A stretch of DNA of 64,000 bases from an uncultured Jannaschia sp. (GTDB lineage Bacteria > Pseudomonadota > Alphaproteobacteria > Rhodobacterales > Rhodobacteraceae): NCBI RefSeq assembly GCF_947503795.1, contig NZ_CANNEZ010000002.1, forward strand, positions 434,001 through 498,000, given 5' to 3'. Under the pieces are notes generated by a model. It ran no database searches. It saw only the letters and a program-made list of their open reading frames with translations, and was not told the origin of the DNA. Every line of letters starts with the position of its first letter. The stretch's first letter is position 1. Position numbers and translations under genes: made by a program. Below, one piece after another: positions 1 to 64,000 of the stretch.

Positions 1-735
1 GAAGGGCAGCAGATGGCCTGCATCACCTGCGCGCTGTGCATCGATGCGTGCGACGACGTGATGGACAAGATCGGCAAGCCGCGCGGCCTGATCGACTATC
101 TCGCGCTGTCGGACCGTCCGCCCGAGACGCTGGCCGAGCGGCTGGCCGTGACCCCCATCGGAACGCAAGCCACCGGCGATGCCGTCACAACCGCCGCCGC
201 CGGCGCGCCCGCCCCCGCGCCCCATGCCGCATCTGCACCGATCGTCACCCGTGCCGACATCAAGGGCTGGGCGCCGCAGCCGGTGTGGAAGCACATCCTG
301 CGGCCCCGCACGATCCTTTACACGATCGCATGGGCGGGGATCGGCATCGCGCTGGTCGTCGCGCTCTTCGTACGTCCGGACATCGACATGACCGTCGCCG
401 CCGTGCGCAACCCGACCTTCGTGACGCTCTCGGACGGCACGATCCGCAACGCCTATGACGTGCGTCTGCGCAACAAGCACGGCGAGGATCGCGCCTTCCA
501 CCTGTCGCTCGCATCGGACGACCTGCTGCGGATCGAGCTGGAGGGACGCGACGACCTCACCACCATCGTCCCCGCCAACGAGACCAAGCTGCAGCGGGTC
601 TACGTCTCCGCCCGTCCCGACGATACCGCCGCCCGGGCCGCGCGCACAGATCTGCGCTTCTGGGTCGAGGACCTCGTCTCGGCCGAACGGGCCTGGGGCG
701 ACACGCATTTCTTCGGACAAGGAGAGCTTCGATGA
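1..735 (+). CDS. ccoG: Cytochrome c oxidase accessory protein CcoG/FixG, C-terminal part
   Basis: The reading frame is open from the first base, so the 5' end lies outside the window; 244 residues are visible. A 4Fe-4S ferredoxin motif (CITCALCIDAC, Cys 7, 10, 13 and 17 of the visible part) is followed by a linker rich in Ala and Pro, a membrane segment near residues 100-122 and an Ig-like FixG C-terminal domain. CcoG is a membrane Fe-S protein that helps deliver copper for cbb3-type cytochrome oxidase assembly. It overlaps ccoH by 4 bases (ATGA) and heads the ccoGHIS order, so ccoNOPQ is expected just upstream. Confidence 0.93.
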   Translation, partial: EGQQMACITCALCIDACDDVMDKIGKPRGLIDYLALSDRPPETLAERLAVTPIGTQATGDAVTTAAAGAPAPAPHAASAPIVTRADIKGWAPQPVWKHILRPRTILYTIAWAGIGIALVVALFVRPDIDMTVAAVRNPTFVTLSDGTIRNAYDVRLRNKHGEDRAFHLSLASDDLLRIELEGRDDLTTIVPANETKLQRVYVSARPDDTAARAARTDLRFWVEDLVSAERAWGDTHFFGQGELR

Positions 736-1187
736 CCGCGACACTGACGGGCCGGAAGGTCCTCGGCATCTTCGTTCTGGGCTTCGGCACGATCGTCGCC
801 GCCAACATGACGCTGGCCGTGAACGCCGTCCGCACCTTCCCCGGTCTCGAAACGAAGAACAGCTATGTCGCATCGCAGCGTTTCGATGCCGACCGCGCCG
901 CGCAGGAGGCGCTGGCCTGGACCGCCGCCGCCACCCTGACCGGGTCAGAGGTCGTGCTCGACCTGCACGACGCCACCGGCGCACCGGTGGCCGACGCCAC
1001 GCTGACCGCGACGCTGGGCCGCGCCACCAACGTGTCGCAGGACGTCACGCCGCGCTTCGTCTTCGACGGAACGGTCTGGCGCGCGCCCGTCGACCTGCCG
1101 CCCGGCAACTGGGACCTGCGGCTGGTCGCGGCCGCCGCCGACGGCACGCCCTATCGCCGGCGCCTGAAGCTGCGGGTCGCGCCATGA
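732..1187 (+). CDS. ccoH: Cbb3 oxidase assembly protein CcoH/FixH
   Basis: A 151-residue protein with one N-terminal membrane helix (about residues 10-30, including VLGIFVLGFG) and a periplasmic Ig-like domain ending in basic residues. This is the FixH layout; the family takes part in cbb3 oxidase assembly and stability. Its ATG overlaps the ccoG stop by 4 bases and its TGA overlaps the ccoI start by 4 bases, so translation of the three genes is probably coupled. Sequence conservation in FixH is low, so position in the operon carries much of the assignment. Confidence 0.88.
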   Translation: MTATLTGRKVLGIFVLGFGTIVAANMTLAVNAVRTFPGLETKNSYVASQRFDADRAAQEALAWTAAATLTGSEVVLDLHDATGAPVADATLTATLGRATNVSQDVTPRFVFDGTVWRAPVDLPPGNWDLRLVAAAADGTPYRRRLKLRVAP

Positions 1188-3268
1188 CCGCGCTGGCCGA
1201 CGGGCATCTTGCCGCGCCCGCAGCCCCGCAGACCGTGATCCTGTCGGTGCCCGACATGCGATGCGCGGGCTGCATCGCGGGGGTCGAGGGCGCATTGACC
1301 GCCCTGCCCGGCATCGACGCGGCCCGCGTCAACCTGGGCCAGAAGCAGGTGCGCGTCACGGGCGCGCGCGCCACGGCACCTCGCCTCATCGCCGCGCTGT
1401 CGGACGCGGGCTTCGCCGCCGCCGAGATGGATGATGCCGCCCTGACCGCCACCGCCGATACCGAGGGTCGTGCGCTGCTGACGCGGATCGGCGTCGCGGG
1501 TTTCGCGATGATGAACGTCATGATCCTGTCGGTCGCGGTCTGGTCGGGCGCGGGCGAGGCGACGCGCGACCTCTTCCACTGGATCAGTGCGGCGATCGCG
1601 CTGCCCGCGCTCGTCTATGCCGCGCGGCCCTTCGTGGCCTCGGCCGCGACGGCGCTGTCGGCGCGGCGGATGAACATGGACGTGCCCATCTCGCTGGCCA
1701 TCATCCTTGCGGCGGGCGTGTCGCTGCACGAGACCTGGATCGGCGGGGCGGAGGCGTGGTTCGACGCGGCGCTGTCGCTGACGCTGTTCCTGCTGATCGG
1801 ACGCTATCTCGATCACCGGACGCGCCGCACGGCCCGGTCGGCGGCCGCCGCGCTGACCGCGCTCGAGGTGCCGCGCGCCACGCTGGACACCGGCGAGGTG
1901 GTGCGCACCGCCGACCTTCGGGTGGGCGACCGCGTGCGGGTCGCGGCGGGTGCCCGCATCCCCGTCGACGCGCGGGTCACCGAGGGCCGCGCCGATCTCG
2001 ACCGCTCGCTCCTGACGGGCGAGAGCTTGCCCGTCCGCGCCAGCCCCGGCACCCCGGTCGCGGCGGGCGAGACGGTGCTCGACGGACACCTGATCCTGAC
2101 GGCCACCGCCGTGGGCGAGGATACGGGGCTGCGCCGCATGGCCCGCGCCGTCGCCGTGGCCGAGGGCGCGCGGGGTGCTCATGTTGCACTCGCCGACCGG
2201 GCCGCGAAGATCTACGCGCCGGCCGTCCACGGGCTGGCCGCGATGGGCTTTCTCGGATGGTGGCTGGCGACGGGCGACGTGCACCGCGCGATCCTCGTGG
2301 CGGTCGCGACGCTCATCATCACCTGCCCCTGCGCGCTGGGCCTCGCCGTGCCCGCCGTCTCGGTGACCGCTGCGCGCCGTCTCTTCGAGGAGGGGCTGCT
2401 GCTGAAATCCGCGACCGCGCTTGAACGGTTGGCACAGGTCGACGCGATCGTCCTCGACAAGACGGGGACGCTGACCACCGGCACCGCCGAGCTGTCGCAC
2501 CTGCCCCCGGAGGCCGCCGCCGTCGCGCGCGCGCTGGCGCTGGCCTCGGATCATCCGGTCGCGCGCGCGGTCGCCGCGGGCCTGCCCCATATAGCACCCG
2601 CCGCGTTGACCGATCTGGCCGAGGTGCCGGGCGACGGCGTCACCGCACGCTGGAACGGCACGCCCGTCCGATTGGGGCGCGGGGCGGCGGGAACGGTGCT
2701 GGAGCTTTCGGGCGAGAGCTTCGACGTCACCCCGCGCGAAACCCTGCGCCCCGGCGCGGCCCGGCTGGTCACGCGGGCGCAATCGGCGGGCCTGCCGGTG
2801 ACGCTTCTCTCGGGGGACCGGACCGAACCGGTGCGCGTCGTCGCCACCGAGCTCGGGATCGCGGACTGGCATGCCCGTGCCACCGCCGAGGACAAGCTGG
2901 ATCTTCTGCGCGCCCGCGCCGCCGCCGGGCAGCGGGTGCTGATGGTAGGCGACGGCCTGAACGACGCGGGCGCGCTGGCCGCCGCTCATGTCTCGTTGGC
3001 CCCAGCCACTGCGCTGGATGCGGCCCGCGCGGCCTCGGATGTGGTCCTGCTGGGCGGCGACCTCTCGGCGGTGCCCGCGGCACTCGAACTGGCGCGGACG
3101 GCGCGGCGCCGGATGCTCCAGAATTTCGCGCTGGCCGCCGCCTACAACGCCGTGTCGATCCCGCTGGCGCTCTCGGGGCTGGCGACGCCGCTGATGGCGG
3201 CCATCGCGATGTCGACCTCGTCGATCCTCGTGGTGCTCAACGCGCTCAGGCTGAAGGTGCGGTCGTGA
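1184..3268 (+). CDS. ccoI: Cu+-exporting P1B-type ATPase CcoI/FixI
   Basis: A 694-residue heavy-metal P-type ATPase that supplies copper to the cbb3 oxidase. An N-terminal HMA domain carries MRCAGC (Cys27, Cys30). The translocation motif TCPCALG has Cys381 and Cys383, the phosphorylation motif DKTGT starts at Asp425, and the hinge motif GDGLND spans residues 589-594. Eight membrane helices are expected. The start chosen is the ATG overlapping the ccoH stop; the open frame extends several hundred bases further upstream, but that part is a shadow of ccoG and ccoH. It overlaps ccoS by 4 bases (GTGA). Confidence 0.95.
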   Translation: MTALADGHLAAPAAPQTVILSVPDMRCAGCIAGVEGALTALPGIDAARVNLGQKQVRVTGARATAPRLIAALSDAGFAAAEMDDAALTATADTEGRALLTRIGVAGFAMMNVMILSVAVWSGAGEATRDLFHWISAAIALPALVYAARPFVASAATALSARRMNMDVPISLAIILAAGVSLHETWIGGAEAWFDAALSLTLFLLIGRYLDHRTRRTARSAAAALTALEVPRATLDTGEVVRTADLRVGDRVRVAAGARIPVDARVTEGRADLDRSLLTGESLPVRASPGTPVAAGETVLDGHLILTATAVGEDTGLRRMARAVAVAEGARGAHVALADRAAKIYAPAVHGLAAMGFLGWWLATGDVHRAILVAVATLIITCPCALGLAVPAVSVTAARRLFEEGLLLKSATALERLAQVDAIVLDKTGTLTTGTAELSHLPPEAAAVARALALASDHPVARAVAAGLPHIAPAALTDLAEVPGDGVTARWNGTPVRLGRGAAGTVLELSGESFDVTPRETLRPGAARLVTRAQSAGLPVTLLSGDRTEPVRVVATELGIADWHARATAEDKLDLLRARAAAGQRVLMVGDGLNDAGALAAAHVSLAPATALDAARAASDVVLLGGDLSAVPAALELARTARRRMLQNFALAAAYNAVSIPLALSGLATPLMAAIAMSTSSILVVLNALRLKVRS

Positions 3269-3546
3269 ACGTCCTCGTGCTCCTGATCCCGGTCTCGCTG
3301 GCGCTGGGCGCGGGCGGGCTGGCGGCGTTTCTCTGGACGCTGCGGCATCGGCAATACGAGGATCTCGAGGGCGAGGCGGCCCGCATCCTGCTTCAGGACC
3401 GCGTGCCCGGCGATGCGGCCTCCTCGTCGCGAAGCAACAGCCCCAGCGCCACGAGCGTCAGCGCCAGCCCGGCCAGCACGCCTGCGGGCGGCGGCGCACG
3501 GCCCAGCGCCAGCTCCCAGACCGTGACCCAAGCCGGCACGAGATAG
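3265..3546 (+). CDS. ccoS: Cbb3 oxidase maturation protein CcoS, with an unusual tail
   Basis: A GTG start overlaps the ccoI stop. The first 45 residues are a typical CcoS: a membrane helix (about 4-25) and the motif YEDLEGEAARIL. Members of the family are usually about 50-60 residues, whereas this frame runs to 93 with a Ser/Ala/Pro-rich tail of no recognisable fold. The tail (3393-3546) is exactly the stretch lying antisense to the end of the converging DMT exporter gene, so it probably reflects a lost stop codon read into the neighbour. CcoS is needed for cofactor insertion into cbb3 oxidase. Confidence 0.85.
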   Translation: MNVLVLLIPVSLALGAGGLAAFLWTLRHRQYEDLEGEAARILLQDRVPGDAASSSRSNSPSATSVSASPASTPAGGGARPSASSQTVTQAGTR

Positions 3547-4298
3547 GTGTAGGCCATCACCTTAGACGCCGGCAGCCGCAGCGACGCGTATTGCAAAAGC
3601 GTGAAGGTCGCGGCCGAGGCGAAGACCGCCGTGTAGCCGATCGCGATCCAGACGCGGGCGGGCAACGCGCCCCAATTGGTGGCGGCGATGGCGCCCGCCC
3701 CCGCGAGACCGATCAGGACCGCGCCCGCCACAAGCGTGCCGAAGGTGAAGACCAGCGCGCTCTCGCCGCGGTTCAGGCGGCGCACCAGCGGGGTGTAGAT
3801 CGCGTGCGCCACGCAGCCCCAGAAGTAGATCCATTCGCCGCGTCCGACCGCGAAGGCCCGGAGCGTCGCCCAGTCCGCGTCGAAGATCACCCAAAGCGCG
3901 CCCGCAGCCCCCAGCGCCAAGGCCGCGGCGATGCGCGGCGTCGTGATCTGGCGCAGCAGGAGCCAGCCGAAGACGGCGGCGAGGATCGGGGTCAGCGTGA
4001 AGACGGCCGCCGCCGAGACCGGGGCCGCCGTCTTCAGCCCCTCGAACATCAGCACGAAGTAGAGACCGAAGACCCCGCCCAGGAGCGCGTAGCGCCACGG
4101 CGCCGACAGGGCCGCGCGGGGCACCCCGCCCCGCGCCGCCACGGCGAACCCGATGATACCCGCGGCCAGTGCGAAGCGGACGGCGTTGAGTGCGGCGGGC
4201 GCGATGTCGTTGGCTGCCGCCGCCCCCAGCGGAAACGACCCGGCGACCAGCGCCGAGAAGAGGAGCATCGCCGCGTGGCCGCGACCCGCCTCGGTCAC
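3393..4298 (-). CDS. EamA/DMT-superfamily metabolite exporter
   Basis: A 301-residue, very hydrophobic protein with about ten membrane helices arranged as two EamA repeats, as in RhaT/YdcZ-type drug/metabolite transporters of the inner membrane. The substrate cannot be told from sequence. It lies 7 bases behind a LysR-type regulator on the same strand and is probably cotranscribed with it. Its 3' end overlaps ccoS on the other strand by 154 bases, unusually long for a convergent pair; no separate terminator is visible. Confidence 0.85.
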   Translation of the reverse strand: MTEAGRGHAAMLLFSALVAGSFPLGAAAANDIAPAALNAVRFALAAGIIGFAVAARGGVPRAALSAPWRYALLGGVFGLYFVLMFEGLKTAAPVSAAAVFTLTPILAAVFGWLLLRQITTPRIAAALALGAAGALWVIFDADWATLRAFAVGRGEWIYFWGCVAHAIYTPLVRRLNRGESALVFTFGTLVAGAVLIGLAGAGAIAATNWGALPARVWIAIGYTAVFASAATFTLLQYASLRLPASKVMAYTYLVPAWVTVWELALGRAPPPAGVLAGLALTLVALGLLLRDEEAASPGTRS

Positions 4299-4305
4299 CG
4301 GGGGC

Positions 4306-5193
4306 TCAGATCTGCGGCCAGCGCGTCGCCCAGTCCTTCAGGAAGGCGAGGAAGGTCTGGACCTTGGCCGTGCGGTGGAGGTCGACATGGGTCACGAGCC
4401 AGAGCTGGCTGTTCCACTCCTCGCGCGGGCCGAACACCATCTCGACATCGTTCTCGTCGGCCTCGGCCCAGAGCGTCGAGAAGCCGATCCCCAGTCCCGC
4501 CTTCACCGCCGGGCGCGTCGCCGTGATCTGGTTGACCTGGTAGCCGATATTCTCGGGCGGGATATGCTTCTTGAGCCAGGCGAAGAACGGCGCGCGCGGG
4601 ACGTCGTCGGCCGAGCCGATGAAGATGTGGTCGCCCGGCTCCTCGAGGCTCTCGGGGCGGCCATGCTTGGCGATGTAATCCTTGGACGCATAGAGCGCGA
4701 AGCCCTGGTGATAGAACTTCTGGACGACGTTGTCGGGCTGGTCGGGCGGGTTGCCCGCGCGGATCGCGACATGCGCCTCGCCGTATTCCAGCCGGAAGAG
4801 CCGCTCGTCGGTCAGGAACTTGATCGTCAGCTCGGGATGCTCCTCGCGGAAGGCGGCGAGCGCGGGCGACAGGAGTGGCGCCAGCACCGCCAGCGACGTG
4901 ATGATCAGCTCGCCCGTCATCTCGTTGCCGCGCCCCGAGATGCGGTTGGCGAGCTGGGCGAGCTGGTCGTCGGTCGATTGCGCCACCTTCAGGAGGTCCT
5001 GTCCCGCCTCGGTCGGCGTGTACCCCCGCGCGTGCCGCTGGAAGAGCTTGGCACCCAGCTTGCCCTCGAGGCTGTCGACATGCCGGATCACCGTCGCATG
5101 GTGCACGCCCAGCACCTGTGCCGCGCCCGACACCGTGCCCAGACGCGCCACCTGAAAGGCGGTCCGGACCTCGTCCCAATCGTTGAATGCCAT
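4306..5193 (-). CDS. LysR-family transcriptional regulator
   Basis: 295 residues from the ATG giving MAFNDWDEVRTAF; a longer frame exists upstream but has no family similarity. An N-terminal winged helix (about residues 8-60, with TVSGAAQVLGVHHATVIRHV) is followed by a periplasmic-binding-like effector domain. It is transcribed away from the azoreductase gene and ahead of the DMT exporter, so either or both may be targets. The 167-base gap to azoR holds GCGAATT repeats that could be its operator. The effector is unknown. Confidence 0.9.
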   Translation of the reverse strand: MAFNDWDEVRTAFQVARLGTVSGAAQVLGVHHATVIRHVDSLEGKLGAKLFQRHARGYTPTEAGQDLLKVAQSTDDQLAQLANRISGRGNEMTGELIITSLAVLAPLLSPALAAFREEHPELTIKFLTDERLFRLEYGEAHVAIRAGNPPDQPDNVVQKFYHQGFALYASKDYIAKHGRPESLEEPGDHIFIGSADDVPRAPFFAWLKKHIPPENIGYQVNQITATRPAVKAGLGIGFSTLWAEADENDVEMVFGPREEWNSQLWLVTHVDLHRTAKVQTFLAFLKDWATRWPQI

Positions 5194-5272
5194 CGCGGTC
5201 CTCCGGTTGGCCGAACTATCGCCGCGGCCATCGACCAAGGCAAGGTTCCCTGCACTCGCGCACATCAGACCG

Positions 5273-5288
5273 GCGAATTCCGCGAATT
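5273..5288. promoter_or_regulatory. Possible LysR operator between lysR and azoR
   Basis: Two direct GCGAATT copies (5273-5279 and 5282-5288), 9 bases apart start to start, lie in the divergent LysR/azoR intergenic region. LysR regulators often bind near such divergent promoters. The repeat is short and no clear -35/-10 pair is visible, so this is tentative. Confidence 0.22.
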
Positions 5289-5360
5289 GAGTTCGGGCGC
5301 GCAGGGGTCATCTTCGGACCAGACGCCCCCGTATCTCACCTGACCCGAAGGACCTCACCC

Positions 5361-5936
5361 ATGACCATCCTCCGCATCGACGCCTCCGCCAAGCCCTCCG
5401 GCTCCAACACTCACGCCATCCTCGACGCGATCGAGGCGCGCATCGGCCAAGCCGACATCCGCCGCGATCTCGGCGCCGACGCGGTCCCGCAGATCGACGG
5501 CACGTGGGTCGGATCGAACTTCACCCCGGCGGACGAGCGCTCGGAGGATCAGAAGGCGACGCTGGCGCTCTCGGACGAACTCGTGGCCGAGATCGTGGCC
5601 GCCGACACGCTGCTGATCGCGCTGCCGATCTACAACTTCACCGTCCCCGGCAGTCTCAAGGCGTGGATCGACCTCGTCTGCCGCGCGGGCGTGACGTTCA
5701 AATACACCGAGAGCGGCCCCGTCGGCCTCCTCGAGGGCAAACGCGCCATCGTGGCCGTGGCCTCGGGCGGCACGCCGGTCGGCTCGGAGATCGATTTCGC
5801 CACGCCCTACATGCGCCACGTCCTCGGGTTCATCGGCATCACCGACGTCACCTTCGTGACCGCCGACCGCCTGAACATGAAGGAAGACGACGCCGTGAGC
5901 CTCGTCGAGGATCAGATCGCGGCGCTCGCCGCCTGA
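5361..5936 (+). CDS. azoR: FMN-dependent NADH:quinone oxidoreductase / azoreductase
   Basis: 191 residues, close to the usual AzoR length of about 200, with a flavodoxin-like fold. The FMN phosphate loop is at residues 7-20 (DASAKPSGSNTHAI) and the flavin-contacting motif PIYNFTVP at 89-96. AzoR enzymes reduce quinones and azo compounds by two-electron transfer from NAD(P)H in the cytosol and protect against quinone or thiol stress. The gene is divergent from a LysR regulator, a common arrangement for this family. The ATG chosen matches the conserved N-terminal MTILRIDAS. Confidence 0.9.
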   Translation: MTILRIDASAKPSGSNTHAILDAIEARIGQADIRRDLGADAVPQIDGTWVGSNFTPADERSEDQKATLALSDELVAEIVAADTLLIALPIYNFTVPGSLKAWIDLVCRAGVTFKYTESGPVGLLEGKRAIVAVASGGTPVGSEIDFATPYMRHVLGFIGITDVTFVTADRLNMKEDDAVSLVEDQIAALAA

Positions 5937-5949
5937 GCCACGCGCGGCG

Positions 5950-5971
5950 GTGCGGCGCCATTCCGCCGCAC
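5950..5971 (+). terminator. Hairpin after azoR
   Basis: GTGCGGCG (5950-5957) pairs perfectly with CGCCGCAC (5964-5971) across a 6-base loop, 13 bases after the azoR stop. No T run follows, so it may act as a 3' stabiliser or a weak terminator. Confidence 0.4.
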
Positions 5972-6042
5972 GGCCGCATCGGTCCGGAACGCACCCCCCG
6001 GAGGACGGCGTTGATCGTGCGCATCAACCCCAAGGTGCCCCG

Positions 6043-6330
6043 ATGACCCCCCTGATGACCCGCAACACCGCCCTCCTCTTCGCCGGACAGGTCCGGATGG
6101 TGGAGCTGACCACCCGCTTCTGGTCCGACATGGCGATGACCTGGAAAACCATGCTGCCGCCGGTGTCGCCCGACGCCCGCGCCCTCGACCGTTCCGAGGA
6201 CGCGGCAGAGGCGGCGACGGAAGCCGCGCTCCGTCCGATCGACGGCACGCTGATCGCCGCCGCGGACCTCGTGACGCGGCCCGACGTCGCGGGCCTCAAC
6301 GCAAAGGACGTCACCCCCGGCGCGCGCTGA
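6043..6330 (+). CDS. Small unknown protein, 95 residues
   Basis: I do not recognise a family. The start gives MTPLMTRNTALL; the frame extends upstream but only into low-complexity sequence. Residues 9-35 (including AGQVRMVELTTRFWSDM) form an amphipathic helix rich in aromatics and Met, followed by an acidic Ala-rich helix with little hydrophobic content, which loosely recalls phasin-like proteins. Coding is supported by the strong third-position GC bias typical of this window. It lies between azoR and ffh with a second small gene behind it. No signal peptide. Confidence 0.5.
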   Translation: MTPLMTRNTALLFAGQVRMVELTTRFWSDMAMTWKTMLPPVSPDARALDRSEDAAEAATEAALRPIDGTLIAAADLVTRPDVAGLNAKDVTPGAR

Positions 6331-6495
6331 CAGCCGCCGTGTGGGGACGCAATCCCGCCACGAACGACCCGCCGAGGCGCGACAATGCGCGGCCCGGCGG
6401 CCCCAATGTTTCCCCAACCTTTCCCCGGTTTCGCACGACCCGCGCCACGCCAGCCGCGCAGCCTTCTCCGCGACCCCACCGCGAAGGAGAGGATC

Positions 6496-6672
6496 ATGCG
6501 CCATATCTATACCGCCCGGCCCCGCCGCCGCCTGCTGGACCGTCTCGCCCTCTGGTCGGCCGTCATTCTCGGCACGACCGTCACCGTCGACCTCCTGGTC
6601 TACAAGGACATCGCCGGGTTCGACCGCGGCAGCATCGACAACGTCGTGCAGACCTCCGCCGCCGCCGAGTGA
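6496..6672 (+). CDS. Small single-pass membrane protein, 58 residues
   Basis: ATG preceded by a good ribosome site (AAGGAGAGG). The basic N-terminus (RPRRRLLDR) is followed by one membrane helix at about residues 17-36 (ALWSAVILGTTVTVDLLV) and a short acidic tail, which suggests an inner-membrane protein with its N-terminus inside. No family recognised. It lies 165 bases after the previous small gene and upstream of ffh. Confidence 0.55.
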   Translation: MRHIYTARPRRRLLDRLALWSAVILGTTVTVDLLVYKDIAGFDRGSIDNVVQTSAAAE

Positions 6673-6687
6673 CGCCGCCCCCGCGGC

Positions 6688-6716
6688 TTGACAGCCGCGC
6701 GCCGCGCGCGTAGCCC
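6688..6716 (+). promoter_or_regulatory. Candidate promoter for ffh
   Basis: TTGACA (6688-6693), a perfect -35 box, is followed after 17 bases by TAGCCC (6711-6716), a weak -10 box. It lies 149 bases before the ffh start in a 192-base gap with no gene. A strong -35 with a loose -10 is common in GC-rich alphaproteobacteria. The transcription start is not proven. Confidence 0.38.
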
Positions 6717-6864
6717 GCGCCCCACATCCGGATGCTCCATGCTTCCGGTCCCGGCACCACGTTCGGGATCGCCCTCCGTCAGCGCGTCGCGCCCACGGGG
6801 GCGTTTGTGCATTCGCCTGCGCGCTCCCACATCGGGATCACGCAACATGGGAAAGGGACGCGAG

Positions 6865-8358
6865 ATGTTCGAGAGCCTGTCAGACCGCCTGGGCGGCGTC
6901 TTCGACCGCCTGACGAAGCAGGGCGCCCTTTCCGAGGACGACGTCCGCACCGCGATGCGCGAGGTTCGCGTGGCCCTGCTGGAGGCAGATGTCTCGCTCT
7001 CGGTGGCCCGCGACTTCGTCAAGCGCGTCACCCAGAAGGCCACCGGCGCCGCCGTCACCAAGTCGATCACGCCGGGCCAGCAGGTCATCAAGATCGTCCA
7101 TGACGAGCTGCGCGCCGTCCTCGCGGGCGACGAGGGCATCCCGCCTCTCAAGATCGACAACCCGCCCGCGCCGATCCTGATGGTCGGCCTTCAGGGCTCG
7201 GGCAAGACGACGACGACGGGCAAGCTGGCCAAGCGCCTGAAGGATCGCGAGGGCAAGCGGGTGCTGATGGCCTCGCTCGACGTGAACCGCCCTGCCGCGA
7301 TGGAACAGCTCCAGATCCTCGGCGCGCAGATCGGGGTCGACACGCTGCCGATCGTTGCGGGGCAGAGCCCCGTCGACATTGCCAAGCGCGCCAAGACGCA
7401 GGCCTCGCTCGGCGGCTACGACGTCTACATGCTCGATACCGCGGGCCGATTGCAGATCGACCAGGTGCTGATGGACGAGGTGGCGCAGGTCCATGCCGCC
7501 GTCTCCCCGCGCGAGACGCTGCTGGTGGTCGACGGCCTGACCGGCCAGGTCGCCGTCGAAGTGGCCGAGGAATTCGACGCCAAGGTCGGCGTGACCGGCG
7601 TCGTGCTGACGCGGATGGATGGCGACGGGCGCGGCGGCGCCGCCCTGTCCATGCGCGCCGTGACCGGCAAGCCGATCCGCTTCGTCGGCCTGGGCGAGAA
7701 GATGGACGCGCTCGAGACCTTCGAGCCCGACCGCATCGCGGGCCGCATCCTCGGGATGGGCGACATCGTCGCGCTGGTCGAGAAGGCCCAGGAGGTCGCG
7801 GACGTCGAGGCCCAGGAGCGCATGATGAAGCGCTTCCAGAAGGGTCTGTTCAACATGAACGACCTGAAGGGTCAGCTGATCCAGATGCAGAAGATGGGCG
7901 GCATGGAAGGCCTGATGGGCATGATGCCGGGCATGGGCAAGATGGCCAAGCAGATGGACAAGGCCGGGCTCGACGACAGCATCCTCAAGCGCCAGATGGC
8001 GCTGATCGATTCCATGACCAAGAAGGAGCGCGCCAACCCCGCCCTCCTGCAGGCCAGCCGCAAGAAGCGGATCGCCAAGGGTGCGGGCCTCGAGGTCAGC
8101 GAACTGAACCAGCTGCTCAAGATGCACCGCCAGATGGCGGACATGATGAAGAAGATGGGCAAGGGCGGCATGCTCAAGAAGGCCATGGGCATGATGACCG
8201 GCAAGGGCGGCGGCATGCCCGATCCCAGTCAGATGGACCCCGCCGCGCTCGAGGCTGCATCCAAGCAGCTCGGCCAGATGGGCGGCATGGGCCGGATGCC
8301 CGGCATGCCCGGCGGCGTGACGCTGCCCGCGGGCCTCGGGGGCATGAAGAAGAAGTGA
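6865..8358 (+). CDS. ffh: Signal recognition particle GTPase Ffh (SRP54)
   Basis: 497 residues from the ATG giving MFESLSDRLGGVFDRL, the usual Ffh start; an in-frame ATG six codons upstream is possible. NG domain: P-loop GLQGSGKT (108-115), DTAGR from Asp191, and TRMDGDGRGG. M domain: from about residue 325, with clusters of Met (GMEGLMGMMPGMGKM) that line the signal-peptide groove and bind 4.5S RNA. It targets membrane proteins cotranslationally to FtsY and SecYEG. It overlaps the next gene by 4 bases (GTGA) and leads the acetyltransferase/ribosomal cluster. Confidence 0.97.
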   Translation: MFESLSDRLGGVFDRLTKQGALSEDDVRTAMREVRVALLEADVSLSVARDFVKRVTQKATGAAVTKSITPGQQVIKIVHDELRAVLAGDEGIPPLKIDNPPAPILMVGLQGSGKTTTTGKLAKRLKDREGKRVLMASLDVNRPAAMEQLQILGAQIGVDTLPIVAGQSPVDIAKRAKTQASLGGYDVYMLDTAGRLQIDQVLMDEVAQVHAAVSPRETLLVVDGLTGQVAVEVAEEFDAKVGVTGVVLTRMDGDGRGGAALSMRAVTGKPIRFVGLGEKMDALETFEPDRIAGRILGMGDIVALVEKAQEVADVEAQERMMKRFQKGLFNMNDLKGQLIQMQKMGGMEGLMGMMPGMGKMAKQMDKAGLDDSILKRQMALIDSMTKKERANPALLQASRKKRIAKGAGLEVSELNQLLKMHRQMADMMKKMGKGGMLKKAMGMMTGKGGGMPDPSQMDPAALEAASKQLGQMGGMGRMPGMPGGVTLPAGLGGMKKK

Positions 8359-8894
8359 CCGGTCCCGCCTTCCACGACCTGAACGCCATCGCCCCGCTCG
8401 AGACCGAGCGGCTGGAGTTGCGCGTGCCCGTGGAAGCCGACTGGCCCGCCCATCTCGCCTTCGGCCTGTCGGACCGGATGCGCTTCACCGGCGGCCCGAC
8501 GGATCGCTGGGGCGCGTGGCGCTCGTTCACGTCGATGCTCGGCCATTGGTTGCTGCGCGGCTATGGCTTCTGGCAGGTGCTGGAAAAACGAACCGGCACG
8601 CGCGTCGGCAAGGTCGGCGTGCTCTTCCACGATAGCTGGCCCGAGCCGGAGCTGGCATGGCACCTCTATGATGGCGCCACGGGGAAGGGCTACGCGACCG
8701 AAGCCGCCCGTGCCGCACGGGCAGATGCGTGGAACCGGCTGGGCCTCGGCCCGCTGATGAGCCCGATCGACCCCGAGAACCACGCCTCGCGTGCCGTGGC
8801 CGAGCGGCTGGGCGCGCGGCTGGAGGGCACCGATGCCCTTCTCGGAGAGACGGCCGAGATCTGGCGCCATCCCGCCCCGGAGGCCGCCGCATGA
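8355..8894 (+). CDS. GNAT acetyltransferase, RimJ/RimL-like (copy 1 of 5)
   Basis: 179 residues, GTG start overlapping the ffh stop by 4 bases. It has the Acetyltransf_3 layout: N-terminal LETERLELRVP, acetyl-CoA loop region KGYATEAARAARADAW, and a C-terminal region with NHASRAVAERLGARLEG. It shares the motif GHWLLRGYGFW with four paralogues that follow. The family acetylates protein N-termini, amino acids or small amines; the substrate here is unknown. Position directly behind ffh and ahead of ribosomal genes makes a ribosome- or nascent-chain-linked substrate a reasonable guess only. Confidence 0.85.
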   Translation: MTGPAFHDLNAIAPLETERLELRVPVEADWPAHLAFGLSDRMRFTGGPTDRWGAWRSFTSMLGHWLLRGYGFWQVLEKRTGTRVGKVGVLFHDSWPEPELAWHLYDGATGKGYATEAARAARADAWNRLGLGPLMSPIDPENHASRAVAERLGARLEGTDALLGETAEIWRHPAPEAAA

Positions 8895-9223
8895 TCACCT
8901 GCACCGTCCGCTACGAGCTCGACCCCGATCAGCTCGAGGCCTTCGAGGCCTATGCGAAGTTCTGGCTCCACAAGATCCCCGAGATGGGCGGCACCCATCA
9001 CGGCTACCACATGCCGTTCGAGGGTCCGAACGACATCGCCTATTGCCACTTCTCTTTCCCGTCGCTGGCGGCCTACGAGGATTACCGCGACCGGATGCGC
9101 GCCGATCCCGAATGCCAGCGCGCCTATGCCCATGCGCAGGCGACGAGATGCATCCGCCGCTACGACCGCAGCTTCACGCGCCCCCTGATGGACGGCGCCT
9201 CGGCCGACGAGCTGGGGCTGTGA
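8891..9223 (+). CDS. NIPSNAP-family protein
   Basis: 110 residues, ATG overlapping the previous stop by 4 bases. The pattern CTVRYELDPDQLEAFEAYAKFW, then HHGYHMPFEGPNDIAYCHFSFPSLAAYEDYRDRM, matches the dimeric alpha/beta-barrel NIPSNAP fold. Bacterial members are small cytosolic proteins of uncertain function, sometimes resembling monooxygenases or ligand-binding barrels. It sits between acetyltransferase copies 1 and 2 and is coupled to both. No catalytic residues can be named. Confidence 0.78.
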   Translation: MITCTVRYELDPDQLEAFEAYAKFWLHKIPEMGGTHHGYHMPFEGPNDIAYCHFSFPSLAAYEDYRDRMRADPECQRAYAHAQATRCIRRYDRSFTRPLMDGASADELGL

Positions 9224-9750
9224 CCGACACCGTGCTGCATATCCCGACGCTCGTGACCGAGCGCCTGACCCTCCGTGCGCCGCGCGCGGCGGATATGGAC
9301 GCCTATGCCGCCTTTCGCGCCAGCGACCAGATGCGCCATCTCGACGGCCCCGCCAGCCGCGCGGCGGCGTGGGAGCATCTTGCCGGGGTCGCGGGCCAGT
9401 GGCTCCTTCGCGGCTACGGGCGCTGGATCGTGACGATGACCGGCGACGACGCGCCGCTGGGCGTGGTCGGCATCTACCACCCCGAGGACTGGCCAGAACC
9501 CGAGATCGGGTGGTCCGTGACCGCCGCCGCTGAAGGCCGGGGCATCGCGCGCGAAGCGGCGCTGGCGACCCGCGAGTATGCCTACCGCGTGCTGGGCTGG
9601 ACCACGATCGCGAGCTTCATCGCCGCCGGGAACACCCGGTCCGAGGCCTTGGCGCAGCGCCTCGACTGCACCCCGGACGGCGTGTTCCCGCATGCGGAAT
9701 ACGGCGACATGACCATCTGGCGGCATCCCGCCCCTGAGGTCGCGGCATGA
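9220..9750 (+). CDS. GNAT acetyltransferase, RimJ/RimL-like (copy 2 of 5)
   Basis: 176 residues, GTG start overlapping the NIPSNAP stop (GTGA). The N-terminus TERLTLRAPRAADMDAY and the core GQWLLRGYGRW, WPEPEIGW and EGRGIAREAALATREY follow the same plan as its neighbours, with an Asn-containing C-terminal strand (GNTRSEALAQRL). Cytosolic acetyl-CoA-dependent N-acetyltransferase by family; substrate unknown. Clearly a tandem duplicate within this cassette. Confidence 0.84.
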   Translation: MTDTVLHIPTLVTERLTLRAPRAADMDAYAAFRASDQMRHLDGPASRAAAWEHLAGVAGQWLLRGYGRWIVTMTGDDAPLGVVGIYHPEDWPEPEIGWSVTAAAEGRGIAREAALATREYAYRVLGWTTIASFIAAGNTRSEALAQRLDCTPDGVFPHAEYGDMTIWRHPAPEVAA

Positions 9751-10313
9751 TCGCGCCCGTCACCATACCCGTCGTCCCTGCCGCCGCGCGCACGGCGGCG
9801 GCGCTGGAGGCTGTCGTGCCCGTCCTGCGCACGAGCCGCACGGTGCTGCGCGCGCCGCGGCTGGGCGATTACGACGCGCTTCATTCGATCACCGGCAGCG
9901 CGCGCGGCGTCTTCGAGGGCGGTCCCTCGACCGAGGTCGAGAGCTGGGCCGATTTCTGCGGCATGACCGCGACCTGGCTGCTGCGCGGGCACGGGATGTG
10001 GACGGTCGAGACCCGCGCGGGCGCGGTTGCGGGCTTCGTCCTCATCGGGACCGAGCCGGGCGATGCCGAGCACGAGCTGGGCTGGCTGATGACCGATGCG
10101 TTCGAGGGCCGCGGCCTTGCGACCGAAGCCGCCCTTGCCGCGCGCGATCATGCCTGGGGCGCGCTTCGCCTGCCCTCGCTCGTCAGCTACATCGCGCCGG
10201 GCAACACCCGCTCCGAAGCCGTCGCGCGCCGCCTCGGGGCCGCGCCCGACGGCACGATGCTGGACGGTCAGATCAATGTCTGGCGCCACCCCCGGCCCGA
10301 GGGTGCGGCATGA
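9747..10313 (+). CDS. GNAT acetyltransferase, RimJ/RimL-like (copy 3 of 5)
   Basis: 188 residues, ATG overlapping the previous stop. It has a longer N-terminus (about 20 extra residues, Ala/Val rich) before LRTSRTVLRAPRLGDYDAL. The shared core reads ATWLLRGHGMW, HELGWLMTDAFEGRGLATEAALAARDHAW and PGNTRSEAVARRLGA. It lacks the otherwise conserved PExELGW proline pattern, so the binding pocket may differ from copies 1 and 2. Substrate unknown. Confidence 0.84.
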   Translation: MIAPVTIPVVPAAARTAAALEAVVPVLRTSRTVLRAPRLGDYDALHSITGSARGVFEGGPSTEVESWADFCGMTATWLLRGHGMWTVETRAGAVAGFVLIGTEPGDAEHELGWLMTDAFEGRGLATEAALAARDHAWGALRLPSLVSYIAPGNTRSEAVARRLGAAPDGTMLDGQINVWRHPRPEGAA

Positions 10314-10816
10314 TCCCGACGCTCTCGACCGAGCGCCTGACGCTGCGCGCGCCCGAGCTGGGCGACCACCCGGCCTGTGCCGCGTTCTATGCGACCGAGC
10401 GGTCGCATATCGTCGGCGGCCCGCTCGACGAGGTCGGCGCGTGGAAGATCCTGACGAACGATGTGGGCCATTGGCATCTGCGCGGCTACGGCTGGTGGGC
10501 GATCGACGCATCGAAGGATGGCGGCGACGCCTGCGTCGGATCCTGCGGCTTCCACCTGCCCGCCGGGCGCCCCGACGTGGAACTGGGCTGGTCGCTCTAT
10601 TCGGGCACCGGGCGGGGCTACGCCACCGAGGCCGCGCGGGCCGCACTCGACTGGGCCCGTCGGACCGGACATGCCGCCCGTTGGGGCCGCATCGTCAGCC
10701 ATATCGACCGGGACAACACGGCGTCGCAGCGCGTCGCCACCCGCCTCGGCGCCATCGATACGGGCGAACCCGCGGCCCACGACACGGCCTGCACGATCTG
10801 GGAGCACGCGACATGA
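10310..10816 (+). CDS. GNAT acetyltransferase, RimJ/RimL-like (copy 4 of 5)
   Basis: 168 residues, the shortest copy, ATG overlapping the previous stop. Motifs: STERLTLRAPELGDHPA, GHWHLRGYGWW, VELGWSLYSGTGRGYATEAARAALDWA and DRDNTASQRVATRLGA. Two Cys residues (ACVGSC) precede the central strand. Same family and operon as its neighbours. An upstream extension of the frame exists, but only the coupled ATG gives the family N-terminus. Confidence 0.84.
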   Translation: MIPTLSTERLTLRAPELGDHPACAAFYATERSHIVGGPLDEVGAWKILTNDVGHWHLRGYGWWAIDASKDGGDACVGSCGFHLPAGRPDVELGWSLYSGTGRGYATEAARAALDWARRTGHAARWGRIVSHIDRDNTASQRVATRLGAIDTGEPAAHDTACTIWEHAT

Positions 10817-11412
10817 ACGCCGCCATCCCCGTGCTGACCACCCGTCGCCTCGAACTCCGCGCGCCCGAGCCGCAGGACTACCCCGACTTCAAGGCGACCT
10901 TCTCGTCCTATCGGTCGCGGTTCATGGGCGGCCCGCTCAACCCGTACGAAGCATGGATGCTCTATGCCGCCGAGATCGGCCATTGGCAGATACGCGGCTT
11001 CGGCATGTGGATGATCCACGCGCGGGACGACGACCGCACCCTCGGGATGGCGGGCGGCTGGCAACCCGCCGGCTGGCCCGAGCGCGAACTGGCCTGGATC
11101 ATCTGGCCGCAGGCGTCGGGCAACGGCTTCGCGCTGGAGGCCACGGATGCGGTCCGCCGCCATCTCTACGGCGCGGGCTGGACCGGAGCGGTCAGCTATG
11201 TCGACCCGAAGAACCTCGACTCGATCCGGCTCTGCGAACGGCTGGGCGCGTGGCGCGACGACGACGCGACCACGATCGACGGCAACGATGTCGTCTATCG
11301 CCACCCCGCGTCCGCGGCCCTCGCGGACACGCGCCTCTCCTGGGCCATCGCCCGCGAGATCGAGCATTACGCCGATCCGCGCCTCACCCCCGAGGGGATG
11401 CCCGTTGACTGA
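10813..11412 (+). CDS. GNAT acetyltransferase, RimJ/RimL-like (copy 5 of 5, divergent)
   Basis: 199 residues, ATG overlapping the previous stop. The core is recognisable (TTRRLELRAPEPQDY, GHWQIRGFGMW, ERELAWIIWPQASGNGFALEA), but the acetyl-CoA loop reads SGNGFALEA rather than GxGYATEA, and there is a C-terminal extension of about 25 residues (ALADTRLSWAIAREIEHYAD). This is the most diverged copy and may have changed specificity. It ends 25 bases before the chorismate mutase start. Confidence 0.82.
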   Translation: MNAAIPVLTTRRLELRAPEPQDYPDFKATFSSYRSRFMGGPLNPYEAWMLYAAEIGHWQIRGFGMWMIHARDDDRTLGMAGGWQPAGWPERELAWIIWPQASGNGFALEATDAVRRHLYGAGWTGAVSYVDPKNLDSIRLCERLGAWRDDDATTIDGNDVVYRHPASAALADTRLSWAIAREIEHYADPRLTPEGMPVD

Positions 11413-11437
11413 TCGCCCCACCCCCGAGGAGGCCCCG

Positions 11438-11734
11438 ATGACCGATGCCGCCACCCGCGCCGCCGCCCTTCTGGGCGAGCATCGCGCCTCGATCGACCGC
11501 CTCGACGCGGTCCTCGTCTACACGCTCGCCGAACGCTTCGCCCACACCCAGGCGGTGGGGCGGCTCAAGGCCAAACACGATTTGCCCCCGTCCGACCCGG
11601 ACCGGGAGGCCACCCAGATCGCCAGGCTTGAAGCCATGGCGGTGGAGGCCGGGCTGGATCCCGGCTTCGCCAAGAAATTCCTCGGGTTCATCATCGAGGA
11701 AGTCATCCGACATCATCGGCAACATCAATCCTGA
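11438..11734 (+). CDS. Chorismate mutase, AroQ type
   Basis: 98 residues, close to the size of AroQ domains (about 90), all helical. The pattern IDRLDAVLVYTLAERFAHTQAVGRLKAKHDLPPSDPDRE holds the Arg and Lys positions that bind chorismate in the family. It converts chorismate to prephenate for Phe/Tyr synthesis in the cytosol. ATG chosen because GAGGAGG (11426-11432) lies 5 bases before it; an in-frame TTG at 11405 would overlap the previous gene. It lies 24 bases before rpsP. Confidence 0.88.
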   Translation: MTDAATRAAALLGEHRASIDRLDAVLVYTLAERFAHTQAVGRLKAKHDLPPSDPDREATQIARLEAMAVEAGLDPGFAKKFLGFIIEEVIRHHRQHQS

Positions 11735-11758
11735 TACACTGACCAAAGGACTAAACTT

Positions 11759-12325
11759 ATGGCCATGAAGATCCGACTCGCCCGCGGCGGCTCCAAGAAG
11801 CGCCCGCATTATTCCATCGTCGCCGCCGACAGCCGCATGGCCCGCGACGGCCGCTTCATCGAGAAGCTGGGCACCTACAACCCGCTCCTGCCCAAGGACA
11901 GCGAGGAGCGCGTAAAGATGAACATGGAGCGTGTGCAGTACTGGCTCGGCGAGGGCGCCCAGCCCACCGACCGCGTCGCGCGCTTCCTCGAGGCCGCAGA
12001 CGTGCAGCCCAAGAAGGTCCGCGCCAACATGAAGAAGGCCGAGCCGGGCAAGAAGGCCGTCGAGCGCGCGAAGGAGAAGACGGACAAGGCCGCCGCCGCC
12101 GTCGCAGCCGCCGCCGAGGCCGCCGCCTCGACGGCTGCCGAAGCCGCCGACACCGCGACCGACGCGGCAGCTGACGCCGCCGGGACCGCGACCGATGTGG
12201 CCGCCGCCGCCGCCGGTGCCGTGGCCGGGGCCGCCGCGTCGGCCGTCGAAGCCGTGGTCGATGCCGCGGCCGGTGCCGTCGAGGCCGTAACCGGCAACGA
12301 CGACGACAAGAAGACCGAAGAGTGA
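11759..12325 (+). CDS. rpsP: 30S ribosomal protein S16 with a long Ala-rich tail
   Basis: Residues 1-93 are a standard S16 ([50 protein letters not shown]). S16 is usually about 80-120 residues; here a low-complexity tail of about 95 residues follows, basic at first ([19 protein letters not shown]) and then almost only Ala with Thr, Asp, Glu and Val, ending in DDDKKTEE. The tail would be helical or disordered and probably lies outside the 30S body. No frameshift is seen. Cotranscribed with rimM and trmD. Confidence 0.95.
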
Positions 12326-12394
12326 TCTTCGCCGGGGGCGGTTCCGATACCGCCCCCGAGATCCCGCCCCGTCACCAGATCGAAGGCCGCCACG

Positions 12395-12922
12395 ATGAAG
12401 GATCACGTCTGTCTCGGGGCCGTCATGGGCAGCTATGGCGTACGCGGCGAAGTCCGCCTCAAGAGCTTTTGCGCCGACCCCTCGGCAGTCGGCGACTACG
12501 GCCCGCTCGCCGCGGATAACGGCACCGCCTATGCCGTCACCGTGTTGCGCCCGATCAAGGGCGGCTACGCCGTCCGCTTGTCGGGCGTCCCCCACAAGGA
12601 GGCCGCGGACGCCCTCAAGGGCCAGCGTCTCTGGGCGCCGCGCGACGCGCTGCCCGCCCTCCCCGATGACGAGTTCTACCATTCCGACCTGATCGGCCTC
12701 GTGGCCGTCGACACGGGTGGCGCCGATCTCGGACGGGTCCACGCGGTTCACGATCACGGCGCGGGCGACCTGCTGGAGGTTCGGCCCGCCGGGGGCGCGT
12801 CGGTGCTCGTGCCCTTCACCCAGGCGATCGTGCCGACCGTCGACCTCACGGCACGGCGGATCGTCATCGACCCGCCGCCGGGTCTCTTCGACGACGGCGC
12901 GGACGACGCGCCATCCGAATGA
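12395..12922 (+). CDS. rimM: 16S rRNA processing protein RimM
   Basis: 175 residues. An N-terminal RimM barrel ([21 protein letters not shown]) is followed by a PRC-barrel (about residues 90-165, including [14 protein letters not shown] and [13 protein letters not shown]). It binds S19 and helps 30S head maturation. ATG overlaps nothing upstream (69-base gap after rpsP) and the 3' end overlaps trmD by 4 bases (ATGA), the order seen in most bacteria. Confidence 0.96.
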
Positions 12923-13698
12923 CAGATCCCGCCCGCTCCCACGGCTCGAAGTCGATCCGCGCTTCGGCGGCGCCCCGCGACCTGATGGCCCCGGCGCCCC
13001 GCCCGGGCGCTTGGGCTGCGTCGGTCGTCACGCTGTTCCCCGAGGCGTTTCCCGGCGTGCTCGGTCACTCGCTCACGGGCACGGCACTGAAGGACGGGCT
13101 CTGGTCGCTCGACGTGACCGACCTGCGCCGCTTCGGCGAGGGGCGGCACCGCAAGGTCGATGACCGGCCCGCAGGCGGGGGGGCCGGGCTCGTGCTCAGA
13201 CCCGATATCGTCGGCGCGGCGCTCGAGGCGGCGCGAGGGCCGGGACCGATGATCTATCTCAGCCCGAGGGGCCGCCCCTTCGACCAGGCCCGCGCCAGGC
13301 ATCTCGCGGCCGGGCCGGGCGTCACCCTTCTCTGCGGGCGGTTCGAGGGTGTCGATCAGCGGGTGCTGGACGAATACGAGATGGAGGAGGTCAGCCTCGG
13401 CGATTTCGTCCTGACCGGCGGCGAGATCGCGGCTCAGGCGCTGCTCGACGCAACGATCCGCCTTCTGCCCGGCGTCATCGGCAATCAAGCCTCGACCGAA
13501 GAGGAGAGCTTCTCCGACGGTCTTCTCGAACACCCGCACTTCACCAAGCCCGCCGACTGGCAGGGCCGCACGATTCCGGCGGTCCTGACCTCGGGCGATC
13601 ATGCCAAGGTCGCGGCCTGGCGGCGCGACCAGTCCGAGGCCCTGACCCGTACGCGGCGCCCGGGTCTTTGGGCGCGATACCTGGACACCAAACGTTAA
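12919..13698 (+). CDS. trmD: tRNA (guanine-N1-)-methyltransferase TrmD
   Basis: 259 residues. SPOUT/trefoil-knot motifs [10 protein letters not shown] (137-146) and [11 protein letters not shown] (159-169) bind AdoMet; the enzyme makes m1G37 in tRNA and prevents frameshifting. The conserved TrmD start ([11 protein letters not shown]) begins only at about residue 36, so there is an N-terminal extension of about 30 residues, SRAP-rich and probably disordered. I kept the ATG overlapping rimM; an internal ATG at 12985 is the alternative start. Confidence 0.95.
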
Positions 13699-13739
13699 CC
13701 ATCGCGCGCCGCTTCGATGTTCCGAAAATATGCCGGGGT

Positions 13740-13756
13740 CCGGGGCAGCGCCCCGG
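13740..13756 (+). repeat. GC-rich palindrome after trmD
   Basis: CCGGGGC (13740-13746), loop AGC, GCCCCGG (13750-13756). This could weaken read-through from trmD into rplS or stabilise the upstream mRNA. No T tract, so not a classic terminator. Confidence 0.35.
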
Positions 13757-13766
13757 CCCTCTCCAC

Positions 13767-13793
13767 TTGCGCCGCGCCGCCGCGCGATATACG
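13767..13793 (+). promoter_or_regulatory. Candidate promoter for rplS-rpmE
   Basis: TTGCGC (13767-13772) and TATACG (13788-13793) are separated by 15 bases in the 221-base gap before rplS. The -10 is good, the -35 and spacing only fair. A separate promoter for the rplS-rpmE pair fits the palindrome behind trmD. Confidence 0.3.
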
Positions 13794-13854
13794 ACGCCGC
13801 ATCACGTATCGCCCCGGTCCGCCGGGACGCTCTGCGTGGCCGCAAAGAACAGCC

Positions 13855-13898
13855 GTCCGGACCCAACCGGACAGGACATCATCCGGGGGCAAACCCCG
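13855..13898 (+). promoter_or_regulatory. Two-hairpin leader before rplS
   Basis: Hairpin 1: GTCCGG (13855-13860)/CCGGAC (13867-13872). Hairpin 2: CGGGG (13884-13888)/CCCCG (13894-13898). They sit 12-65 bases before the strong ribosome site AGGAGGG of rplS. This is a possible protein-binding leader (L19 mRNAs are autoregulated in some bacteria), but the link is inferred from position only. Confidence 0.3.
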
Positions 13899-13919
13899 TC
13901 GCAACCATAGGAGGGTCCG

Positions 13920-14306
13920 ATGGACCTGATCGCTCAGATCGAGGCGGAGCATATCGCCGCTCTCGACAAGACCATTCCCGATTTCAAGGCCGGCGACACC
14001 ATTCGCGTCGGCTTCAAGGTGACCGAGGGCACGCGCACGCGGGTCCAGAACTACGAAGGCGTCTGCATCAGCCGCAAGAACGGCTCGGGCATCGCCGGTG
14101 CGTTCACCGTCCGCAAGATCAGCTTCGGCGAAGGCGTCGAGCGGGTCTTCCCGCTGCATTCCACGAATATCGATTCGATCGAGGTCGTGCGCCGGGGCCG
14201 CGTTCGCCGCTCCAAGCTCTATTACCTGCGCTCGCGCCGCGGCAAGTCGGCCCGGATCGCCGAACAGACCAACTACCGTGCCCCGAAGGCCAAGGAGACC
14301 GTGTGA
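13920..14306 (+). CDS. rplS: 50S ribosomal protein L19
   Basis: 128 residues with the family pattern [61 protein letters not shown]19 lies at the 30S-50S interface. The ATG follows AGGAGGG closely. It is separated from trmD by a 221-base leader with hairpins and overlaps the rpmE start by one base (TGATG). Confidence 0.97.
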
Positions 14307-14527
14307 TGAAAAAGGACCTGCACCCCGAATACCACACGATCAACGTCAAGCTGGTCGACGGCACCGTGGTCGAGATGCGCTCGACCTGGGGCGAAGAGGG
14401 CTCGCAGCTCTCTCTCGATATCGACCCCTCGGTGCACCCGGCCTGGACCGGCGGTACCTCGCGGCTGATGGACACCGGCGGCCGCGTGTCGAAGTTCAAG
14501 AACAAGTATGCCGGCCTCGGCTTCTGA
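14306..14527 (+). CDS. rpmE: 50S ribosomal protein L31, zinc-free type
   Basis: 73 residues beginning [19 protein letters not shown] and ending [14 protein letters not shown], typical L31. There is no Cys at all, so the zinc-binding CxxC pair of classic L31 is missing (C-minus type), which would not depend on zinc supply. The start overlaps the rplS stop (TGATG), so the two are translationally coupled. A strong terminator follows. Confidence 0.95.
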
Positions 14528-14547
14528 GCCCGCCGCATATCTCGATG

Positions 14548-14580
14548 CGAACGCCGCCCCCCGGGGCGGCGTTCGTCGTT
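14548..14580 (+). terminator. Strong terminator of the ribosomal operon
   Basis: A 13-base perfect stem, CGAACGCCGCCCC (14548-14560) with GGGGCGGCGTTCG (14563-14575), is followed by TCGTT. It begins 20 bases after the rpmE stop and is the most stable hairpin in this part of the window. Confidence 0.75.
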
Positions 14581-14636
14581 TCGGGCCCCACCGGCCGCGA
14601 TCCGACGGAAATAAGGGTGAACGCGCGCGCGGACGC

Positions 14637-14665
14637 TTAACCTTCGGCCAGCCGCGCCCTATGGT
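14637..14665 (+). promoter_or_regulatory. Candidate promoter for mipZ
   Basis: TTAACC (14637-14642), 17-base spacer, TATGGT (14660-14665), 29 bases before the mipZ ATG. TTAACC also resembles a half-site of the cell-cycle regulator CtrA, but only one half-site is present. Confidence 0.35.
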
Positions 14666-14694
14666 CCGGCCGGGGAACGTGTGGGGGCACGCGC

Positions 14695-15504
14695 ATGGCG
14701 CATATCATCGTCTTCGGAAACGAGAAGGGCGGGTCGGGCAAGTCCACGACCTGCATGCACACCGCCACCGCGCTGGCGCGGTCGGGCGCACGGGTCGGGA
14801 CGCTCGATCTCGACCTGCGGCAGCAGACCTTCACGCGCTATCTCGAGAACCGGCTGGAATACGGCAAGCGGCACGGGGTCGAACTGCCGACGCCGATGGT
14901 TTCGGGCCTGCCGAAAGTGGATCGCGACGCCCTCCGCGAGGGTGAGAACCCGTTCGACAAGTCGCTCAGCCTTGCCGTGGCCGAGCTGGAAAAGACCTGC
15001 GACTTCATCGTGATCGACTGCCCCGGCTCGCATACGCGGCTGAGCCAGGTGGCGCACAGTCTCGCCGATACGCTGGTCACGCCGCTCAATGACAGTTTCG
15101 TCGATTTCGACCTTCTGGCGAAGATCGACCCGGATTCGGGAAAGATCCTCGGGCCGTCGGTCTATTCCGAGATGGTGTGGCACGCGCGGCAGCTGCGGGC
15201 GAAGGCGGGGCTTCAGCCGATCGACTGGATCGTGCTGCGAAACCGCCTTGGGGCGCAGGAGATGCACAACAAGCGCAAGATGGGCCAGGCGCTTGAGGAC
15301 CTGTCGAAGCGGATCGGCTTCCGCGTGGCCCCAGGCTTCACCGAGCGGGTGATCTTCCGCGAGCTCTTCCCGCGCGGCATGACGCTGCTCGATCTCAAGG
15401 ATATCGGGATCGCCAACCTCAACCTCTCGAACGTCGCCGCCCGGCAGGAACTGCGCGACCTGATCAAGGCGCTGAACCTGCCGGCGGTCGAACTGGCGTT
15501 CTGA
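14695..15504 (+). CDS. mipZ: Division-site positioning ATPase MipZ
   Basis: 269 residues of the ParA/MinD family. The deviant Walker A is at residues 11-18 (KGGSGKST) in MAHIIVFGNEKGGSGKSTT, very close to Caulobacter MipZ, with DLDLRQQT and FIVIDCPGSH following. MipZ binds ParB near the origin and forms a gradient that keeps FtsZ at midcell; it is found in alphaproteobacteria lacking MinCDE. It stands alone as a single gene, ending in a hairpin shared with cydB. Confidence 0.93.
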   Translation: MAHIIVFGNEKGGSGKSTTCMHTATALARSGARVGTLDLDLRQQTFTRYLENRLEYGKRHGVELPTPMVSGLPKVDRDALREGENPFDKSLSLAVAELEKTCDFIVIDCPGSHTRLSQVAHSLADTLVTPLNDSFVDFDLLAKIDPDSGKILGPSVYSEMVWHARQLRAKAGLQPIDWIVLRNRLGAQEMHNKRKMGQALEDLSKRIGFRVAPGFTERVIFRELFPRGMTLLDLKDIGIANLNLSNVAARQELRDLIKALNLPAVELAF

Positions 15505-15520
15505 GGGCCCGCGCCCTCAG
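15501..15520. terminator. Shared hairpin containing both stop codons of mipZ and cydB
   Basis: CTGAGGGC (15501-15508), loop CCGC, GCCCTCAG (15513-15520) is a perfect 8-base stem. The TGA of mipZ (15502-15504) and the TGA of cydB on the other strand (15517-15519) lie in the two arms, so the palindrome works identically for both converging transcripts. No T run on either side. Confidence 0.5.
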
Positions 15521-16542
15521 TAGTAGCGCAGGGCCTTCGTCTTTCCGCGGAAGATCCAGTAGGCGAGAATCGTGTAGGCGAAGATCGTCGGCATCACGAC
15601 CGCCGCCCCGATCAGGATGATCGCCAGCGCATCCGGCGAGGACGCGGCCTCCCAGATGGTGAGCTGTTCGGGCACGACATACGGGTAGAAGCTGTAGGCC
15701 AGCCCGAGGAAAGCCAGCGTGAAGAGCGCCAACGCGGTCACGAAGGGCACCCAGGCCCAGCGGTCGTTCTCGCCCGGCAGGTGGTGGAAGGATCGCCAGA
15801 GCAGCCACAGCCCCGCCAGAGACAGGATCGGCAGCGGCGAGAGATAGAGCATCGACGGCAGCGAGAACCACTTCTCCCAGATGCGGTCCGATACGAGCGG
15901 CGACGCGAGCGAGATCGCCCCGATTCCGACCACGAGCCCCCAGATGCAGTTCTTGGCCCAGCGGATCGCGTTGACCTGCAACTCGGCCTCGCCCTTGAGG
16001 ATCAGCCAGGTCGCGCCGATGAACGCATAGCCCACGGTCAGCGCCAGCGCGCAGAGCGTCGCAAAGAGGAACGTCCCCCAGGTCAGGTCGAGGCCCATGA
16101 CGTAGAGGCCCAGCATGAAGCCCTGCGCCAGCGTCGCCATGAGCGAGCCGGAGAAGAAGAGCGCGTTCCAGAGACCCTTGTACTTGGCGCGCGCCTTCAC
16201 GCGAAACTCGAAGCTGACGCCCCGGAGGATCAGCCCGACCAGCAGGATGAAGACCGGGAGGTAGAGGGTCGTCAGGATCAGGCCATGCGCCGCCGGGAAG
16301 GCCACGAGGAGGAGGCCGACGGCGAGGACGAGCCAGGTCTCGTTGGCGTCCCAGAAGGGCCCGATCGAGGCGACCATCATGTCCTTCTGCGCGTCGTCAT
16401 CCGCCAGCGGCGTCAGGATGCCCACGCCCAGGTCGTAGCCGTCGAGCACGACGTAGAGCAGGATCGAGAACCCCATCAGGCCCGCGAAGACGAAGGGCAG
16501 CCAGATGTCGGGCGCGTATCCGAAAAGCTCCATACCCGTCAC
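15517..16542 (-). CDS. cydB: Cytochrome bd-type quinol oxidase subunit II (CydB/CioB)
   Basis: 341 residues with about nine membrane helices, e.g. GFSILLYVVLDGYDLGVGIL and PFWDANETWLVLAVG, hallmarks of subunit II. With CydA it oxidises quinol and reduces oxygen with high affinity, without pumping protons. Its ATG overlaps the cydA stop by 4 bases. No small cydX gene follows: only 12 bases separate it from mipZ. The bd oxidase complements the cbb3 oxidase whose assembly genes open this window. Confidence 0.94.
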   Translation of the reverse strand: MTGMELFGYAPDIWLPFVFAGLMGFSILLYVVLDGYDLGVGILTPLADDDAQKDMMVASIGPFWDANETWLVLAVGLLLVAFPAAHGLILTTLYLPVFILLVGLILRGVSFEFRVKARAKYKGLWNALFFSGSLMATLAQGFMLGLYVMGLDLTWGTFLFATLCALALTVGYAFIGATWLILKGEAELQVNAIRWAKNCIWGLVVGIGAISLASPLVSDRIWEKWFSLPSMLYLSPLPILSLAGLWLLWRSFHHLPGENDRWAWVPFVTALALFTLAFLGLAYSFYPYVVPEQLTIWEAASSPDALAIILIGAAVVMPTIFAYTILAYWIFRGKTKALRYY

Positions 16543-17987
16543 TCCGCCGGGGCCATGCCGCGATCCTCGCGGGTGATGGCGTCGACAACCGCCTCGCCCG
16601 AAGCCGGGGTCATGGATTCAAGCGGCTCGTCATGGGCGGCCTTGACCGCAAGATAGGCGATCACGCCGACATAGGCGAAGAGGAGCGCCGCGTAGATCAC
16701 GAGGTAGCCGATCAGGGTCGAGAGGACCATTCCGGCGGGCACCTGCGCCACCGCCTCGGCCGTTGTCATTACGCCGTTCACCAGCCACGGCTGGCGCCCG
16801 ATCTCGGTCGTGTACCACCCGGCCAGCGTCGCGACCCAGCCCGAGAAGGCCATCGGAACCAGCGCCCAAAGCAGCGGCTTGGGCAGGTGCCGGACGAGGA
16901 AGCGGCGGTCCGTCCCGGTCTCGGCGCAGGGCTTCCGCCGCCAGAGGAAGGCGAGCGATCCCCACGAGATCAGGAGCATGGCCATGCCGGTTCCGACCAT
17001 CGTGCGGAACGACCAGAACACCTTGTCGACCGGCGGGTGCAGGATGGTCCCGTCCTCGGCCACGAATTCATCCAGCGCGGGGATCGCGCCATCGGCCGAA
17101 TGGGTCAGGATGATCGACGCCATGTTCGGGATCGCGATTTCGAGATCGTTTTCGCGCGTCTCGGAGTTGGGCAACGCGAAGAGCACGAGAGGCGTGTTGC
17201 CGTCGGTGTCGGACCAGTTGCCCTCCATCGCGGCGACCTTGGCCGGCTGGTATTCCATGGTGTTGAGACCGTGCAGGTCGCCCATGAAGATCTGGAGCGG
17301 GATCAGAAGCGCGCCGAAGGTGATGCCGACACGGATCTGGATGCGCACCGTCTCTTTCCGGTCGCCGCGGATGTAGCGGAAGGCCGCGACGCCCGCGATC
17401 ACGAAGGCCACCGTCAAACCGCTCGCCAGCAGCATATGCGCCAGCCGGTAGGGCATGGACGGATTGAAGACGATCGCCCACCAGTCGGTCGCGTGGGCCA
17501 CGCCGTCGATCATCTCGAAACCCTGGGGCGTGTGCATCCAGGAGTTCAGGACGATGATCCAGAAGGTCGACATGGTCGTGCCGAATGCCACGAGGAAGGT
17601 CGCCAGCGTGTGCAGCCAGCCCGGCACGCGGGAGAAGCCGAAGAGCATGATCCCGATGAACACCGCCTCGAGGAAGAAGGCCGTCATCACCTCATAGGCC
17701 AGAAGCGGCCCGGCGATATTGCCGACCTTTTCCATGAAGCCCGGCCAGTTGGTGCCGAACTGGAACGACATGGTGATGCCCGAGACGACCCCCATCGCGA
17801 AGCTGAGTGCGAAGACCTTCACCCAGAAGCGGTAGGCCTCCATCCACTTGAGATCGCCCGTCCACTGGAAGCGCAGCTTGAAGAACAGCAGGAACCAGCC
17901 CAGCGCGATCGTGATCGTCGGGAACAGGATGTGGAACGAGATATTGGCCGCGAACTGGATGCGGCTGAGGATGAGGGTGTCCATCAT
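16539..17987 (-). CDS. cydA: Cytochrome bd-type quinol oxidase subunit I (CydA/CioA)
   Basis: 482 residues, shorter than E. coli CydA (522) because of a short Q-loop, as in cyanide-insensitive (CIO) oxidases. Heme ligands are His19 (b595), His184 (b558 region) and Met330 (FRTM); GRQPW is at 397-401. The starts MMDT and MDT are both possible. The gene overlaps the regulator upstream and cydB downstream by 4 bases each, making one regulator-cydA-cydB transcript. Confidence 0.95.
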   Translation of the reverse strand: MMDTLILSRIQFAANISFHILFPTITIALGWFLLFFKLRFQWTGDLKWMEAYRFWVKVFALSFAMGVVSGITMSFQFGTNWPGFMEKVGNIAGPLLAYEVMTAFFLEAVFIGIMLFGFSRVPGWLHTLATFLVAFGTTMSTFWIIVLNSWMHTPQGFEMIDGVAHATDWWAIVFNPSMPYRLAHMLLASGLTVAFVIAGVAAFRYIRGDRKETVRIQIRVGITFGALLIPLQIFMGDLHGLNTMEYQPAKVAAMEGNWSDTDGNTPLVLFALPNSETRENDLEIAIPNMASIILTHSADGAIPALDEFVAEDGTILHPPVDKVFWSFRTMVGTGMAMLLISWGSLAFLWRRKPCAETGTDRRFLVRHLPKPLLWALVPMAFSGWVATLAGWYTTEIGRQPWLVNGVMTTAEAVAQVPAGMVLSTLIGYLVIYAALLFAYVGVIAYLAVKAAHDEPLESMTPASGEAVVDAITREDRGMAPAE

Positions 17988-18535
17988 GCCGTTTTTCTCC
18001 GGAAGGGGTTGAGATTGGGTGCACGCTCGAGAAGGCCGCCCAGGCGGCGGCCCATCGTCATGAGCTGGACGAGGCGCTCGGTCTCAAGGCGCTCCATCTC
18101 GTCGTGGAAGGTGGTCATCATCTCGATCAACTCGCGCAGCTCGGCGATCCGCGCTTCTGCGTAGGGGTCACCCTGCGGGCCGGCCATCTCGAGCTCGCGC
18201 AGCTTGGTCAGCGTCGGGTCGATCTCGCGCTTGCGGCGCTGTGCCACGAGCGTGCGCACGATCTCCCAGAGGTCGTCGGGCGTGGTGAAGTAATCGCGCC
18301 GGTCGCCCTGGACATGGCGAAGCCGGACGAGATCCCAAGACTGCAACTCCTTCAGGCCCATCGACACGTTCGAGCGGCTGACGCCCAGACCATCGGTGAT
18401 CTGCTCGGCATTGAGCGCGGTCTCGGAGATGAAGAGGAGCGCGTAGATCTGCCCGACCGTGCGCGCAATTCCCCACCGGCTGCCCATTTCGCCGAAATGC
18501 AGGATGAAGTCGCGTTGGAGCGGTGTCAGGGCCAT
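17984..18535 (-). CDS. GbsR/MarR-type transcriptional regulator of the cydAB operon
   Basis: 183 residues. A winged helix (about residues 25-90, with NAEQITDGLGVSRSNVSMGLKEL and VQGDRRDYFTTP) is followed by a long helical, probably coiled-coil, dimerisation part. This is the GbsR/MarR layout. It is cotranscribed with cydAB (4-base overlap) and its promoter contains a perfect 18-base palindrome, so it very likely controls its own operon. The signal (oxygen, redox, nitric oxide or other) cannot be read from sequence; there is no Cys-based sensor motif. Confidence 0.86.
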   Translation of the reverse strand: MALTPLQRDFILHFGEMGSRWGIARTVGQIYALLFISETALNAEQITDGLGVSRSNVSMGLKELQSWDLVRLRHVQGDRRDYFTTPDDLWEIVRTLVAQRRKREIDPTLTKLRELEMAGPQGDPYAEARIAELRELIEMMTTFHDEMERLETERLVQLMTMGRRLGGLLERAPNLNPFRRKTA

Positions 18536-18544
18536 CGGATCGCC

Positions 18545-18573
18545 GTTTCAGAAATTTCTGAAATGCATGTAAA
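18545..18573 (-). promoter_or_regulatory. Promoter with palindromic operator for regulator-cydAB
   Basis: A perfect 18-base palindrome, TTTCAGAAATTTCTGAAA, covers 18546-18563, just before the regulator start. On the minus strand TTTACA (18573-18568) and TGAAAC (18550-18545) are 17 bases apart, so the palindrome occupies the spacer and the -10 box, an ideal place for repression. Binding by the adjacent GbsR/MarR protein is inferred. Confidence 0.65.
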
Positions 18574-18607
18574 CCGCGCTCCGATGGCGGCTAGGGGGTG
18601 TGACAAT

Positions 18608-19420
18608 CTATCCCCGCCGGGCCGGATCCCCCATCCGCCGCTCCAGCCGCCGGAGCCCGAGCGACAAGACGATCGTCATCGTGAGGTAAAGCAGAGCCAC
18701 GACGTTATACGTCTCGAAATACCGAAAGTTCCCCGCCGCCGTCAGCTTGCCGAGCTGCGCGATGTCCATCACGCCAACGACGCTGACTAGCGAGGAATCC
18801 TTGACCATGGCGACGAAATCGTTGCCCAGCGGCGGCAGGATCGTGCGGATCGCCTGCGGCATGACGATGTGGCGGAACCGGTGCCATCGCTTGAGCCCCA
18901 GCGCCTTGGCGGCCTCGATCTGACCTGGGTCGATGGATTGCAGACCGGCGCGGAAGACCTCGGCGATGAAGGCCGAATAGGCGATCACGAGGGCAAGGAC
19001 CGCGCGCCAGAGAAGCGGGAAGTCCCGTGTCCGCGCCTCCGGCAGGCCGATCCAGTTCCATAACGCCACGAGGCCGGGTGCGAGCACGAAGGCCACGTAG
19101 AGCAGCAGCACAAGGATCGGGATTCCGCGCACGATCTCGACATAGAACCGCGCGACCTGTCGGACGATCACGCTGCCCGAGAGCGACATGAGCGCGAGGC
19201 CGAGGCCCACGAGCGAGGCGGCCGTGAAGCCGGACGCGGTGACGAGGATCGTGATCCAGACGCCCCGCCGCAGGGTCGACAGCACCTGCCGCGTGCCGTC
19301 GTCGGTCAGGACCATGACGTAGGCCGTCCCGAGAAGGACGGCCACGGCCAGGAGCCACCACGGAAACTCGCGGTCGGGATCGGTGCGTGGGGACAAACTC
19401 TTGCTTAAGAGTTTGACCAA
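18608..19420 (-). CDS. Polar amino acid ABC transporter permease
   Basis: 270 residues in the HisM/GlnP family. The EAA loop reads EAAKALGLKRWHRFRHIVMPQAIR and is followed by LPPLGNDFVAMVKDSSLVSVVG, the typical contact with the ATPase. About five membrane helices. No normal start fits: TTG at 19420 is used here, within a hairpin region between this gene and the binding-protein gene. No ATPase gene or second permease lies nearby, so the complex must borrow an ATPase encoded elsewhere. Confidence 0.88.
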   Translation of the reverse strand: MVKLLSKSLSPRTDPDREFPWWLLAVAVLLGTAYVMVLTDDGTRQVLSTLRRGVWITILVTASGFTAASLVGLGLALMSLSGSVIVRQVARFYVEIVRGIPILVLLLYVAFVLAPGLVALWNWIGLPEARTRDFPLLWRAVLALVIAYSAFIAEVFRAGLQSIDPGQIEAAKALGLKRWHRFRHIVMPQAIRTILPPLGNDFVAMVKDSSLVSVVGVMDIAQLGKLTAAGNFRYFETYNVVALLYLTMTIVLSLGLRRLERRMGDPARRG

Positions 19421-19443
19421 GCGTTTTCGGAGAAAACGCTCAT
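19395..19443 (-). repeat. Double hairpin with a 12-codon ORF between binding protein and permease
   Basis: Two perfect hairpins: AAACTCTT/AAGAGTTT (19395-19402 with 19407-19414, 4-base loop) and AGCGTTTTC/GAAAACGCT (19420-19428 with 19432-19440, 3-base loop). On the minus strand an ATG overlapping the binding-protein stop (ATGA at 19443-19440) opens a frame of 12 codons ([12 protein letters not shown]) that ends at TAA (19407-19405) inside the second hairpin. The permease frame starts in between. Likely roles are differential expression or mRNA protection. Confidence 0.6.
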
Positions 19444-20225
19444 CCCCCGATCTGGTACTCGACGAACCACTTCTGGTTCAGCGCCTCGATCGTGCCGTCG
19501 GAGGCCATGTCCGCGATGGCCGCGTTCATCGCCTCGACGAGGTCCGAGCCCTTGGGGAAGATGAAGCCGAAATCCTCGGTCCCGAGCGCCTCGCCGACGA
19601 TCTTGAGGCCGCCATCCGAAGCGTTGACGTAGCCCTGCGCCGCCGTCGAATCCGAAAGCGCGAGGTCGACGTCTCCGGCCCGAAGCGCCTGAACGCCCGC
19701 ACCGAAGGTTTCGAAAAGCTTGATGCGCGGGTTCGCCTCGTCGCCGTCGAGCACGTCGTAGACGGTGACGTAGAACGGCGTGGTGCCGGGCTGGGCCGCC
19801 GCCAGCAGATCGTCATCGGCGGCGAAGGAGGCGGCGTCGGTGAAACGGTCCTCGTCGCCGCGGACGATCATCTTCATCTCGGAGGTCATGTATTTGTCCG
19901 AGAAATCGACCATCTCCATCCGGTCCTCGCGGATGGTGATGCCCGTCATGCCCATGTCCATCTGGCCCTCGGAGACGGCGGGGATCATCGCGTCCCAGCT
20001 GATCTTGACGTAGTCGGGCGTGATGTTGATGCGCTCGGCGATCTCGGCCAGGGCGTCGTATTCCCAGCCGATCGCATCCCCGGTGGCGGGGTCCTTGAAC
20101 TGGAGCGGCGGATAGGCGTCTTCGGTGGCGATGGTGACGGTGCGGCCGCCCAGATCGGGCAGATGGCCATCGGCGAAGGCGGGCGCCGCGAGCAGCGTCG
20201 CGGCCATGAGGGCGAGGGTTTTCAT
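19440..20225 (-). CDS. Amino acid ABC transporter periplasmic binding protein
   Basis: 261 residues from ATG with AGGAGG ahead. A signal peptide ([18 protein letters not shown]) precedes a type II periplasmic-binding (SBP_bac_3) fold: [57 protein letters not shown]. The ligand is probably a polar or acidic amino acid, judged only by family. It is followed by two hairpins and the permease gene, an arrangement that usually gives more binding protein than permease. Confidence 0.9.
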
Positions 20226-20286
20226 CTGGGGGATCCTCCTGTTGACCCCACGGATCATGGCGGAACCCCGGCGGGGCGCAAGGGCG

Positions 20287-21336
20287 TCAGATGTCGCCGC
20301 AGACCGGGCAATCGGCGCGGCGCTGCACGGTAATGCGCCGTGCCTCGGAATCGAGCCCGTCCCAGATGAACATCGCGCCCCGGAGCGTCGTCCCGGCCCC
20401 CGTGATCTCCTTGATCGCCTCGAGCGCCATCATCGACCCCACCACGCCCGGCAGCGCGCCGATTACACCCGCCTCGGCGCAGGACGGGGCGAGGCCTGCG
20501 GCGGGTGCCTCGGGAAAGAGGCAGGCCATGCAGGGCGCGCCGCCCGCGGGGTCGTAGATCGTGAGCTGACCTTCCCATTGGGTGATCGCACCCGCGACGA
20601 CGGGACGCCCGGTGGCGACCGCGGCGGCGTTGACCACGGCGCGGGTCTCGAAGCTGTCGGTGCCGTCGACGACGAGGTCGTACTCCTCGAAGAGTTCGGG
20701 GGCGATCTCGGGGGTGAGGCGGCGGTTGTAGGTCCGGATCTCGACATGCGGGTTCAGCGCCACGACCGCGTCCCGCGCCGAGGCAACCTTGGGCATCCCC
20801 AGGCGCTCGTCGGCATGGACGATCTGGCGCTGCAGGTTCGACAGGTCGACCGCATCGTCGTCGATCACGCCGATCCGGCCGACCCCCGCCGCCCCGAGAT
20901 AGAGGAGGACCGGCGCGCCGAGCCCCCCTGCCCCGACGACGAGGACCTTTGCGTCCTTCAGCCGCCGCTGCCCCGGCCCGCCGACCTCGCGCAGGGCGAT
21001 ATGGCGGGCGTAGCGGGTGAGTTCGGTTTCGGAAAAGGCGCCGGGCGCCGCCGGCATGCCCTCGCGCGCGGCCTCGGCGGCCTCGGCACGGGCCCGGACG
21101 CGACCCAGCCCCGCGCGATAGACGAGGATTGCGGCGACGAGTCCGCCGAGCACAAGCCATTGCCCCGGTCCACCGCCCAACTGCACCCGGATCGGGTGCC
21201 CGTCCGGCAACGCGAACATCGCGAAGAGCACCGCGACGTAGAGCAGCCCGATCATGTAGAGCCGCGCCTGAACCGGTGTCTTCAGCCACATGCCCAGCGC
21301 CCAGAGAGCGGCGGCAATGATGAGAACGAGCGTCAT
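20287..21336 (-). CDS. Membrane-anchored ThiF/MoeB/HesA-family adenylyltransferase
   Basis: 349 residues. The first 75 residues hold two or three membrane helices ([57 protein letters not shown]), unusual for this E1-like family. The ThiF domain follows: [47 protein letters not shown], the catalytic Cys in SCAEAGV, and zinc Cys pairs (CMAC, CPVC). It adenylates the C-terminus of a ubiquitin-like sulfur carrier (MoaD or ThiS). Overlaps dut by 4 bases. Confidence 0.9.
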
Positions 21337-21788
21337 CGCCCGGTCGAGCCGAACCCGCCGGTGCCCCGCGTCGTCAGTCCCAGCTCCTCGACCTCGACCC
21401 AATTGGCCCGGATCACCGGCGCGATCACCGCCTGCGCGATCCGCATCCCGTGGGTGACCTCGAACGGCTCGGGGCCGTGATTGATCAGGATCACGCCCAG
21501 CGGACCGCGATAATCGGCGTCGATGGTGCCGGGGCTGTTGAGAAGCGTGACCCCATGCTTCAGGGCCAGGCCCGAGCGCGGCCGAAGCTGCATCTCGTAG
21601 CCCAGCGGAAGCGCCACCCGCAGGCCCGTCGGGACCAAGGCCCGGCCTCCGGGCGGCAGGGTGATCGTCTCGCCGCCGGTATCGGCATGGAGGTCGGCAC
21701 CCGCCGCGCCCTGGGTGGCGTAGGTCGGCAGCGGCAGATCGGGATCGCCATCGGGATCGCGGACCACGTCGACGGAAAGCGGGGTCAT
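21333..21788 (-). CDS. dut: Deoxyuridine 5'-triphosphate nucleotidohydrolase
   Basis: 151 residues, the normal size of trimeric dUTPase. All five motifs are visible, including [39 protein letters not shown] and the C-terminal [10 protein letters not shown]. It hydrolyses dUTP to dUMP, keeping uracil out of DNA and feeding dTMP synthesis. The ATG overlaps the coaBC stop by 4 bases; the frame upstream of it is a shadow of coaBC. Confidence 0.96.
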
Positions 21789-22987
21789 GCGAGAGCCTCG
21801 GCGATGCGCTGCGCCAGCCGCCGCGCGGTTTCGGTCTTCGACAGGCGGGGCCACGGCTCGGCCCCGGCATCGGTGATAAGCGTCACGGCGTTCTCGGTGC
21901 CGCCCATGATGCCGGTCGTGGGCGAGACATCGTTGGCCACGATCCAGTCGCACCCCTTGCGCGCGCGCTTGGCGGTCGCGTGGGTCACGACGTCGCCCGC
22001 CGCATCGCCCGTCTCGGCAGCGAAGCCCACGACGAGCGCGGGGCGCCGGTTGCCCTTCGACACGGTGGCGAGGATGTCGGGGTTCTCGGCGAAGCTCAGG
22101 ACCGGCAGGCCGTTGCCGTCTTTCTTCATCTTCGCGGCGCTCGCGTTCTCGACCCGCCAGTCGGCGACCGCGGCGGCCATGACCGCGACATCGGCGGGCA
22201 GCGCGGCCTCGACGGCGCGGCGCATCTCCTCGGCGGTCTGGACGCGGATCACGTCGACCCCGTCCGGCGGGGCGACATCGGCGGGGCCGGTCACGAAGCT
22301 GACCCGCGCCCCGAGATCGCGGAGCGCCGCCGCGATCGCGGTGCCTTGCGCGCCCGAGGAGCGGTTCGCGATGTAGCGGACGGGGTCGATGGGTTCATGC
22401 GTCGGCCCGGAGGTGACGAGCACGTGCCGCCCGGCCAACGGTCCGTCGGCGAAATGCGCCTCGATCGCGGCCAGCACGTCCGGGATCTCGGCCAACCGTC
22501 CGGGGCCGAACTCGCCGCAGGCCATGGGTCCCTCGACCGGGCCGACCACCTTGATGCCGTCGGCCAAAAGGGTCGCGAGATTGCGCTGCGTGGCGGGATG
22601 CTCCCACATGCGCACGTTCATCGCGGGCACGATCATCACCGGCTTGTCCGTCGCCATCAGCAGCGTCGTCGCGAGGTCGTCGGCCAGCCCGGCGGCCATC
22701 CGGCCCATCAGGTTGGCGGTGGCGGGGCAGACGACCACGAGATCGGCGGCGCGGCTCAGCTCGATATGGCCCATCTCGGCCTCGTCGGTCAGGTCGAAGA
22801 GATCGCGGTACACCTTCGACGCGGCGAGTGCGCTGGCCGAGAGCGGGGTGACGAATTCCTCCGCGGCGCGGGTCAGGACCGGGGTCACGGTGGCGCCGCG
22901 CTCGCGCAGGCGGCGGATGAGGTCGAGCGACTTGAAGGCCGCGATGCCGCCCCCGATCACCAGCAGGATTCGTCTGTCGGTCAGCAT
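21785..22987 (-). CDS. coaBC: Phosphopantothenoylcysteine decarboxylase / phosphopantothenate-cysteine ligase
   Basis: 400 residues, the usual bifunctional length. The N-terminal flavoprotein domain has [32 protein letters not shown] and PAMNVRMW; the C-terminal ligase domain has [22 protein letters not shown] and a dimerisation segment. Two steps of coenzyme A synthesis from 4'-phosphopantothenate. It starts the coaBC-dut-thiF transcript, the coaBC-dut neighbourhood being conserved in many proteobacteria. Confidence 0.96.
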
Positions 22988-23029
22988 GGACGGGCCACCT
23001 CCTGCCGCAGGTCTAGGCCAGCGGCGGCG

Positions 23030-23761
23030 TCAGCGGAAGGCGTCGCAGGGATCGGGCCGCTCGGGGGCAGGCGCGTCGAAGACGACATCGCCGCCGGGCG
23101 GAACGCGCCCGTCCTCGCCCTGCACGACCACGATGATCGCGACATCGGGCCGGACGCGCGCGATGGCAGCGGGCACACCCCAGTCGCGGCGCGCATGGCC
23201 GTTGCCGGTGATCAGGACGACCGGCGCGCCGTGGGCGTCGAGCGCCGCGAGCGTGCGGGCAGCGAACTGCGCATCGATGGCGCGTTGGCGGTCGACGAAT
23301 TGCGGCAGGAGGTGCGCGGGCAGCGCGTCGCAATGGACGGCGGCCTGCAATGCCTCGCGTTCGGCCTGCTGTTCGTCGGGCAGCGGCGCCCCGAGATCGT
23401 AAGGCGCCAAGTCCCCAGGCGTGCCGGCCGCGCCGACGATTGCCCCGTCCGAGGCGGCCATGATCTGCGCGTAAAAGCCGATGTCGGGCCAGCCGCTCTC
23501 GTCCCAGTCGAGCATCGGTCCCAGCGTCTCGGCGGTGCGGGGGGTGTCGGGTCCGATGCGATCGGCCTGTTCATCGGTCAATTGCTCGAAGATCACGGCC
23601 TTGGGTGCAAGCATGGCGACCAACTCGGCCTGACGGCGATGATGCTCGGGATTGCCGTGGATTTCGCCGATCACGTAGATCGTTGCATCCGGCAGGTCGG
23701 CGGCAAGGACCGCGCCGGTCCAGAGGATCAGCGCGGCGGCAATGGCAGCGCTTGGGTTCAA
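23030..23761 (-). CDS. ChaN-family secreted or lipoprotein-like protein
   Basis: 243 residues with a signal peptide (NPSAAIAAALILWTGAVLA) and the ChaN/DUF399 fold marked by YVIGEIHGNPEHH, IFEQLTDEQ and LITGNGHARRDWGV. Members bind heme in some species. The only start that fits is TTG at 23761, which overlaps the rpoH stop (TTGA), implying translational coupling to the sigma factor. No lipobox Cys is seen after the signal, so a soluble periplasmic form is likely. Confidence 0.8.
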   Translation of the reverse strand: MNPSAAIAAALILWTGAVLAADLPDATIYVIGEIHGNPEHHRRQAELVAMLAPKAVIFEQLTDEQADRIGPDTPRTAETLGPMLDWDESGWPDIGFYAQIMAASDGAIVGAAGTPGDLAPYDLGAPLPDEQQAEREALQAAVHCDALPAHLLPQFVDRQRAIDAQFAARTLAALDAHGAPVVLITGNGHARRDWGVPAAIARVRPDVAIIVVVQGEDGRVPPGGDVVFDAPAPERPDPCDAFR

Positions 23762-24636
23762 ACGAGGAAGCCCAGAACCTCGCGGGACTGCTTTTCGAGC
23801 GACTTGCGCATCTTGGCGAAGGCCGCCGCCTCGAGCTGGCGCACCCGCTCCTTCGAAAGCGACAGCTCGTTGCCGAGGCTCTCCAGCGTGCGGGGATCTT
23901 CGCGCAGCTTGCGCTCGCGGACGATGAAGCGCTCGCGGTCGTTCAGCGCCGAGAGCGCCGAGAGCAGCCATTCGCGCAGCATCGCTGTGTCATGCTTCAA
24001 CTCGACGTTCTGGTCGGCCTGGTCGGCATCGTCCTCGAGCGTGTCGATCCACTCGCGCCCGTCCTCGTCCGAGGATTGCGTGGCGTTGAGGCTGAAATCG
24101 GAGCCCGAGAGCCGGCCTTCCATCATCTCGACGTCATGCAGCGGCACGCCGACTTCCTTCGAGATCGCCTCGCGCATCGTCTGGCGGTCGAGGATCACGC
24201 CGTCAGCCAGCGCCTCGCGCTCCAGCCGGGCCTGAACGCGGCGCAGGTTGAAGAAGAGCGACTTCTGGCTGCTGGTTGATCCGGTGCGGACCATCGACCA
24301 GTTGCGCATCACGTAGTCCTGGATCGACGCCTTGATCCACCACACCGCGTAGGTCGAGAACCGGACGCCGCGATCGGGGTCGAACTTCTCGGCCGCCTTC
24401 ATCAGGCCCAGTCCGGCCTCCTGGATGAGGTCGTTCATCGGAGCGCCGTAGCGCTTGAACTTGGCGGCCATCGAAATGGCGAGGCGCATATAGGCGGTGA
24501 TCAGGCGATGGAGGCTTTCCTCGCAGCGGTCGTCGCGCCAGGCGTAAGCGAGCCGAAGCTCGGTTTCGGCGTCGAGTAATTCCGCCTTCATGGCCTTGCG
24601 GGACAAGGAGGTGTCGCGATTGAAATCCAGTGCCAT
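23758..24636 (-). CDS. rpoH: RNA polymerase heat-shock sigma factor RpoH (probably RpoHII type)
   Basis: 292 residues from the ATG giving MALDFNRDTSLSRKAM; a longer frame upstream has no similarity. Region 2 has RLAISMAAKFKRYG, DLIQEAGLGLMKAAEKFDPDRGVRFSTYAVWWIKASIQDYV; the RpoH box is QKSLFFNLRR (124-133); region 4 ends LSKERVRQLEAAAFAKMR. Rhodobacterales commonly carry two RpoH proteins, one for heat and one for singlet oxygen or oxidative stress. The 3' end overlaps the ChaN-like gene. Confidence 0.94.
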   Translation of the reverse strand: MALDFNRDTSLSRKAMKAELLDAETELRLAYAWRDDRCEESLHRLITAYMRLAISMAAKFKRYGAPMNDLIQEAGLGLMKAAEKFDPDRGVRFSTYAVWWIKASIQDYVMRNWSMVRTGSTSSQKSLFFNLRRVQARLEREALADGVILDRQTMREAISKEVGVPLHDVEMMEGRLSGSDFSLNATQSSDEDGREWIDTLEDDADQADQNVELKHDTAMLREWLLSALSALNDRERFIVRERKLREDPRTLESLGNELSLSKERVRQLEAAAFAKMRKSLEKQSREVLGFLV

Positions 24637-24736
24637 GTCTTGCCCCCCGAGGGTCGATGCGATGGTGAGGCTGGTCAGGCCACCGAAAGATCGTTCAGAT
24701 GGGGAAGACTCCCCCGCGCGGAAAAGTTCCGAAGAA

Positions 24737-25252
24737 ATGTCCCTCAATTTCAAGTTGACTCTCGTGCTCGGCCATGCGGCCTCGGGAAAGAGCCGGTTCG
24801 CGGAAAAGCATGCAATAGCATACGGCTACGCGCGGACTTATGTCGCGACCGCCAGAATCCTTGATAAAGAGATGCAATCCAAGGTTGTAGCGCATCGCGC
24901 CGACCGGGGGCCGGACTGGACGCTGGTGGAATGCGACCGCGACTTGGCGGCGGCCTGTTCACAAGCCCGTGATCGGCAGGTCTGGCTGATCGATTGCGCC
25001 ACGATGTGGCTGACGAACCTGATGATGGACGAGGCCGAGTGGCGCCCCGCGGCCGAAGCGTGGATCGCGGCGATGGCGACGTCGCCGGCCCGCTTCGTGG
25101 TCGTCTCGAACGATGTCGGCGGCGGCGTGACGCCGGACAACGCGCTGGCCCGGCGCTTCCAGCGGGCGCAGGGCGCGCTCAACCAGATGCTGGCCGAGGC
25201 GGCGGACGGCGTGGCGCTCGTGACCGCGGGCTTGCCGCAATGGCTGAAGTGA
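24737..25252 (+). CDS. cobU: Adenosylcobinamide kinase / guanylyltransferase
   Basis: 171 residues. The P-loop reads LGHAASGKSRFAE (usually GGxRSGKS), followed by VATARILDKEMQSKVVAHRADRGPDWTLVE and the CobU motif VSNDVGGGVTPDNALARRFQ. It phosphorylates adenosylcobinamide and transfers GMP in the late aerobic cobalamin pathway (called CobP in alphaproteobacteria). ATG at 24737 chosen since the upstream frame overlaps the rpoH start. It is divergent from rpoH by 100 bases and overlaps the next gene by 13 bases. No B12 riboswitch fits in the gap. Confidence 0.93.
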   Translation: MSLNFKLTLVLGHAASGKSRFAEKHAIAYGYARTYVATARILDKEMQSKVVAHRADRGPDWTLVECDRDLAAACSQARDRQVWLIDCATMWLTNLMMDEAEWRPAAEAWIAAMATSPARFVVVSNDVGGGVTPDNALARRFQRAQGALNQMLAEAADGVALVTAGLPQWLK

Positions 25253-25803
25253 CGCGGCTCTGGCTCGTCCGTCACGGGCCGACCCATGCCAAGCGGATGA
25301 TCGGCTGGACCGATCTGCCCGCCGACCTGACCGACACGGCTGCGCTCGACCGGCTGCGCGCGGCGCTGCCGGATGCGCCCGTCATCAGCAGCGACCTCGT
25401 CCGTGCCACCGCCACGGCGGATGCCATCGCCGGGGCGCGACCGCGCCTGCCGCATGACCCCGACCTGCGCGAGTTCCACTACGGCGCCTGGGAGGACCAG
25501 ACCTTCGACGCGATCGACAGCCCTGCGCTTCGCCGCTACTTCGACGATCCCGGCCCGCATCGTGCCCCCGGTGGCGAGAGCTGGAACGACGTGGCCGCCC
25601 GCGTCGGGCGCGCGCTGGCCCGCCATGCGGAGGGCCCGGACCTGATCGTCGTCGCCCATATGGGCGTGATCCTGACCCAATGGGCGCGGGCGACGGGGTT
25701 GAAGCCGTTCGATGCCCTGGCACAGAAGATCGACAACCTCAGCCTGACCCGCATCGACCTGCACCAGGGCGGGATGGTGCCGGTCTCAGCCAACCGTCTC
25801 TGA
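25240..25803 (+). CDS. Histidine phosphatase family protein, candidate alpha-ribazole phosphatase
   Basis: 187 residues. RHGPT has the phospho-accepting His12 with Arg11, Glu78 in REFHYG and the second His140 in VAHMGV, which match the phosphoglycerate mutase-like clan. It overlaps cobU by 13 bases, so a role in cobalamin nucleotide-loop assembly, as a CobC-type alpha-ribazole-5'-phosphate phosphatase, is plausible. Many members of this clan have other substrates; the assignment is by context only. Confidence 0.8.
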   Translation: MAEVTRLWLVRHGPTHAKRMIGWTDLPADLTDTAALDRLRAALPDAPVISSDLVRATATADAIAGARPRLPHDPDLREFHYGAWEDQTFDAIDSPALRRYFDDPGPHRAPGGESWNDVAARVGRALARHAEGPDLIVVAHMGVILTQWARATGLKPFDALAQKIDNLSLTRIDLHQGGMVPVSANRL

Positions 25804-25821
25804 CCCGCGAAGGACATCCAC

Positions 25822-26712
25822 ATGACTCACCAGATCCTGATCGGCGACCGCGCCTATTCGTCCTGGAGCCTGCGCGGTTGGCTCCTGTTCCACGCGTTCG
25901 GCCTGCCGGTCGAGGAGCACCGCACGAAAATGTATTCGGACGACTTCGCGCGCGATCTCGAAGCCTGGGCCCCGGCGCGCACGGTGCCGACGGTGCGCAC
26001 CCCCGAGGGCGGCCTCCTGTCGGACAGCCTCGCCATCGCCGAGCATCTGGCCGAAACCTTCCCCGAGGCCGGCCACTGGCCGCGTGAGGCGAAGGCCCGC
26101 GCGCTCGCCCGCTCGATCGCCGCCGAAATGCATTCGGGCTTCACCGCGCTGCGCGGCGCCTGCCCGATGAACCTGCGCGTGAAATGGGAGGGGTTCGAGG
26201 CGAGCGAGGCGGTCGCGGCGGATCTCGCGCGGCTCTCCAGGCTCTGGACGCTGGCGCGCGGGATGGCCGGGCAGGCTGCGAACGGGGGCCCGTGGCTCTT
26301 CGGGGCCTATGGCGCGGTCGATGCCTTCATGGCGCCCGTTGCGATGCGCATCGCGGGCTACGGCCTCGCCACCGACGACGTGATGGCGCCCTATGTCGAC
26401 GCGCATCTGCACCACCTCCCACTCCGGCGCTGGCGGGCGATGGGCGAGGCGCGGAACCGCACGCTCCACGAATACGACATGGACCTCGCGACCGGCCGCT
26501 TCCCGATGCCCCGACCGATCGCCGCCGAAGCGGTGGCGAACGGCCCCTCGGCCAACGCGGCCTGTCCCTATTCCGGCCTGCCGGTGACGCATTTCCTGAA
26601 GGTGGACGGCCGCATCTGGGGGTTCTGCAACGCGTTCTGCCGGGACAAGACGATGCACGACCCCGAAGCCTGGCCGGCCTTCATGGCTCTCCTCGACAAG
26701 CCGGCCCGATAG
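25822..26712 (+). CDS. Glutathione S-transferase with a YHS-like C-terminal domain
   Basis: 296 residues, about 70 longer than a normal GST. Residues 1-80 form the thioredoxin-like domain (ILIGDRAYSSWSLRGWLL, with ARTVPTVRTPEGGLLSDSLAIAEHL), 90-215 the helical domain. The added tail holds CPYSGLPVTHFLKVDGRIWGFCNAFCRDK, with Cys248, Cys269 and Cys273 followed by HDPEAWPAF, closely resembling the metal-binding YHS/TRASH domain. It may sense or bind a metal. Follows the phosphatase gene after 18 bases. Confidence 0.83.
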   Translation: MTHQILIGDRAYSSWSLRGWLLFHAFGLPVEEHRTKMYSDDFARDLEAWAPARTVPTVRTPEGGLLSDSLAIAEHLAETFPEAGHWPREAKARALARSIAAEMHSGFTALRGACPMNLRVKWEGFEASEAVAADLARLSRLWTLARGMAGQAANGGPWLFGAYGAVDAFMAPVAMRIAGYGLATDDVMAPYVDAHLHHLPLRRWRAMGEARNRTLHEYDMDLATGRFPMPRPIAAEAVANGPSANAACPYSGLPVTHFLKVDGRIWGFCNAFCRDKTMHDPEAWPAFMALLDKPAR

Positions 26713-26788
26713 CCCGCCCGGCGGGCGGCATTAACCCTATCCTAACCCTGTGCGAGCGACATACGGGGTGACAGGGAAGGGCCCCCGC

Positions 26789-28297
26789 ATGCTGGCACAT
26801 ACCACGACGGTGGCGTTCGAGGGTCTCGAAGCCCGTGCCGTGGACGTGCAATGCGCGGTCTCGCCCGGCCTGCCCGGCTTCTCGATCGTCGGCCTGCCCG
26901 ACAAGGCGGTGTCCGAGGCGCGCGACCGCATCCGCACCGCGCTGGCCGAGCAGGGCATCGCGCTTCCCTCGAAGAAGGTCACGGTGAATCTCTCGCCTGC
27001 CGACTTGCCGAAGGAGGGCGCGCATTTCGACCTCCCGATCGCGCTGTCGTTGCTGGCGGCGCTGGAGCTGGTGCCGGCTGAGGCAGTCGCCCGCGCGGTC
27101 AGCATCGGCGAGATGTCCCTCGACGGCAGCCTCGTCGCGGTGGCGGGGGCGTTGCCCGCGGCGGTGACGGCGGGATCGCTCGACGCGGATCTCCTCTGCC
27201 CCGAAGCCTGCGGCCCCGAAGCCGCGTGGGTCGGGGCGACGCCGGTCTATGCGGCGCGATCGATCAAGGCTCTGATCGACCACCTGACGGGCAACGCGCC
27301 GCTCGACCGGGCCGCGAGGGGTCGCCTGCCCGACCCGATCGCCGGACCCTGCCTGCGAGATGTGCGGGGACAGGAGCGCGCCAAGCGCGCCCTCGAGATC
27401 GCCGCCGCTGGTCGCCACCATCTCCTCATGTCCGGGCCGCCGGGCGCGGGGAAGTCGATGCTGGCCGCGCGACTGCCGGGCCTCCTGCCGCCGCTCTCGG
27501 CGATGGAATCGCTTGAAACCTCGATGATCCATTCGCTCGCCGGTACGCTGGACGAGGGCGGCATCCTGCAGGCGCGGCCCTTTCAGGAGCCGCACCATAC
27601 CGCGTCGAAGGCGGCCATCGTCGGCGGCGGCAAGCGCGCGGGGCCGGGGCAGATCAGCCTCGCCCATAACGGCGTGCTCTTCATGGACGAGTTCCCGGAG
27701 TTCCAGCGCGAGGTGCTCGAATCCCTCCGACAGCCCATCGAGACGGGCGAGGTGACGATCGCGCGCGCCAATGCCCATGTCCGCTATCCCTGCCGCTTCC
27801 TTCTGGTGGCCGCCGCCAATCCTTGTCGCTGCGGGATGCTGTTCGATGCCGATGCCGCCTGTTCGCGCGCGCCGGTCTGCGGCGAGGATTACATGAAGAA
27901 GATCTCCGGGCCCCTGATGGATCGGTTCGACCTGCGCCTCGAAGTGCCCGCGGTCGAGATCGCGGACCTGTCCCTGCCGCAATCGGGCGACGGCTCGGCC
28001 GAAGTGGCGACCCGCGTGGCCGCCGCCCGCGCCCGGCAGGCCGAGCGCTTCGCGGACGATCCGGCGGTGACCGTGAATGCCGACGTCGCGGCGGACGCGC
28101 TGGCCGAGGTGGCGACGCCGGACGCGGATGGGCAGGACATGCTCCTGAAGGCCGCGGACCGGTTCCGCCTCTCGGCGCGCGGGTATCACCGGGTGCTCAA
28201 GGTCGCGCGCACCATCGCCGATCTCGACGCCAGCGACGGCGTCCGCCGCCCGCATGTGGCCGAAGCGCTGTCCTACCGGCTGGTGACCCAGCCCTAG
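26789..28297 (+). CDS. comM: YifB/ComM-family Mg-chelatase-like AAA+ ATPase
   Basis: 502 residues, the usual length. N-terminal domain [25 protein letters not shown] (Lon-protease-like ChlI fold), Walker A GPPGAGKS at 216-223, LFMDEFPEF, and the C-terminal Mg-chelatase domain [19 protein letters not shown]. ComM is a helicase that promotes branch migration during natural transformation. The start ATG follows GGGAAGGG. A CCTAACCCT/TTAACCCTAT pair lies 40-58 bases upstream. It overlaps gshB by 4 bases, 3' end to 3' end. Confidence 0.93.
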
Positions 28298-29256
28298 GCG
28301 CGCCGGCGCTCGATCGCATCCCAGATCAGGGCGGCGGCATCGGTGCCGTCGAAGCGACGGAGTTCCTGCAGTCCTGTGGGCGAGGTGATGTTGATCTCGG
28401 TCAGCCAGTCTCCGATCACGTCGATCCCGACGAAGATCTGGCCCGCCTCGCGCAGGCGGGGGCCGATCGCGGCACAGATCTCGCGATCCCGCGCGGTCAG
28501 GTCGACCTTCTCGGGACGGCCGCCGACATGCATGTTCGACCGGGTCTCGCCCGCGGCGGGGACGCGGTTGATCGCGCCGACCGGCTCGCCATCCACAAGG
28601 ATCACGCGCTTGTCGCCCTTCGAAACGGCTGGCAGGAATTTCTGCATGATCAGCGGCTCGCGATTGATCGCGCTGAACATCTCGTGGAGCGAGTTGAGGT
28701 TGCGGTCCTCGGGCGTCAGGCGGAACACGCCTGCGCCGCCATTGCCGTAGAGGGGCTTCAGGACGACGTCGCCATGCCGGGCCTTGAAGTCCTTCAGCGT
28801 CTCGAGGTCGCGCGCGATGGCCGTCGGCGGTGTGAGATCGGGGAAGTCGAGCACCATCAGCTTCTCGGGCCAGCCCCGAACCCAGGTGGGGTCGTTGACC
28901 ACGAGCGTGTCGGGGTGGATGCGGTCGAGGAGGTGGGTGGTCGTGATGTAGGACATGTCGAAGGGCGGATCCTGCCGCAGCCAGATCACGTCCATATCGG
29001 CGAGGTCGAGCATCTCGAGCGGGCCGAGATCGACATGGTTGCCGACCTCGCGGCGCAGCGTCATGGCCTGCCCCTTGGCGACGATGCGCCCTTCGACATA
29101 GGCGAGCCGTTCCGGCGTGTAGTAGTGGATCTCGTGCCCGCGCGCCTGCGCGGCGATCGCCAGCTCGAACGAGCTGTCGGCGTCGATATTCACATCTTCG
29201 ATCGGGTCCATCTGGAAGGCGACGCGAAGCGGTGCGGCGGACGGGGTATCGGACAT
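28294..29256 (-). CDS. gshB: Glutathione synthetase
   Basis: 320 residues, the usual length. N-terminal domain [38 protein letters not shown]; the ATP-grasp domain has [18 protein letters not shown] and [13 protein letters not shown] with the loop [11 protein letters not shown]. It joins gamma-glutamylcysteine and glycine. It follows yraN on the same strand (114-base gap) and belongs to the rsmI-yraN-gshB group; a GST is encoded 1.6 kb away. Confidence 0.96.
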
Positions 29257-29370
29257 CGGGGCCTCCAGCCTGGCATGTCCGTTCTAGATGGCGCAGCCGC
29301 GACGGGGAGGCAACGTGCCCTGCGCGGGACCGCCCCTGCGCAGATGCGCAGCCCGGAGCCGCACGACCGA

Positions 29371-29727
29371 TCAGCAGGTATAGAGCGCGTTCTCGATGAT
29401 CTCGATTCGGCCGGTGGCATCGACGAGGGCGACATCGAAGCGGACGCAACTGTTCAGCCCGTCGGGAAGCCCGGCCATGTATTCGCCCGCGCAATCGAAC
29501 ATGCGCTTCGTCTGACGGGGCGTGATGCGCTGGGCCGCGGCGGCGTGGGTGTCGCTTTTCTTGACCTCGACGAAGACCGTCTCGTCGCCGTCGGAGACGA
29601 TCACGTCGATCTCCCCGCCCTGGCCGCGCCAGCGTTTGGCCAGCACGGGGCAACCGGCACGGGCATAGAGGCGCGCCACACCGTCTTCCGCCGCGAGGCC
29701 GGCATGGTATGACATCGATCCGCTCAT
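29371..29727 (-). CDS. YraN/UPF0102 family protein
   Basis: 118 residues. The pattern GLAAEDGVARLYARAGCPVLAKRWRGQGGEIDVIVSDGDETVFVEVKKS keeps the PD-(D/E)xK-like core (GEIDVI, EVK), suggesting a nuclease fold, though no substrate is established for the family. The ATG overlaps the rsmI stop by 4 bases, as in many bacteria. Usual length for the family is about 120. Confidence 0.9.
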   Translation of the reverse strand: MSGSMSYHAGLAAEDGVARLYARAGCPVLAKRWRGQGGEIDVIVSDGDETVFVEVKKSDTHAAAAQRITPRQTKRMFDCAGEYMAGLPDGLNSCVRFDVALVDATGRIEIIENALYTC

Positions 29728-30578
29728 CCGTCGTCCTTCATCCGAAGCGCCAGGTCGTAGATCAGCTTACGCGACACACCGGTCCGTTCGGAAACGTCTT
29801 TTACCGCGGATTTTACCGACCCGCCCTCCATCGCGGCGGCCAGTTCCGCGCGGAGCGAGGCCTCATCGGCCTCCGCGCGCGCGGCGCGGTCGATCACGAC
29901 GACGATCTCGCCGCGCGGAGTTTCAGCCGCGTAGGCCTCCGAGAGCGCGACGAGATCGCCCGTCCGCACCTCCTCGAACTTCTTCGTCAACTCTCGGCAG
30001 ATCGCGGCGCGGCGGGGTCCGAGGGTGGCGGCGGCGTCCCGCAGGAACGCCGCGAGCCGCTTGGGCGACTCGTAGAGGACCAACGTGGCCGGCACGTCGC
30101 CAAGCTCGGCCAAGGCCGCCTTCCGCGCCGCCGATTTCGGCGGCAGGAAGCCCGCGAAGAGGAACCGGTCGGTCGGGAGGCCCGCGACGCAGAGCGCGGC
30201 CAGCACCGCGCTGGCCCCCGGTGCGGCGCGCACTGCGATCCCCGCCTCGCGCGCCTCGACCCCCAGCTGGAACCCCGGATCGGCCACCAGCGGCGTGCCC
30301 GCCTCGGACATGTAGGCGACCGACTTGCCGTCGCGCAGCGCCGCCATCAGCCGCGGTCGCGCGGCGGGGCCGTTGTGGTCGTGATAGGGCACCAGCGCTC
30401 GATCACCGAGTGCGATGCCGTGGATCTCCATCAGGCGGCGGAGCGAACGCGTGTCCTCGGCCGCCAGCACGTCCGCCCCGCCCAGAAGATCGAGCGCGCG
30501 CAGCGTGATGTCGCGCGCCGCCCCGATGGGCACCGCCACGAGGTGGAGCCCCGGTTCGATCGTGCCGCTTCCCGCCAT
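29724..30578 (-). CDS. rsmI: 16S rRNA (cytidine-2'-O)-methyltransferase RsmI
   Basis: 284 residues, AdoMet-dependent tetrapyrrole-methylase fold: HLVAVPIGAARDITLRALD, VAYMSEAGTPLVADPG, APGASAVLAALCVAGLPTDRFLFAGFLPPK. It makes Cm1402 in 16S rRNA with RsmH's m4. ATG chosen with GAGGGAG ahead; an in-frame ATG six codons upstream is possible. Divergent from the LpoA-like gene across 106 bases, a conserved order. Confidence 0.95.
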   Translation of the reverse strand: MAGSGTIEPGLHLVAVPIGAARDITLRALDLLGGADVLAAEDTRSLRRLMEIHGIALGDRALVPYHDHNGPAARPRLMAALRDGKSVAYMSEAGTPLVADPGFQLGVEAREAGIAVRAAPGASAVLAALCVAGLPTDRFLFAGFLPPKSAARKAALAELGDVPATLVLYESPKRLAAFLRDAAATLGPRRAAICRELTKKFEEVRTGDLVALSEAYAAETPRGEIVVVIDRAARAEADEASLRAELAAAMEGGSVKSAVKDVSERTGVSRKLIYDLALRMKDDG

Positions 30579-30602
30579 TTCGCTCCCTCGCCCCATTCGT
30601 CG

Positions 30603-30631
30603 TTTACGCGCCCCGGAGCGCGCACTAGCTT
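30603..30631 (+). promoter_or_regulatory. Candidate promoter for the LpoA-like gene
   Basis: TTTACG (30603-30608), 17-base spacer, TAGCTT (30626-30631), 54 bases before the ATG, in the divergent gap to rsmI. Confidence 0.35.
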
Positions 30632-30684
30632 GACCGCGAACAAGATATGCCCGGACACGGGCGAGTTCCGGGGAGCACACCACA

Positions 30685-31872
30685 ATGTCCATCACGTCCG
30701 TCCGATCGCTATGGGTCTCACTGGCAGGGCGCGCGCGCAAGGCGGCGGGGCTCGCCCTCGTATCCGGCGCACTCGCCGCCTGTAATGTCGCGCTGCCCGG
30801 CGGCGGCTCGGGCGGGGCCGGGGTCAGCGGCAGCGGCGCGACCGAAGTGGCGCTCCTGGTGCCCCACGGGTCGAGCCGCGGCACCGATGCGGGCGTCGCG
30901 CGCAGCCTCGAGAACGCGGCCCGGCTTGCGGTGGCGGATCTGGGCGCGGGCGCGGTCAACCTGACGGTCTATCCGACGCAGGGCACGCCCGGCGGCGCAG
31001 CGGGCGCGGCGTCGCAGGCCGTCGCCGCGGGCGCGCAGGTGATCCTCGGCCCGCTCTATGCGGACAACGCGGCGGCCGCCGGGGTCGCGGCGGCGGGATC
31101 GAACGTCCCCGTGCTCAGCTTCTCGAACAACACATCGATCGCGGGCGGCAATGTCTGGGTGCTCGGCAACACCTTCGAGAACACCGCCGAACGCCTGCTG
31201 ACTTATGCCGCGCGTCAGGGTCGCAACCGCGTGCTGGTCACCCATAACGACCAGACCGCCGGCCAGATCGCGCAGGCCGCGATCGTGCGCGCCGCGCAAG
31301 GATCGGGCGCGCAGGTGACCGGATCGGTCGCCTACGACCTCAGCCAGCAGGGCATCGTCTCGGCCGTCCCGACCATCGCGGCGCAGGCGCGGGCGACCAA
31401 TTCCAACGCGGTCTTCCTGACGGGCAACACATCCGGCGACCTGCCGGTGATGGCGCAGCTCCTGACCGAGGCCGGGATCGGCGGCGAGGAGTTCCGCTTT
31501 CTCGGGCTGACCCGCTGGGACATCCCCGCCGAGGCGGTCCAGCTTCCGGGCCTGCAGGGCGGCTATTTCGCGCTGCCCGACCCCGCGCCGGGCCAGCAAT
31601 TCGCCGCCCGCTACGCCGCGGCCAATGGCGGCAATCCGCATCCGCTGGCCGGTCTGGCCTATGACGGGATGGCCGCGATCGGCGCCATCGCACGCAACGG
31701 CGGCACGGTGGGGCGCTCCACGCTGACGAACCGCGCTGGCTTCGCGGGCACGAACGGGGTATTCCGCCTGCGCGCAGACGGCACGATCCAGCGTGCGCTG
31801 GCCGTCGCGCAGATCGTGAACCGTCAGATACAGGTGGTCAGCCCTGCCCCCAACAGCCTCGCCGGTTCGTAA
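30685..31872 (+). CDS. Penicillin-binding protein activator, LpoA/LppC-like lipoprotein
   Basis: 395 residues. Lipobox LAAC (Cys33) behind a long basic-hydrophobic signal gives an outer-membrane lipoprotein. The body is a type I periplasmic-binding fold (VALLVPHGSSRGTDAGVARSL, ILGPLYADNAAAAGVAA, PVLSFSNNTSIAGGNVW, HPLAGLAYDGMAAIGAIA). In gammaproteobacteria LpoA activates PBP1A; alphaproteobacterial members lack the N-terminal TPR part, as here, so the partner is unknown. Divergent from rsmI, the conserved place for this family. Confidence 0.88.
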   Translation: MSITSVRSLWVSLAGRARKAAGLALVSGALAACNVALPGGGSGGAGVSGSGATEVALLVPHGSSRGTDAGVARSLENAARLAVADLGAGAVNLTVYPTQGTPGGAAGAASQAVAAGAQVILGPLYADNAAAAGVAAAGSNVPVLSFSNNTSIAGGNVWVLGNTFENTAERLLTYAARQGRNRVLVTHNDQTAGQIAQAAIVRAAQGSGAQVTGSVAYDLSQQGIVSAVPTIAAQARATNSNAVFLTGNTSGDLPVMAQLLTEAGIGGEEFRFLGLTRWDIPAEAVQLPGLQGGYFALPDPAPGQQFAARYAAANGGNPHPLAGLAYDGMAAIGAIARNGGTVGRSTLTNRAGFAGTNGVFRLRADGTIQRALAVAQIVNRQIQVVSPAPNSLAGS

Positions 31873-32014
31873 CGCACCGGCCGCCCTCGCCCTCGCCCTG
31901 CCCCCCGCCCCCGCCGCGCCCCTGATCGCGGCGGAGGCGGAGATCTTCGACGAGCGCGCTGTCGCGGCGGCACTGGCCGCGGCGGCACGCTCGGAGGATC
32001 CGCGCCGCGAGACG

Positions 32015-34642
32015 GTGGCGATCCTCGGGGCCGCGCAGGACCGGGGCCGGGCGGCGATCGCCGCGGGCTTCGCCGATGACCCGACACGTGCGCGCCGCGT
32101 CACCCAATCCTACGCCTTCCTGACCGACCGGCTGGTGCAATGCGTCTGGGCCATGGCCACGGGCGTCCTGCACCCCTGCCCCACCCCGACCGAGGGCGAG
32201 CGGTTCGCCGTGCTCGGCGTCGGCGGCTATGGCCGGGGCGAGATGGCGCCGTTTTCGGACGTGGACCTTCTGTTCCTGACGCCGTGGAAGGTCACGCCCT
32301 GGGTCGAGAGCGTCGTGGAATCGATGCTCTACATGCTCTGGGACCTGAAGCTGAAGGTCGGGCATTCGACGCGCACGGTGAAGGATTGCATCCGGCTCGG
32401 GCGCGAGGATTTCACCATCCGCACCGCGCTTCTGGAACAGCGGCCCATCTGCGGCGACGCGGATCTCGCGGGCGAATTGCAGGCGCGGCTCTGGTCCGAT
32501 CTCTTCGCGGATACGGCTCCTGAATTCATCGAGGCCAAGCTCGCCGAACGCGCCGAGCGGCACCGCAAGCAGGGTGGCCAGCGCTACATCCTCGAGCCGA
32601 ACGTCAAGGAGGCAAAGGGCGGCCTGCGCGATCTCCAGACGCTCTACTGGATCGCCAAGTATCGCTACCATGTCGACACGACGGCAGCGCTCGTCGATCT
32701 GGGCGTCTTCACCGCCGAGGAGTTCGCCGCCTTCGAGGCGGCCGAGCGGTTCCTATGGTGCGTGCGCTGCCACCTGCACCTGATAGCGGGGCGCGGTGCG
32801 GATATCCTGTCCTTCGACATGCAGGTCGATGTCGCCGCGCGCATGGGCTACTCGGACCATGCCGGACGGCGCGCGGTCGAACACTTCATGCAGGCCTATT
32901 TCCGCCATGCCACCCGCGTGGGGGAGCTGACGCGGATCGTTCTCGTCGCGCTCGAGGCCGACAATGTGAAATCCGAGCCGGGGCTTCTCGCGCTCTTCAA
33001 GCGCCGCCGCCGGGTCCGCGCGCCCTATGTCGAGCGGCAGGGCCGGCTGGACGTGGCCGACGAGGCGGCCTTTCTCGGGACCAAGCTGAACCTGCTGGGC
33101 ATCTTCGAGGAGGCGCTGCGCACCGCGCTCCTCCTGCATCCGCACGCGATGCGCCTCCTGGCGGCGAACCGTCACCTGATCGATCAGCAGATGCGCGAGG
33201 ACCCGGAGGCGGCGAAGCTGTTCCTCGGGCTCCTCCTCAAGCACGGCAATCCCGAACGCGCCCTGCGGCGGATGAACGAGCTGGAGATCCTCTCGGCCTT
33301 CATCCCCGAATTCGCGCCCATCGTCGCGATGATGCAGTTCAACATGTATCACAGCTACACGGTCGACGAGCACACGATCCAGGTGATCTCGAACCTCGCG
33401 CAGATCGAGCGGGGCGAGCGGATCGAGAGCCTGCCGCTCTGCTCGGGCATCCTCGAGAAGGGCGTGAACCGGCGCGTGCTCTACGTCGCTCTCCTCCTCC
33501 ATGATATCGGCAAGGGACGGCCCGAGGACCACTCGATCCTCGGCGCGCGGATCGCCCGTACGGTCGCACCCCGGCTGGGGCTGAAGCCGAAGGAATGCGA
33601 GACCGTCGAATGGCTGGTGCGCCATCACCTGCTGATGAGCGACATGAGCCAGAAGCGCGACATTTCCGACCCGCGCACCGTCCGCGACTTCGCCAAGGCG
33701 GTGAAGACCCGCGAGCGTCTGGACCTGCTGACGGTGGTGACGGTCTGCGACATCCGCGGCGTCGGCCCGAACGTCTGGAACAACTGGAAGGCCCAGATGA
33801 TCCGCGCGCTGCACCGGGCGACGGCGGCGGCGCTGGAGAACGGGCTCGAGGACGTCAACCGCGAGACGCGCGAGGCCAAGGCCAAATCCCTCTTCCGCAC
33901 GGCGCTGCCCGACTGGCCCGAGGCCGACAAGCGCGCCGAGATCGGCCGCCATTACGGCCCCTATTGGCAGGGCATTCCGACGGCGGCTCAGGTCCGCTTC
34001 GCCACGCTCCTGCGCGACCTGCCCGACGGCGAGGTCCGGGTCGAGCTGGAGGCCGACGAGGAACGCGACGCGACCCGCGTGCTGATGGCCTGCCAGGACC
34101 ATCCGGGCATCTTCTCGCGGCTGGCCGGCGCGCTAAGCCTTGTCGGCGCGAACATCGTGGACGCGCGGACCTACACTTCGAAGGACGGCTTCGCGACCAG
34201 CGTGTTTTGGCTGCAGGATGGCGACGGCCACCCCTACGAGGCGTCGCGCCTGCCGCGGCTGCGCTCGATGATCGAGAAGATCCTGAAGGGGGAGGTCGCC
34301 ACCCGTGCCGCCCTCGAAGGCCGCGAGATCAAGAAGCGCGAGCGCAAGTTCCAGGTGAAGACCAACATCGATTTCGACAACGAGGGGTCCGAGATCTACA
34401 CCATCATCGAGGTCGACACCCGCGACCGCCCCGGCCTCCTCTACGACCTGACGCAGGTGCTGGCGCAGTCCAACATCACCATCGCGCAGGCCGTGATTGC
34501 GACTTACGGCGCGCAGGTGGTGGACGCGTTCTACGTCAAGGACCTGTTCGGCCTGAAGCTCTGGTCGAAGGACAAGCAGGCCGCGCTAGAGAAGAAGCTG
34601 CGCGCCGCCATCGACCGCGCGGCCGAGCGCGCGGGGGCGTGA
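32015..34642 (+). CDS. glnD: [Protein-PII] uridylyltransferase / uridylyl-removing enzyme GlnD
   Basis: 875 residues counted from GTG 32015. Nucleotidyltransferase motif GGYGRGE (70-76) with SDVDLLFL (81 on); HD domain with LLHDIGKGRPEDHS (His496, Asp497); two ACT domains at the C-terminus (ACQDHPGIFSRLAG, EVDTRDRPGLLYDLTQVL). It uridylylates PII in nitrogen sensing. Similarity appears to continue upstream of the GTG (31922 on, LIAAEAEIFDERAVAAAL), but no ATG, GTG or TTG lies between there and the stop at 31817, so the true start is uncertain. Confidence 0.93.
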   Translation: MAILGAAQDRGRAAIAAGFADDPTRARRVTQSYAFLTDRLVQCVWAMATGVLHPCPTPTEGERFAVLGVGGYGRGEMAPFSDVDLLFLTPWKVTPWVESVVESMLYMLWDLKLKVGHSTRTVKDCIRLGREDFTIRTALLEQRPICGDADLAGELQARLWSDLFADTAPEFIEAKLAERAERHRKQGGQRYILEPNVKEAKGGLRDLQTLYWIAKYRYHVDTTAALVDLGVFTAEEFAAFEAAERFLWCVRCHLHLIAGRGADILSFDMQVDVAARMGYSDHAGRRAVEHFMQAYFRHATRVGELTRIVLVALEADNVKSEPGLLALFKRRRRVRAPYVERQGRLDVADEAAFLGTKLNLLGIFEEALRTALLLHPHAMRLLAANRHLIDQQMREDPEAAKLFLGLLLKHGNPERALRRMNELEILSAFIPEFAPIVAMMQFNMYHSYTVDEHTIQVISNLAQIERGERIESLPLCSGILEKGVNRRVLYVALLLHDIGKGRPEDHSILGARIARTVAPRLGLKPKECETVEWLVRHHLLMSDMSQKRDISDPRTVRDFAKAVKTRERLDLLTVVTVCDIRGVGPNVWNNWKAQMIRALHRATAAALENGLEDVNRETREAKAKSLFRTALPDWPEADKRAEIGRHYGPYWQGIPTAAQVRFATLLRDLPDGEVRVELEADEERDATRVLMACQDHPGIFSRLAGALSLVGANIVDARTYTSKDGFATSVFWLQDGDGHPYEASRLPRLRSMIEKILKGEVATRAALEGREIKKRERKFQVKTNIDFDNEGSEIYTIIEVDTRDRPGLLYDLTQVLAQSNITIAQAVIATYGAQVVDAFYVKDLFGLKLWSKDKQAALEKKLRAAIDRAAERAGA

Positions 34643-34679
34643 GGGGGATGGCGACCCTCGGGTTCCGCCTCCGCTCCGA

Positions 34680-35312
34680 CTACTCGTCGTAGAGGCGGTT
34701 CTTCTCGTTGTTCTGGGTCAGTCGCTCGATCTCTTCCAGGGGGGTGTCGAGCGATCCATGAGCCTTGAGGGCAAACCCGTAGGTCGGCAGCCCTTCGATG
34801 GACGCCGCCTTCTCGGGCTCCCAGAGCCCGGATCGGATCACGGCTTTCCCGCAGTGATAGAAGGCTTCGGCGACATGGACGATGACGACGAAGTCCGGGA
34901 CCTTGCCCTCGACGGCCAGTTGGGATCGCAGGTCTTCGTCCCGGACGATCTGCGCGGTGCCGTTCACGCGGACCACTTCGCGTCGATTGGGCACCATGAA
35001 CATCAGGCCGATATGTCCGGTTTCGAGGATATTGAGAAAACTGTCGAAGCGGTGATTGCCGGGCCGGTCCGGGATGGCCAGCGTCTGGCGGTCGAGCACC
35101 TTCACGAACCCCGCCGGGTCGCCCTTCGGGGATACGTCGACAGCCCCGTCTGCGGAGACCGTTGCCATGGTCAGGAACGGGGATCGCTCGATCCAGACGC
35201 GGACGTTGTCGTCGACATGATCGATGACCTTATGGACCTGCCGCTCGAAGGTTCCCGGAATGACGGTCCGGATCTCGGATTCCGATGTGACGATATGCTT
35301 GGGTTCATACAT
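34680..35312 (-). CDS. PPOX-class FMN-dependent protein, MSMEG_1061-like
   Basis: 210 residues. Split-barrel flavin fold: SPFLTMATVSADGAVDVSPKGDPAGFVKVLDRQTLAIPDRPGNHRFDSFLNILETGHIGLMF, then a region with GLWEPEKAASIEGLPTYGFALKAHG. This matches the MSMEG_1061 family of pyridoxamine-phosphate-oxidase-like proteins, which bind FMN or F420; the substrate is unknown. Start ATG gives MYEPKHIV. It converges on glnD (37 bases) and has a promoter region with four GGACAG repeats. Confidence 0.84.
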   Translation of the reverse strand: MYEPKHIVTSESEIRTVIPGTFERQVHKVIDHVDDNVRVWIERSPFLTMATVSADGAVDVSPKGDPAGFVKVLDRQTLAIPDRPGNHRFDSFLNILETGHIGLMFMVPNRREVVRVNGTAQIVRDEDLRSQLAVEGKVPDFVVIVHVAEAFYHCGKAVIRSGLWEPEKAASIEGLPTYGFALKAHGSLDTPLEEIERLTQNNEKNRLYDE

Positions 35313-35334
35313 GGCTTCCGGCCTTCCTGATGAC

Positions 35335-35401
35335 GGACAGTTCGGCAACACCTGTCCCCAATGTAGGAGCAACCTCGCGATCCTGTCCAATTGCCGGACA
35401 G
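35335..35401 (-). promoter_or_regulatory. GGACAG inverted repeats in the promoter of the PPOX gene
   Basis: GGACAG occurs in alternating orientation four times: 35335-35340 (+), 35352-35357 (-), 35383-35388 (-), 35396-35401 (+). The last pair forms CTGTCCAATTGCCGGACAG. On the minus strand a -10 TACATT (35366-35361) lies between the two pairs, with TGGACA 18 bases upstream. This looks like paired operator sites around a promoter. The rest of the 308-base gap (35313-35620), up to murJ, shows no gene or other clear signal. Confidence 0.45.
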
Positions 35402-35620
35402 ACGGGATGGAGATCAGGAGATGCCAGAATCGCCCGTCTATATGTGCGTTGGCCCCGTCTTCGATCGGTCCAGCGGGATGCGTTGGTGCCGTAGAAACCG
35501 GTGCGGCCTATGGAAAGGCCTGCTCCGGTCCCGACAGGCGCGGAATGTATCAGCGCCCTGTCCCCCCAAGTCGCCACCCGATAGACCGCTTGCAACGCAT
35601 CGCTGCCAAGGACCCCGCCC

Positions 35621-37201
35621 ATGGCCCCCCGCCTGATCAAAGGCTTCCTCACCGTCGGTGGCTGGACCCTGCTCAGCCGCGTCCTCGGGTTCGTGCGCGA
35701 CATCCTGATCGCGCGATTTCTCGGGACGGGCGCGGTGGCGGAGGCGTTCTTCGTGGCGTTCAGCCTACCGAACATGTTCCGACGCTTCTTCGCCGAGGGC
35801 GCGTTCAACATGGCGTTCGTGCCGCTCTACGCCAAGAAGCTGGAGGCGGACGGGGCGGAGGCCGACGCCTTCGCACGGGACGCGGTGGCGGGGATGGTGG
35901 TAATCCTGACGCTGTTCTCGGTCGCCGGGATCGTGTTCATGCCCGCGCTGGTGCTGGCGATGGCGAGCGGGTTCGCGGACGATCTGCGCTTCGAGCTGGC
36001 CGTGACCTACGGGCGGATCGCGTTTCCGTATATCCTGTTGATCTCGCTCGCAGCGCTGGTGTCGGGCGTGCTCAATTCCTCGGGCCGGTTCCTGGCCGCC
36101 GCCGCGGCGCCTGCGCTTCTGAATGTGGTGTTCGTGGGCGCGCTGGCGGTGACGTGGTTCGCGCCGCACCTGCTGCCGCCGCTGGCCTCGCCCATCCCGG
36201 AGCTTCTGCCGGGGCGGTCGCTGATCTGGGCCGTGCCGCTCGGCGGGGCGGTGCAACTGGGTCTCGTCTGGTGGGCCGCGGCGCGGGCGGGGCACCGGCT
36301 CCTGCCGCGCCGGCGGCCACGCTTGACGCCGGACCTGAAGCGCCTGCTGATCATCGCGGCACCGGCGGCGCTGGCGGGCGGCGTGGTGCAGGTGAACCTA
36401 CTCGTGGGGCGGCAGGTGGCCAGCTATTTCGAGGGTGCGGTCGCGTGGCTGAACTACGCGGACCGGCTCTACCAGTTGCCGCTGGGCGTGGTCGGCATCG
36501 CGATCGGCGTGGTGCTTCTGCCGGATCTCAGCCGTCGGGTCCGCGCCGCCGACACCGACGGCCAGCGCGCCGCCTATTCCCGCGCCTTCGAGTTCTCGTG
36601 GCTTCTGACGATCCCGTCCGCCGTCGCCCTCCTCGTGGTGCCGCTTCCGCTGGTGTCGGTCCTGTTCGAGCGGGGCGCGTTCGGGCCGGACGACACGGCG
36701 GCAACGGCGGTGGCGCTGATGATCTACGCGCTGGGCCTGCCGGCCTTCGTGCTCCAGAAGGTGTTGCAGCCGCTCTATTTCGCGCGCGAGGACACGCGCC
36801 GGCCGCTGCGCTACGCGGTTGTGTCGTTGATTGTGAACGCGGTCGTGGCGATCGGGCTGGCGCCGGTGATCGGCTTCGCCGCCGCCGCCTTCGGCACGAC
36901 CCTGGCCGCCTGGGCGATGGTGGCCCTGCTCTGGCGTGGCGCGCGCGGGATGGGCGAGGTCGCGGCGCTGGACGCCCGCGCGCGGACGCGGGCCTGGCGC
37001 ATCCCGCTGGCGGCGGTGACCATGGGCGTCGTGCTCTGGGTGACGATGGTGGTCTTGGGACCGATGTTCGGCACGACGTGGCGTGCGCTCGCGCTGGCCG
37101 TGCTGGTGGGGCTCGGGATGCTGTCCTATTTCGGCTTCGCGCAGGCCTTCGGGGCCGTGAAGCTGTCGGAGCTGCGCGGCGCGCTCCGCCGTCAGCGGTG
37201 A
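35621..37201 (+). CDS. murJ: Lipid II flippase MurJ
   Basis: 526 residues with about 14 membrane helices. N-terminal motif GGWTLLSRVLGFVRDILIARFLG with the conserved Arg residues of the cavity, NMFRRFFAEGAFNMAFVPLYAKKLE, and VQVNLLVGRQVASYFEGAVAWLNYADRLYQLPLGVVGIAIGVVLLPDLSR. MurJ translocates lipid II for peptidoglycan synthesis. Overlaps the convergent rhomboid-like gene by 10 bases. Confidence 0.95.
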   Translation: MAPRLIKGFLTVGGWTLLSRVLGFVRDILIARFLGTGAVAEAFFVAFSLPNMFRRFFAEGAFNMAFVPLYAKKLEADGAEADAFARDAVAGMVVILTLFSVAGIVFMPALVLAMASGFADDLRFELAVTYGRIAFPYILLISLAALVSGVLNSSGRFLAAAAAPALLNVVFVGALAVTWFAPHLLPPLASPIPELLPGRSLIWAVPLGGAVQLGLVWWAAARAGHRLLPRRRPRLTPDLKRLLIIAAPAALAGGVVQVNLLVGRQVASYFEGAVAWLNYADRLYQLPLGVVGIAIGVVLLPDLSRRVRAADTDGQRAAYSRAFEFSWLLTIPSAVALLVVPLPLVSVLFERGAFGPDDTAATAVALMIYALGLPAFVLQKVLQPLYFAREDTRRPLRYAVVSLIVNAVVAIGLAPVIGFAAAAFGTTLAAWAMVALLWRGARGMGEVAALDARARTRAWRIPLAAVTMGVVLWVTMVVLGPMFGTTWRALALAVLVGLGMLSYFGFAQAFGAVKLSELRGALRRQR

Positions 37202-37893
37202 CGCATCCGGTCCCGGAGCGTCGACATGCCGCCGGGAAAGAGCAGGATCGCCAGCCCATAGCCCGCCGCGGCCCCGGCCATGTCCGCGATCCAGTCCGGC
37301 AGCCACGCGAAGCCCGCGCCCGAGGCCAGTCCGAAGATGGGCTGGATCGCCAGAAGGAAGCCGATCAGGAGAAACGCTTTCGACGGGTCGGCTGGCGTCA
37401 GGCCCCGCTGGGTCAGGTAGGTGAAGGCACCGATCAGCCCGTAGGCGCCGGGATAGCCGCCGAACAGCGGGGCGTTCGCGTCGAAGAGAACGACATAGGC
37501 GAGCCCCCCCGCGATGGCCGAGCCGAAGAACAGCGCCGCCACGCGCCAGCCGCGATAGAAGGGCGAGATCACGTTGCCCAGCGCCAGCACGAACACCACG
37601 ACGAAGGCTGCATGGGTGAAGCCGCCATGGATCAGCGGGTAGGCGAGCCAGCGCAGAAGCTCGGCCGGCAGGATCGTCCCGTTCTCCCACATCCATTGCC
37701 AGACGGCATCGGCGACGCCCCAGTCCCGGATCGCGTCGAGCCGCCAGCCGACCGCTTCGCGCCCGCCGACGAGGCCCAGCGTGCCGAGCTGGAACAGGAT
37801 CTCGATCCCGGCGATGACGACGGCGATGGCGGTAACCACCGGGGGCAGCGCGTGGAACGGGTTCTGGTTGCGCGGATCGTGGGGCGCTGACAT
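37192..37893 (-). CDS. Rhomboid-family membrane protein lacking catalytic residues
   Basis: 233 residues, six membrane helices, rhomboid fold: LAYPLIHGGFTH (His89, His94), GYPGAYGLIGAF and ADMAGAAAGYGLA. The catalytic Ser of GxSG is Pro148, the oxyanion Asn is Val98, and no His lies in the last helix near residues 206-210, so it cannot be a serine protease. Pseudo-rhomboids elsewhere bind or escort membrane proteins. Its neighbours are murJ (convergent) and trpS (divergent). Confidence 0.83.
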   Translation of the reverse strand: MSAPHDPRNQNPFHALPPVVTAIAVVIAGIEILFQLGTLGLVGGREAVGWRLDAIRDWGVADAVWQWMWENGTILPAELLRWLAYPLIHGGFTHAAFVVVFVLALGNVISPFYRGWRVAALFFGSAIAGGLAYVVLFDANAPLFGGYPGAYGLIGAFTYLTQRGLTPADPSKAFLLIGFLLAIQPIFGLASGAGFAWLPDWIADMAGAAAGYGLAILLFPGGMSTLRDRMRHR

Positions 37894-37974
37894 GGGCGTG
37901 GGCCTCGCGTTGACGGGCGTCGGCCCGGTGGCTAAGCGATGCCGCACCGCAACGCCAGTCCGACGGAGGCCCCG

Positions 37975-38988
37975 ATGGCCCAGTTCACTCCCCGCGTCTT
38001 CTCCGGCATCCAGCCCTCGGGCGGGCTGACGCTGGGCAACTATCTGGGCGCGATCACCAAATTCGTCGACTGGCAGGAGCGTGGGACGCACGAGACCGTC
38101 TATTGCATGGTCGATCTGCATGCGATCACCGTGCCGCAGGACCCGGCCGCGCTGCGCCACAACACGCGCGAGCTTTGCGCGGGGTTCCTCGCGTCGGGCA
38201 TCGATCCCGAACGCTCGATCCTCATCAACCAGAGCCAGGTGCCCGAGCATGCGCAGCTCGGCTGGATCTTCAGCTGTGTCGCCCGAATGGGCTGGATGGA
38301 GCGGATGACCCAGTGGAAGGACAAGGCCGGCGCCAATGCCGAGCGCGCGTCGCTGGGGCTCTTCGGCTATCCCGCGCTGATGGCGGCGGACATCCTGATC
38401 TACCACGCGACCCACGTGCCCGTGGGCGACGATCAGAAGCAGCATCTTGAGCTGACGCGCGACATCGCGGCCAAGTTCAACCATGACTACGGCGTCGAGT
38501 TCTTCCCGATGACCGAGCCTGTGATCGAGGGCGCGGCGACGCGGGTGATGAGCCTGAAGGACGGCACAAGGAAGATGTCCAAGTCCGATCCGGTGGACGC
38601 GAGCCGCATCAACCTGACGGACGGTGCCGACGCGATTGCGAAGAAGTTCAAGAAGGCCAAGACCGATCCCGACCCGTTGCCGGGCGACGTGGACGGGCTG
38701 GCGGGACGGCCGGACGTGGCGAACCTCGTGAACATCTACGCGGCGCTCGACGGGCGATCGGTGGGCGAGGTGCTCTCCGAGAAGGCGGGCGGGCAGCTTG
38801 GATATTTCAAGGCGGATCTGGCCGATCTCGCGGTGGCGAAGCTGTCCCCGATCTCGACCGAGATGGCGCGGCTGATGGATGACACCGCCGAGATCGACCG
38901 CATTCTCGCGCGCGGGGCCGAGCGGGCGCGGGAGATCACGGTCCCGATCCTCGAGCGGACCTACGAGATCGTGGGCATGGTGCGCTGA
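37975..38988 (+). CDS. trpS: Tryptophanyl-tRNA synthetase
   Basis: 337 residues, the normal size. HIGH-like motif [10 protein letters not shown] (residues 17-25), KMSKS at 200-204, and the Trp pocket region DLHAITVPQ with [28 protein letters not shown]. Charges tRNA-Trp. ATG has GGAGG 5 bases upstream. Its stop overlaps a possible CTG start of the next gene. Confidence 0.96.
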
Positions 38989-39077
38989 TCCGGCGGCTGT
39001 CGGTCGCGCTGGGGGGCCTTGGCGCCGTTCTGCTTGCGGCCGGGTTCGCCGGCGACCTGCACCGGGCGGGGGATGCG

Positions 39078-39848
39078 TTGGGGCTTCTGCGGCCCGTGGC
39101 GATCGTGCTCTGCCTGCTGGGGCTGGCGGCCCGGCCGTGGCCCTTGCGCCTGGCCTTCGGGGCTGTGGCGCTGGCCGGGGCGGCGACGATCCTGCCGCAC
39201 CTCATGCCGCAGGCGCCGGGCGGTGACCTGCGCATCTACTCGAAGAACGTCTGGTTCCTGAACGAGGAGATCGACGCGCTGGCCGCCGACATCCTCGCGG
39301 CCGAGGTCGACGCGGTGTTCCTGCAGGAGGTGTCGGCCGACCAAGCAGGGCTGCCTGAGGCGCTGGCCGACGCGTTCCCGCATCAGCACCGCTGCCAGCC
39401 GTCGCGCTGGAGCGGGATCGTCGTCGCCTCGAAGCACCCGTTCGACGGTGCGCCCCGGTGCTCGGGCGCGCGGGCGGTGGCGGCGGCCCCGATCCGCATC
39501 GACGGCCAACGGATCTGGCTGGCGGCGATCCACCTGCCCTGGCCCTGGCCCCATGACAGCGCGGAAAACGACGCCGCCGCGCTGGACCTTCTGGGGTCGC
39601 TGGACGGGCCGGTCGTGATGGGGGGCGACTTCAATATCTTTCCATGGACGGGGCGGGTGGGACGCATCGCCGACCTGACGGGCACACGGGTGGCGGGGCC
39701 GATGCGGGCGACGTTCTCGCTTCTCGGCCTCCCCCTACCGATCGACATCGTGCTCGCCCCCGGCGGAGGGACCGTCGCGGCCCGGCCTTGGCTGGGGTCG
39801 GACCACCGCGGCATCGTGGCGGATGTTGCGTTGGCGGATGGCCCCTAA
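39078..39848 (+). CDS. Endonuclease/exonuclease/phosphatase family membrane-linked protein
   Basis: 256 residues counted from TTG 39078. Two membrane helices (about 5-18 and 25-42) precede an EEP domain: IYSKNVWFLNEEIDAL (Asn57), FLQEVSADQ (Glu84), GGDFNIFPW and SDHRGIVADV. It is likely a phosphodiesterase or phosphatase at the membrane; substrate unknown. The frame has no ATG/GTG upstream, but a CTG at 38985 overlaps the trpS stop (CTGA) and would add another membrane helix (287 residues). It overlaps the converging LysR gene by 4 bases. Confidence 0.8.
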   Translation: MGLLRPVAIVLCLLGLAARPWPLRLAFGAVALAGAATILPHLMPQAPGGDLRIYSKNVWFLNEEIDALAADILAAEVDAVFLQEVSADQAGLPEALADAFPHQHRCQPSRWSGIVVASKHPFDGAPRCSGARAVAAAPIRIDGQRIWLAAIHLPWPWPHDSAENDAAALDLLGSLDGPVVMGGDFNIFPWTGRVGRIADLTGTRVAGPMRATFSLLGLPLPIDIVLAPGGGTVAARPWLGSDHRGIVADVALADGP

Positions 39849-40747
39849 GCACGCCAGCCTTGCGGCAAGGCAGCGATCATCCCGGGGATGTTCGCGGAAC
39901 AGTAGCGCAGGAAGGCGGCGGTATGGGGCGCGGCCTCGGCCCCAAGGCTCCAGACCAGCCAGAACGTCTCGGTCAGGTCCGGCTCGGAAAAGCAGTAGGA
40001 AATGCCGGGCGCCGTGTCGCCCAGCGCGCGCGGCAGAAGACCGAAGCCCTCGCCGGCCTGGATAAGATCGAGCATGACCTCGATCTTGGTCACCCGGAAC
40101 GCGACCCGGCTCGGGGTGAACCGGGACTGGGCGGTCGCGACGAGGGTGATCTGGGTTTCGACCGACGGGGCGTATGCGACGAAGGCGTGACGGCTCAACT
40201 CGTCGAAACCGCGGGGCATCCCGTGTTCCGCGATATGCGCATCCGCGCCGTAGATGCCCCAGGGGTGGGTGAGCACCCGCCGCGCGATCAGGTCACTCGG
40301 GGGCAGCTGGTCGCCGACACGGATGGCAATATCCGCCTCGCCCTTCTCGAGCGACACCACCTCCGTCGAGATGTCGATGTCGAAACTGATGCCGGGGTGG
40401 GCCGATTGGAAATCGCGCAGAAGTCCCGTCAGGTATCGCGGCACGCCGGCCAGCGTCGTCAGCCTGATGATGCCGGTCAGGTCGCGCTGCCGCTCGCTCG
40501 CGCGCGCCAAGAGAGCCGACGCGCTCGCCTCCATCGCTTCGGCGTCGGGCAGGAGCGCGCGGGCGTTGACGGTCGGCTGGGCGCCCCGCGCGCCGAACTC
40601 GAACAGGGTCAGACCGAGCGCGGTCTCGAGCCGGGCGATGCGTCGGCTGATCGTCGTCTGATTGGTGTTGAGCCGCTTGGCCGCGGCGGCAGCCGATCCC
40701 TCGGCCATCACGGCGAGAAAAACACGGATATCGGACCATTCAAACAC
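39845..40747 (-). CDS. LysR-family transcriptional regulator
   Basis: 300 residues: winged helix at about 15-60 (AEGSAAAAAKRLNTNQTTISRRIARLETALG) and a substrate-binding-like domain. Divergent from a gene for a small secreted protein with TGCAAATTCGCA motifs in between, so that gene is the obvious target, besides autoregulation. Effector unknown. Confidence 0.88.
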   Translation of the reverse strand: MFEWSDIRVFLAVMAEGSAAAAAKRLNTNQTTISRRIARLETALGLTLFEFGARGAQPTVNARALLPDAEAMEASASALLARASERQRDLTGIIRLTTLAGVPRYLTGLLRDFQSAHPGISFDIDISTEVVSLEKGEADIAIRVGDQLPPSDLIARRVLTHPWGIYGADAHIAEHGMPRGFDELSRHAFVAYAPSVETQITLVATAQSRFTPSRVAFRVTKIEVMLDLIQAGEGFGLLPRALGDTAPGISYCFSEPDLTETFWLVWSLGAEAAPHTAAFLRYCSANIPGMIAALPQGWRA

Positions 40748-40764
40748 TCGGGACGCTCAAACTA

Positions 40765-40804
40765 TGCAAATTCGCAGATCAGATCGTCAGCTTCGCAAAT
40801 TCTC
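40765..40804. promoter_or_regulatory. LysR-type binding motifs
   Basis: TGCAAATTCGCA (40765-40776) is an imperfect palindrome; CGCAAATTCTC (40794-40804) repeats its centre. Both lie in the 126-base gap between lysR and the small secreted protein gene, 28 bases apart, where LysR tetramers usually bind. Confidence 0.45.
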
Positions 40805-40873
40805 ACCGGTCTGCATAGCGGCGACACTTCGGGCAGCCTTGCCGAGAAGAGGCGCGTTCACGAGGATCTGGAC

Positions 40874-41038
40874 ATGAAACATATCGTTCCCGCGGCCCTG
40901 TTGGCCGCCACGCTTCTGACCGGCGGCCCGGCGACCGCCCTGGGTATCGCGATGGGCGATCTCACGCCGCGGCTGGACTTCCCGAAGCCGCTCGTCGTGC
41001 CGCTTTCGACGAAGGGTAGCGTCCGTCTGGCCGATTGA
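40874..41038 (+). CDS. Small secreted protein, 54 residues
   Basis: A signal peptide (MKHIVPAALLAATLLTGGPATA) is followed by a mature chain of about 32 residues (LGIAMGDLTPRLDFPKP and on) with no Cys. No family is recognised with certainty. It lies behind LysR-like binding motifs, divergent from lysR, and ends 4 bases before the converging TerB-like gene. Codon usage agrees with the window. Confidence 0.6.
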   Translation: MKHIVPAALLAATLLTGGPATALGIAMGDLTPRLDFPKPLVVPLSTKGSVRLAD

Positions 41039-41042
41039 CGCG

Positions 41043-41459
41043 CTAGAGCGTCATGTGACGCGCCCGCGCCCCGCGTTCGATCGCGGCGGCGTGGAGCGGG
41101 TCGATATCGAATTCGTAGCGGATCTCGCGCAACAGTTGCAGCTCGGATTGCAGGAGGCTGCCGTCGGCGGCGGCGACGTCGCAGGCCAGCGCGTAGGCCG
41201 TCTCGCCATGGGTCATCGGCAGCGCCTCGCGCACGAGGCCGAAGATCGCGTCGAGCCCGTCCTCCTCCTCGAGCAGGTCGAAGACGGTCTGGGCGATCGT
41301 CTCGAGCCGGTCCTCGTCATACCCCGCGAAGATCGGCAGGTGGTTCACGACCGACTGGATCGTCAGCAGTTCGGACGTGCGGATCGTCGCGTCGGAAGCC
41401 GACACGGTGATCATCACGGCAATGAGCGCGTCCTGCGCGGAGAAGCTGGCATCGGTCAT
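41043..41459 (-). CDS. TerB-like (tellurite resistance B fold) protein
   Basis: 138 residues, all helical: SAQDALIAVMITVSASDATIRTSELLTIQSVV and ACDVAAADGSLLQSELQLLREIRYEFDID repeat the TerB/DjlA-type acidic pattern D-A/G-x-I-x-x-x-E. Cytosolic, possibly metal-binding. Nothing here links it to tellurite itself. Divergent from lysS (68 bases). Confidence 0.8.
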   Translation of the reverse strand: MTDASFSAQDALIAVMITVSASDATIRTSELLTIQSVVNHLPIFAGYDEDRLETIAQTVFDLLEEEDGLDAIFGLVREALPMTHGETAYALACDVAAADGSLLQSELQLLREIRYEFDIDPLHAAAIERGARARHMTL

Positions 41460-41527
41460 GGGGGGGATTTATTGACGGCGCAGGTGGGCCGCAATAGGGG
41501 TGCGGCCTTCTAGCAGAGGACACCCCC

Positions 41528-43111
41528 ATGAGCACGCTGCGCGACGCCGCCCTGACATCGAAGGCCTGGCCGTTCGAGGAGGCGCGCAAGCTGTTGAAAC
41601 GGGTCGAGGGTGCGGGCAAGGACCACGTCCTGTTCGAGACGGGCTACGGGCCGTCGGGCCTGCCGCATATCGGGACCTTCGGCGAGGTTGCGCGCACGAC
41701 GATGGTGCGGCGCGCGTTCGAGGTGATCTCGGACATTCCGACGCGGCTTGTGTGCTTTTCGGACGATCTCGACGGGATGCGGAAGGTGCCGGGCAACGTG
41801 CCCAACCCGGACGCGTTGTCCGAGCATCTGCAGAAGCCTTTGACCTCCGTGCCCGATCCGTTCGGCACCTACGAGAGCTTCGGGCATCACAACAACGCCA
41901 TGCTGCGCCGGTTCCTCGACACGTTCGGGTTCGAGTACGAGTTCATCTCGGCCACGGAGTTCTACGGCTCGGGGCAGTTCGACGACGTGCTGCGGCGCGC
42001 GGCCGAGCGCTACGACGACGTGATGGCGATCATGCTGAAGTCGCTGCGCGACGAGCGGCGCGAGACCTATTCGATCTTCCTGCCGATCCATCCCGAGACG
42101 GGCCGGGTCCTCTATGTGCCGATGAAGCACGTGGACGCGGCCGCGGGGACCGTGACCTTCGACGATCCCGACGGGCGGGAATGGACGCTGCCGGTGACAG
42201 GCGGACATGTGAAGCTGCAATGGAAGCCGGATTTCGGGGCGCGTTGGGCCGCGCTGGGCGTCGACTTCGAAATGTATGGCAAGGACCATTCGACCAACAC
42301 GCCGATCTATGACGGCATCTGCCGGGTGTTGGGCGGGCGGGCGCCGGAGCATTTCACCTACGAGCTGTTCCTCGACGCCGAGGGGCACAAGATCTCGAAA
42401 TCCTCGGGCAACGGCATCTCGATCGACGAGTGGCTGACCTATGCGGCGACCGAGAGTCTGTCGTATTTCATGTACCAGAAGCCGAAGACGGCGAAGCGGA
42501 TGCATTTCGACGTGATCCCGAAGGCGCTGGACGAATACCACCAGCAGCTGCGCGCCTATCCCGATCAGGATGCGGCACAGCAGGCGAACAACCCGGTGTT
42601 CCATATCCACGGGGGCGACGTGCCCGCCTCGGACATGGTCGTGCCGTTCTCGATGCTTCTGAACATCGCGAGCGTTTCGGGGGCGGAAAGCAAGGATGTG
42701 TTGTGGGGATTCATCAATCGTTATGCCCCCGACGCCTCGCCCGAAGCCAATCCGCAGATGGACGCGGCCGCCGCGGGGGCCGTTCGATATTACAACGATT
42801 TCGTTAAGCCGATTAAGGTTTACCGTTTGCCCACGGATGCCGAGCGCGAGGCGCTGGAGGCGCTGCGCGACGGGCTGCGGAGCTGGCAGGGCGAGGCCAC
42901 GGACGAGGCGTTGCAGGGTCTGGTCTACGATGTCGGACGCGCGCGGTTCGACCCGATGCGGGATTGGTTCAAGGCGCTCTACCAGGTGCTGCTGGGCGCC
43001 GATCAGGGACCGCGCTTCGGCGGGTTCATCGCGCTGTTCGGTGTGGCCGAGACGGCGGACCTGATCGACCGGGCGCTGGCGGGCGAGCTGGCCGGGGTGG
43101 CCGCGGGCTAG
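41528..43111 (+). CDS. lysS: Lysyl-tRNA synthetase, class I
   Basis: 527 residues, class I fold otherwise typical of archaea and a minority of bacteria including alphaproteobacteria. HIGT at 47-50 ([10 protein letters not shown]) and KISKS at 288-292 (HKISKSSGN). Charges tRNA-Lys. No class II enzyme is seen in the window. Single gene followed at 40 bases by the DUF4864-like gene. Confidence 0.95.
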
Positions 43112-43150
43112 GGGCCGCCCTAGGTCCTTCGCGAAACGGAGGGCGTGTCG

Positions 43151-43546
43151 ATGAAACGGTATATCCTTGCAGCGATGCTGGCGACGGCCGGAGCCGCGCA
43201 GGCGGATGAGGGCGCGATCCGCGGCGTGATCGGCGCGCAGATCGACGCCTTCCGGGCCGACGATTTCGCGGGGGCGTTCGACTACGCCGCGCCGAACATC
43301 AAGGGCATCTTCGGGACGCCGGACCGGTTCGGCGCGATGGTGCGGCAGGGTTATCCGATGGTCTGGCGCCCGGCCGAGGTCGAGTATCTCTCGGCCGAGG
43401 AACGAGGCGCCACCTGGCAGCAGGACGTGCTGGTGACCGACGGGGCCGGACGGCTGCACACGCTGATCTACACGATGGTCGAGACGCCTGAGGGCTGGCG
43501 GATCGCGGGCGTCGAGCTCGTCACGCAAGGCCAGATCGGGGTCTGA
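43151..43546 (+). CDS. DUF4864-like secreted protein
   Basis: 131 residues. Signal peptide MKRYILAAMLATAGAAQA, then an NTF2-like fold: IRGVIGAQIDAFRADDFAGAFDYAAPNIKGIFGTPDRFGAMVRQGYPMVWRPAEVEYL. ATG at 43151 with GGAGG 8 bases ahead; GTG two codons upstream is the alternative. Function unknown; fold suggests a small-molecule pocket. A strong terminator follows. Confidence 0.82.
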   Translation: MKRYILAAMLATAGAAQADEGAIRGVIGAQIDAFRADDFAGAFDYAAPNIKGIFGTPDRFGAMVRQGYPMVWRPAEVEYLSAEERGATWQQDVLVTDGAGRLHTLIYTMVETPEGWRIAGVELVTQGQIGV

Positions 43547-43637
43547 GCCGCCCCTGCCGCGCCCGTTAACCGACCGTTAGGGGCTCGGGCTCAGCTTTTC
43601 GGATATCGGCGGGAATCGTTCCGCATTCCAGATTTCG

Positions 43638-43680
43638 AGGACCGCCCGGCTGCAGGCCGCCTGGGCGGTCCTTTTCGTTT
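43638..43680 (+). terminator. Rho-independent terminator
   Basis: AGGACCGCCC (43638-43647) pairs with GGGCGGTCCT (43663-43672), 10 bases perfect, then TTTTCGTTT. It isolates the following large beta-helix gene from the upstream operon. Confidence 0.85.
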
Positions 43681-43705
43681 GCGACGGCTTGCGGAGGCGA
43701 TAGGC

Positions 43706-46003
43706 ATGAACAAGGCGATCACCGACGGACTGGTGCTCTCACCCCCGGCATTCGTGCCCGACCTGACGGTCTGGTCGCGGCAGGATGGCCTGCCCGGATC
43801 GGACAGCTACGCATCTTCGGGGAACGCGGTCTTCGTGCCAGCGGATCAGGATTTCGGCGGCTGCCTCGAGATGCAGAAGACCGAAACCACCCAAACGCTG
43901 CGCTGGATGGGCGCGACGCCTATCGTTCCGGGGTGCTACCTTCGGGTGAGGCTTCGGGTGAAGGCGATCGCGGGAAACCTGCCGACGGTGCGGGTCGCGG
44001 CGACGCCGGTCCTGTCGAGCGGCGCGGTGGCCACCGGCCTTGCCACGACGGGTCCGGCCCTGACGCTCGGCGCCTACGGCCGCGTCGAGGAGGTGACGGC
44101 CATCATCGGCACCGGTGCGCGGGGTGGCGTCGACATGCCGTGGTCGAGCGCGGTGGCGCATGCCCATGTCGGTCTGGACCTGACGGGGTCGAGCGGCGGG
44201 ATCGTCCGGATCGAGGATATCGTCGTCGAGGACGTCACGGGCGCCTTTCTGCGCAGCATGATGGACTGGGTCGATGTCAGGGATTTCGGCGCGGTCGGTG
44301 ATGGCGTGGCCGACGACACGGCGGCCTTCGCGGCCGCCGACGCCGCCGCGCGGGGCGGCGCGGTCCTGGTGTCCGAGGGGGTCTATCGCCTGACGGATCA
44401 CGTCACGTTCGACGCGCCGGTCCGCTTCGTGGGTCGGGTCGAGATGCCCGTCGACAAGCGCCTGAGCCTGACCCAGAATTTCGAACTCAACAGCTATATC
44501 GACGCGTTCGGCGACGAGGAGACGGGCTTCAAGAAGGCTATCCAGGCGCTGTTCAACTTCACCGATCACGACGTGCTCGACATGATGGGGCGAAGGGTCG
44601 AGCTGACCGCGCCGCTCGACGTGCAGGCGGCGGTTAACGACAAGACGACCTATGCCAACCAGCGCGCCATCAAGAACGGACAGGTGCAGATCGCGGACGG
44701 GCCGGCCTTCGACACGGATGTCGTGACACAGGCCTGCGACTTCGACACCAATGACACGCGGCTTCTGTCCAACGTGACCAACGTGGCGAATATCCCGGTC
44801 GGATCGCTGGTGACCGCGCCGACCGGGGTGGGCCGCGAGGTCTATGTCGCGGCGCGCGACATCTCGAACCAGACGCTGACGCTGAGCGTGCCGCTCTACG
44901 GTGCGCCGCCGCAGCAGACCTACACGTTCGAGCGGTTCAAATACGCGCTGGATTTCTCGGGCTTCGCGAACCTGCAGCGCTTCGTCCTCGAGGATATCGA
45001 GATCCTGATGGCGGGGAAGGCCTCGGGCATCCTGCTGCCGGCAAACGGGCTGATCTTCCACGTGAAGGACTGCTTCTTCACCGGCCCGAAGGATCGCGGC
45101 CTGACCAGCCACGCGACCGGTTGCCAGGGGATGCTGATCGACCGGTGCCAGTTCCTGTCGGTCGAGAACCAGCTCGACGTGCCCGACCGCAAGACGATCG
45201 GCTTCAACGTCAACAAGAACGACACGAAGATCCGCAACAATCGCGCCAACAAGTTCCGGCATTTCGCGGTGATCTCGGGCTCGGGGCACATCATCACGGG
45301 CAATCACTTCTTCCAGGGCGACAACACCACGCTGGGCCAGCGGACGGCCGGGATGGTGCTGGCCGAAGCGCAGTCGAAAACGGTGTTCGTCGGCAACTAC
45401 GTCGACAATTGCTATCTGGAATGGACCAACGAGCATGACGGCGCGCCGGCCTTCAACTCGGAGCTGAGCTTCGGGGGCCTCCAGATCATCGGCAACATCA
45501 TGTTCTCGTCCAACGTGCCGCGGAGCTATGCGTCGATCCACATCAAGCCCTACGGGCCGGGGCATTTCATCAACGGCCTCACGATCACGGGTAACAACTT
45601 CAAGACGATCAAGGGTCAGGCGCTGGACCGCGCCGAGTATGTCGACGACAGCTTCGCGCCGCTCGACACGTCGCGGTTCACCGACGTGAACGTGCACTCC
45701 AACACGTTCCACGCGGTCCAGATGCAGTTCCAGAACCCGATCACCGTGCAGCTGGTGGAAAACACGGCGCAGACGACCTGGGAGGTGGACCTGGCCGACT
45801 ACCTGCCCTTTGGGGGCGAGGCACGGGTGGTGTCGGCGATCTGCCCCGAGGGACGCATCCGCGACGTGGGCAACGGGACCGTCTGGACGATGCCCTACGG
45901 CTTCGCGGGGTTCGGGACGACGGGGCAATCGGTTCGAGTCAACTGGTCCGAACCCGCGCGGGGCAAGGTGTTCGTCACCGCCCGCTGCGACGCGCCGACC
46001 TGA
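43706..46003 (+). CDS. Large GH28-related (pectate-lyase-like) beta-helix protein
   Basis: 765 residues, no signal peptide. Residues 1-185 look like a beta-sandwich carbohydrate-binding part; at about 190 the Pectate_lyase_3 motif WVDVRDFGAVGDGVADDTAAF starts a right-handed beta-helix with many short repeats such as HIITGNHFF, VFVGNYVDN, LQIIGNIM and LTITGNNF. This plan is shared with phage tailspikes and polysaccharide lyases. Catalytic residues cannot be assigned. Stands between a terminator and a converging YdcF gene that it overlaps by 29 bases. ATG has GGAGG ahead. Confidence 0.8.
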   Translation: MNKAITDGLVLSPPAFVPDLTVWSRQDGLPGSDSYASSGNAVFVPADQDFGGCLEMQKTETTQTLRWMGATPIVPGCYLRVRLRVKAIAGNLPTVRVAATPVLSSGAVATGLATTGPALTLGAYGRVEEVTAIIGTGARGGVDMPWSSAVAHAHVGLDLTGSSGGIVRIEDIVVEDVTGAFLRSMMDWVDVRDFGAVGDGVADDTAAFAAADAAARGGAVLVSEGVYRLTDHVTFDAPVRFVGRVEMPVDKRLSLTQNFELNSYIDAFGDEETGFKKAIQALFNFTDHDVLDMMGRRVELTAPLDVQAAVNDKTTYANQRAIKNGQVQIADGPAFDTDVVTQACDFDTNDTRLLSNVTNVANIPVGSLVTAPTGVGREVYVAARDISNQTLTLSVPLYGAPPQQTYTFERFKYALDFSGFANLQRFVLEDIEILMAGKASGILLPANGLIFHVKDCFFTGPKDRGLTSHATGCQGMLIDRCQFLSVENQLDVPDRKTIGFNVNKNDTKIRNNRANKFRHFAVISGSGHIITGNHFFQGDNTTLGQRTAGMVLAEAQSKTVFVGNYVDNCYLEWTNEHDGAPAFNSELSFGGLQIIGNIMFSSNVPRSYASIHIKPYGPGHFINGLTITGNNFKTIKGQALDRAEYVDDSFAPLDTSRFTDVNVHSNTFHAVQMQFQNPITVQLVENTAQTTWEVDLADYLPFGGEARVVSAICPEGRIRDVGNGTVWTMPYGFAGFGTTGQSVRVNWSEPARGKVFVTARCDAPT

Positions 46004-46463
46004 GTGCGCGCGCCGCCGAGAGGGGCGTGGCGAGCGCCTCGCGCAGGATGGAGCGCGCCGTTCCCAGGGGCGGCGCGGTCGCCCGCAGCCCGGAGGTCGC
46101 GACGCGGCGGCCCATCAGCCGGGCGATCAGCGCGGCGCGCGGCAGGTGCCAGCGGTTCGAGATCAGAAGGATATGCGCGCCGTCGGGTGCGAGGGCGAGC
46201 GCGTTGACGATGTTCTCGTGGGTCGTGCGGGAGGTCCGTTCGATCCGGATCGCCGCGTCGGGCACGCCCAGCGCGCGCAGCCGGGCAGCTGCGACATCGC
46301 CTTCGGGCGGACCGTGCCGGCCCGGCCCGCCCGTGGTGCAGATCAGGTCCGCGCGCCCTGCGCTATGGAGCGTCGCCGCATGGGTGCAACGCAGATCGAG
46401 CGTGGGCGAAGGTGTGCCGTCGGGGCGAACGGCGGCCCCGAGGACGATGGCGAAGACGGTCAC
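45975..46463 (-). CDS. YdcF-like (DUF218) protein
   Basis: 162 residues from GTG 46463, which overlaps the stop of the PPOX gene upstream (GTGA). The pattern FAIVLGAAVRPDGTPSPTLDLRC, ICTTGGPGRHGPPEGDVAAARLRALGV, RTSRTTHENIVNA and LLISNRWHLPRA follows the DUF218 fold (ElyC/SanA/YdcF). Some family members act in envelope or cell-wall intermediate metabolism. No membrane helix, so cytosolic as written. Its 3' end overlaps the beta-helix gene. Confidence 0.8.
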   Translation of the reverse strand: MTVFAIVLGAAVRPDGTPSPTLDLRCTHAATLHSAGRADLICTTGGPGRHGPPEGDVAAARLRALGVPDAAIRIERTSRTTHENIVNALALAPDGAHILLISNRWHLPRAALIARLMGRRVATSGLRATAPPLGTARSILREALATPLSAARALRSARRSGR

Positions 46464-46915
46464 GGCAGGTCCGACGGCGCAAGGCGGCTGGCGCGGCCGA
46501 AGCCACCATTCAGGAGCGCGTCGGACGGCTCGAGGACCAGAAGCCGGAAATCCGTGAAGTCGTAATAGAGCTTGGCCTTCGGGCGCGCGGCGAGCCACGT
46601 CTCGCGCCATGCGTCCTTGTCCAGCGCATGTACCGTGCCGCGCACCGTCAGGCGCGGATGGGTCAGTGGGTCGCCACCCGCGCCCGGCTCGCCCAGAAGG
46701 ATCGCCGCCTTCGGATCCTGCGCGAGCGCCCGCGCGTGGTCGGACAGGTCCGAGATCAGAAGCCCCATCCCCGCCCCGTCGAGCCAGAGACAACCTACGC
46801 GCGTCACAAGCGGCGCCCCGTCCAGCGAGGTGGCGAGCGCGCCGTGGCTCACTCCCACAAGGCGCGCCGCAAGGGCGCGGATCTCGGCGTCGGGCGGGTG
46901 ATGGGTTTCGGGCAT
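46460..46915 (-). CDS. PPOX/HugZ-like split-barrel protein
   Basis: 151 residues: LVGVSHGALATSLDGAPLVTRVGCLWLDGAGMGLLISDLSDHARALAQDPKAAILLGEP and TVRGTVHALDKD are typical of FMN- or heme-binding HugZ-type proteins. YYDFTDFRLLVLEP is the shared HugZ feature. Possible role in heme or flavin chemistry; not proven. Cotranscribed with the YdcF-like gene. Confidence 0.82.
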   Translation of the reverse strand: MPETHHPPDAEIRALAARLVGVSHGALATSLDGAPLVTRVGCLWLDGAGMGLLISDLSDHARALAQDPKAAILLGEPGAGGDPLTHPRLTVRGTVHALDKDAWRETWLAARPKAKLYYDFTDFRLLVLEPSDALLNGGFGRASRLAPSDLP

Positions 46916-47011
46916 GGACCGTTCTCCCCCGCGCGGTGCCGCGGCTCAAGCCCCGGCTGGACGCTGGGCGGAGGCGGCCCTACCCTCCGCCCGGTCCGGG
47001 GGAGGCGCGCG

Positions 47012-47872
47012 ATGGCATTTGGCAGCAATATCAGAACTTGGTTCGACGGCACGTGGCATGATGGCGATGTTCCGATCATGCGGGCCGCGGATCACGGCAT
47101 GTGGCAGGGATCGAGCGTGTTCGACGGCGCGCGCCGTTTCGAGGGCGTGACACCCGACCTCGACCGGCACTGCGCCCGTGTGAACCGCTCGGCCGAGGCG
47201 CTGATGCTGACGCCGACGGTGACGCCCGAACGGATGGTCGAGCTCGTTCACGAGGGGCTGGAGGGCTTCGCGCCCGATGCGGCGATCTACATCCGGCCGA
47301 TGTATTGGGGCATCCACGGCAGCGAGCTGGGTCTTGTGCCCTCGGGCGAGGCGACGGGCTTCGCGATCTGCCTCGAAGAGGTGCCGATGTTCGCCCCCGA
47401 CAAGACGACGACGCTGACGACGACGCGGTTCCGGCGGCCCGTGCTCGAAGACAATGTCTGCGACGCGAAGGCCGGCTGTCTTTATCCCAACAATGCCCGG
47501 ATGCTGGCCGAGGCGCAGACCAAGGGGTTCGGCAACGCGCTGGTGGCCGACGCGATGGGCAACGTGGCCGAAAGCGCGACATCCAACGTCTTCATGGTCA
47601 AGGATGGCGAGGTCTTCACCCCGATCGCCAACGGCACCTTCCTGTCGGGCATCACGCGGGCGCGCCACATCGCGAACCTCGCCCGAGAGGGGCAGGCCGT
47701 GCACGAGACGGTGCTGACCTTCGACGATTTCCGCGATGCCGACGAGGTGTTCCTGTCGGGCAACCTGACCAAGGTGACGCCCGTGACCGGGTTCGACGAC
47801 CGCACCTACCAGGTCGGGCCGGTGACGCGGCGGGTGCGCGACATGTATTGGGATTGGGCGCTCTCGGCCTGA
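47012..47872 (+). CDS. Class IV aminotransferase, branched-chain amino acid aminotransferase-like
   Basis: 286 residues. PLP lysine is Lys153 in DAKAGCLYPN; the fold type IV pattern includes FDGTWHDGDVPIMRAADHGMWQGSSVFDGAR and ESATSNVFMVKDGEVFTPIANGTFLSGITR. Length and motifs fit IlvE-type or related (D-amino acid, 4-amino-4-deoxychorismate) enzymes; residue details favour IlvE-like but are not decisive. Single gene, ATG with GGAGG ahead. Confidence 0.85.
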   Translation: MAFGSNIRTWFDGTWHDGDVPIMRAADHGMWQGSSVFDGARRFEGVTPDLDRHCARVNRSAEALMLTPTVTPERMVELVHEGLEGFAPDAAIYIRPMYWGIHGSELGLVPSGEATGFAICLEEVPMFAPDKTTTLTTTRFRRPVLEDNVCDAKAGCLYPNNARMLAEAQTKGFGNALVADAMGNVAESATSNVFMVKDGEVFTPIANGTFLSGITRARHIANLAREGQAVHETVLTFDDFRDADEVFLSGNLTKVTPVTGFDDRTYQVGPVTRRVRDMYWDWALSA

Positions 47873-47952
47873 GAAGTGCTGCGCGATGCGGTGCGGTATG
47901 GTAGCATGACCCGCAACGGGCCGCGTCAGACGGCCTTCGCGGAGGCGCGGGC

Positions 47953-49041
47953 ATGGCAGTTCTATTTTCGGTGATCCGAGGGGTCGCGGGGGTCGCGCCC
48001 TTTGCGACGACCTGTGCGGTGGCGCTTTGGGCGCTGTCGACCAACCCGCTTTCGGCCCCCCTGATCGAGCGGACAGGTGAGGATCTCGTTCTGTCGCTGG
48101 AGCGATCGGTCCGGATCGCCGCGACGGCCGAATGGGTCGCGGCGTCGCTTGAGGCGGCGGTGGCCGAGGAGGATGCGGAACGGGCCGCGATGCTGTTGGG
48201 GCTGGCGGACGATCTGGGACATGTCGTGGACCGGGCGCCCGCCGCGGCGCTGATCGCGGAGGCCGAAGGGTGGACCGCCAGCGCGGCGGCCTGCGTCGCC
48301 TGCATGGCGGATGCCATGTCCTGCCCGTCCGTCGCGATGCTCGGCGCCTGCGCGGTACCCTTCGAGATGTCGCCCCTGGGGGATGTGAACGCGCTCCGGC
48401 GGCAGGCGATGAATTGGGCCACGGATGTCGAGGTGGATGAAGTCGAGGCGGGCCTTGCGACGCTGGGACTGGCGGCGACGGCCGGCATCCTCGTGTCCGG
48501 CGGAAGCAGCGTGACGGTGAAGGCGGGGGCCAGCCTATTGCGGCTGGGGCGGCGGATCGGCGCGGTCACACCGGAGCTTGCGCGGATGCTGCGCGTCCCG
48601 GTGCGGTGGGACGGGGTTCCGGGCGTCGTAACGGGCCGGATCGGGATCGGCGAGATCACGGACACCGCCAAGCTGACGTCGCTGGGCGCCGTGGCAGCGG
48701 ACCTCCAGCGCGTGCGCCGCGCGACCTCGACCGGCGAGGCGTTGCGCCTGACCCGGCTGATCGACACCCCCGAGGACGCCCGTCATGTCGCCCGCATCGC
48801 CGAGGCCATGGGGCCGCGCACGACCCGGACCTTCGCCGTCCTCGGCAAGTCGCGGACCCTGCGGGCCGGGATGCGCGTCAGCCGGGTGGCGGTTGCGGCG
48901 ATGGTGGCCGTCTGGCTGGCCGTGCTGCAACTGGCACTCGTGATCGCGACCCGCATCGGCACGGCGTCCGTGCGCGCGGGCCTGCGCCTCTTCAGTGCGC
49001 CCCCGCCGCGCCGGGAACCCGTTCTCACCCGCACCGCCTGA
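47953..49041 (+). CDS. Unknown membrane protein with a Cys cluster, 362 residues
   Basis: I recognise no family. N-terminal helix (about 8-30) and a strong C-terminal helix (about 311-334, RVAVAAMVAVWLAVLQLALV) bracket a large cytosolic or periplasmic middle part. Cys114-x2-Cys117-x6-Cys124-x8-Cys133 form a tight cluster that could bind metal or an Fe-S centre. A later repeat-like region reads ATSTGEALRLTRLIDTPEDARHVARIAEAMGPRT. It is followed by a universal stress gene 65 bases on. Confidence 0.75.
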   Translation: MAVLFSVIRGVAGVAPFATTCAVALWALSTNPLSAPLIERTGEDLVLSLERSVRIAATAEWVAASLEAAVAEEDAERAAMLLGLADDLGHVVDRAPAAALIAEAEGWTASAAACVACMADAMSCPSVAMLGACAVPFEMSPLGDVNALRRQAMNWATDVEVDEVEAGLATLGLAATAGILVSGGSSVTVKAGASLLRLGRRIGAVTPELARMLRVPVRWDGVPGVVTGRIGIGEITDTAKLTSLGAVAADLQRVRRATSTGEALRLTRLIDTPEDARHVARIAEAMGPRTTRTFAVLGKSRTLRAGMRVSRVAVAAMVAVWLAVLQLALVIATRIGTASVRAGLRLFSAPPPRREPVLTRTA

Positions 49042-49106
49042 GCGCTTGCCAGACCGGTGCGCCAGCGCCATGCTGTGCGCTGCCGAAACCACGCCCGAGG
49101 CCCCAG

Positions 49107-49562
49107 ATGCGCAAGTTCCTTGTCGTCCTCGACGACAGCCGCGAATGCCTGAACGCCATGCGCTTTGCGTCGCTTCGGGCCGAGCACACGCGCGCGGGGG
49201 TCGAGGTGCTGTCGGTGATCCCGCCCGACGAGTTCAACCACTGGATCGGGGTCGGCGACATCATGCGCGAGGAGGCCCGCGAGCGCATCGTGGCGCATTT
49301 CGAGGTCTTCGCGAAATGGATGCGCGACAAGCACGGGCTGGAGCCGCATCTGGTGATCCGCGAGGGCGAGCCGGTGGACGAGATCCTGGCCCAAGTGCGC
49401 GAGGATCCGGAGATCGGCGTGCTGGTGCTGGGTGCCGCAGTCGAGGGCAAGGGTCCGGGGCCGCTGGTCACCGCGCTGACCAAGTCCGCGGGCAACCTCC
49501 CCGTGCCGATGACAATCGTTCCGGGCAACCTCACCAAGGAGCAGCTCGAGGGCATCGCCTGA
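49107..49562 (+). CDS. Universal stress protein, UspA family
   Basis: 151 residues: KFLVVLDDSRECLNAMRFASLRAEHTRAGVEVLSVIP, VIREGEPVDEIL and VLVLGAAVEGKGPGPLVTAL follow the UspA fold. The ATP-binding GxxGxG...GS pattern is partly kept (GAAVEGKGPGP), so nucleotide binding is doubtful. Cytosolic. Common near stress or redox genes; no operon partner is certain here. Confidence 0.84.
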   Translation: MRKFLVVLDDSRECLNAMRFASLRAEHTRAGVEVLSVIPPDEFNHWIGVGDIMREEARERIVAHFEVFAKWMRDKHGLEPHLVIREGEPVDEILAQVREDPEIGVLVLGAAVEGKGPGPLVTALTKSAGNLPVPMTIVPGNLTKEQLEGIA

Positions 49563-49631
49563 GCGCGCACTGGAAAGCCGACGCCGGACTGCTAGCCTAA
49601 TGGGCTCAACAGCTTGCCGGAGACCGCACCC

Positions 49632-51098
49632 ATGTTCCGCATCGCCCTCGCCCTTATCGTGACGTTGACGCTGGCGGGGGCTGCGGCGGCGCAGCAGGCC
49701 ATCCGCATCAACGGGCCGTTCGATCCGGGTCGGCTGACCTCGTCGGAGAAGCGGCTGGTGCAGGCCGCGCTGGCCCATGCGGGAACCTATGACGCGCTTC
49801 TGGACGGTGCCTGGGGCCGAGGTAGCCAAGGCGCGCTCGATCAATATGTCCGCGAGACGACGGGCAGCCGGACGCCGACATGGAGGGACGTTCGCAGCCT
49901 GATGCGCGGGTTCGAGGCCGAGCGGCAGGGGAGCGGCTGGGTGCCGGTCTGGCATCCCGACTGGCAGGTCTACCACCTGCGGCCCGACGGCATCCTCCAG
50001 GTCCAGAACGTCGGCGCGGACACGCGCTACTACACGCCCGACGCGTCGTTCCTGCTGATCGCGCAGCCGATGAACCGGCGGCCCGACGACCTGCACGCGA
50101 CCTTCCTGGCTGATGCGCGGACCGACCGCGATCCCTACACGCTGCGGACGGATACGCGGATGATCACGGCGGCACAGCTGCGCGGCGGGCGCCACACCTA
50201 CCTGCGCTCGGATCGCCACAATGGGCGCTGGATGACGCACACGCTGGTGGCGGACGATGCCAACCAGGCGCGGCTGCAGCTCGTCGCGGCCAGCTTTGCG
50301 CGCCGCAACATGGGCGATATCGCACCGGGCACGGGCGGCGTGATCGCGGCGCTGCTCGGCGGGTCGGGCCCCGCCCTTCCCGAGCCGGACCGTCCCGCGA
50401 CGAATGGCGGTCGCGGTGACGTGTCGCTGGAGGATGCCCTCGAAGGGGCGCTGATCGGGGCGATCACGGGGCTTCTCAACCGCGACCGGGACGACCGCGC
50501 GCCGGTCGCCACGCCTGCACCCGCCCCCCTGCCCGATCCCGACCGCGGCCGGCGCATCGCCACGGGGACCTTCGTGAACACGACCGACATCGTCACGACG
50601 ACCCGGCTCGACCGGGTCTGCGACGGCGTTCGTATCGCGGGGGGGGCTGCGCTGGTGCGCGTCGATGTCGACCGGGACGCGGGCGTCGCGGTCTATGCCG
50701 CGCCGGGGCGTAGCGATGGCTGGCTTCCGCTCGATGACGGCACGCCGCGCCGTGGCGACGGGCTGGCCCTCCTGACCCGCGTCGGGCGCGATGGCGACGC
50801 GCGCACGACGCGCGGCCGCATCCTGCGAGAGATCACGGGCGACGGCGTCCTCTTGGTCGAGGCCGCACCCGATGCTCGGGGTGCCGCCGGCGCGCCCGTC
50901 CTGTCGTCGGAGGGCACGCTTGTGGGTCTCTGGCTCGAGGACCGGGCCGCGGACGGGCTGGGCGAGACAGTCACGCCCGACCGGCTGGCCCGCGCGCTGG
51001 ACGGGATGGGCGTGCCGTTCCGGCGCGGTGGCGACCGGCGCGGCATCGGAGCGGATGCGCGATCCGCCGTCGTGGCGCTTCGCTGCGACCGCCGCTGA
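49632..51098 (+). CDS. Secreted protein with PG-binding-like domain and a degenerate trypsin-like domain
   Basis: 488 residues. Signal peptide (MFRIALALIVTLTLAGAAAAQ). Residues 36-92 resemble a peptidoglycan-binding helix bundle (AALAHAGTYDALLDGAWGRGSQGALDQYV). Residues 305-430 resemble a trypsin-like domain: GTFVNTTDIVTTTRLDRVCDGV, then GAAGAPVLSSEGTLVGLWLED. The catalytic His is Arg325 and the Ser of GNSGGP is Ala419, so no protease activity is expected. Start at the second ATG, six codons inside the frame. Function unknown, periplasmic. Confidence 0.78.
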   Translation: MFRIALALIVTLTLAGAAAAQQAIRINGPFDPGRLTSSEKRLVQAALAHAGTYDALLDGAWGRGSQGALDQYVRETTGSRTPTWRDVRSLMRGFEAERQGSGWVPVWHPDWQVYHLRPDGILQVQNVGADTRYYTPDASFLLIAQPMNRRPDDLHATFLADARTDRDPYTLRTDTRMITAAQLRGGRHTYLRSDRHNGRWMTHTLVADDANQARLQLVAASFARRNMGDIAPGTGGVIAALLGGSGPALPEPDRPATNGGRGDVSLEDALEGALIGAITGLLNRDRDDRAPVATPAPAPLPDPDRGRRIATGTFVNTTDIVTTTRLDRVCDGVRIAGGAALVRVDVDRDAGVAVYAAPGRSDGWLPLDDGTPRRGDGLALLTRVGRDGDARTTRGRILREITGDGVLLVEAAPDARGAAGAPVLSSEGTLVGLWLEDRAADGLGETVTPDRLARALDGMGVPFRRGGDRRGIGADARSAVVALRCDRR

Positions 51099-51104
51099 GA
51101 GCAG

Positions 51105-51121
51105 TTTAGAACGGTTCCAAA
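51105..51121 (+). promoter_or_regulatory. ICE/Irr-like iron box before nfu
   Basis: TTTAGAACGGTTCCAAA at 51105-51121 matches the ICE palindrome TTTAGAA-N3-TTCTAAA of the heme-dependent iron regulator Irr except for one base (C for T). It ends 3 bases before the -35 box of the Nfu-type gene, where activation or iron-dependent control of Fe-S biogenesis would act. Confidence 0.6.
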
Positions 51122-51124
51122 ACC

Positions 51125-51153
51125 TTGACCCCCGGCGGCCGAAGGCGCACATA
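51125..51153 (+). promoter_or_regulatory. Candidate promoter for nfu
   Basis: TTGACC (51125-51130), 17-base spacer, CACATA (51148-51153); ATG 27 bases further on, behind GGAGG. Confidence 0.4.
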
Positions 51154-51179
51154 GAAGACCGACCCCGGAGGTGCCCCCC

Positions 51180-51740
51180 ATGTTCATCCAGACCGAGACG
51201 ACCCCGAACCCCGCGACGCTGAAATTCCTGCCCGGCCAGACAGTGCTCGATACCGGTACGGCCGATTTTCCCGATTCCGACAGCGCCGCACCCAGTCCCC
51301 TCGCGACCCGTCTCTTCGGGATCGAGGGCGTCACGGGCGTGTTCCTCGGCCATGACTTCGTGACGGTGACCAAGAACGAAGGCACCCAGTGGGATCACGT
51401 GAAGCCCGCGATCCTCGGCGGCATCATGGAGCATTTCCAGTCGGGCGCGCCCGTCATGGAGGGCGAGACGCAGTCCGCCCACGGCGCCAACCACGACGAG
51501 GCCGACAGCGCCGTCGTCGGCCAGATCACCGAGCTTCTGGACACGCGCGTCCGTCCGGCCGTTGCGCAGGATGGCGGCGACATCACGTTCCACGGCTACG
51601 AGCGGGGCGTCGTCTATCTCCAGATGAAGGGCGCCTGCGCGGGCTGTCCCTCTTCGACGATGACGCTGAAGATGGGGATCGAGAATCTGCTCCGGCACTA
51701 CATCCCCGAAGTCCTCGAAGTCCGGCCCGTCGGGGTCTGA
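51180..51740 (+). CDS. Nfu-type Fe-S cluster carrier (NifU-like)
   Basis: 186 residues: N-terminal Nfu_N domain (MFIQTETTPNPATLKFLPG, residues 1-88) and the NifU C-terminal domain with CAGC (Cys153, Cys156) in GACAGCPSST. It carries a 4Fe-4S cluster to target enzymes. ATG with GGAGG; a GTG three codons upstream is the alternative. The ICE-like box in front suggests iron control. Four bases before a GFA gene. Confidence 0.92.
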   Translation: MFIQTETTPNPATLKFLPGQTVLDTGTADFPDSDSAAPSPLATRLFGIEGVTGVFLGHDFVTVTKNEGTQWDHVKPAILGGIMEHFQSGAPVMEGETQSAHGANHDEADSAVVGQITELLDTRVRPAVAQDGGDITFHGYERGVVYLQMKGACAGCPSSTMTLKMGIENLLRHYIPEVLEVRPVGV

Positions 51741-51743
51741 TCC

Positions 51744-52181
51744 TTGGCCGATCCGGTCGTCACGGGGCGCTGCTATTGCGGCGCCTCGCGCATTTCGGCG
51801 GATGGCGCGGCGCTGACCGTCGCATGGTGCCACTGCCGCGACTGCCGCCGCTGGACCGGCGCGCCGCAACCCGCCTTCGCCGCCTTCCCGCCCGATACGC
51901 TGCACCTCAGCCCCGACACGCTCGAGCCGTTCCGGGCGGTCGCGGGTGTCGCGCGCTGGACCTGCCCGACCTGCGGCTCGCCGCTGGCGGCCCGGTTCGA
52001 CTATCTGCCGGACCAGGTCTGGGTCCCGCTCGGGGTACTCGACCAGGCCGAGGCCCTCGTGCCCGCGTCCCATTCCCATGCCGACGCCGCCCTGCCGTGG
52101 CTGCATCTCGACGACGGCTTGCCCCGCTCGGGTGGCAGTGGCCGGGATCGGCTGAACGCCGAGCTGGATCTCGATGGCTGA
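51744..52181 (+). CDS. GFA family (glutathione-dependent formaldehyde-activating) protein
   Basis: 145 residues from TTG 51744. Zinc-binding Cys: CYC (10, 12), CHCRDC (29, 31, 34) and CPTC (74, 77) in the GFA fold. Family members link to formaldehyde and glutathione handling or are of unknown function. Overlaps tsaB by 8 bases, and follows nfu by 4 bases, so the three genes are likely one transcript. Confidence 0.84.
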   Translation: MADPVVTGRCYCGASRISADGAALTVAWCHCRDCRRWTGAPQPAFAAFPPDTLHLSPDTLEPFRAVAGVARWTCPTCGSPLAARFDYLPDQVWVPLGVLDQAEALVPASHSHADAALPWLHLDDGLPRSGGSGRDRLNAELDLDG

Positions 52182-52788
52182 GCGCCTGATCCTCGCCTTC
52201 GACACGTCCGGCCCCCATTGCGCCGCAGCGCTTCTGCGGGGGGGCAAGGTCGTCGCCGCGCGCGAAGAGCCGATGACGCGCGGACAGGCGGAACGGCTGA
52301 TGCCGGTCCTCGAAGCGCTTTTGTCCGAGGGACGGGCAGCCTGGTCCGACCTCGACGCGATCGGCGTCGGGATCGGGCCGGGCAATTTCACCGGCACGCG
52401 CATCGCGGTCGCAGCCGCACGGGGGCTGGCGCTGGGGCTGGGCATCCCAGCCGAGGGCGTGGGCACGGTCGAGGCGCTGGCCGCCGGGCGCGACGTCACG
52501 GTCTGCCTGCCGGCGCCGCGCGGCCAGGTGCATCTGGGCTGGCGCGACACGATCGAGACGCGGACACCCGGCGACGCCCTGCCCGATGGCTGGCCCGCAG
52601 CCCTGACCGGGCCCGCCGCCGGCACGATGGCGCCGGGCACCGTTCCCGCCCCGTCCGAACCCGTGGCCATCGCCATCGCGCGCGTCGCCGCGACCCGCGC
52701 CGCGCCCGGACGCGCCCGGCCTGCGCCGATCTATCTGCGGCCCGCCGACGCGGCCCCGCCGTCGGATCCGCCGCCGATCCTCATCTGA
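52174..52788 (+). CDS. tsaB: tRNA threonylcarbamoyladenosine biosynthesis protein TsaB
   Basis: 204 residues. ILAFDTSGPHCAAALLRGGKV, MPVLEALLSEG, IGVGIGPGNFTGTRIAVAAARGLALGLGIPAEGV match TsaB, the partner of TsaD in making t6A at position 37 of tRNA. It lacks the Hsp70-like ATP residues, as usual. Followed by rimI, a conserved pair. ATG overlaps the GFA gene by 8 bases. Confidence 0.93.
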   Translation: MAERLILAFDTSGPHCAAALLRGGKVVAAREEPMTRGQAERLMPVLEALLSEGRAAWSDLDAIGVGIGPGNFTGTRIAVAAARGLALGLGIPAEGVGTVEALAAGRDVTVCLPAPRGQVHLGWRDTIETRTPGDALPDGWPAALTGPAAGTMAPGTVPAPSEPVAIAIARVAATRAAPGRARPAPIYLRPADAAPPSDPPPILI

Positions 52789-52846
52789 GGGTGGGCCGGC
52801 GCGCCTGCGTCGTTATAGTCCTTCCCAGAAGGGGGAGACCGGCCCC

Positions 52847-53245
52847 ATGAAGATCGACCAAATGGCCGCGCTGCACGCGGCCTGCTTCCACGGACCTGCG
52901 CGATGGTCGGACGCGGCCTTTGCCGCGGCCGTCAGCGATCCGCTCTGCTTCGTGCTGGCCGAGAGGGAGACGGGGTTCCTTCTGGGACGGACGGTGGCCG
53001 ACGAGGCGGAGCTCCTGACGCTCGCGGTCGACCCGGATCACCGGCGCGCGGGGCTCGGCCAGTCGCTGCTGGCCCGGTTCGAGGACACGGCCCGCACGCG
53101 CGGCGCAGATGCCGCCTTTCTCGAGGTCGCGGCCGACAATGCCCCCGCCCGCGCGCTCTATGACGGGGCCGGCTGGCAGCTCGCGGGTCAACGGACCGGC
53201 TATTATGGAGGCGTCGACGCCCTGACGCTCCGCAAGACCCTCTGA
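52847..53245 (+). CDS. rimI: Ribosomal protein S18-alanine N-acetyltransferase RimI-like
   Basis: 132 residues: MAALHAACFHGPARWSDAAFAAAV and DPDHRRAGLGQSLLARFEDTARTRGADAAFLEVAADNAPARALYDGAGW are close to RimI, which acetylates the N-terminal Ala of S18. The tsaB-rimI pairing supports it. Other GNAT functions cannot be excluded. Unlike the five RimJ/RimL-like copies near ffh, it has the short classical GNAT fold. Confidence 0.87.
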   Translation: MKIDQMAALHAACFHGPARWSDAAFAAAVSDPLCFVLAERETGFLLGRTVADEAELLTLAVDPDHRRAGLGQSLLARFEDTARTRGADAAFLEVAADNAPARALYDGAGWQLAGQRTGYYGGVDALTLRKTL

Positions 53246-53367
53246 CGGAGGGTCAACGGGCGAATCCGGTTGATCTTCGCGGCCCCCTGCGGCCTTATCC
53301 CCTGCATCAAACGCGGCGCGGGGGTCTGCCACGACCATGAACCCGCGCCCACCAACGGGAGCGATAC

Positions 53368-54372
53368 ATGACCTTCACCAAGCAACTGATGGGCGCCGCG
53401 GCGACCCTCGCCCTGACCGCCGGCATGGGCTTCGCCCAGGATGCCGAGCCCGGCCTGATCATCGACCTGGGCGGCAAGTTCGACAAGTCGTTCAACGAAA
53501 GCGCGTTCAACGGCGCCCAGCGCTGGGTCGAAGAGACGGGCGGCGAGTATGCCGAGACGGAGCTCGCCAACGAAGCGCAGCGCGAGCAGACCATGCGCCG
53601 CATGGCAGAGCGGGGCGCGAACCCGGTCGTCGTCCTCGGCTTCGCCAACGCCTCGACGCTGGAGGTGGTCGCCCCCGACTATCCCGAGACCGATTTCGTG
53701 ATCGTGGACATGGTCGTCGACCAGCCCAACGTGAAGTCCATCGTCTTCTCCGAGCACGAGGGCAGCTACCTCGTCGGCATGATGGCCGCGATGGCCTCCG
53801 AGACGGGCACCGTGTCCTTCGTCGGCGGCATGGACGTTCCGCTCATCTCCAAGTTCGCCTGCGGTTATGCCCAAGGCGCCAAGGCGGTGAACCCGGACAT
53901 GAACGTCATCGTCAACATGACCGGCACGACGCCCAGCGCCTGGAACGACCCGGTGAAGGGCGCCGAGCTGACGCGCAGCCAGATCAGCCAGGGATCCGAC
54001 GTGGTCTTCGCGGCCGCCGGCGGCACCGGGATCGGTGTCCTGCAGGCCGCTGCGGACGAGGGCATCAAGGCGATCGGCGTCGACTCGAACCAGAACTACC
54101 TGCACCCCGGTTCGATCCTGACTTCGATGGTCAAGCGCGTGGACAACGCCGTCTATGACAGCTTCACCCAAGCCGCCGCGGGCGAGCTGGAATCGGGCAT
54201 TTCGGTCATGGGCCTCGAGAACGAGGGCGTCGGCTACGCCATGGACGAGAACAACGCCGATCTCGTGACTGCCGAAATGCAGGCCGCCGTGGACGAGGCC
54301 AAGGCCCAGATCATCGCGGGCGAGATCATGGTCCACGACTACCTGTCGGATAACAGCTGCCCGGCCTTCTGA
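53368..54372 (+). CDS. BMP-family nucleoside-binding protein
   Basis: 334 residues. Signal peptide MTFTKQLMGAAATLALTAGMGFAQ, then a type I periplasmic-binding fold of the Bmp/PnrA kind: DLGGKFDKSFNESAFNGAQRW, IVDMVVDQPNVKSIVFSEHEGSYLVGMMAAM, KAIGVDSNQNYLHPGSILTSMVKRVDNAVY. PnrA-type proteins bind purine nucleosides, which fits the phosphorylase at the end of this operon. No lipobox Cys; soluble periplasmic. Followed by a 10-base hairpin and the ATPase. Confidence 0.92.
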   Translation: MTFTKQLMGAAATLALTAGMGFAQDAEPGLIIDLGGKFDKSFNESAFNGAQRWVEETGGEYAETELANEAQREQTMRRMAERGANPVVVLGFANASTLEVVAPDYPETDFVIVDMVVDQPNVKSIVFSEHEGSYLVGMMAAMASETGTVSFVGGMDVPLISKFACGYAQGAKAVNPDMNVIVNMTGTTPSAWNDPVKGAELTRSQISQGSDVVFAAAGGTGIGVLQAAADEGIKAIGVDSNQNYLHPGSILTSMVKRVDNAVYDSFTQAAAGELESGISVMGLENEGVGYAMDENNADLVTAEMQAAVDEAKAQIIAGEIMVHDYLSDNSCPAF

Positions 54373-54395
54373 TCGCCGAACGGCAAGATGATCCC

Positions 54396-54420
54396 GGACG
54401 GGGCCCCCGTGGCCCCGTCC
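54396..54420 (+). terminator. Hairpin between bmp and the ABC ATPase
   Basis: GGACGGGGCC (54396-54405) pairs with GGCCCCGTCC (54411-54420) over a 5-base loop, 24 bases after the binding-protein stop. No T run; probably an attenuator or 3' stabiliser that gives more binding protein than the transporter. Confidence 0.5.
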
Positions 54421-54466
54421 CCACCCCGACGACCCCGTGCCGCATGACCGGCCTACTGGAGCGTGC

Positions 54467-56028
<1,562 letters not shown>

Positions 56029-56032
<4 letters not shown>

Positions 56033-57189
56033 ACGACACGCTTCCCAAGTGGGTCGACATCCTGTTGATCCCGCTGATCAACCTGCTGCTCGCGCTGATC
56101 GTGTCGGGCCTCGTCGTGGCGCTGATCGGGAAGGACCCGTTCGAGGCGCTCTACATCCTTGTCGACGGCTCGGTCGGGTCGGCCTATGGCTGGGGCTACA
56201 CGCTCTTCTACACAACGAATTTCATCTTCACCGGCCTCGGCGTCGCGGTCGCGTTCCACGCGCGGCTCTTCAACATCGGCGGCGAGGGGCAGGCGGCGCT
56301 GGGCGGGCTCGGAACCGCGCTGGTGCTGCTCGCGGTGCCATGGCCGCATTGGACGATCGGCCTTGCGGCGGCCTGCGTCGGCGCCGCGGTATTCGGCGCG
56401 GCCTGGGCCGCGATCCCGGCCTATCTTCAGGCCAAGCGCGGCAGCCACATCGTCATCACGACGATCATGTTCAACTTCATCGCCTCGGCGCTGATGGTCT
56501 ATCTTCTGTCGAACGTCCTCCTTGTGCCCGGTGCCGGCGGCTCGCCCGAGACGGCGCGCTTCGCCGAGGCGGTGCGCTTGCCCAACGCCTATGACGTGGC
56601 ACCGTGGCTGGGCTTCTCGCGCTCGACCCCCCTGAACGTCAGCTTCTTCCTCGCCATCGCGGCCTGCGTCTTCGTCTGGGCGCTGATCTGGCGCACACGG
56701 CTGGGCTATGAGATCCGCGCCTTCGGCCACTCGGAACCGGCGGCGGTCTATGCGGGCATCTCGCCCGTTCGTATCACGATGATCGCCATGCTGATCTCGG
56801 GCGGGCTGATCGGGCTGATGGCGATCAACTCGGTCATGGGCGAGGCCGAACGCCTCGTGATCGACCCGGTGCAGGGCGCGGGCTTCGTCGGCATCGCGGT
56901 GGCGCTGATGGGCCGGTCGCACCCGGCGGGCGTGTTCCTCGCGGCCCTTCTCTTCGGTGCGCTCTACCAGGGCGGCGGCGAGCTGACCTTCGAGATGAAC
57001 GGCATGACGCGCGAGATCATCCTCGTGATCCAGGCGCTGGTGATCCTGTTCACCGGCGCGCTCGACAACATGGTCCGCCTGCCGATGGAGCGCATGTTCC
57101 ACGCCGCGCGCCGCAGCCCCGAGCCCCCTGCCCCGACCACCCCGCTGGAGGCGGGCGGGCATCCCGAACGCGGGAAGGCCGAGCCATGA
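56029..57189 (+). CDS. Nucleoside ABC transporter permease 1
   Basis: 386 residues with about nine helices, BPD_transp_2 fold: RLFNIGGEGQAALGGLG, GSHIVITTIMFNFIASAL, RLGYEIRAFGHSEPAAVYAGISPVR. Overlaps the ATPase and the second permease by 4 bases each. Tail of about 30 residues is Pro/Glu rich. Forms the heterodimeric channel for purine nucleosides, by operon context. Confidence 0.92.
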
Positions 57190-58154
57190 ATTTCCTCGAA
57201 CTGATCCAGATCCTCGACTCGTCGCTCCGCCTCGCGACGCCGCTGTTGCTGGCGTGTCTGGCCGGGCTCTTCTCCGAGCGGGCGGGCATCTTCGACATCG
57301 GGCTCGAGGGCAAGATGCTGGCCTCGGCCTTCATGTCGGCCGCCTTCGCCTACTACACTGGCAATGTCTGGCTGGGCCTTCTGGCGGGGATCGCGGCGTC
57401 GATGGCGCTGTCGCTGATCCACGGGCTGGCCTCGATCACCTTCCGGGGCAACCAGCTGATCTCGGGGGTGGCGATCAACTTCCTCGCCTCGGGCCTCACG
57501 GTCGTGATCGGCGAGGCGTGGTTCGCGCTGGGCGGCCGGACGCCGCAGCTCGAAGGCGCAGCCCGCTTCCGCGAGATCACCCTGCCCTTCGCCGACGCAG
57601 TGCGCGACGTGCCGATCCTCGGGCCGCTCTATTCCGAACTCCTCTCGGGGCATTCGGCGCTGGTCTATGTCGCCCTCCTGATCGTGCCGCTGACCTGGTG
57701 GGTGCTGTTCCGTACGCGCTTTGGTCTGCGCCTGCGCGCGGTGGGCGAGAACCCGGCCGCAGTCGACACGGCGGGCGTCAGCGTCGTCGGCCTGCGCTAT
57801 GCCGCGGTGATGATCTGTGGCGTGCTCTGCGGCATCGCGGGGGCGTATCTGGCGACCGCGCTCTCGGCGGGGTTCGTCAAGGAAATGTCGGCGGGGCGCG
57901 GCTTCATCGCGCTCGCTGCGCTGATCTTCGCCAAGTGGCGGCCGTGGTATGCGCTCTGGGCGTGTCTCCTGTTCGGATTCCTCCAGACGCTCGGCTTCCG
58001 GGGCGACCTGATCGAGGGCATCGTCGGCATCGACATACCCTCGGCCCTTCTGGACGCGATCCCCTACATCCTGACGGTGGTGATCCTCGCGGGCTTCGTC
58101 GGCCGCGCGATCCCGCCGCGCGCCGGAGGTGAACCCTATGTCAAGGAACGCTGA
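57186..58154 (+). CDS. Nucleoside ABC transporter permease 2
   Basis: 322 residues, same fold: AGLFSERAGIFDIGLEGKMLASAFMSA, FRGNQLISGVAINFLASGLTVVIG, RFGLRLRAVGENPAAVDTAGVSVVGLRYAAVMICG. Overlaps the nucleoside phosphorylase gene by 17 bases. With permease 1 it makes the membrane part of the importer. Confidence 0.92.
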   Translation: MNFLELIQILDSSLRLATPLLLACLAGLFSERAGIFDIGLEGKMLASAFMSAAFAYYTGNVWLGLLAGIAASMALSLIHGLASITFRGNQLISGVAINFLASGLTVVIGEAWFALGGRTPQLEGAARFREITLPFADAVRDVPILGPLYSELLSGHSALVYVALLIVPLTWWVLFRTRFGLRLRAVGENPAAVDTAGVSVVGLRYAAVMICGVLCGIAGAYLATALSAGFVKEMSAGRGFIALAALIFAKWRPWYALWACLLFGFLQTLGFRGDLIEGIVGIDIPSALLDAIPYILTVVILAGFVGRAIPPRAGGEPYVKER

Positions 58155-58932
58155 CCTCCTTGCGCTCGTCCGCGACCGCGCCGGATCGGAGGCGCCGCGC
58201 TACGGCCTGATCCTCGGCTCGGGCCTGGGGCATCTCGCGGACCGGGTCGAGGGCGTGGCGATCGACTATGCCGACCTGCCCGGCTTTCCCCATGCGGGCG
58301 TCAGCGGGCACAACCCCAAGTTGGTGATCGGCCAACTCGGTGGCACCCGCGTCGCGGTGTTCGGCGGGCGGTCGCATTACTACGAGAGCGGGCGGGCCGA
58401 TGCGATGCGCGTGCCGCTGGAAGTACTGGCCGATCTGGGCGCCGAGGGCGTGATCGCGACCAATGCCGCCGGATCTCTGGACCCGGACATGCCGACCGGA
58501 TCCCTGATGCTCCTGTCGGACCATATCAACTTCTCGGGGCTGAACCCGTTGATCGGCGAGCCGACGGATGCGCGCTTCGTGCCGATGGGCGATGCGCACG
58601 ACCCGGCCTTGCGCGCGGGTTTGCGCGACGCGGCGGCCGCCGAGGATGTCGAGCTGCACGAAGGCGTCTATGCCTGGTACTCCGGCCCCTCCTTCGAGAC
58701 GCCGGCCGAGATCCGCGCGATCCGGACATTGGGTGCGGACGCAGTGGGGATGTCGACGGTGCCCGAGGTTATCCTGGCGCGGTTCCTGGGGCTGAAAGCC
58801 GCGGCCATCTCCACGATCACCAACATGGCGGCGGGCCTCTCGGACGAGGCGATCAGCCATGACCACACCAAGGCCATGGCGCCGCTCGGGGCTGCGAAGC
58901 TCGAGAAGGTGCTGACGCGGTTTCTGGCCTGA
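58138..58932 (+). CDS. Purine nucleoside phosphorylase
   Basis: 264 residues, type I trimeric fold: LILGSGLGHLADRVEG, GHNPKLVIGQLGG, FGGRSHYYES, NAAGSLDPDMPTGSLMLLSDHIN, WYSGPSFETPAEIRAIRTLGADAVGMSTVPEVI. It splits purine nucleosides with phosphate into base and ribose-1-phosphate. ATG 58138 has GGAGG upstream; a GTG three codons earlier is the alternative. Last gene of the BMP operon, overlapping permease 2. Confidence 0.94.
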   Translation: MSRNADLLALVRDRAGSEAPRYGLILGSGLGHLADRVEGVAIDYADLPGFPHAGVSGHNPKLVIGQLGGTRVAVFGGRSHYYESGRADAMRVPLEVLADLGAEGVIATNAAGSLDPDMPTGSLMLLSDHINFSGLNPLIGEPTDARFVPMGDAHDPALRAGLRDAAAAEDVELHEGVYAWYSGPSFETPAEIRAIRTLGADAVGMSTVPEVILARFLGLKAAAISTITNMAAGLSDEAISHDHTKAMAPLGAAKLEKVLTRFLA

Positions 58933-59003
58933 CCGGCCGTTCGGGCGCTCGGGCCGACGCGGCGTCCGCAGCACCGCGATGCGCAAACGCTACATCCCCG
59001 AGT

Positions 59004-60563
59004 TCACGCGGCTTCCGCGATCCTCCGGGAGATGCGCTCGGCCATCATGATGACCGGCGCGTTGGTGTTGCCCCCGACGATCGTCGGCATGAGCGACGCG
59101 TCGACCACACGCAGGCCCTCGACACCCGCGACGCGCCCGTCGCCATCCGTCACGTCGCCCATCGCGGCGGTTCCGACCGGGTGATAGATCGATTCCGCGC
59201 GCGCGCGGATCTCTGTCTTCCATCCGGCATCGGTCTCGGGCGGTTCGGACGGGCGGTGCCACCCGAGGCGGATGTCGTCGAAGGCGGGTTGCGACAGGAT
59301 CGACGCGGCCATCCGCGCGCCCGCCACCAGCACCTCGAGGTCGCGCCCATCCGAGAGATAGTTCGGGTCAATCACGGGTTTCGCCGCCGGGTCGTCCGAG
59401 GCCAGCCGCAGCCGCCCGCGCGAGCGCGGATAGAGCGCGCAGGCATGGAGCGAGACGCCCGTCCGACCCCAGTTCCGGGTTTCGCCGTGGTTCTCGCCCA
59501 GCGCAGGCAGGAAGTGGAACTGGATGTCCGGCTTCTCCAGCCCCTCGCGGGAGCGGGCGAACCCGTTCCCCTCGGCGAGGTTCGACGCCAGGAGACCGGT
59601 GCGCCCGCGCAGCCAGTCGTAGGGCGCGCGCAACGCCTGTCCGAGTGTGCCGGGCGCGTAGCCGATCGCGCTGCCCGGCCGGGTCAGCAGCATGCAGGTG
59701 ATATCGAGATGGTCCTGGAGGTTGCCGCCCACACCCGCCGCATCGTGGACGAGACCGATGCCATGCTCGGCCAGATGCGCCGCGGGGCCGACCCCCGAGA
59801 CCATCAAGAGCTGAGGCGAGCCGATCGCACCGGCCGAGAGGATCACCTCGCGCCGAGCCTCGAAGCTGTCCGAGCCGGTCTCGACCGCGACGGCGCGGCG
59901 GCCGTCGAAGCCCACGCGCCGGACCTGTTGACCCGTGCGGATGGTGAGGTTCGGCCGCGCGCGCACCGCGTCCGGCAGGTAGGCGCGCGCCGCCGAGCAG
60001 CGCAGGCCGCGATGGGTCGTCGTGTCGAAACGCCCGACGCCGTCGCGCAGCGGTGCTGCGAAGTCCTCGACCCGCGCGTGCCCGGCCTGTTCGCCCGCCT
60101 GAAGGTATCGCCGCGTGGCGGGATGCGCCCAGTCCGGGCGGGTCACCCGCAGCGGCCCGGAATCGCCGTGCCATTGCGAGATGCCTTCGGAATGGGTTTC
60201 GGACGCCTTGAAGAGATGCAGCGCCTCGGCCCCAGACCAGCCGTGGCCCCAATCGTCGTAATCGCTCAGATCGCCGCGCGCGTAGCACATCGCGTTGATC
60301 CCCGACGAGCCGCCCAGCACCCGGCCCCGCGGCCAGCGGAGGCGGCGATTGTCGAGGCCCGGCTGCGGCACGGTCGCGAAGTCCCAATCGGCGACCTTGT
60401 GGCCCAGCGCCTCGGCCAGGCCGGCGGGTAGATGGAGCAGCGGGTTGCGCGCCTCGCCCCCCGCTTCGAGCAAGAGCACCGAGACCGCCGGATCCTCGGA
60501 AAGCCGCGCGGCCATCACGCACCCGGCCGATCCACCGCCCACGATCACGTAATCCACCTGCAT
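59004..60563 (-). CDS. GMC-family FAD-dependent oxidoreductase (choline dehydrogenase-like)
   Basis: 519 residues. FAD motif VDYVIVGGGSAGCVMAARLSE; GMC signatures RGRVLGGSSGINAMCYARG and ILSAGAIGSPQLLMVSG; the catalytic His region YHPVGTAAMG, and C-terminal DASLMPTIVGGNTNAPVIMMAERI. Oxidises a primary or secondary alcohol; the substrate (choline or other) is unknown. No betaine genes neighbour it. Starts at ATG 60563; upstream is a 206-base gap. Confidence 0.9.
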   Translation of the reverse strand: MQVDYVIVGGGSAGCVMAARLSEDPAVSVLLLEAGGEARNPLLHLPAGLAEALGHKVADWDFATVPQPGLDNRRLRWPRGRVLGGSSGINAMCYARGDLSDYDDWGHGWSGAEALHLFKASETHSEGISQWHGDSGPLRVTRPDWAHPATRRYLQAGEQAGHARVEDFAAPLRDGVGRFDTTTHRGLRCSAARAYLPDAVRARPNLTIRTGQQVRRVGFDGRRAVAVETGSDSFEARREVILSAGAIGSPQLLMVSGVGPAAHLAEHGIGLVHDAAGVGGNLQDHLDITCMLLTRPGSAIGYAPGTLGQALRAPYDWLRGRTGLLASNLAEGNGFARSREGLEKPDIQFHFLPALGENHGETRNWGRTGVSLHACALYPRSRGRLRLASDDPAAKPVIDPNYLSDGRDLEVLVAGARMAASILSQPAFDDIRLGWHRPSEPPETDAGWKTEIRARAESIYHPVGTAAMGDVTDGDGRVAGVEGLRVVDASLMPTIVGGNTNAPVIMMAERISRRIAEAA

Positions 60564-60619
60564 GCCCGCACCTCCTGCGGTCACCGTCCTCCCGGAGCGC
60601 TTCGAGGGCAAGGCGAACC

Positions 60620-60641
60620 CCGCGTCCGGCCCCGGACGCGG
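60620..60641. repeat. Perfect palindrome between the GMC and TauE/SafE genes
   Basis: CCGCGTCCGG (60620-60629), CC, CCGGACGCGG (60632-60641). The 206-base gap (60564-60769) otherwise shows no clear gene or -35/-10 pair. Could be an operator or an RNA hairpin. Confidence 0.35.
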
Positions 60642-60769
60642 ACCCGGCCCCGGTCACGATCCATGTCGAAGCCTTGCGATCCGGGCGCACCGCGTGAGCG
60701 CGCGGCCTGCGGGGGTTTGATATCGGGCGACGCTGCGCCTATGGAAGCGCATACATCCGGGAGCCGCCC

Positions 60770-61693
60770 GTGCAGATCTACCTCCCCATCGCCGAAGTGT
60801 CGGTCAACGCCTTCCTGCTTCTGGGGCTGGGCGGGATGGTCGGTGTCCTCTCGGGGATGTTCGGGGTGGGCGGCGGTTTCCTGATGACGCCGCTTCTCTT
60901 CATGGTCGGCATCCCGCCCGCCGTCGCGGTCGCGACCGAAGCCAACATCATCGTCGCCTCCAGCTTCTCGGGCGTGCTGGCGCATGTGCGCCGCAAGACG
61001 GTCGATTTCCGAATGGGCACCGTTCTGCTGATCGGCGGCCTCGTGGGGGCGGCGATCGGTGTCCAGGTCTTCGCGATCCTGCGCGAGCAGGGTCAGGTCG
61101 ATCTGCTGGTCAAGCTCTGCTACGTCGTGTTCCTCGGGGTCATCGGCGCGCTGATGTTCATCGAGAGCCTGAACGCCATCCGCAAGGCGCGTGCCAAGGG
61201 CCCGGCGCCCCGGACCGTGCGGCGCCAGCGGGGCTGGATCCACGCACTGCCTCTGAAGATGAAGTTCCGCACCAGCGGTCTCTATATCTCGGTGCTGCCG
61301 CCCTTGCTCGTCGGGCTCTTCGTCGGCGTTCTGGCCGCGATCATGGGCGTCGGCGGCGGGTTCATCATGGTGCCCGCGATGATCTACCTGCTGGGCATGC
61401 CCACCAAGGTCGTGGTCGGCACCTCGCTCTTCCAGATCATCTTCGTCACGGGCTTCGCCACGCTCCTGCACGCGACGACCAACTACACCGTCGATATGGT
61501 CCTCGCGGTGCTGCTGCTGGTCGGGGGCGTCGTCGGGGCGCAGGTCGGCACGCGCATCGGCACCAAGCTCAAGGCCGAGCAGTTGCGCATCCTGCTCGCG
61601 GGAATGGTCCTTCTGGTCTGCGCCAAGCTGGCCGCCGACCTCCTGATCCAACCGGCGGAGCTCTTCTCCGTCGGCGCGGAGTCGGGGCATTGA
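60770..61693 (+). CDS. TauE/SafE-family sulfite or organic anion exporter
   Basis: 307 residues from GTG, about eight helices in two repeats, each starting with GGMVGVLSGMFGVGGGFLMTPLLFMVGIPP and LAAIMGVGGGFIMVPAMIYLLGMPTKVVVGTSL, the TauE/SafE signature. Exports sulfite, sulfoacetate or related anions. Its stop overlaps the TIGR02186 gene by 4 bases (TTGA), the known pairing of these two families. Confidence 0.88.
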   Translation: MQIYLPIAEVSVNAFLLLGLGGMVGVLSGMFGVGGGFLMTPLLFMVGIPPAVAVATEANIIVASSFSGVLAHVRRKTVDFRMGTVLLIGGLVGAAIGVQVFAILREQGQVDLLVKLCYVVFLGVIGALMFIESLNAIRKARAKGPAPRTVRRQRGWIHALPLKMKFRTSGLYISVLPPLLVGLFVGVLAAIMGVGGGFIMVPAMIYLLGMPTKVVVGTSLFQIIFVTGFATLLHATTNYTVDMVLAVLLLVGGVVGAQVGTRIGTKLKAEQLRILLAGMVLLVCAKLAADLLIQPAELFSVGAESGH

Positions 61694-62445
61694 TCCGCGC
61701 GCTGCTCGTCCTGCTGGCGCTCGCTGCGCCCGCCGCCGCCGAGGAGGTGGTCGCGGCCCTGAGCCAGGACCGCGTGTCGATCTCGACCTCGTTCGACGGC
61801 TCGGAGATCCTCGTCTTCGGGGCGGTCAAGCGCGAGGCCCCCGTGCCCGAGGGCGGGCCGCTCGGGGTGATCGTGACGATCGCGGGACCGGACGAGGCGG
61901 TCATCGTGCGTCGCAAGGACCGCCGCTTTGGCATCTGGATCAATGTCGAGGGCATCGATGTCGAGCGCGCGCCGAGCTTCTATGCCGTCGCCTCGTCGCT
62001 GCCGCTGGGGACCTCGCTGTCGGAGACCGAGGACCTGCGTTGGAGTATCTCGCCCCGCCGCAAGCTCCGCGCGGTCGGCGCGACCGACATGGCGGGGGAT
62101 ACGCCCGCCTTTCTCGAGGCCCTGCTGCGGGTCCGGCAGGACGCCGATCTCTACGCGGTAAAGGAGGAGACGGTGGCCCTGCGCGACGAGACGCTGTTCT
62201 CGGCCGAGATCGCGCTGCCCTCGGACCTGACCGAAGGCAATTACGACACTCGCATCTTCCTGACGCGGGACGGGGCGGTGATCGACGTCTACGCAACATC
62301 GATCTTCGTCCAGAAGGTCGGATTGGAGCGGATGATCTACAACCTCGCCCACGAACAGCCGCTGATTTACGGGCTTCTGTCGCTCTTCATCGCGATCTCG
62401 GCGGGATGGCTCGCCTCGACGGTGTTCCGCTACATCCTGCCCTAG
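61690..62445 (+). CDS. TIGR02186-family membrane-anchored protein
   Basis: 251 residues from TTG, signal helix LIRALLVLLALAAPAAA, a beta-rich periplasmic part (EVVAALSQDRVSISTSFDGSEILVFGAVKREAPVPEGGPL) and a C-terminal membrane helix (GLLSLFIAISAGWLASTVF). Family members sit next to TauE/SafE exporters and are thought to assist them. Overlaps the SDR gene at its 3' end by 4 bases on opposite strands. Confidence 0.86.
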   Translation: MIRALLVLLALAAPAAAEEVVAALSQDRVSISTSFDGSEILVFGAVKREAPVPEGGPLGVIVTIAGPDEAVIVRRKDRRFGIWINVEGIDVERAPSFYAVASSLPLGTSLSETEDLRWSISPRRKLRAVGATDMAGDTPAFLEALLRVRQDADLYAVKEETVALRDETLFSAEIALPSDLTEGNYDTRIFLTRDGAVIDVYATSIFVQKVGLERMIYNLAHEQPLIYGLLSLFIAISAGWLASTVFRYILP

Positions 62446-63167
62446 CCGCGACCGACATAGGGCATGGCGTTGGCCATGATCGTCATCGTCAGCACGTTCG
62501 CTTCGGGCGGCAGGCTCGCCATGTGGAGGACCGCGCGGGCGGCGTCGGCCACGTCCATGGTCGCCACGCCCGCGTCCCCCGCCGCGCGCTGCGCGTGGTC
62601 CAGCGCCTCGACCATGGGGGTCCGGGCGTTGCCGATGTCGATCTGGCCGCAGGCGATCCCGAGCGCGCGCCCGTCGAGCGCAAGCTGTTTCGTCAGACCC
62701 GTGATCGCGTGCTTGGTGACGGTGTAGCTGACCGCGCCCTCTCGCGGGACATGGGCCGAGATCGAGCCGTTGTTGACGATCCGCCCGCCGCCTTGGGCGC
62801 GCATCACCCGGAATGCCGCGCGGGCCATCAGGAACATGCCGGTCAGGTTGACCGCGACGGCGCGGTCCCAATCCTCCAGTGGCACCTCGTCGATGGGCGC
62901 GGCGGGCACGAACAGCCCTGCATTATTGAAGAGCACGTCGAGGCGGCCCGCGCGCTCGGTGAACATGTCGGTCACGCGGTCGCAGGCCTCGGGGTCTGTG
63001 ACGTCGCCGGGCAGGACATGGGCGTTCGGATGGTCGCCCGCCACCTCGGCCAGCGCATCGGCGCGGCGCGCCATCAGGCCGACGGTCCAGCCCGCGTCGA
63101 GAAAGATCCGCGCGGTCGCGGCACCGATGCCCGACGACGCGCCTGTGATGAGAATGGTGCGGGTCAT
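62442..63167 (-). CDS. Short-chain dehydrogenase/reductase
   Basis: 241 residues. Cofactor motif TGASSGIGAA (N-terminal, TILITGASSGIG), NNAG, and catalytic Ser-Tyr-Lys (NNGSISAH..., SYTVTKHA). NADP-preferring basic residues at RRAD after the second strand. Substrate unknown. It starts 4 bases from the helicase gene end on the same strand and converges on the TIGR02186 gene. Confidence 0.88.
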   Translation of the reverse strand: MTRTILITGASSGIGAATARIFLDAGWTVGLMARRADALAEVAGDHPNAHVLPGDVTDPEACDRVTDMFTERAGRLDVLFNNAGLFVPAAPIDEVPLEDWDRAVAVNLTGMFLMARAAFRVMRAQGGGRIVNNGSISAHVPREGAVSYTVTKHAITGLTKQLALDGRALGIACGQIDIGNARTPMVEALDHAQRAAGDAGVATMDVADAARAVLHMASLPPEANVLTMTIMANAMPYVGRG

Positions 63168-64000
63168 TCCTGGGTCTCCTGTTCGAGCGTCAACGGGGCG
63201 GGTTCGGCCTTCAGGTCCGACGTGTCGAGCGCGTGCTGCGGCAAGGCCAGCGCATAGCGCCTGACCCAGATGAGCTGCGTCGCCGCGCGGGTGATCGCGA
63301 CATAGGCCAGGCGCTTCCAGAGATGCTGGCCCGCCTCGATCCGCCCCGCGCGGGACGCGGCGTAGAGATCGGGGGCGAAGACCTGCACCCGGTCCCATTG
63401 CGACCCCTGCGCCTTGTGGATCGTGACGGCGGCACCGTGCAGGAAGGCCGCGCCCATGCGGGCCGCGAAGGGCAGGAACGGCTCTTCCTCGTCGGGATGC
63501 TCGATCTTGACGATGCTGCTGACGCTGATCTCGGGCTCGGGCGCGCCGACGACATGGAGCTTGGAGAAGCCGGGCTTCCGTCCGGGCCCCAGATAGACGA
63601 CCTGCGCGCCCTTGATGAGGCCCCGCGCCTCGAGGTCGATACGCCGCTTTCGATGCTTCAGCGGCAGCTCCAGCCCGTCGCAGATCAGGGGCTCGCCCGG
63701 CAGCATCTGCGTGTCGTCGGCCCCATGGGCGCCGCGGAAGGCGCGGATCAGGCGTATGCGCGTGGCATTGCGCCAGACGAGTACCGGAGAGCGGGCCATC
63801 AGGTCGCTGTCGACCCGGCCCGCGACCTGCACGCGGTCGTCGGAGGCGGCGGCGTCCTCGATCATCTGCTCGAAGCTGTGGAAGTCGAGGTCGGGATCGC
63901 CGAGGGCATGGGCGAGATCGAGGATCGGGTTGTCCGCCGCCTGACGGTGGACGCGGTCGAGATGCTTGAGATCGTCGCCCGAGAAGCGGTCGAACACCAT
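63164..64000 (-). CDS. RecD-like ATP-dependent DNA helicase, C-terminal part
   Basis: The frame is open to the window edge, so the N-terminus lies outside. 278 residues are visible; VTIHKAQGSQWDRVQVF and LAYVAITRAATQLIWV are the UvrD_C_2/RecD-type motifs V and VI. Likely a single-subunit 5'-3' helicase of the RecD2/YrrC or exonuclease V-associated type used in repair. Overlaps the SDR start by 4 bases. Confidence 0.87.
   Translation of the reverse strand: MVFDRFSGDDLKHLDRVHRQAADNPILDLAHALGDPDLDFHSFEQMIEDAAASDDRVQVAGRVDSDLMARSPVLVWRNATRIRLIRAFRGAHGADDTQMLPGEPLICDGLELPLKHRKRRIDLEARGLIKGAQVVYLGPGRKPGFSKLHVVGAPEPEISVSSIVKIEHPDEEEPFLPFAARMGAAFLHGAAVTIHKAQGSQWDRVQVFAPDLYAASRAGRIEAGQHLWKRLAYVAITRAATQLIWVRRYALALPQHALDTSDLKAEPAPLTLEQETQE

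Follow-up and report, generated by a model that had tools for sequence, protein, structure and literature searches.

Genomes of Jannaschia and of other genera in its family carry, between ffh and the gene for chorismate mutase, an array of GNAT acetyltransferase genes whose number differs from genome to genome. The copies within an array are old paralogues rather than a recent tandem expansion, and the GNAT subfamily to which they belong is hardly present elsewhere in these genomes; it is the locus itself that is unusual. Giving it not quite an even chance of being correct, we favor the interpretation that these genes are a hypervariable set of serine-type GNATs of the 2FSR/PA3944 group, old and still catalytically competent, which would be made as a translational extension of the ffh cistron and would act on amine substrates.

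GNAT genes occupy the ffh-chorismate mutase interval in variable numbers

In the window, the whole 64,000-nucleotide stretch of DNA that was analysed, profile searches gave the gene order ffh-array-chorismate mutase-rpsP-rimM-trmD-rplS, with all of these genes on the + strand. The upstream neighbour of the array is ffh (6865..8358), encoding the signal recognition particle protein (497 aa; TIGR00959, 566.5 bits versus a cut-off of 473.2). It is followed by GN1 (8355..8894; 179 aa, 99 bits, group F), a NIPSNAP-family gene (8891..9223; 110 aa; PF07978, 60.3 bits), GN2 (9220..9750; 176 aa, 100 bits, group D), GN3 (9747..10313; 188 aa, 82.9 bits, group A), GN4 (10310..10816; 168 aa, 98.7 bits, group B) and GN5 (10813..11412; 199 aa, 82.4 bits, group C), the last with a C-terminal extension; the GNAT scores, 82.4-100 bits, are those against PF13302 (Acetyltransf_3), whose gathering cut-off is 25.4. 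A monofunctional chorismate mutase gene (11438..11734; 98 aa; NF006691, 141.8 bits versus 120; TIGR01795, 110.8 versus 107.55) forms the downstream border. Beyond it lie rpsP (11759..12325), in which the bS16 domain (PF00886) covers residues 9-70 of 188 and a long Ala-rich tail is present, rimM (12395..12922; PF01782 and PF24986), trmD (12985..13698, from a candidate start in an ORF open from 12919; PF01746, 167.5 bits) and rplS (13920..14306; PF01245, 153.7 bits).

The initial annotation had described five tandem, paralogous GNAT genes of 168-199 aa, together with a NIPSNAP gene, within 8355-11412. The number of genes, their lengths and the NIPSNAP gene were all borne out, but the five GNATs are not contiguous, since the NIPSNAP gene sits between GN1 and GN2. 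The copies are related to one another, all belonging to PF13302, and not a collection of unrelated GNATs; the shared core WxxRGxGxW was likewise recovered, with W65, R68, G69, G71 and W73 identical across the alignment of GN1-GN5.

That the gene order from ffh through the GNATs and chorismate mutase to rpsP, rimM and trmD would be recognisable in the family also proved correct: at least one GNAT was found in the interval in 90 of 94 other genera, and none in the remaining four. The interval holds 1-10 GNATs across 20 Jannaschia genomes and 0-12 across the 94 other genera, and so five copies are no special expansion. Five or more were counted in 8/20 Jannaschia genomes and in 12/94 other genera, which disagrees both with the earlier suggestion that a fivefold set is unusual and with the alternative that most Rhodobacterales carry five undiverged copies.

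These numbers are ORF counts. Of the 143 other genera in which ffh was found, 96 were sampled, taken in descending order of ffh similarity and with sites near contig ends skipped, which leaves the most divergent genera thinly represented. Two of these loci (L065 and L071) end before rpsP and stand outside the 94. In one Jannaschia genome (L053) the contig ends before chorismate mutase, which makes its count of 5 a lower bound, and in L039 one of the two counted GNATs is a remnant of 70 aa. The alignment and the tree comprise 332 of the 336 GNATs; three fragments (70, 90 and 107 aa) and one GNAT of L061 that was missing from the gene list were left out.

Similarity searches placed the subfamily almost exclusively at this locus. 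All 81 matches in the 20 Jannaschia genomes (E<=1e-20) lie at the ffh locus. In 61 family genomes, searched at E<=1e-35, the same holds for 147 of the 150 matches listed out of 152. A literature search for GNATs at ffh in Rhodobacterales, Rhodobacteraceae or Jannaschia returned nothing on the locus in titles and the starts of abstracts, which leaves room for an account in print.

Overlapping junctions suggest translational coupling to ffh

As the initial annotation had stated for the GNATs, ffh and the NIPSNAP gene, the reading frames are joined by 4-base overlaps, which we found at six of six junctions from ffh to GN5. The overlapping letters are GTGA at ffh/GN1 and NIPSNAP/GN2 and ATGA at GN1/NIPSNAP, GN2/GN3, GN3/GN4 and GN4/GN5, and the gene tail carries a Shine-Dalgarno-like GGAG ahead of the ATGA of the next gene. 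Across the sampled loci, internal array junctions showed a 4-base overlap in 183 of 241 cases and a 1-base overlap in 27, as called with a start picker that favours overlaps of 4 or 1. Between 6400 and 14600, no terminator-like site was found on the + strand; a search of the same interval for sigma-70-like promoters, little informative for this bacterial group, gave none either. We infer from this arrangement that the array is probably co-expressed with ffh: the overlapping stop and start codons, frequently accompanied by a GGAG-like Shine-Dalgarno sequence within the tail of the gene before, would couple translation of the GNATs to that of ffh.

The array consists of old paralogues with a conserved last member

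Only 6 of 308 members, and none of the 81 from Jannaschia, had their nearest tree leaf in their own genome, and therefore the copies are old. Identity between GNATs of one genome had a median of 40.6% and reached 60% or more in three of 551 pairs.

Several orthologue groups could be followed between genomes. Group F (GN1) also occurs in two other Jannaschia genomes and heads the array in each of the three, while groups D (GN2), A (GN3) and B (GN4) are present in 6, 17 and 10 of the 20 Jannaschia genomes, respectively. Group C (GN5) is the most widespread, with 47 genomes, and takes the final place in 44 of the 46 arrays that have at least two GNATs; the C-terminal extension of GN5 is common to several genera (tails compared in 14 of the 47). 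The order of GNATs is steady between genera and scrambled within Jannaschia, and the position of the NIPSNAP gene within the array differs between species. GN5, adjoining chorismate mutase, is the conserved anchor copy, and members in the interior of the array have presumably been duplicated, lost and, in Jannaschia, rearranged; a duplication with later loss of a copy would be enough to produce the scrambled order.

Pairwise identity was compared with that of core genes, giving Spearman coefficients of 0.64 for group A, 0.56 for B, 0.25 for C, 0.01 for D and -0.23 for E, in a comparison in which core genes scatter too (rimM, 0.17). Groups A and B follow the core genes, and C, D and E hardly or not, so that descent may not have been strictly vertical. 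A clade of 330 of the 332 array members plus one outsider had a support of 0.0, which lends no backing to a single origin of the array. A recent arrival of copies from other genera was rejected, because 67 of 81 Jannaschia members have their nearest leaf in Jannaschia and the other 14 are distant from theirs (0.57-1.64). Carriage on mobile elements was likewise rejected, from a plasmid search with GN3 and a phage search with GN2. Recombination through conserved gene ends, with their recurrent C-terminal PExAA, was also rejected: codons for identical residues were no more alike there, with identities of 0.52, 0.59 and 0.44 for the first bin and the last two, versus 0.50-0.60 elsewhere (551 intragenome pairs).

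It is conceivable, although we consider it unlikely, that evolution produced the array largely as a side effect: one GNAT gene would duplicate and be lost locally within an insertion-tolerant operon, without strong functional meaning, and the coupling would do no more than spare the genes downstream. Other intervals of the operon are also widened, in that 42 of the 85 other genera possessing both rimM and trmD have more than 800 bases between them, and COQ7, Sulf_transp or DUF6691 genes occur in four intervals after ffh; internal stops and remnants of 70, 90 and 107 aa (that of 90 aa being truncated by the end of its contig) fit the same explanation. However, dN/dS values of 0.09-0.30 in eight orthologue pairs indicate purifying selection between orthologues, active-site residues are kept, and conservation of the GN5 group (median identity 0.805) is close to that of chorismate mutase (0.823) and rpsP (0.811). 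Moreover, the longest ORFs of other widened gaps lie on both strands, whereas the array GNATs lie on one, with 329 on the ffh strand and 0 on the opposite strand in loci holding both ffh and chorismate mutase.

Active-site residues and fold point to the 2FSR/PA3944 group

The general acetyl-CoA motif of GNATs is (Q/R)-x-x-G-x-(G/A). Copy 5 had been described as lacking the standard acetyl-CoA loop, which was not the case: the GN5 loop, Q-A-S-G-N-G-F-A, fits the motif, and it is GN1-GN4 that have no Q/R at the first place. The glycines of the G-x-G loop, G110 and G112, are present in all five copies and each in 326 of 332 members. Glu99 is found in 332/332 aligned members and Ser145 in 314/332; one of the 18 members without the serine has an internal stop.

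The predicted structure of GN5 (pLDDT 95.4, pTM 0.91) has a GNAT fold. Its best structural match was 2FSR, an Agrobacterium tumefaciens C58 acetyltransferase (Z 27.0, rmsd 1.3 over 163 residues, 32% identity), which was also the best PDB sequence match (160.6 bits) and is a single solved protein, known by its structure and not by an assigned function. Second in both rankings was the Pseudomonas aeruginosa polymyxin acetyltransferase PA3944 (6EDD, 7KPS; 85.8 bits, Z 22.6), in which S148, E102 and W105 align with Ser145, Glu99 and Trp102 of GN1; the serine matching S148 is present in all five copies. Identity between PA3944 and GN5 is 24-26%. PMC8072286 describes S148 as needed by PA3944, and 2FSR and three other near homologues as thought to differ from it functionally. 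On our preferred interpretation, the G-x-G loop of each enzyme would hold acetyl-CoA, and the serine and glutamate equivalent to S148 and E102 would serve to acetylate a primary amine. The packing of two-domain fusions was predicted with a pTM of 0.49 on six sequences, and the domain arrangement was therefore left unused.

The GNATs had been annotated as RimJ/RimL-like, and the array might encode protein N-alpha-acetyltransferases of RimL/RimJ-like function that modify ribosomal proteins or nascent chains. Such a function would account for its lasting place beside ffh and ribosomal genes. We regard this reading as rather unlikely. Gene position, from which the initial annotation had inferred such substrates, would allow for them, and the extreme locus fidelity and tight coupling to ffh speak for them, as do the fold that GN5 has in common with RimL (Z 17.7), RimJ (Z 16.3) and 2FCK (Z 18.7; a Vibrio protein titled putative ribosomal-protein-serine acetyltransferase) and the equivalent serine reported for RimL (PMC8072286). 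All three structures, however, rank below 2FSR, PA3944 and the bleomycin acetyltransferase (Z 20.2), which does not support RimJ and RimL as the nearest kin. The NCBIfam library should include RimI/RimJ/RimL models, and no RimI/J/L-named model was among the matches of the five GNATs at E<=0.001. The absence of any copy from 4/94 other genera and the variation of sets within one genus would also be odd for conserved ribosomal substrates. A more elaborate version, in which a lineage-specific, reorderable set of co-translational N-acetyltransferases is tied to SRP synthesis and each member serves its own class of exported or membrane N termini as a species-specific acetylation code, seems to us a long shot.

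Characterised structural neighbours suggest another role, namely a resistance-like repertoire, borne on a constitutive operon, against competitors' antibiotics of the peptide or aminoglycoside type. PA3944 acts on polymyxins, BmNAT on bleomycin and MccE on processed microcin C (PMC8072286); BmNAT (2ZW4-2ZW7) aligns with the GN5 model over 164 residues, although it is a 297-residue chain of which residues 6-181 alone align. GN1-GN3 have weak BlmB/TlmB matches in NCBIfam, a weak AAC(2')-IIa match was also obtained, and an APH-family gene lies in the rimM-trmD gap of three Jannaschia loci (five Jannaschia gap ORFs scanned). These NCBIfam matches score 18.9-39.7 bits against cut-offs of 510-625 (22.2-39.7 versus 625 for BlmB/TlmB), and the same source cautions that a common fold or serine does not reveal the substrate (PMC8072286). 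Furthermore, unlike most acquired resistance genes, GN3 had plasmid matches all below 60% identity (127 of 72,556 plasmid records) and GN2 had no match in a phage collection. Resistance appears to us quite improbable. As to a defence role, PADLOC-DB gave a single weak partial match (GN4 to MkoB, 17.2 bits, E 5.8e-4) and none for the other five proteins.

For the serine-type amine acetyltransferases that we favor, the paralogues probably differ in substrate. The acceptor positions of PA3944 were not significantly enriched in paralogue-specific residues (Mann-Whitney p = 0.22); they account for 6 of the top 25 paralogue-specific columns (hypergeometric p = 0.04, post hoc). Individual members are present in some species and absent from others, and our best guess is therefore that the substrates are small or peptide-like amines and not one housekeeping protein.

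Implications for GNAT biology in the family

The array is a case of overlapping genes that change their order while the overlaps persist. Many bacterial GNATs have no known substrate, and here a set that changes across the family and yet is strictly local lies inside a housekeeping operon. The natural series of 0 to 12 copies may allow gene content to be linked to acetylation at one compact locus.

Organization of the GNAT array in the window

Between ffh (6865-8358) and the gene for a monofunctional chorismate mutase (11438-11734), both of which pass their NCBIfam cut-offs, the window carries six co-directional genes. Five are GNAT genes matching Pfam Acetyltransf_3 (PF13302), namely GN1 (8355-8894), GN2 (9220-9750), GN3 (9747-10313), GN4 (10310-10816) and GN5 (10813-11412), and the sixth is a small gene matching Pfam NIPSNAP (8891-9223), located between GN1 and GN2. 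Each of the six shares a 4-base overlap (ATGA or GTGA) with the preceding stop. GN2-GN5 are 38-45% identical to GN1, and 31 columns are invariant in all five. The next genes after chorismate mutase are rpsP, rimM, trmD and rplS; the encoded bS16 (11759-12325, 188 aa) has a long Ala-rich tail past its Pfam domain (residues 9-70). All six terminator-like sites found in 6400-14600 are on the - strand, which fits a single transcript across this region but does not prove it.

Copy number and confinement to the ffh operon

The window is taken to come from Jannaschia, whose species supply the closest named relatives of its chorismate mutase. We compared the ffh regions of 20 Jannaschia genomes (that of the window and 19 others), of 96 genera elsewhere in the family and of five other families, counting GNAT genes from ffh to chorismate mutase with a profile built from the arrays. 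The Jannaschia intervals held 1 to 10 GNATs (one copy in two genomes, two in four, three in five, four in one, five in four, seven in one, eight in two and ten in one). The interval was uncut in 94 of the other genera, where the number ranged from 0 to 12 (none in 4 genera, one in 20, two in 27, three in 23, four in 8, five in 6, six in 2, seven in 2, nine in 1 and twelve in 1). Named records, partly of the same species, agree with these counts: among 80 such loci, the 77 with ffh contained 0 to 10 GNAT ORFs, and seven of the 77 were empty of GNATs. A NIPSNAP gene was present, at many positions, in 13 of 20 Jannaschia arrays, as compared to 4 of 96 loci of other genera.

The ffh interval contained no GNAT in any of the five loci representing other families. 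In a class-wide sample of 141 genomes outside the family, 16 had a homologue at E≤1e-25, none of them within 13 kb of ffh. Two genomes outside the family (G039:C8:216007 and G038:C40:8955) had their best homologue at a distance of ~13 and ~20 kb from ffh, and another such genome had two adjoining homologues far from ffh (G276:C1:1189359-1190394). Within Jannaschia, all 81 matches at E≤1e-20 in the 20 genomes were at ffh. A set of 61 family genomes gave 152 matches at E≤1e-35; of the 150 listed, 147 lay no farther than 10 kb from ffh, the other three elsewhere. At loci with both ffh and chorismate mutase, every GNAT between them (329/329) was on the ffh strand, unlike the longest ORFs of other widened operon gaps, which lay on both strands. 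The 241 internal junctions included 183 4-base and 27 1-base overlaps, as counted by a script that favours overlapping starts where present. Candidate reasons for this near-total confinement are constitutive expression, co-translational action and simple local duplication.

The rimM-trmD, rpsP-rimM and trmD-rplS gaps were also widened in family loci; in 42 of the 85 other genera that have both genes, rimM and trmD were more than 800 bases apart. Ten longest gap ORFs were scanned, and these included APH-family genes in three Jannaschia loci (L050, L056 and L057) and a nitroreductase gene in L117. In four loci (L065, L066, L104 and L136), COQ7, sulphur-transport (PF04143) or DUF6691 genes either separated ffh from the GNATs or were interspersed with them.

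Age, order and turnover of array members

A tree was built from 332 array members plus 28 outsiders. Of the 308 members from multi-copy arrays, 6 had their nearest leaf within their own genome, as did none of the 81 Jannaschia members. The median identity of paralogues within a genome was 40.6%, reaching at least 60% in 3 of 551 pairs. Thus, the array copies are old lineages that have been kept differentially. A clade joined 330 array members with one outsider, but its support of 0.0 does not establish a single origin of the array. Decaying GNAT copies, among them 70-aa and 107-aa remnants and ORFs with internal stops, were seen at L039, L052, L136 and G020:C4:297823.

Gene order was compared using reciprocal best hits with at least 60% identity. 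Between genera, 265 of 268 ordered pairs were concordant and 156 of 159 genome pairs were fully colinear; within Jannaschia, the corresponding values were 102 of 138 and 29 of 58. Looser thresholds, at which paralogues count as orthologues, gave more discordance outside Jannaschia too (1404 concordant and 455 discordant at 40%). By orthologue group, the window array reads F-NIPSNAP-D-A-B-C (GN1, NIPSNAP, GN2, GN3, GN4 and GN5). Across Jannaschia, arrays had both A-B and B-A, D on either side of A and NIPSNAP in shifting places, with F first in 3/3 and C last in 9/9.

The initial annotation had held that copy 5 (GN5) lost the standard acetyl-CoA loop; the comparison reverses this view of the copy. 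The largest orthologue cluster (single linkage, identity ≥62%) is the one that includes GN5, with 47 genomes, 9 of them Jannaschia. In 44 of the 46 arrays with at least two copies, its member occupied the last position, and a C-terminal extension was common across genera in the 14 members whose tails were inspected. Median identity within Jannaschia was 0.805 for the GN5 group, similar to the values for chorismate mutase (0.823) and rpsP (0.811).

Predicted activity and substrates

The best PDB matches to the five-GNAT profile were the Agrobacterium tumefaciens acetyltransferase 2FSR (160.6 bits) and PA3944, the Pseudomonas aeruginosa polymyxin acetyltransferase (85.8 bits). GN1 Glu99, Trp102 and Ser145 align with PA3944 E102, W105 and S148 and are conserved in 332, 304 and 314 of 332 members, respectively. 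In PA3944, the serine is essential, the mechanism is concluded to be ping-pong or hybrid, and the glutamate is thought to act in substrate recognition (PMC8072286). Values of dN/dS were 0.09 to 0.30 in eight orthologue pairs. The retained active sites, together with this purifying selection, indicate that most array members are working acetyltransferases, as predicted from sequence.

Nine named loci (L236, L238, L245, L255, L256, L259, L267, L270 and L290) contained a single ORF with two GNAT domains, of three sequence types by reading (Tropicimonas/Aliiruegeria, Tabrizicola and two MAGs). In the Tropicimonas/Aliiruegeria fusions, all six N-terminal domains carry Ala where the catalytic serine would be (invariant A136), and, by reading, five of the six C-terminal domains keep Ser. 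These ORFs point to possible pairwise action of array members; one modelled fusion was too uncertain to reveal any domain packing.

The predicted GN5 model (pLDDT 95.4) was nearest to 2FSR (Z 27.0, rmsd 1.3 over 163 residues), followed by PA3944 (22.6), 3JUW (20.4), the bleomycin N-acetyltransferase BmNAT (20.2), 2FCK (18.7), 3FBU (18.4), RimL (17.7), MccE (16.9) and RimJ (16.3), Z gaps under 1 being ties. Paralogue-specific residues were not significantly enriched at the acceptor pocket. Two findings speak against a single essential housekeeping substrate for the array: members have been gained and lost from species to species, and 4 of 94 genera have an empty locus. Characterised structural neighbours acetylate peptide antibiotics, and protein N termini too. 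On these grounds, we favour, with modest confidence, small or peptide-like amines as putative substrates, which would differ between paralogues.
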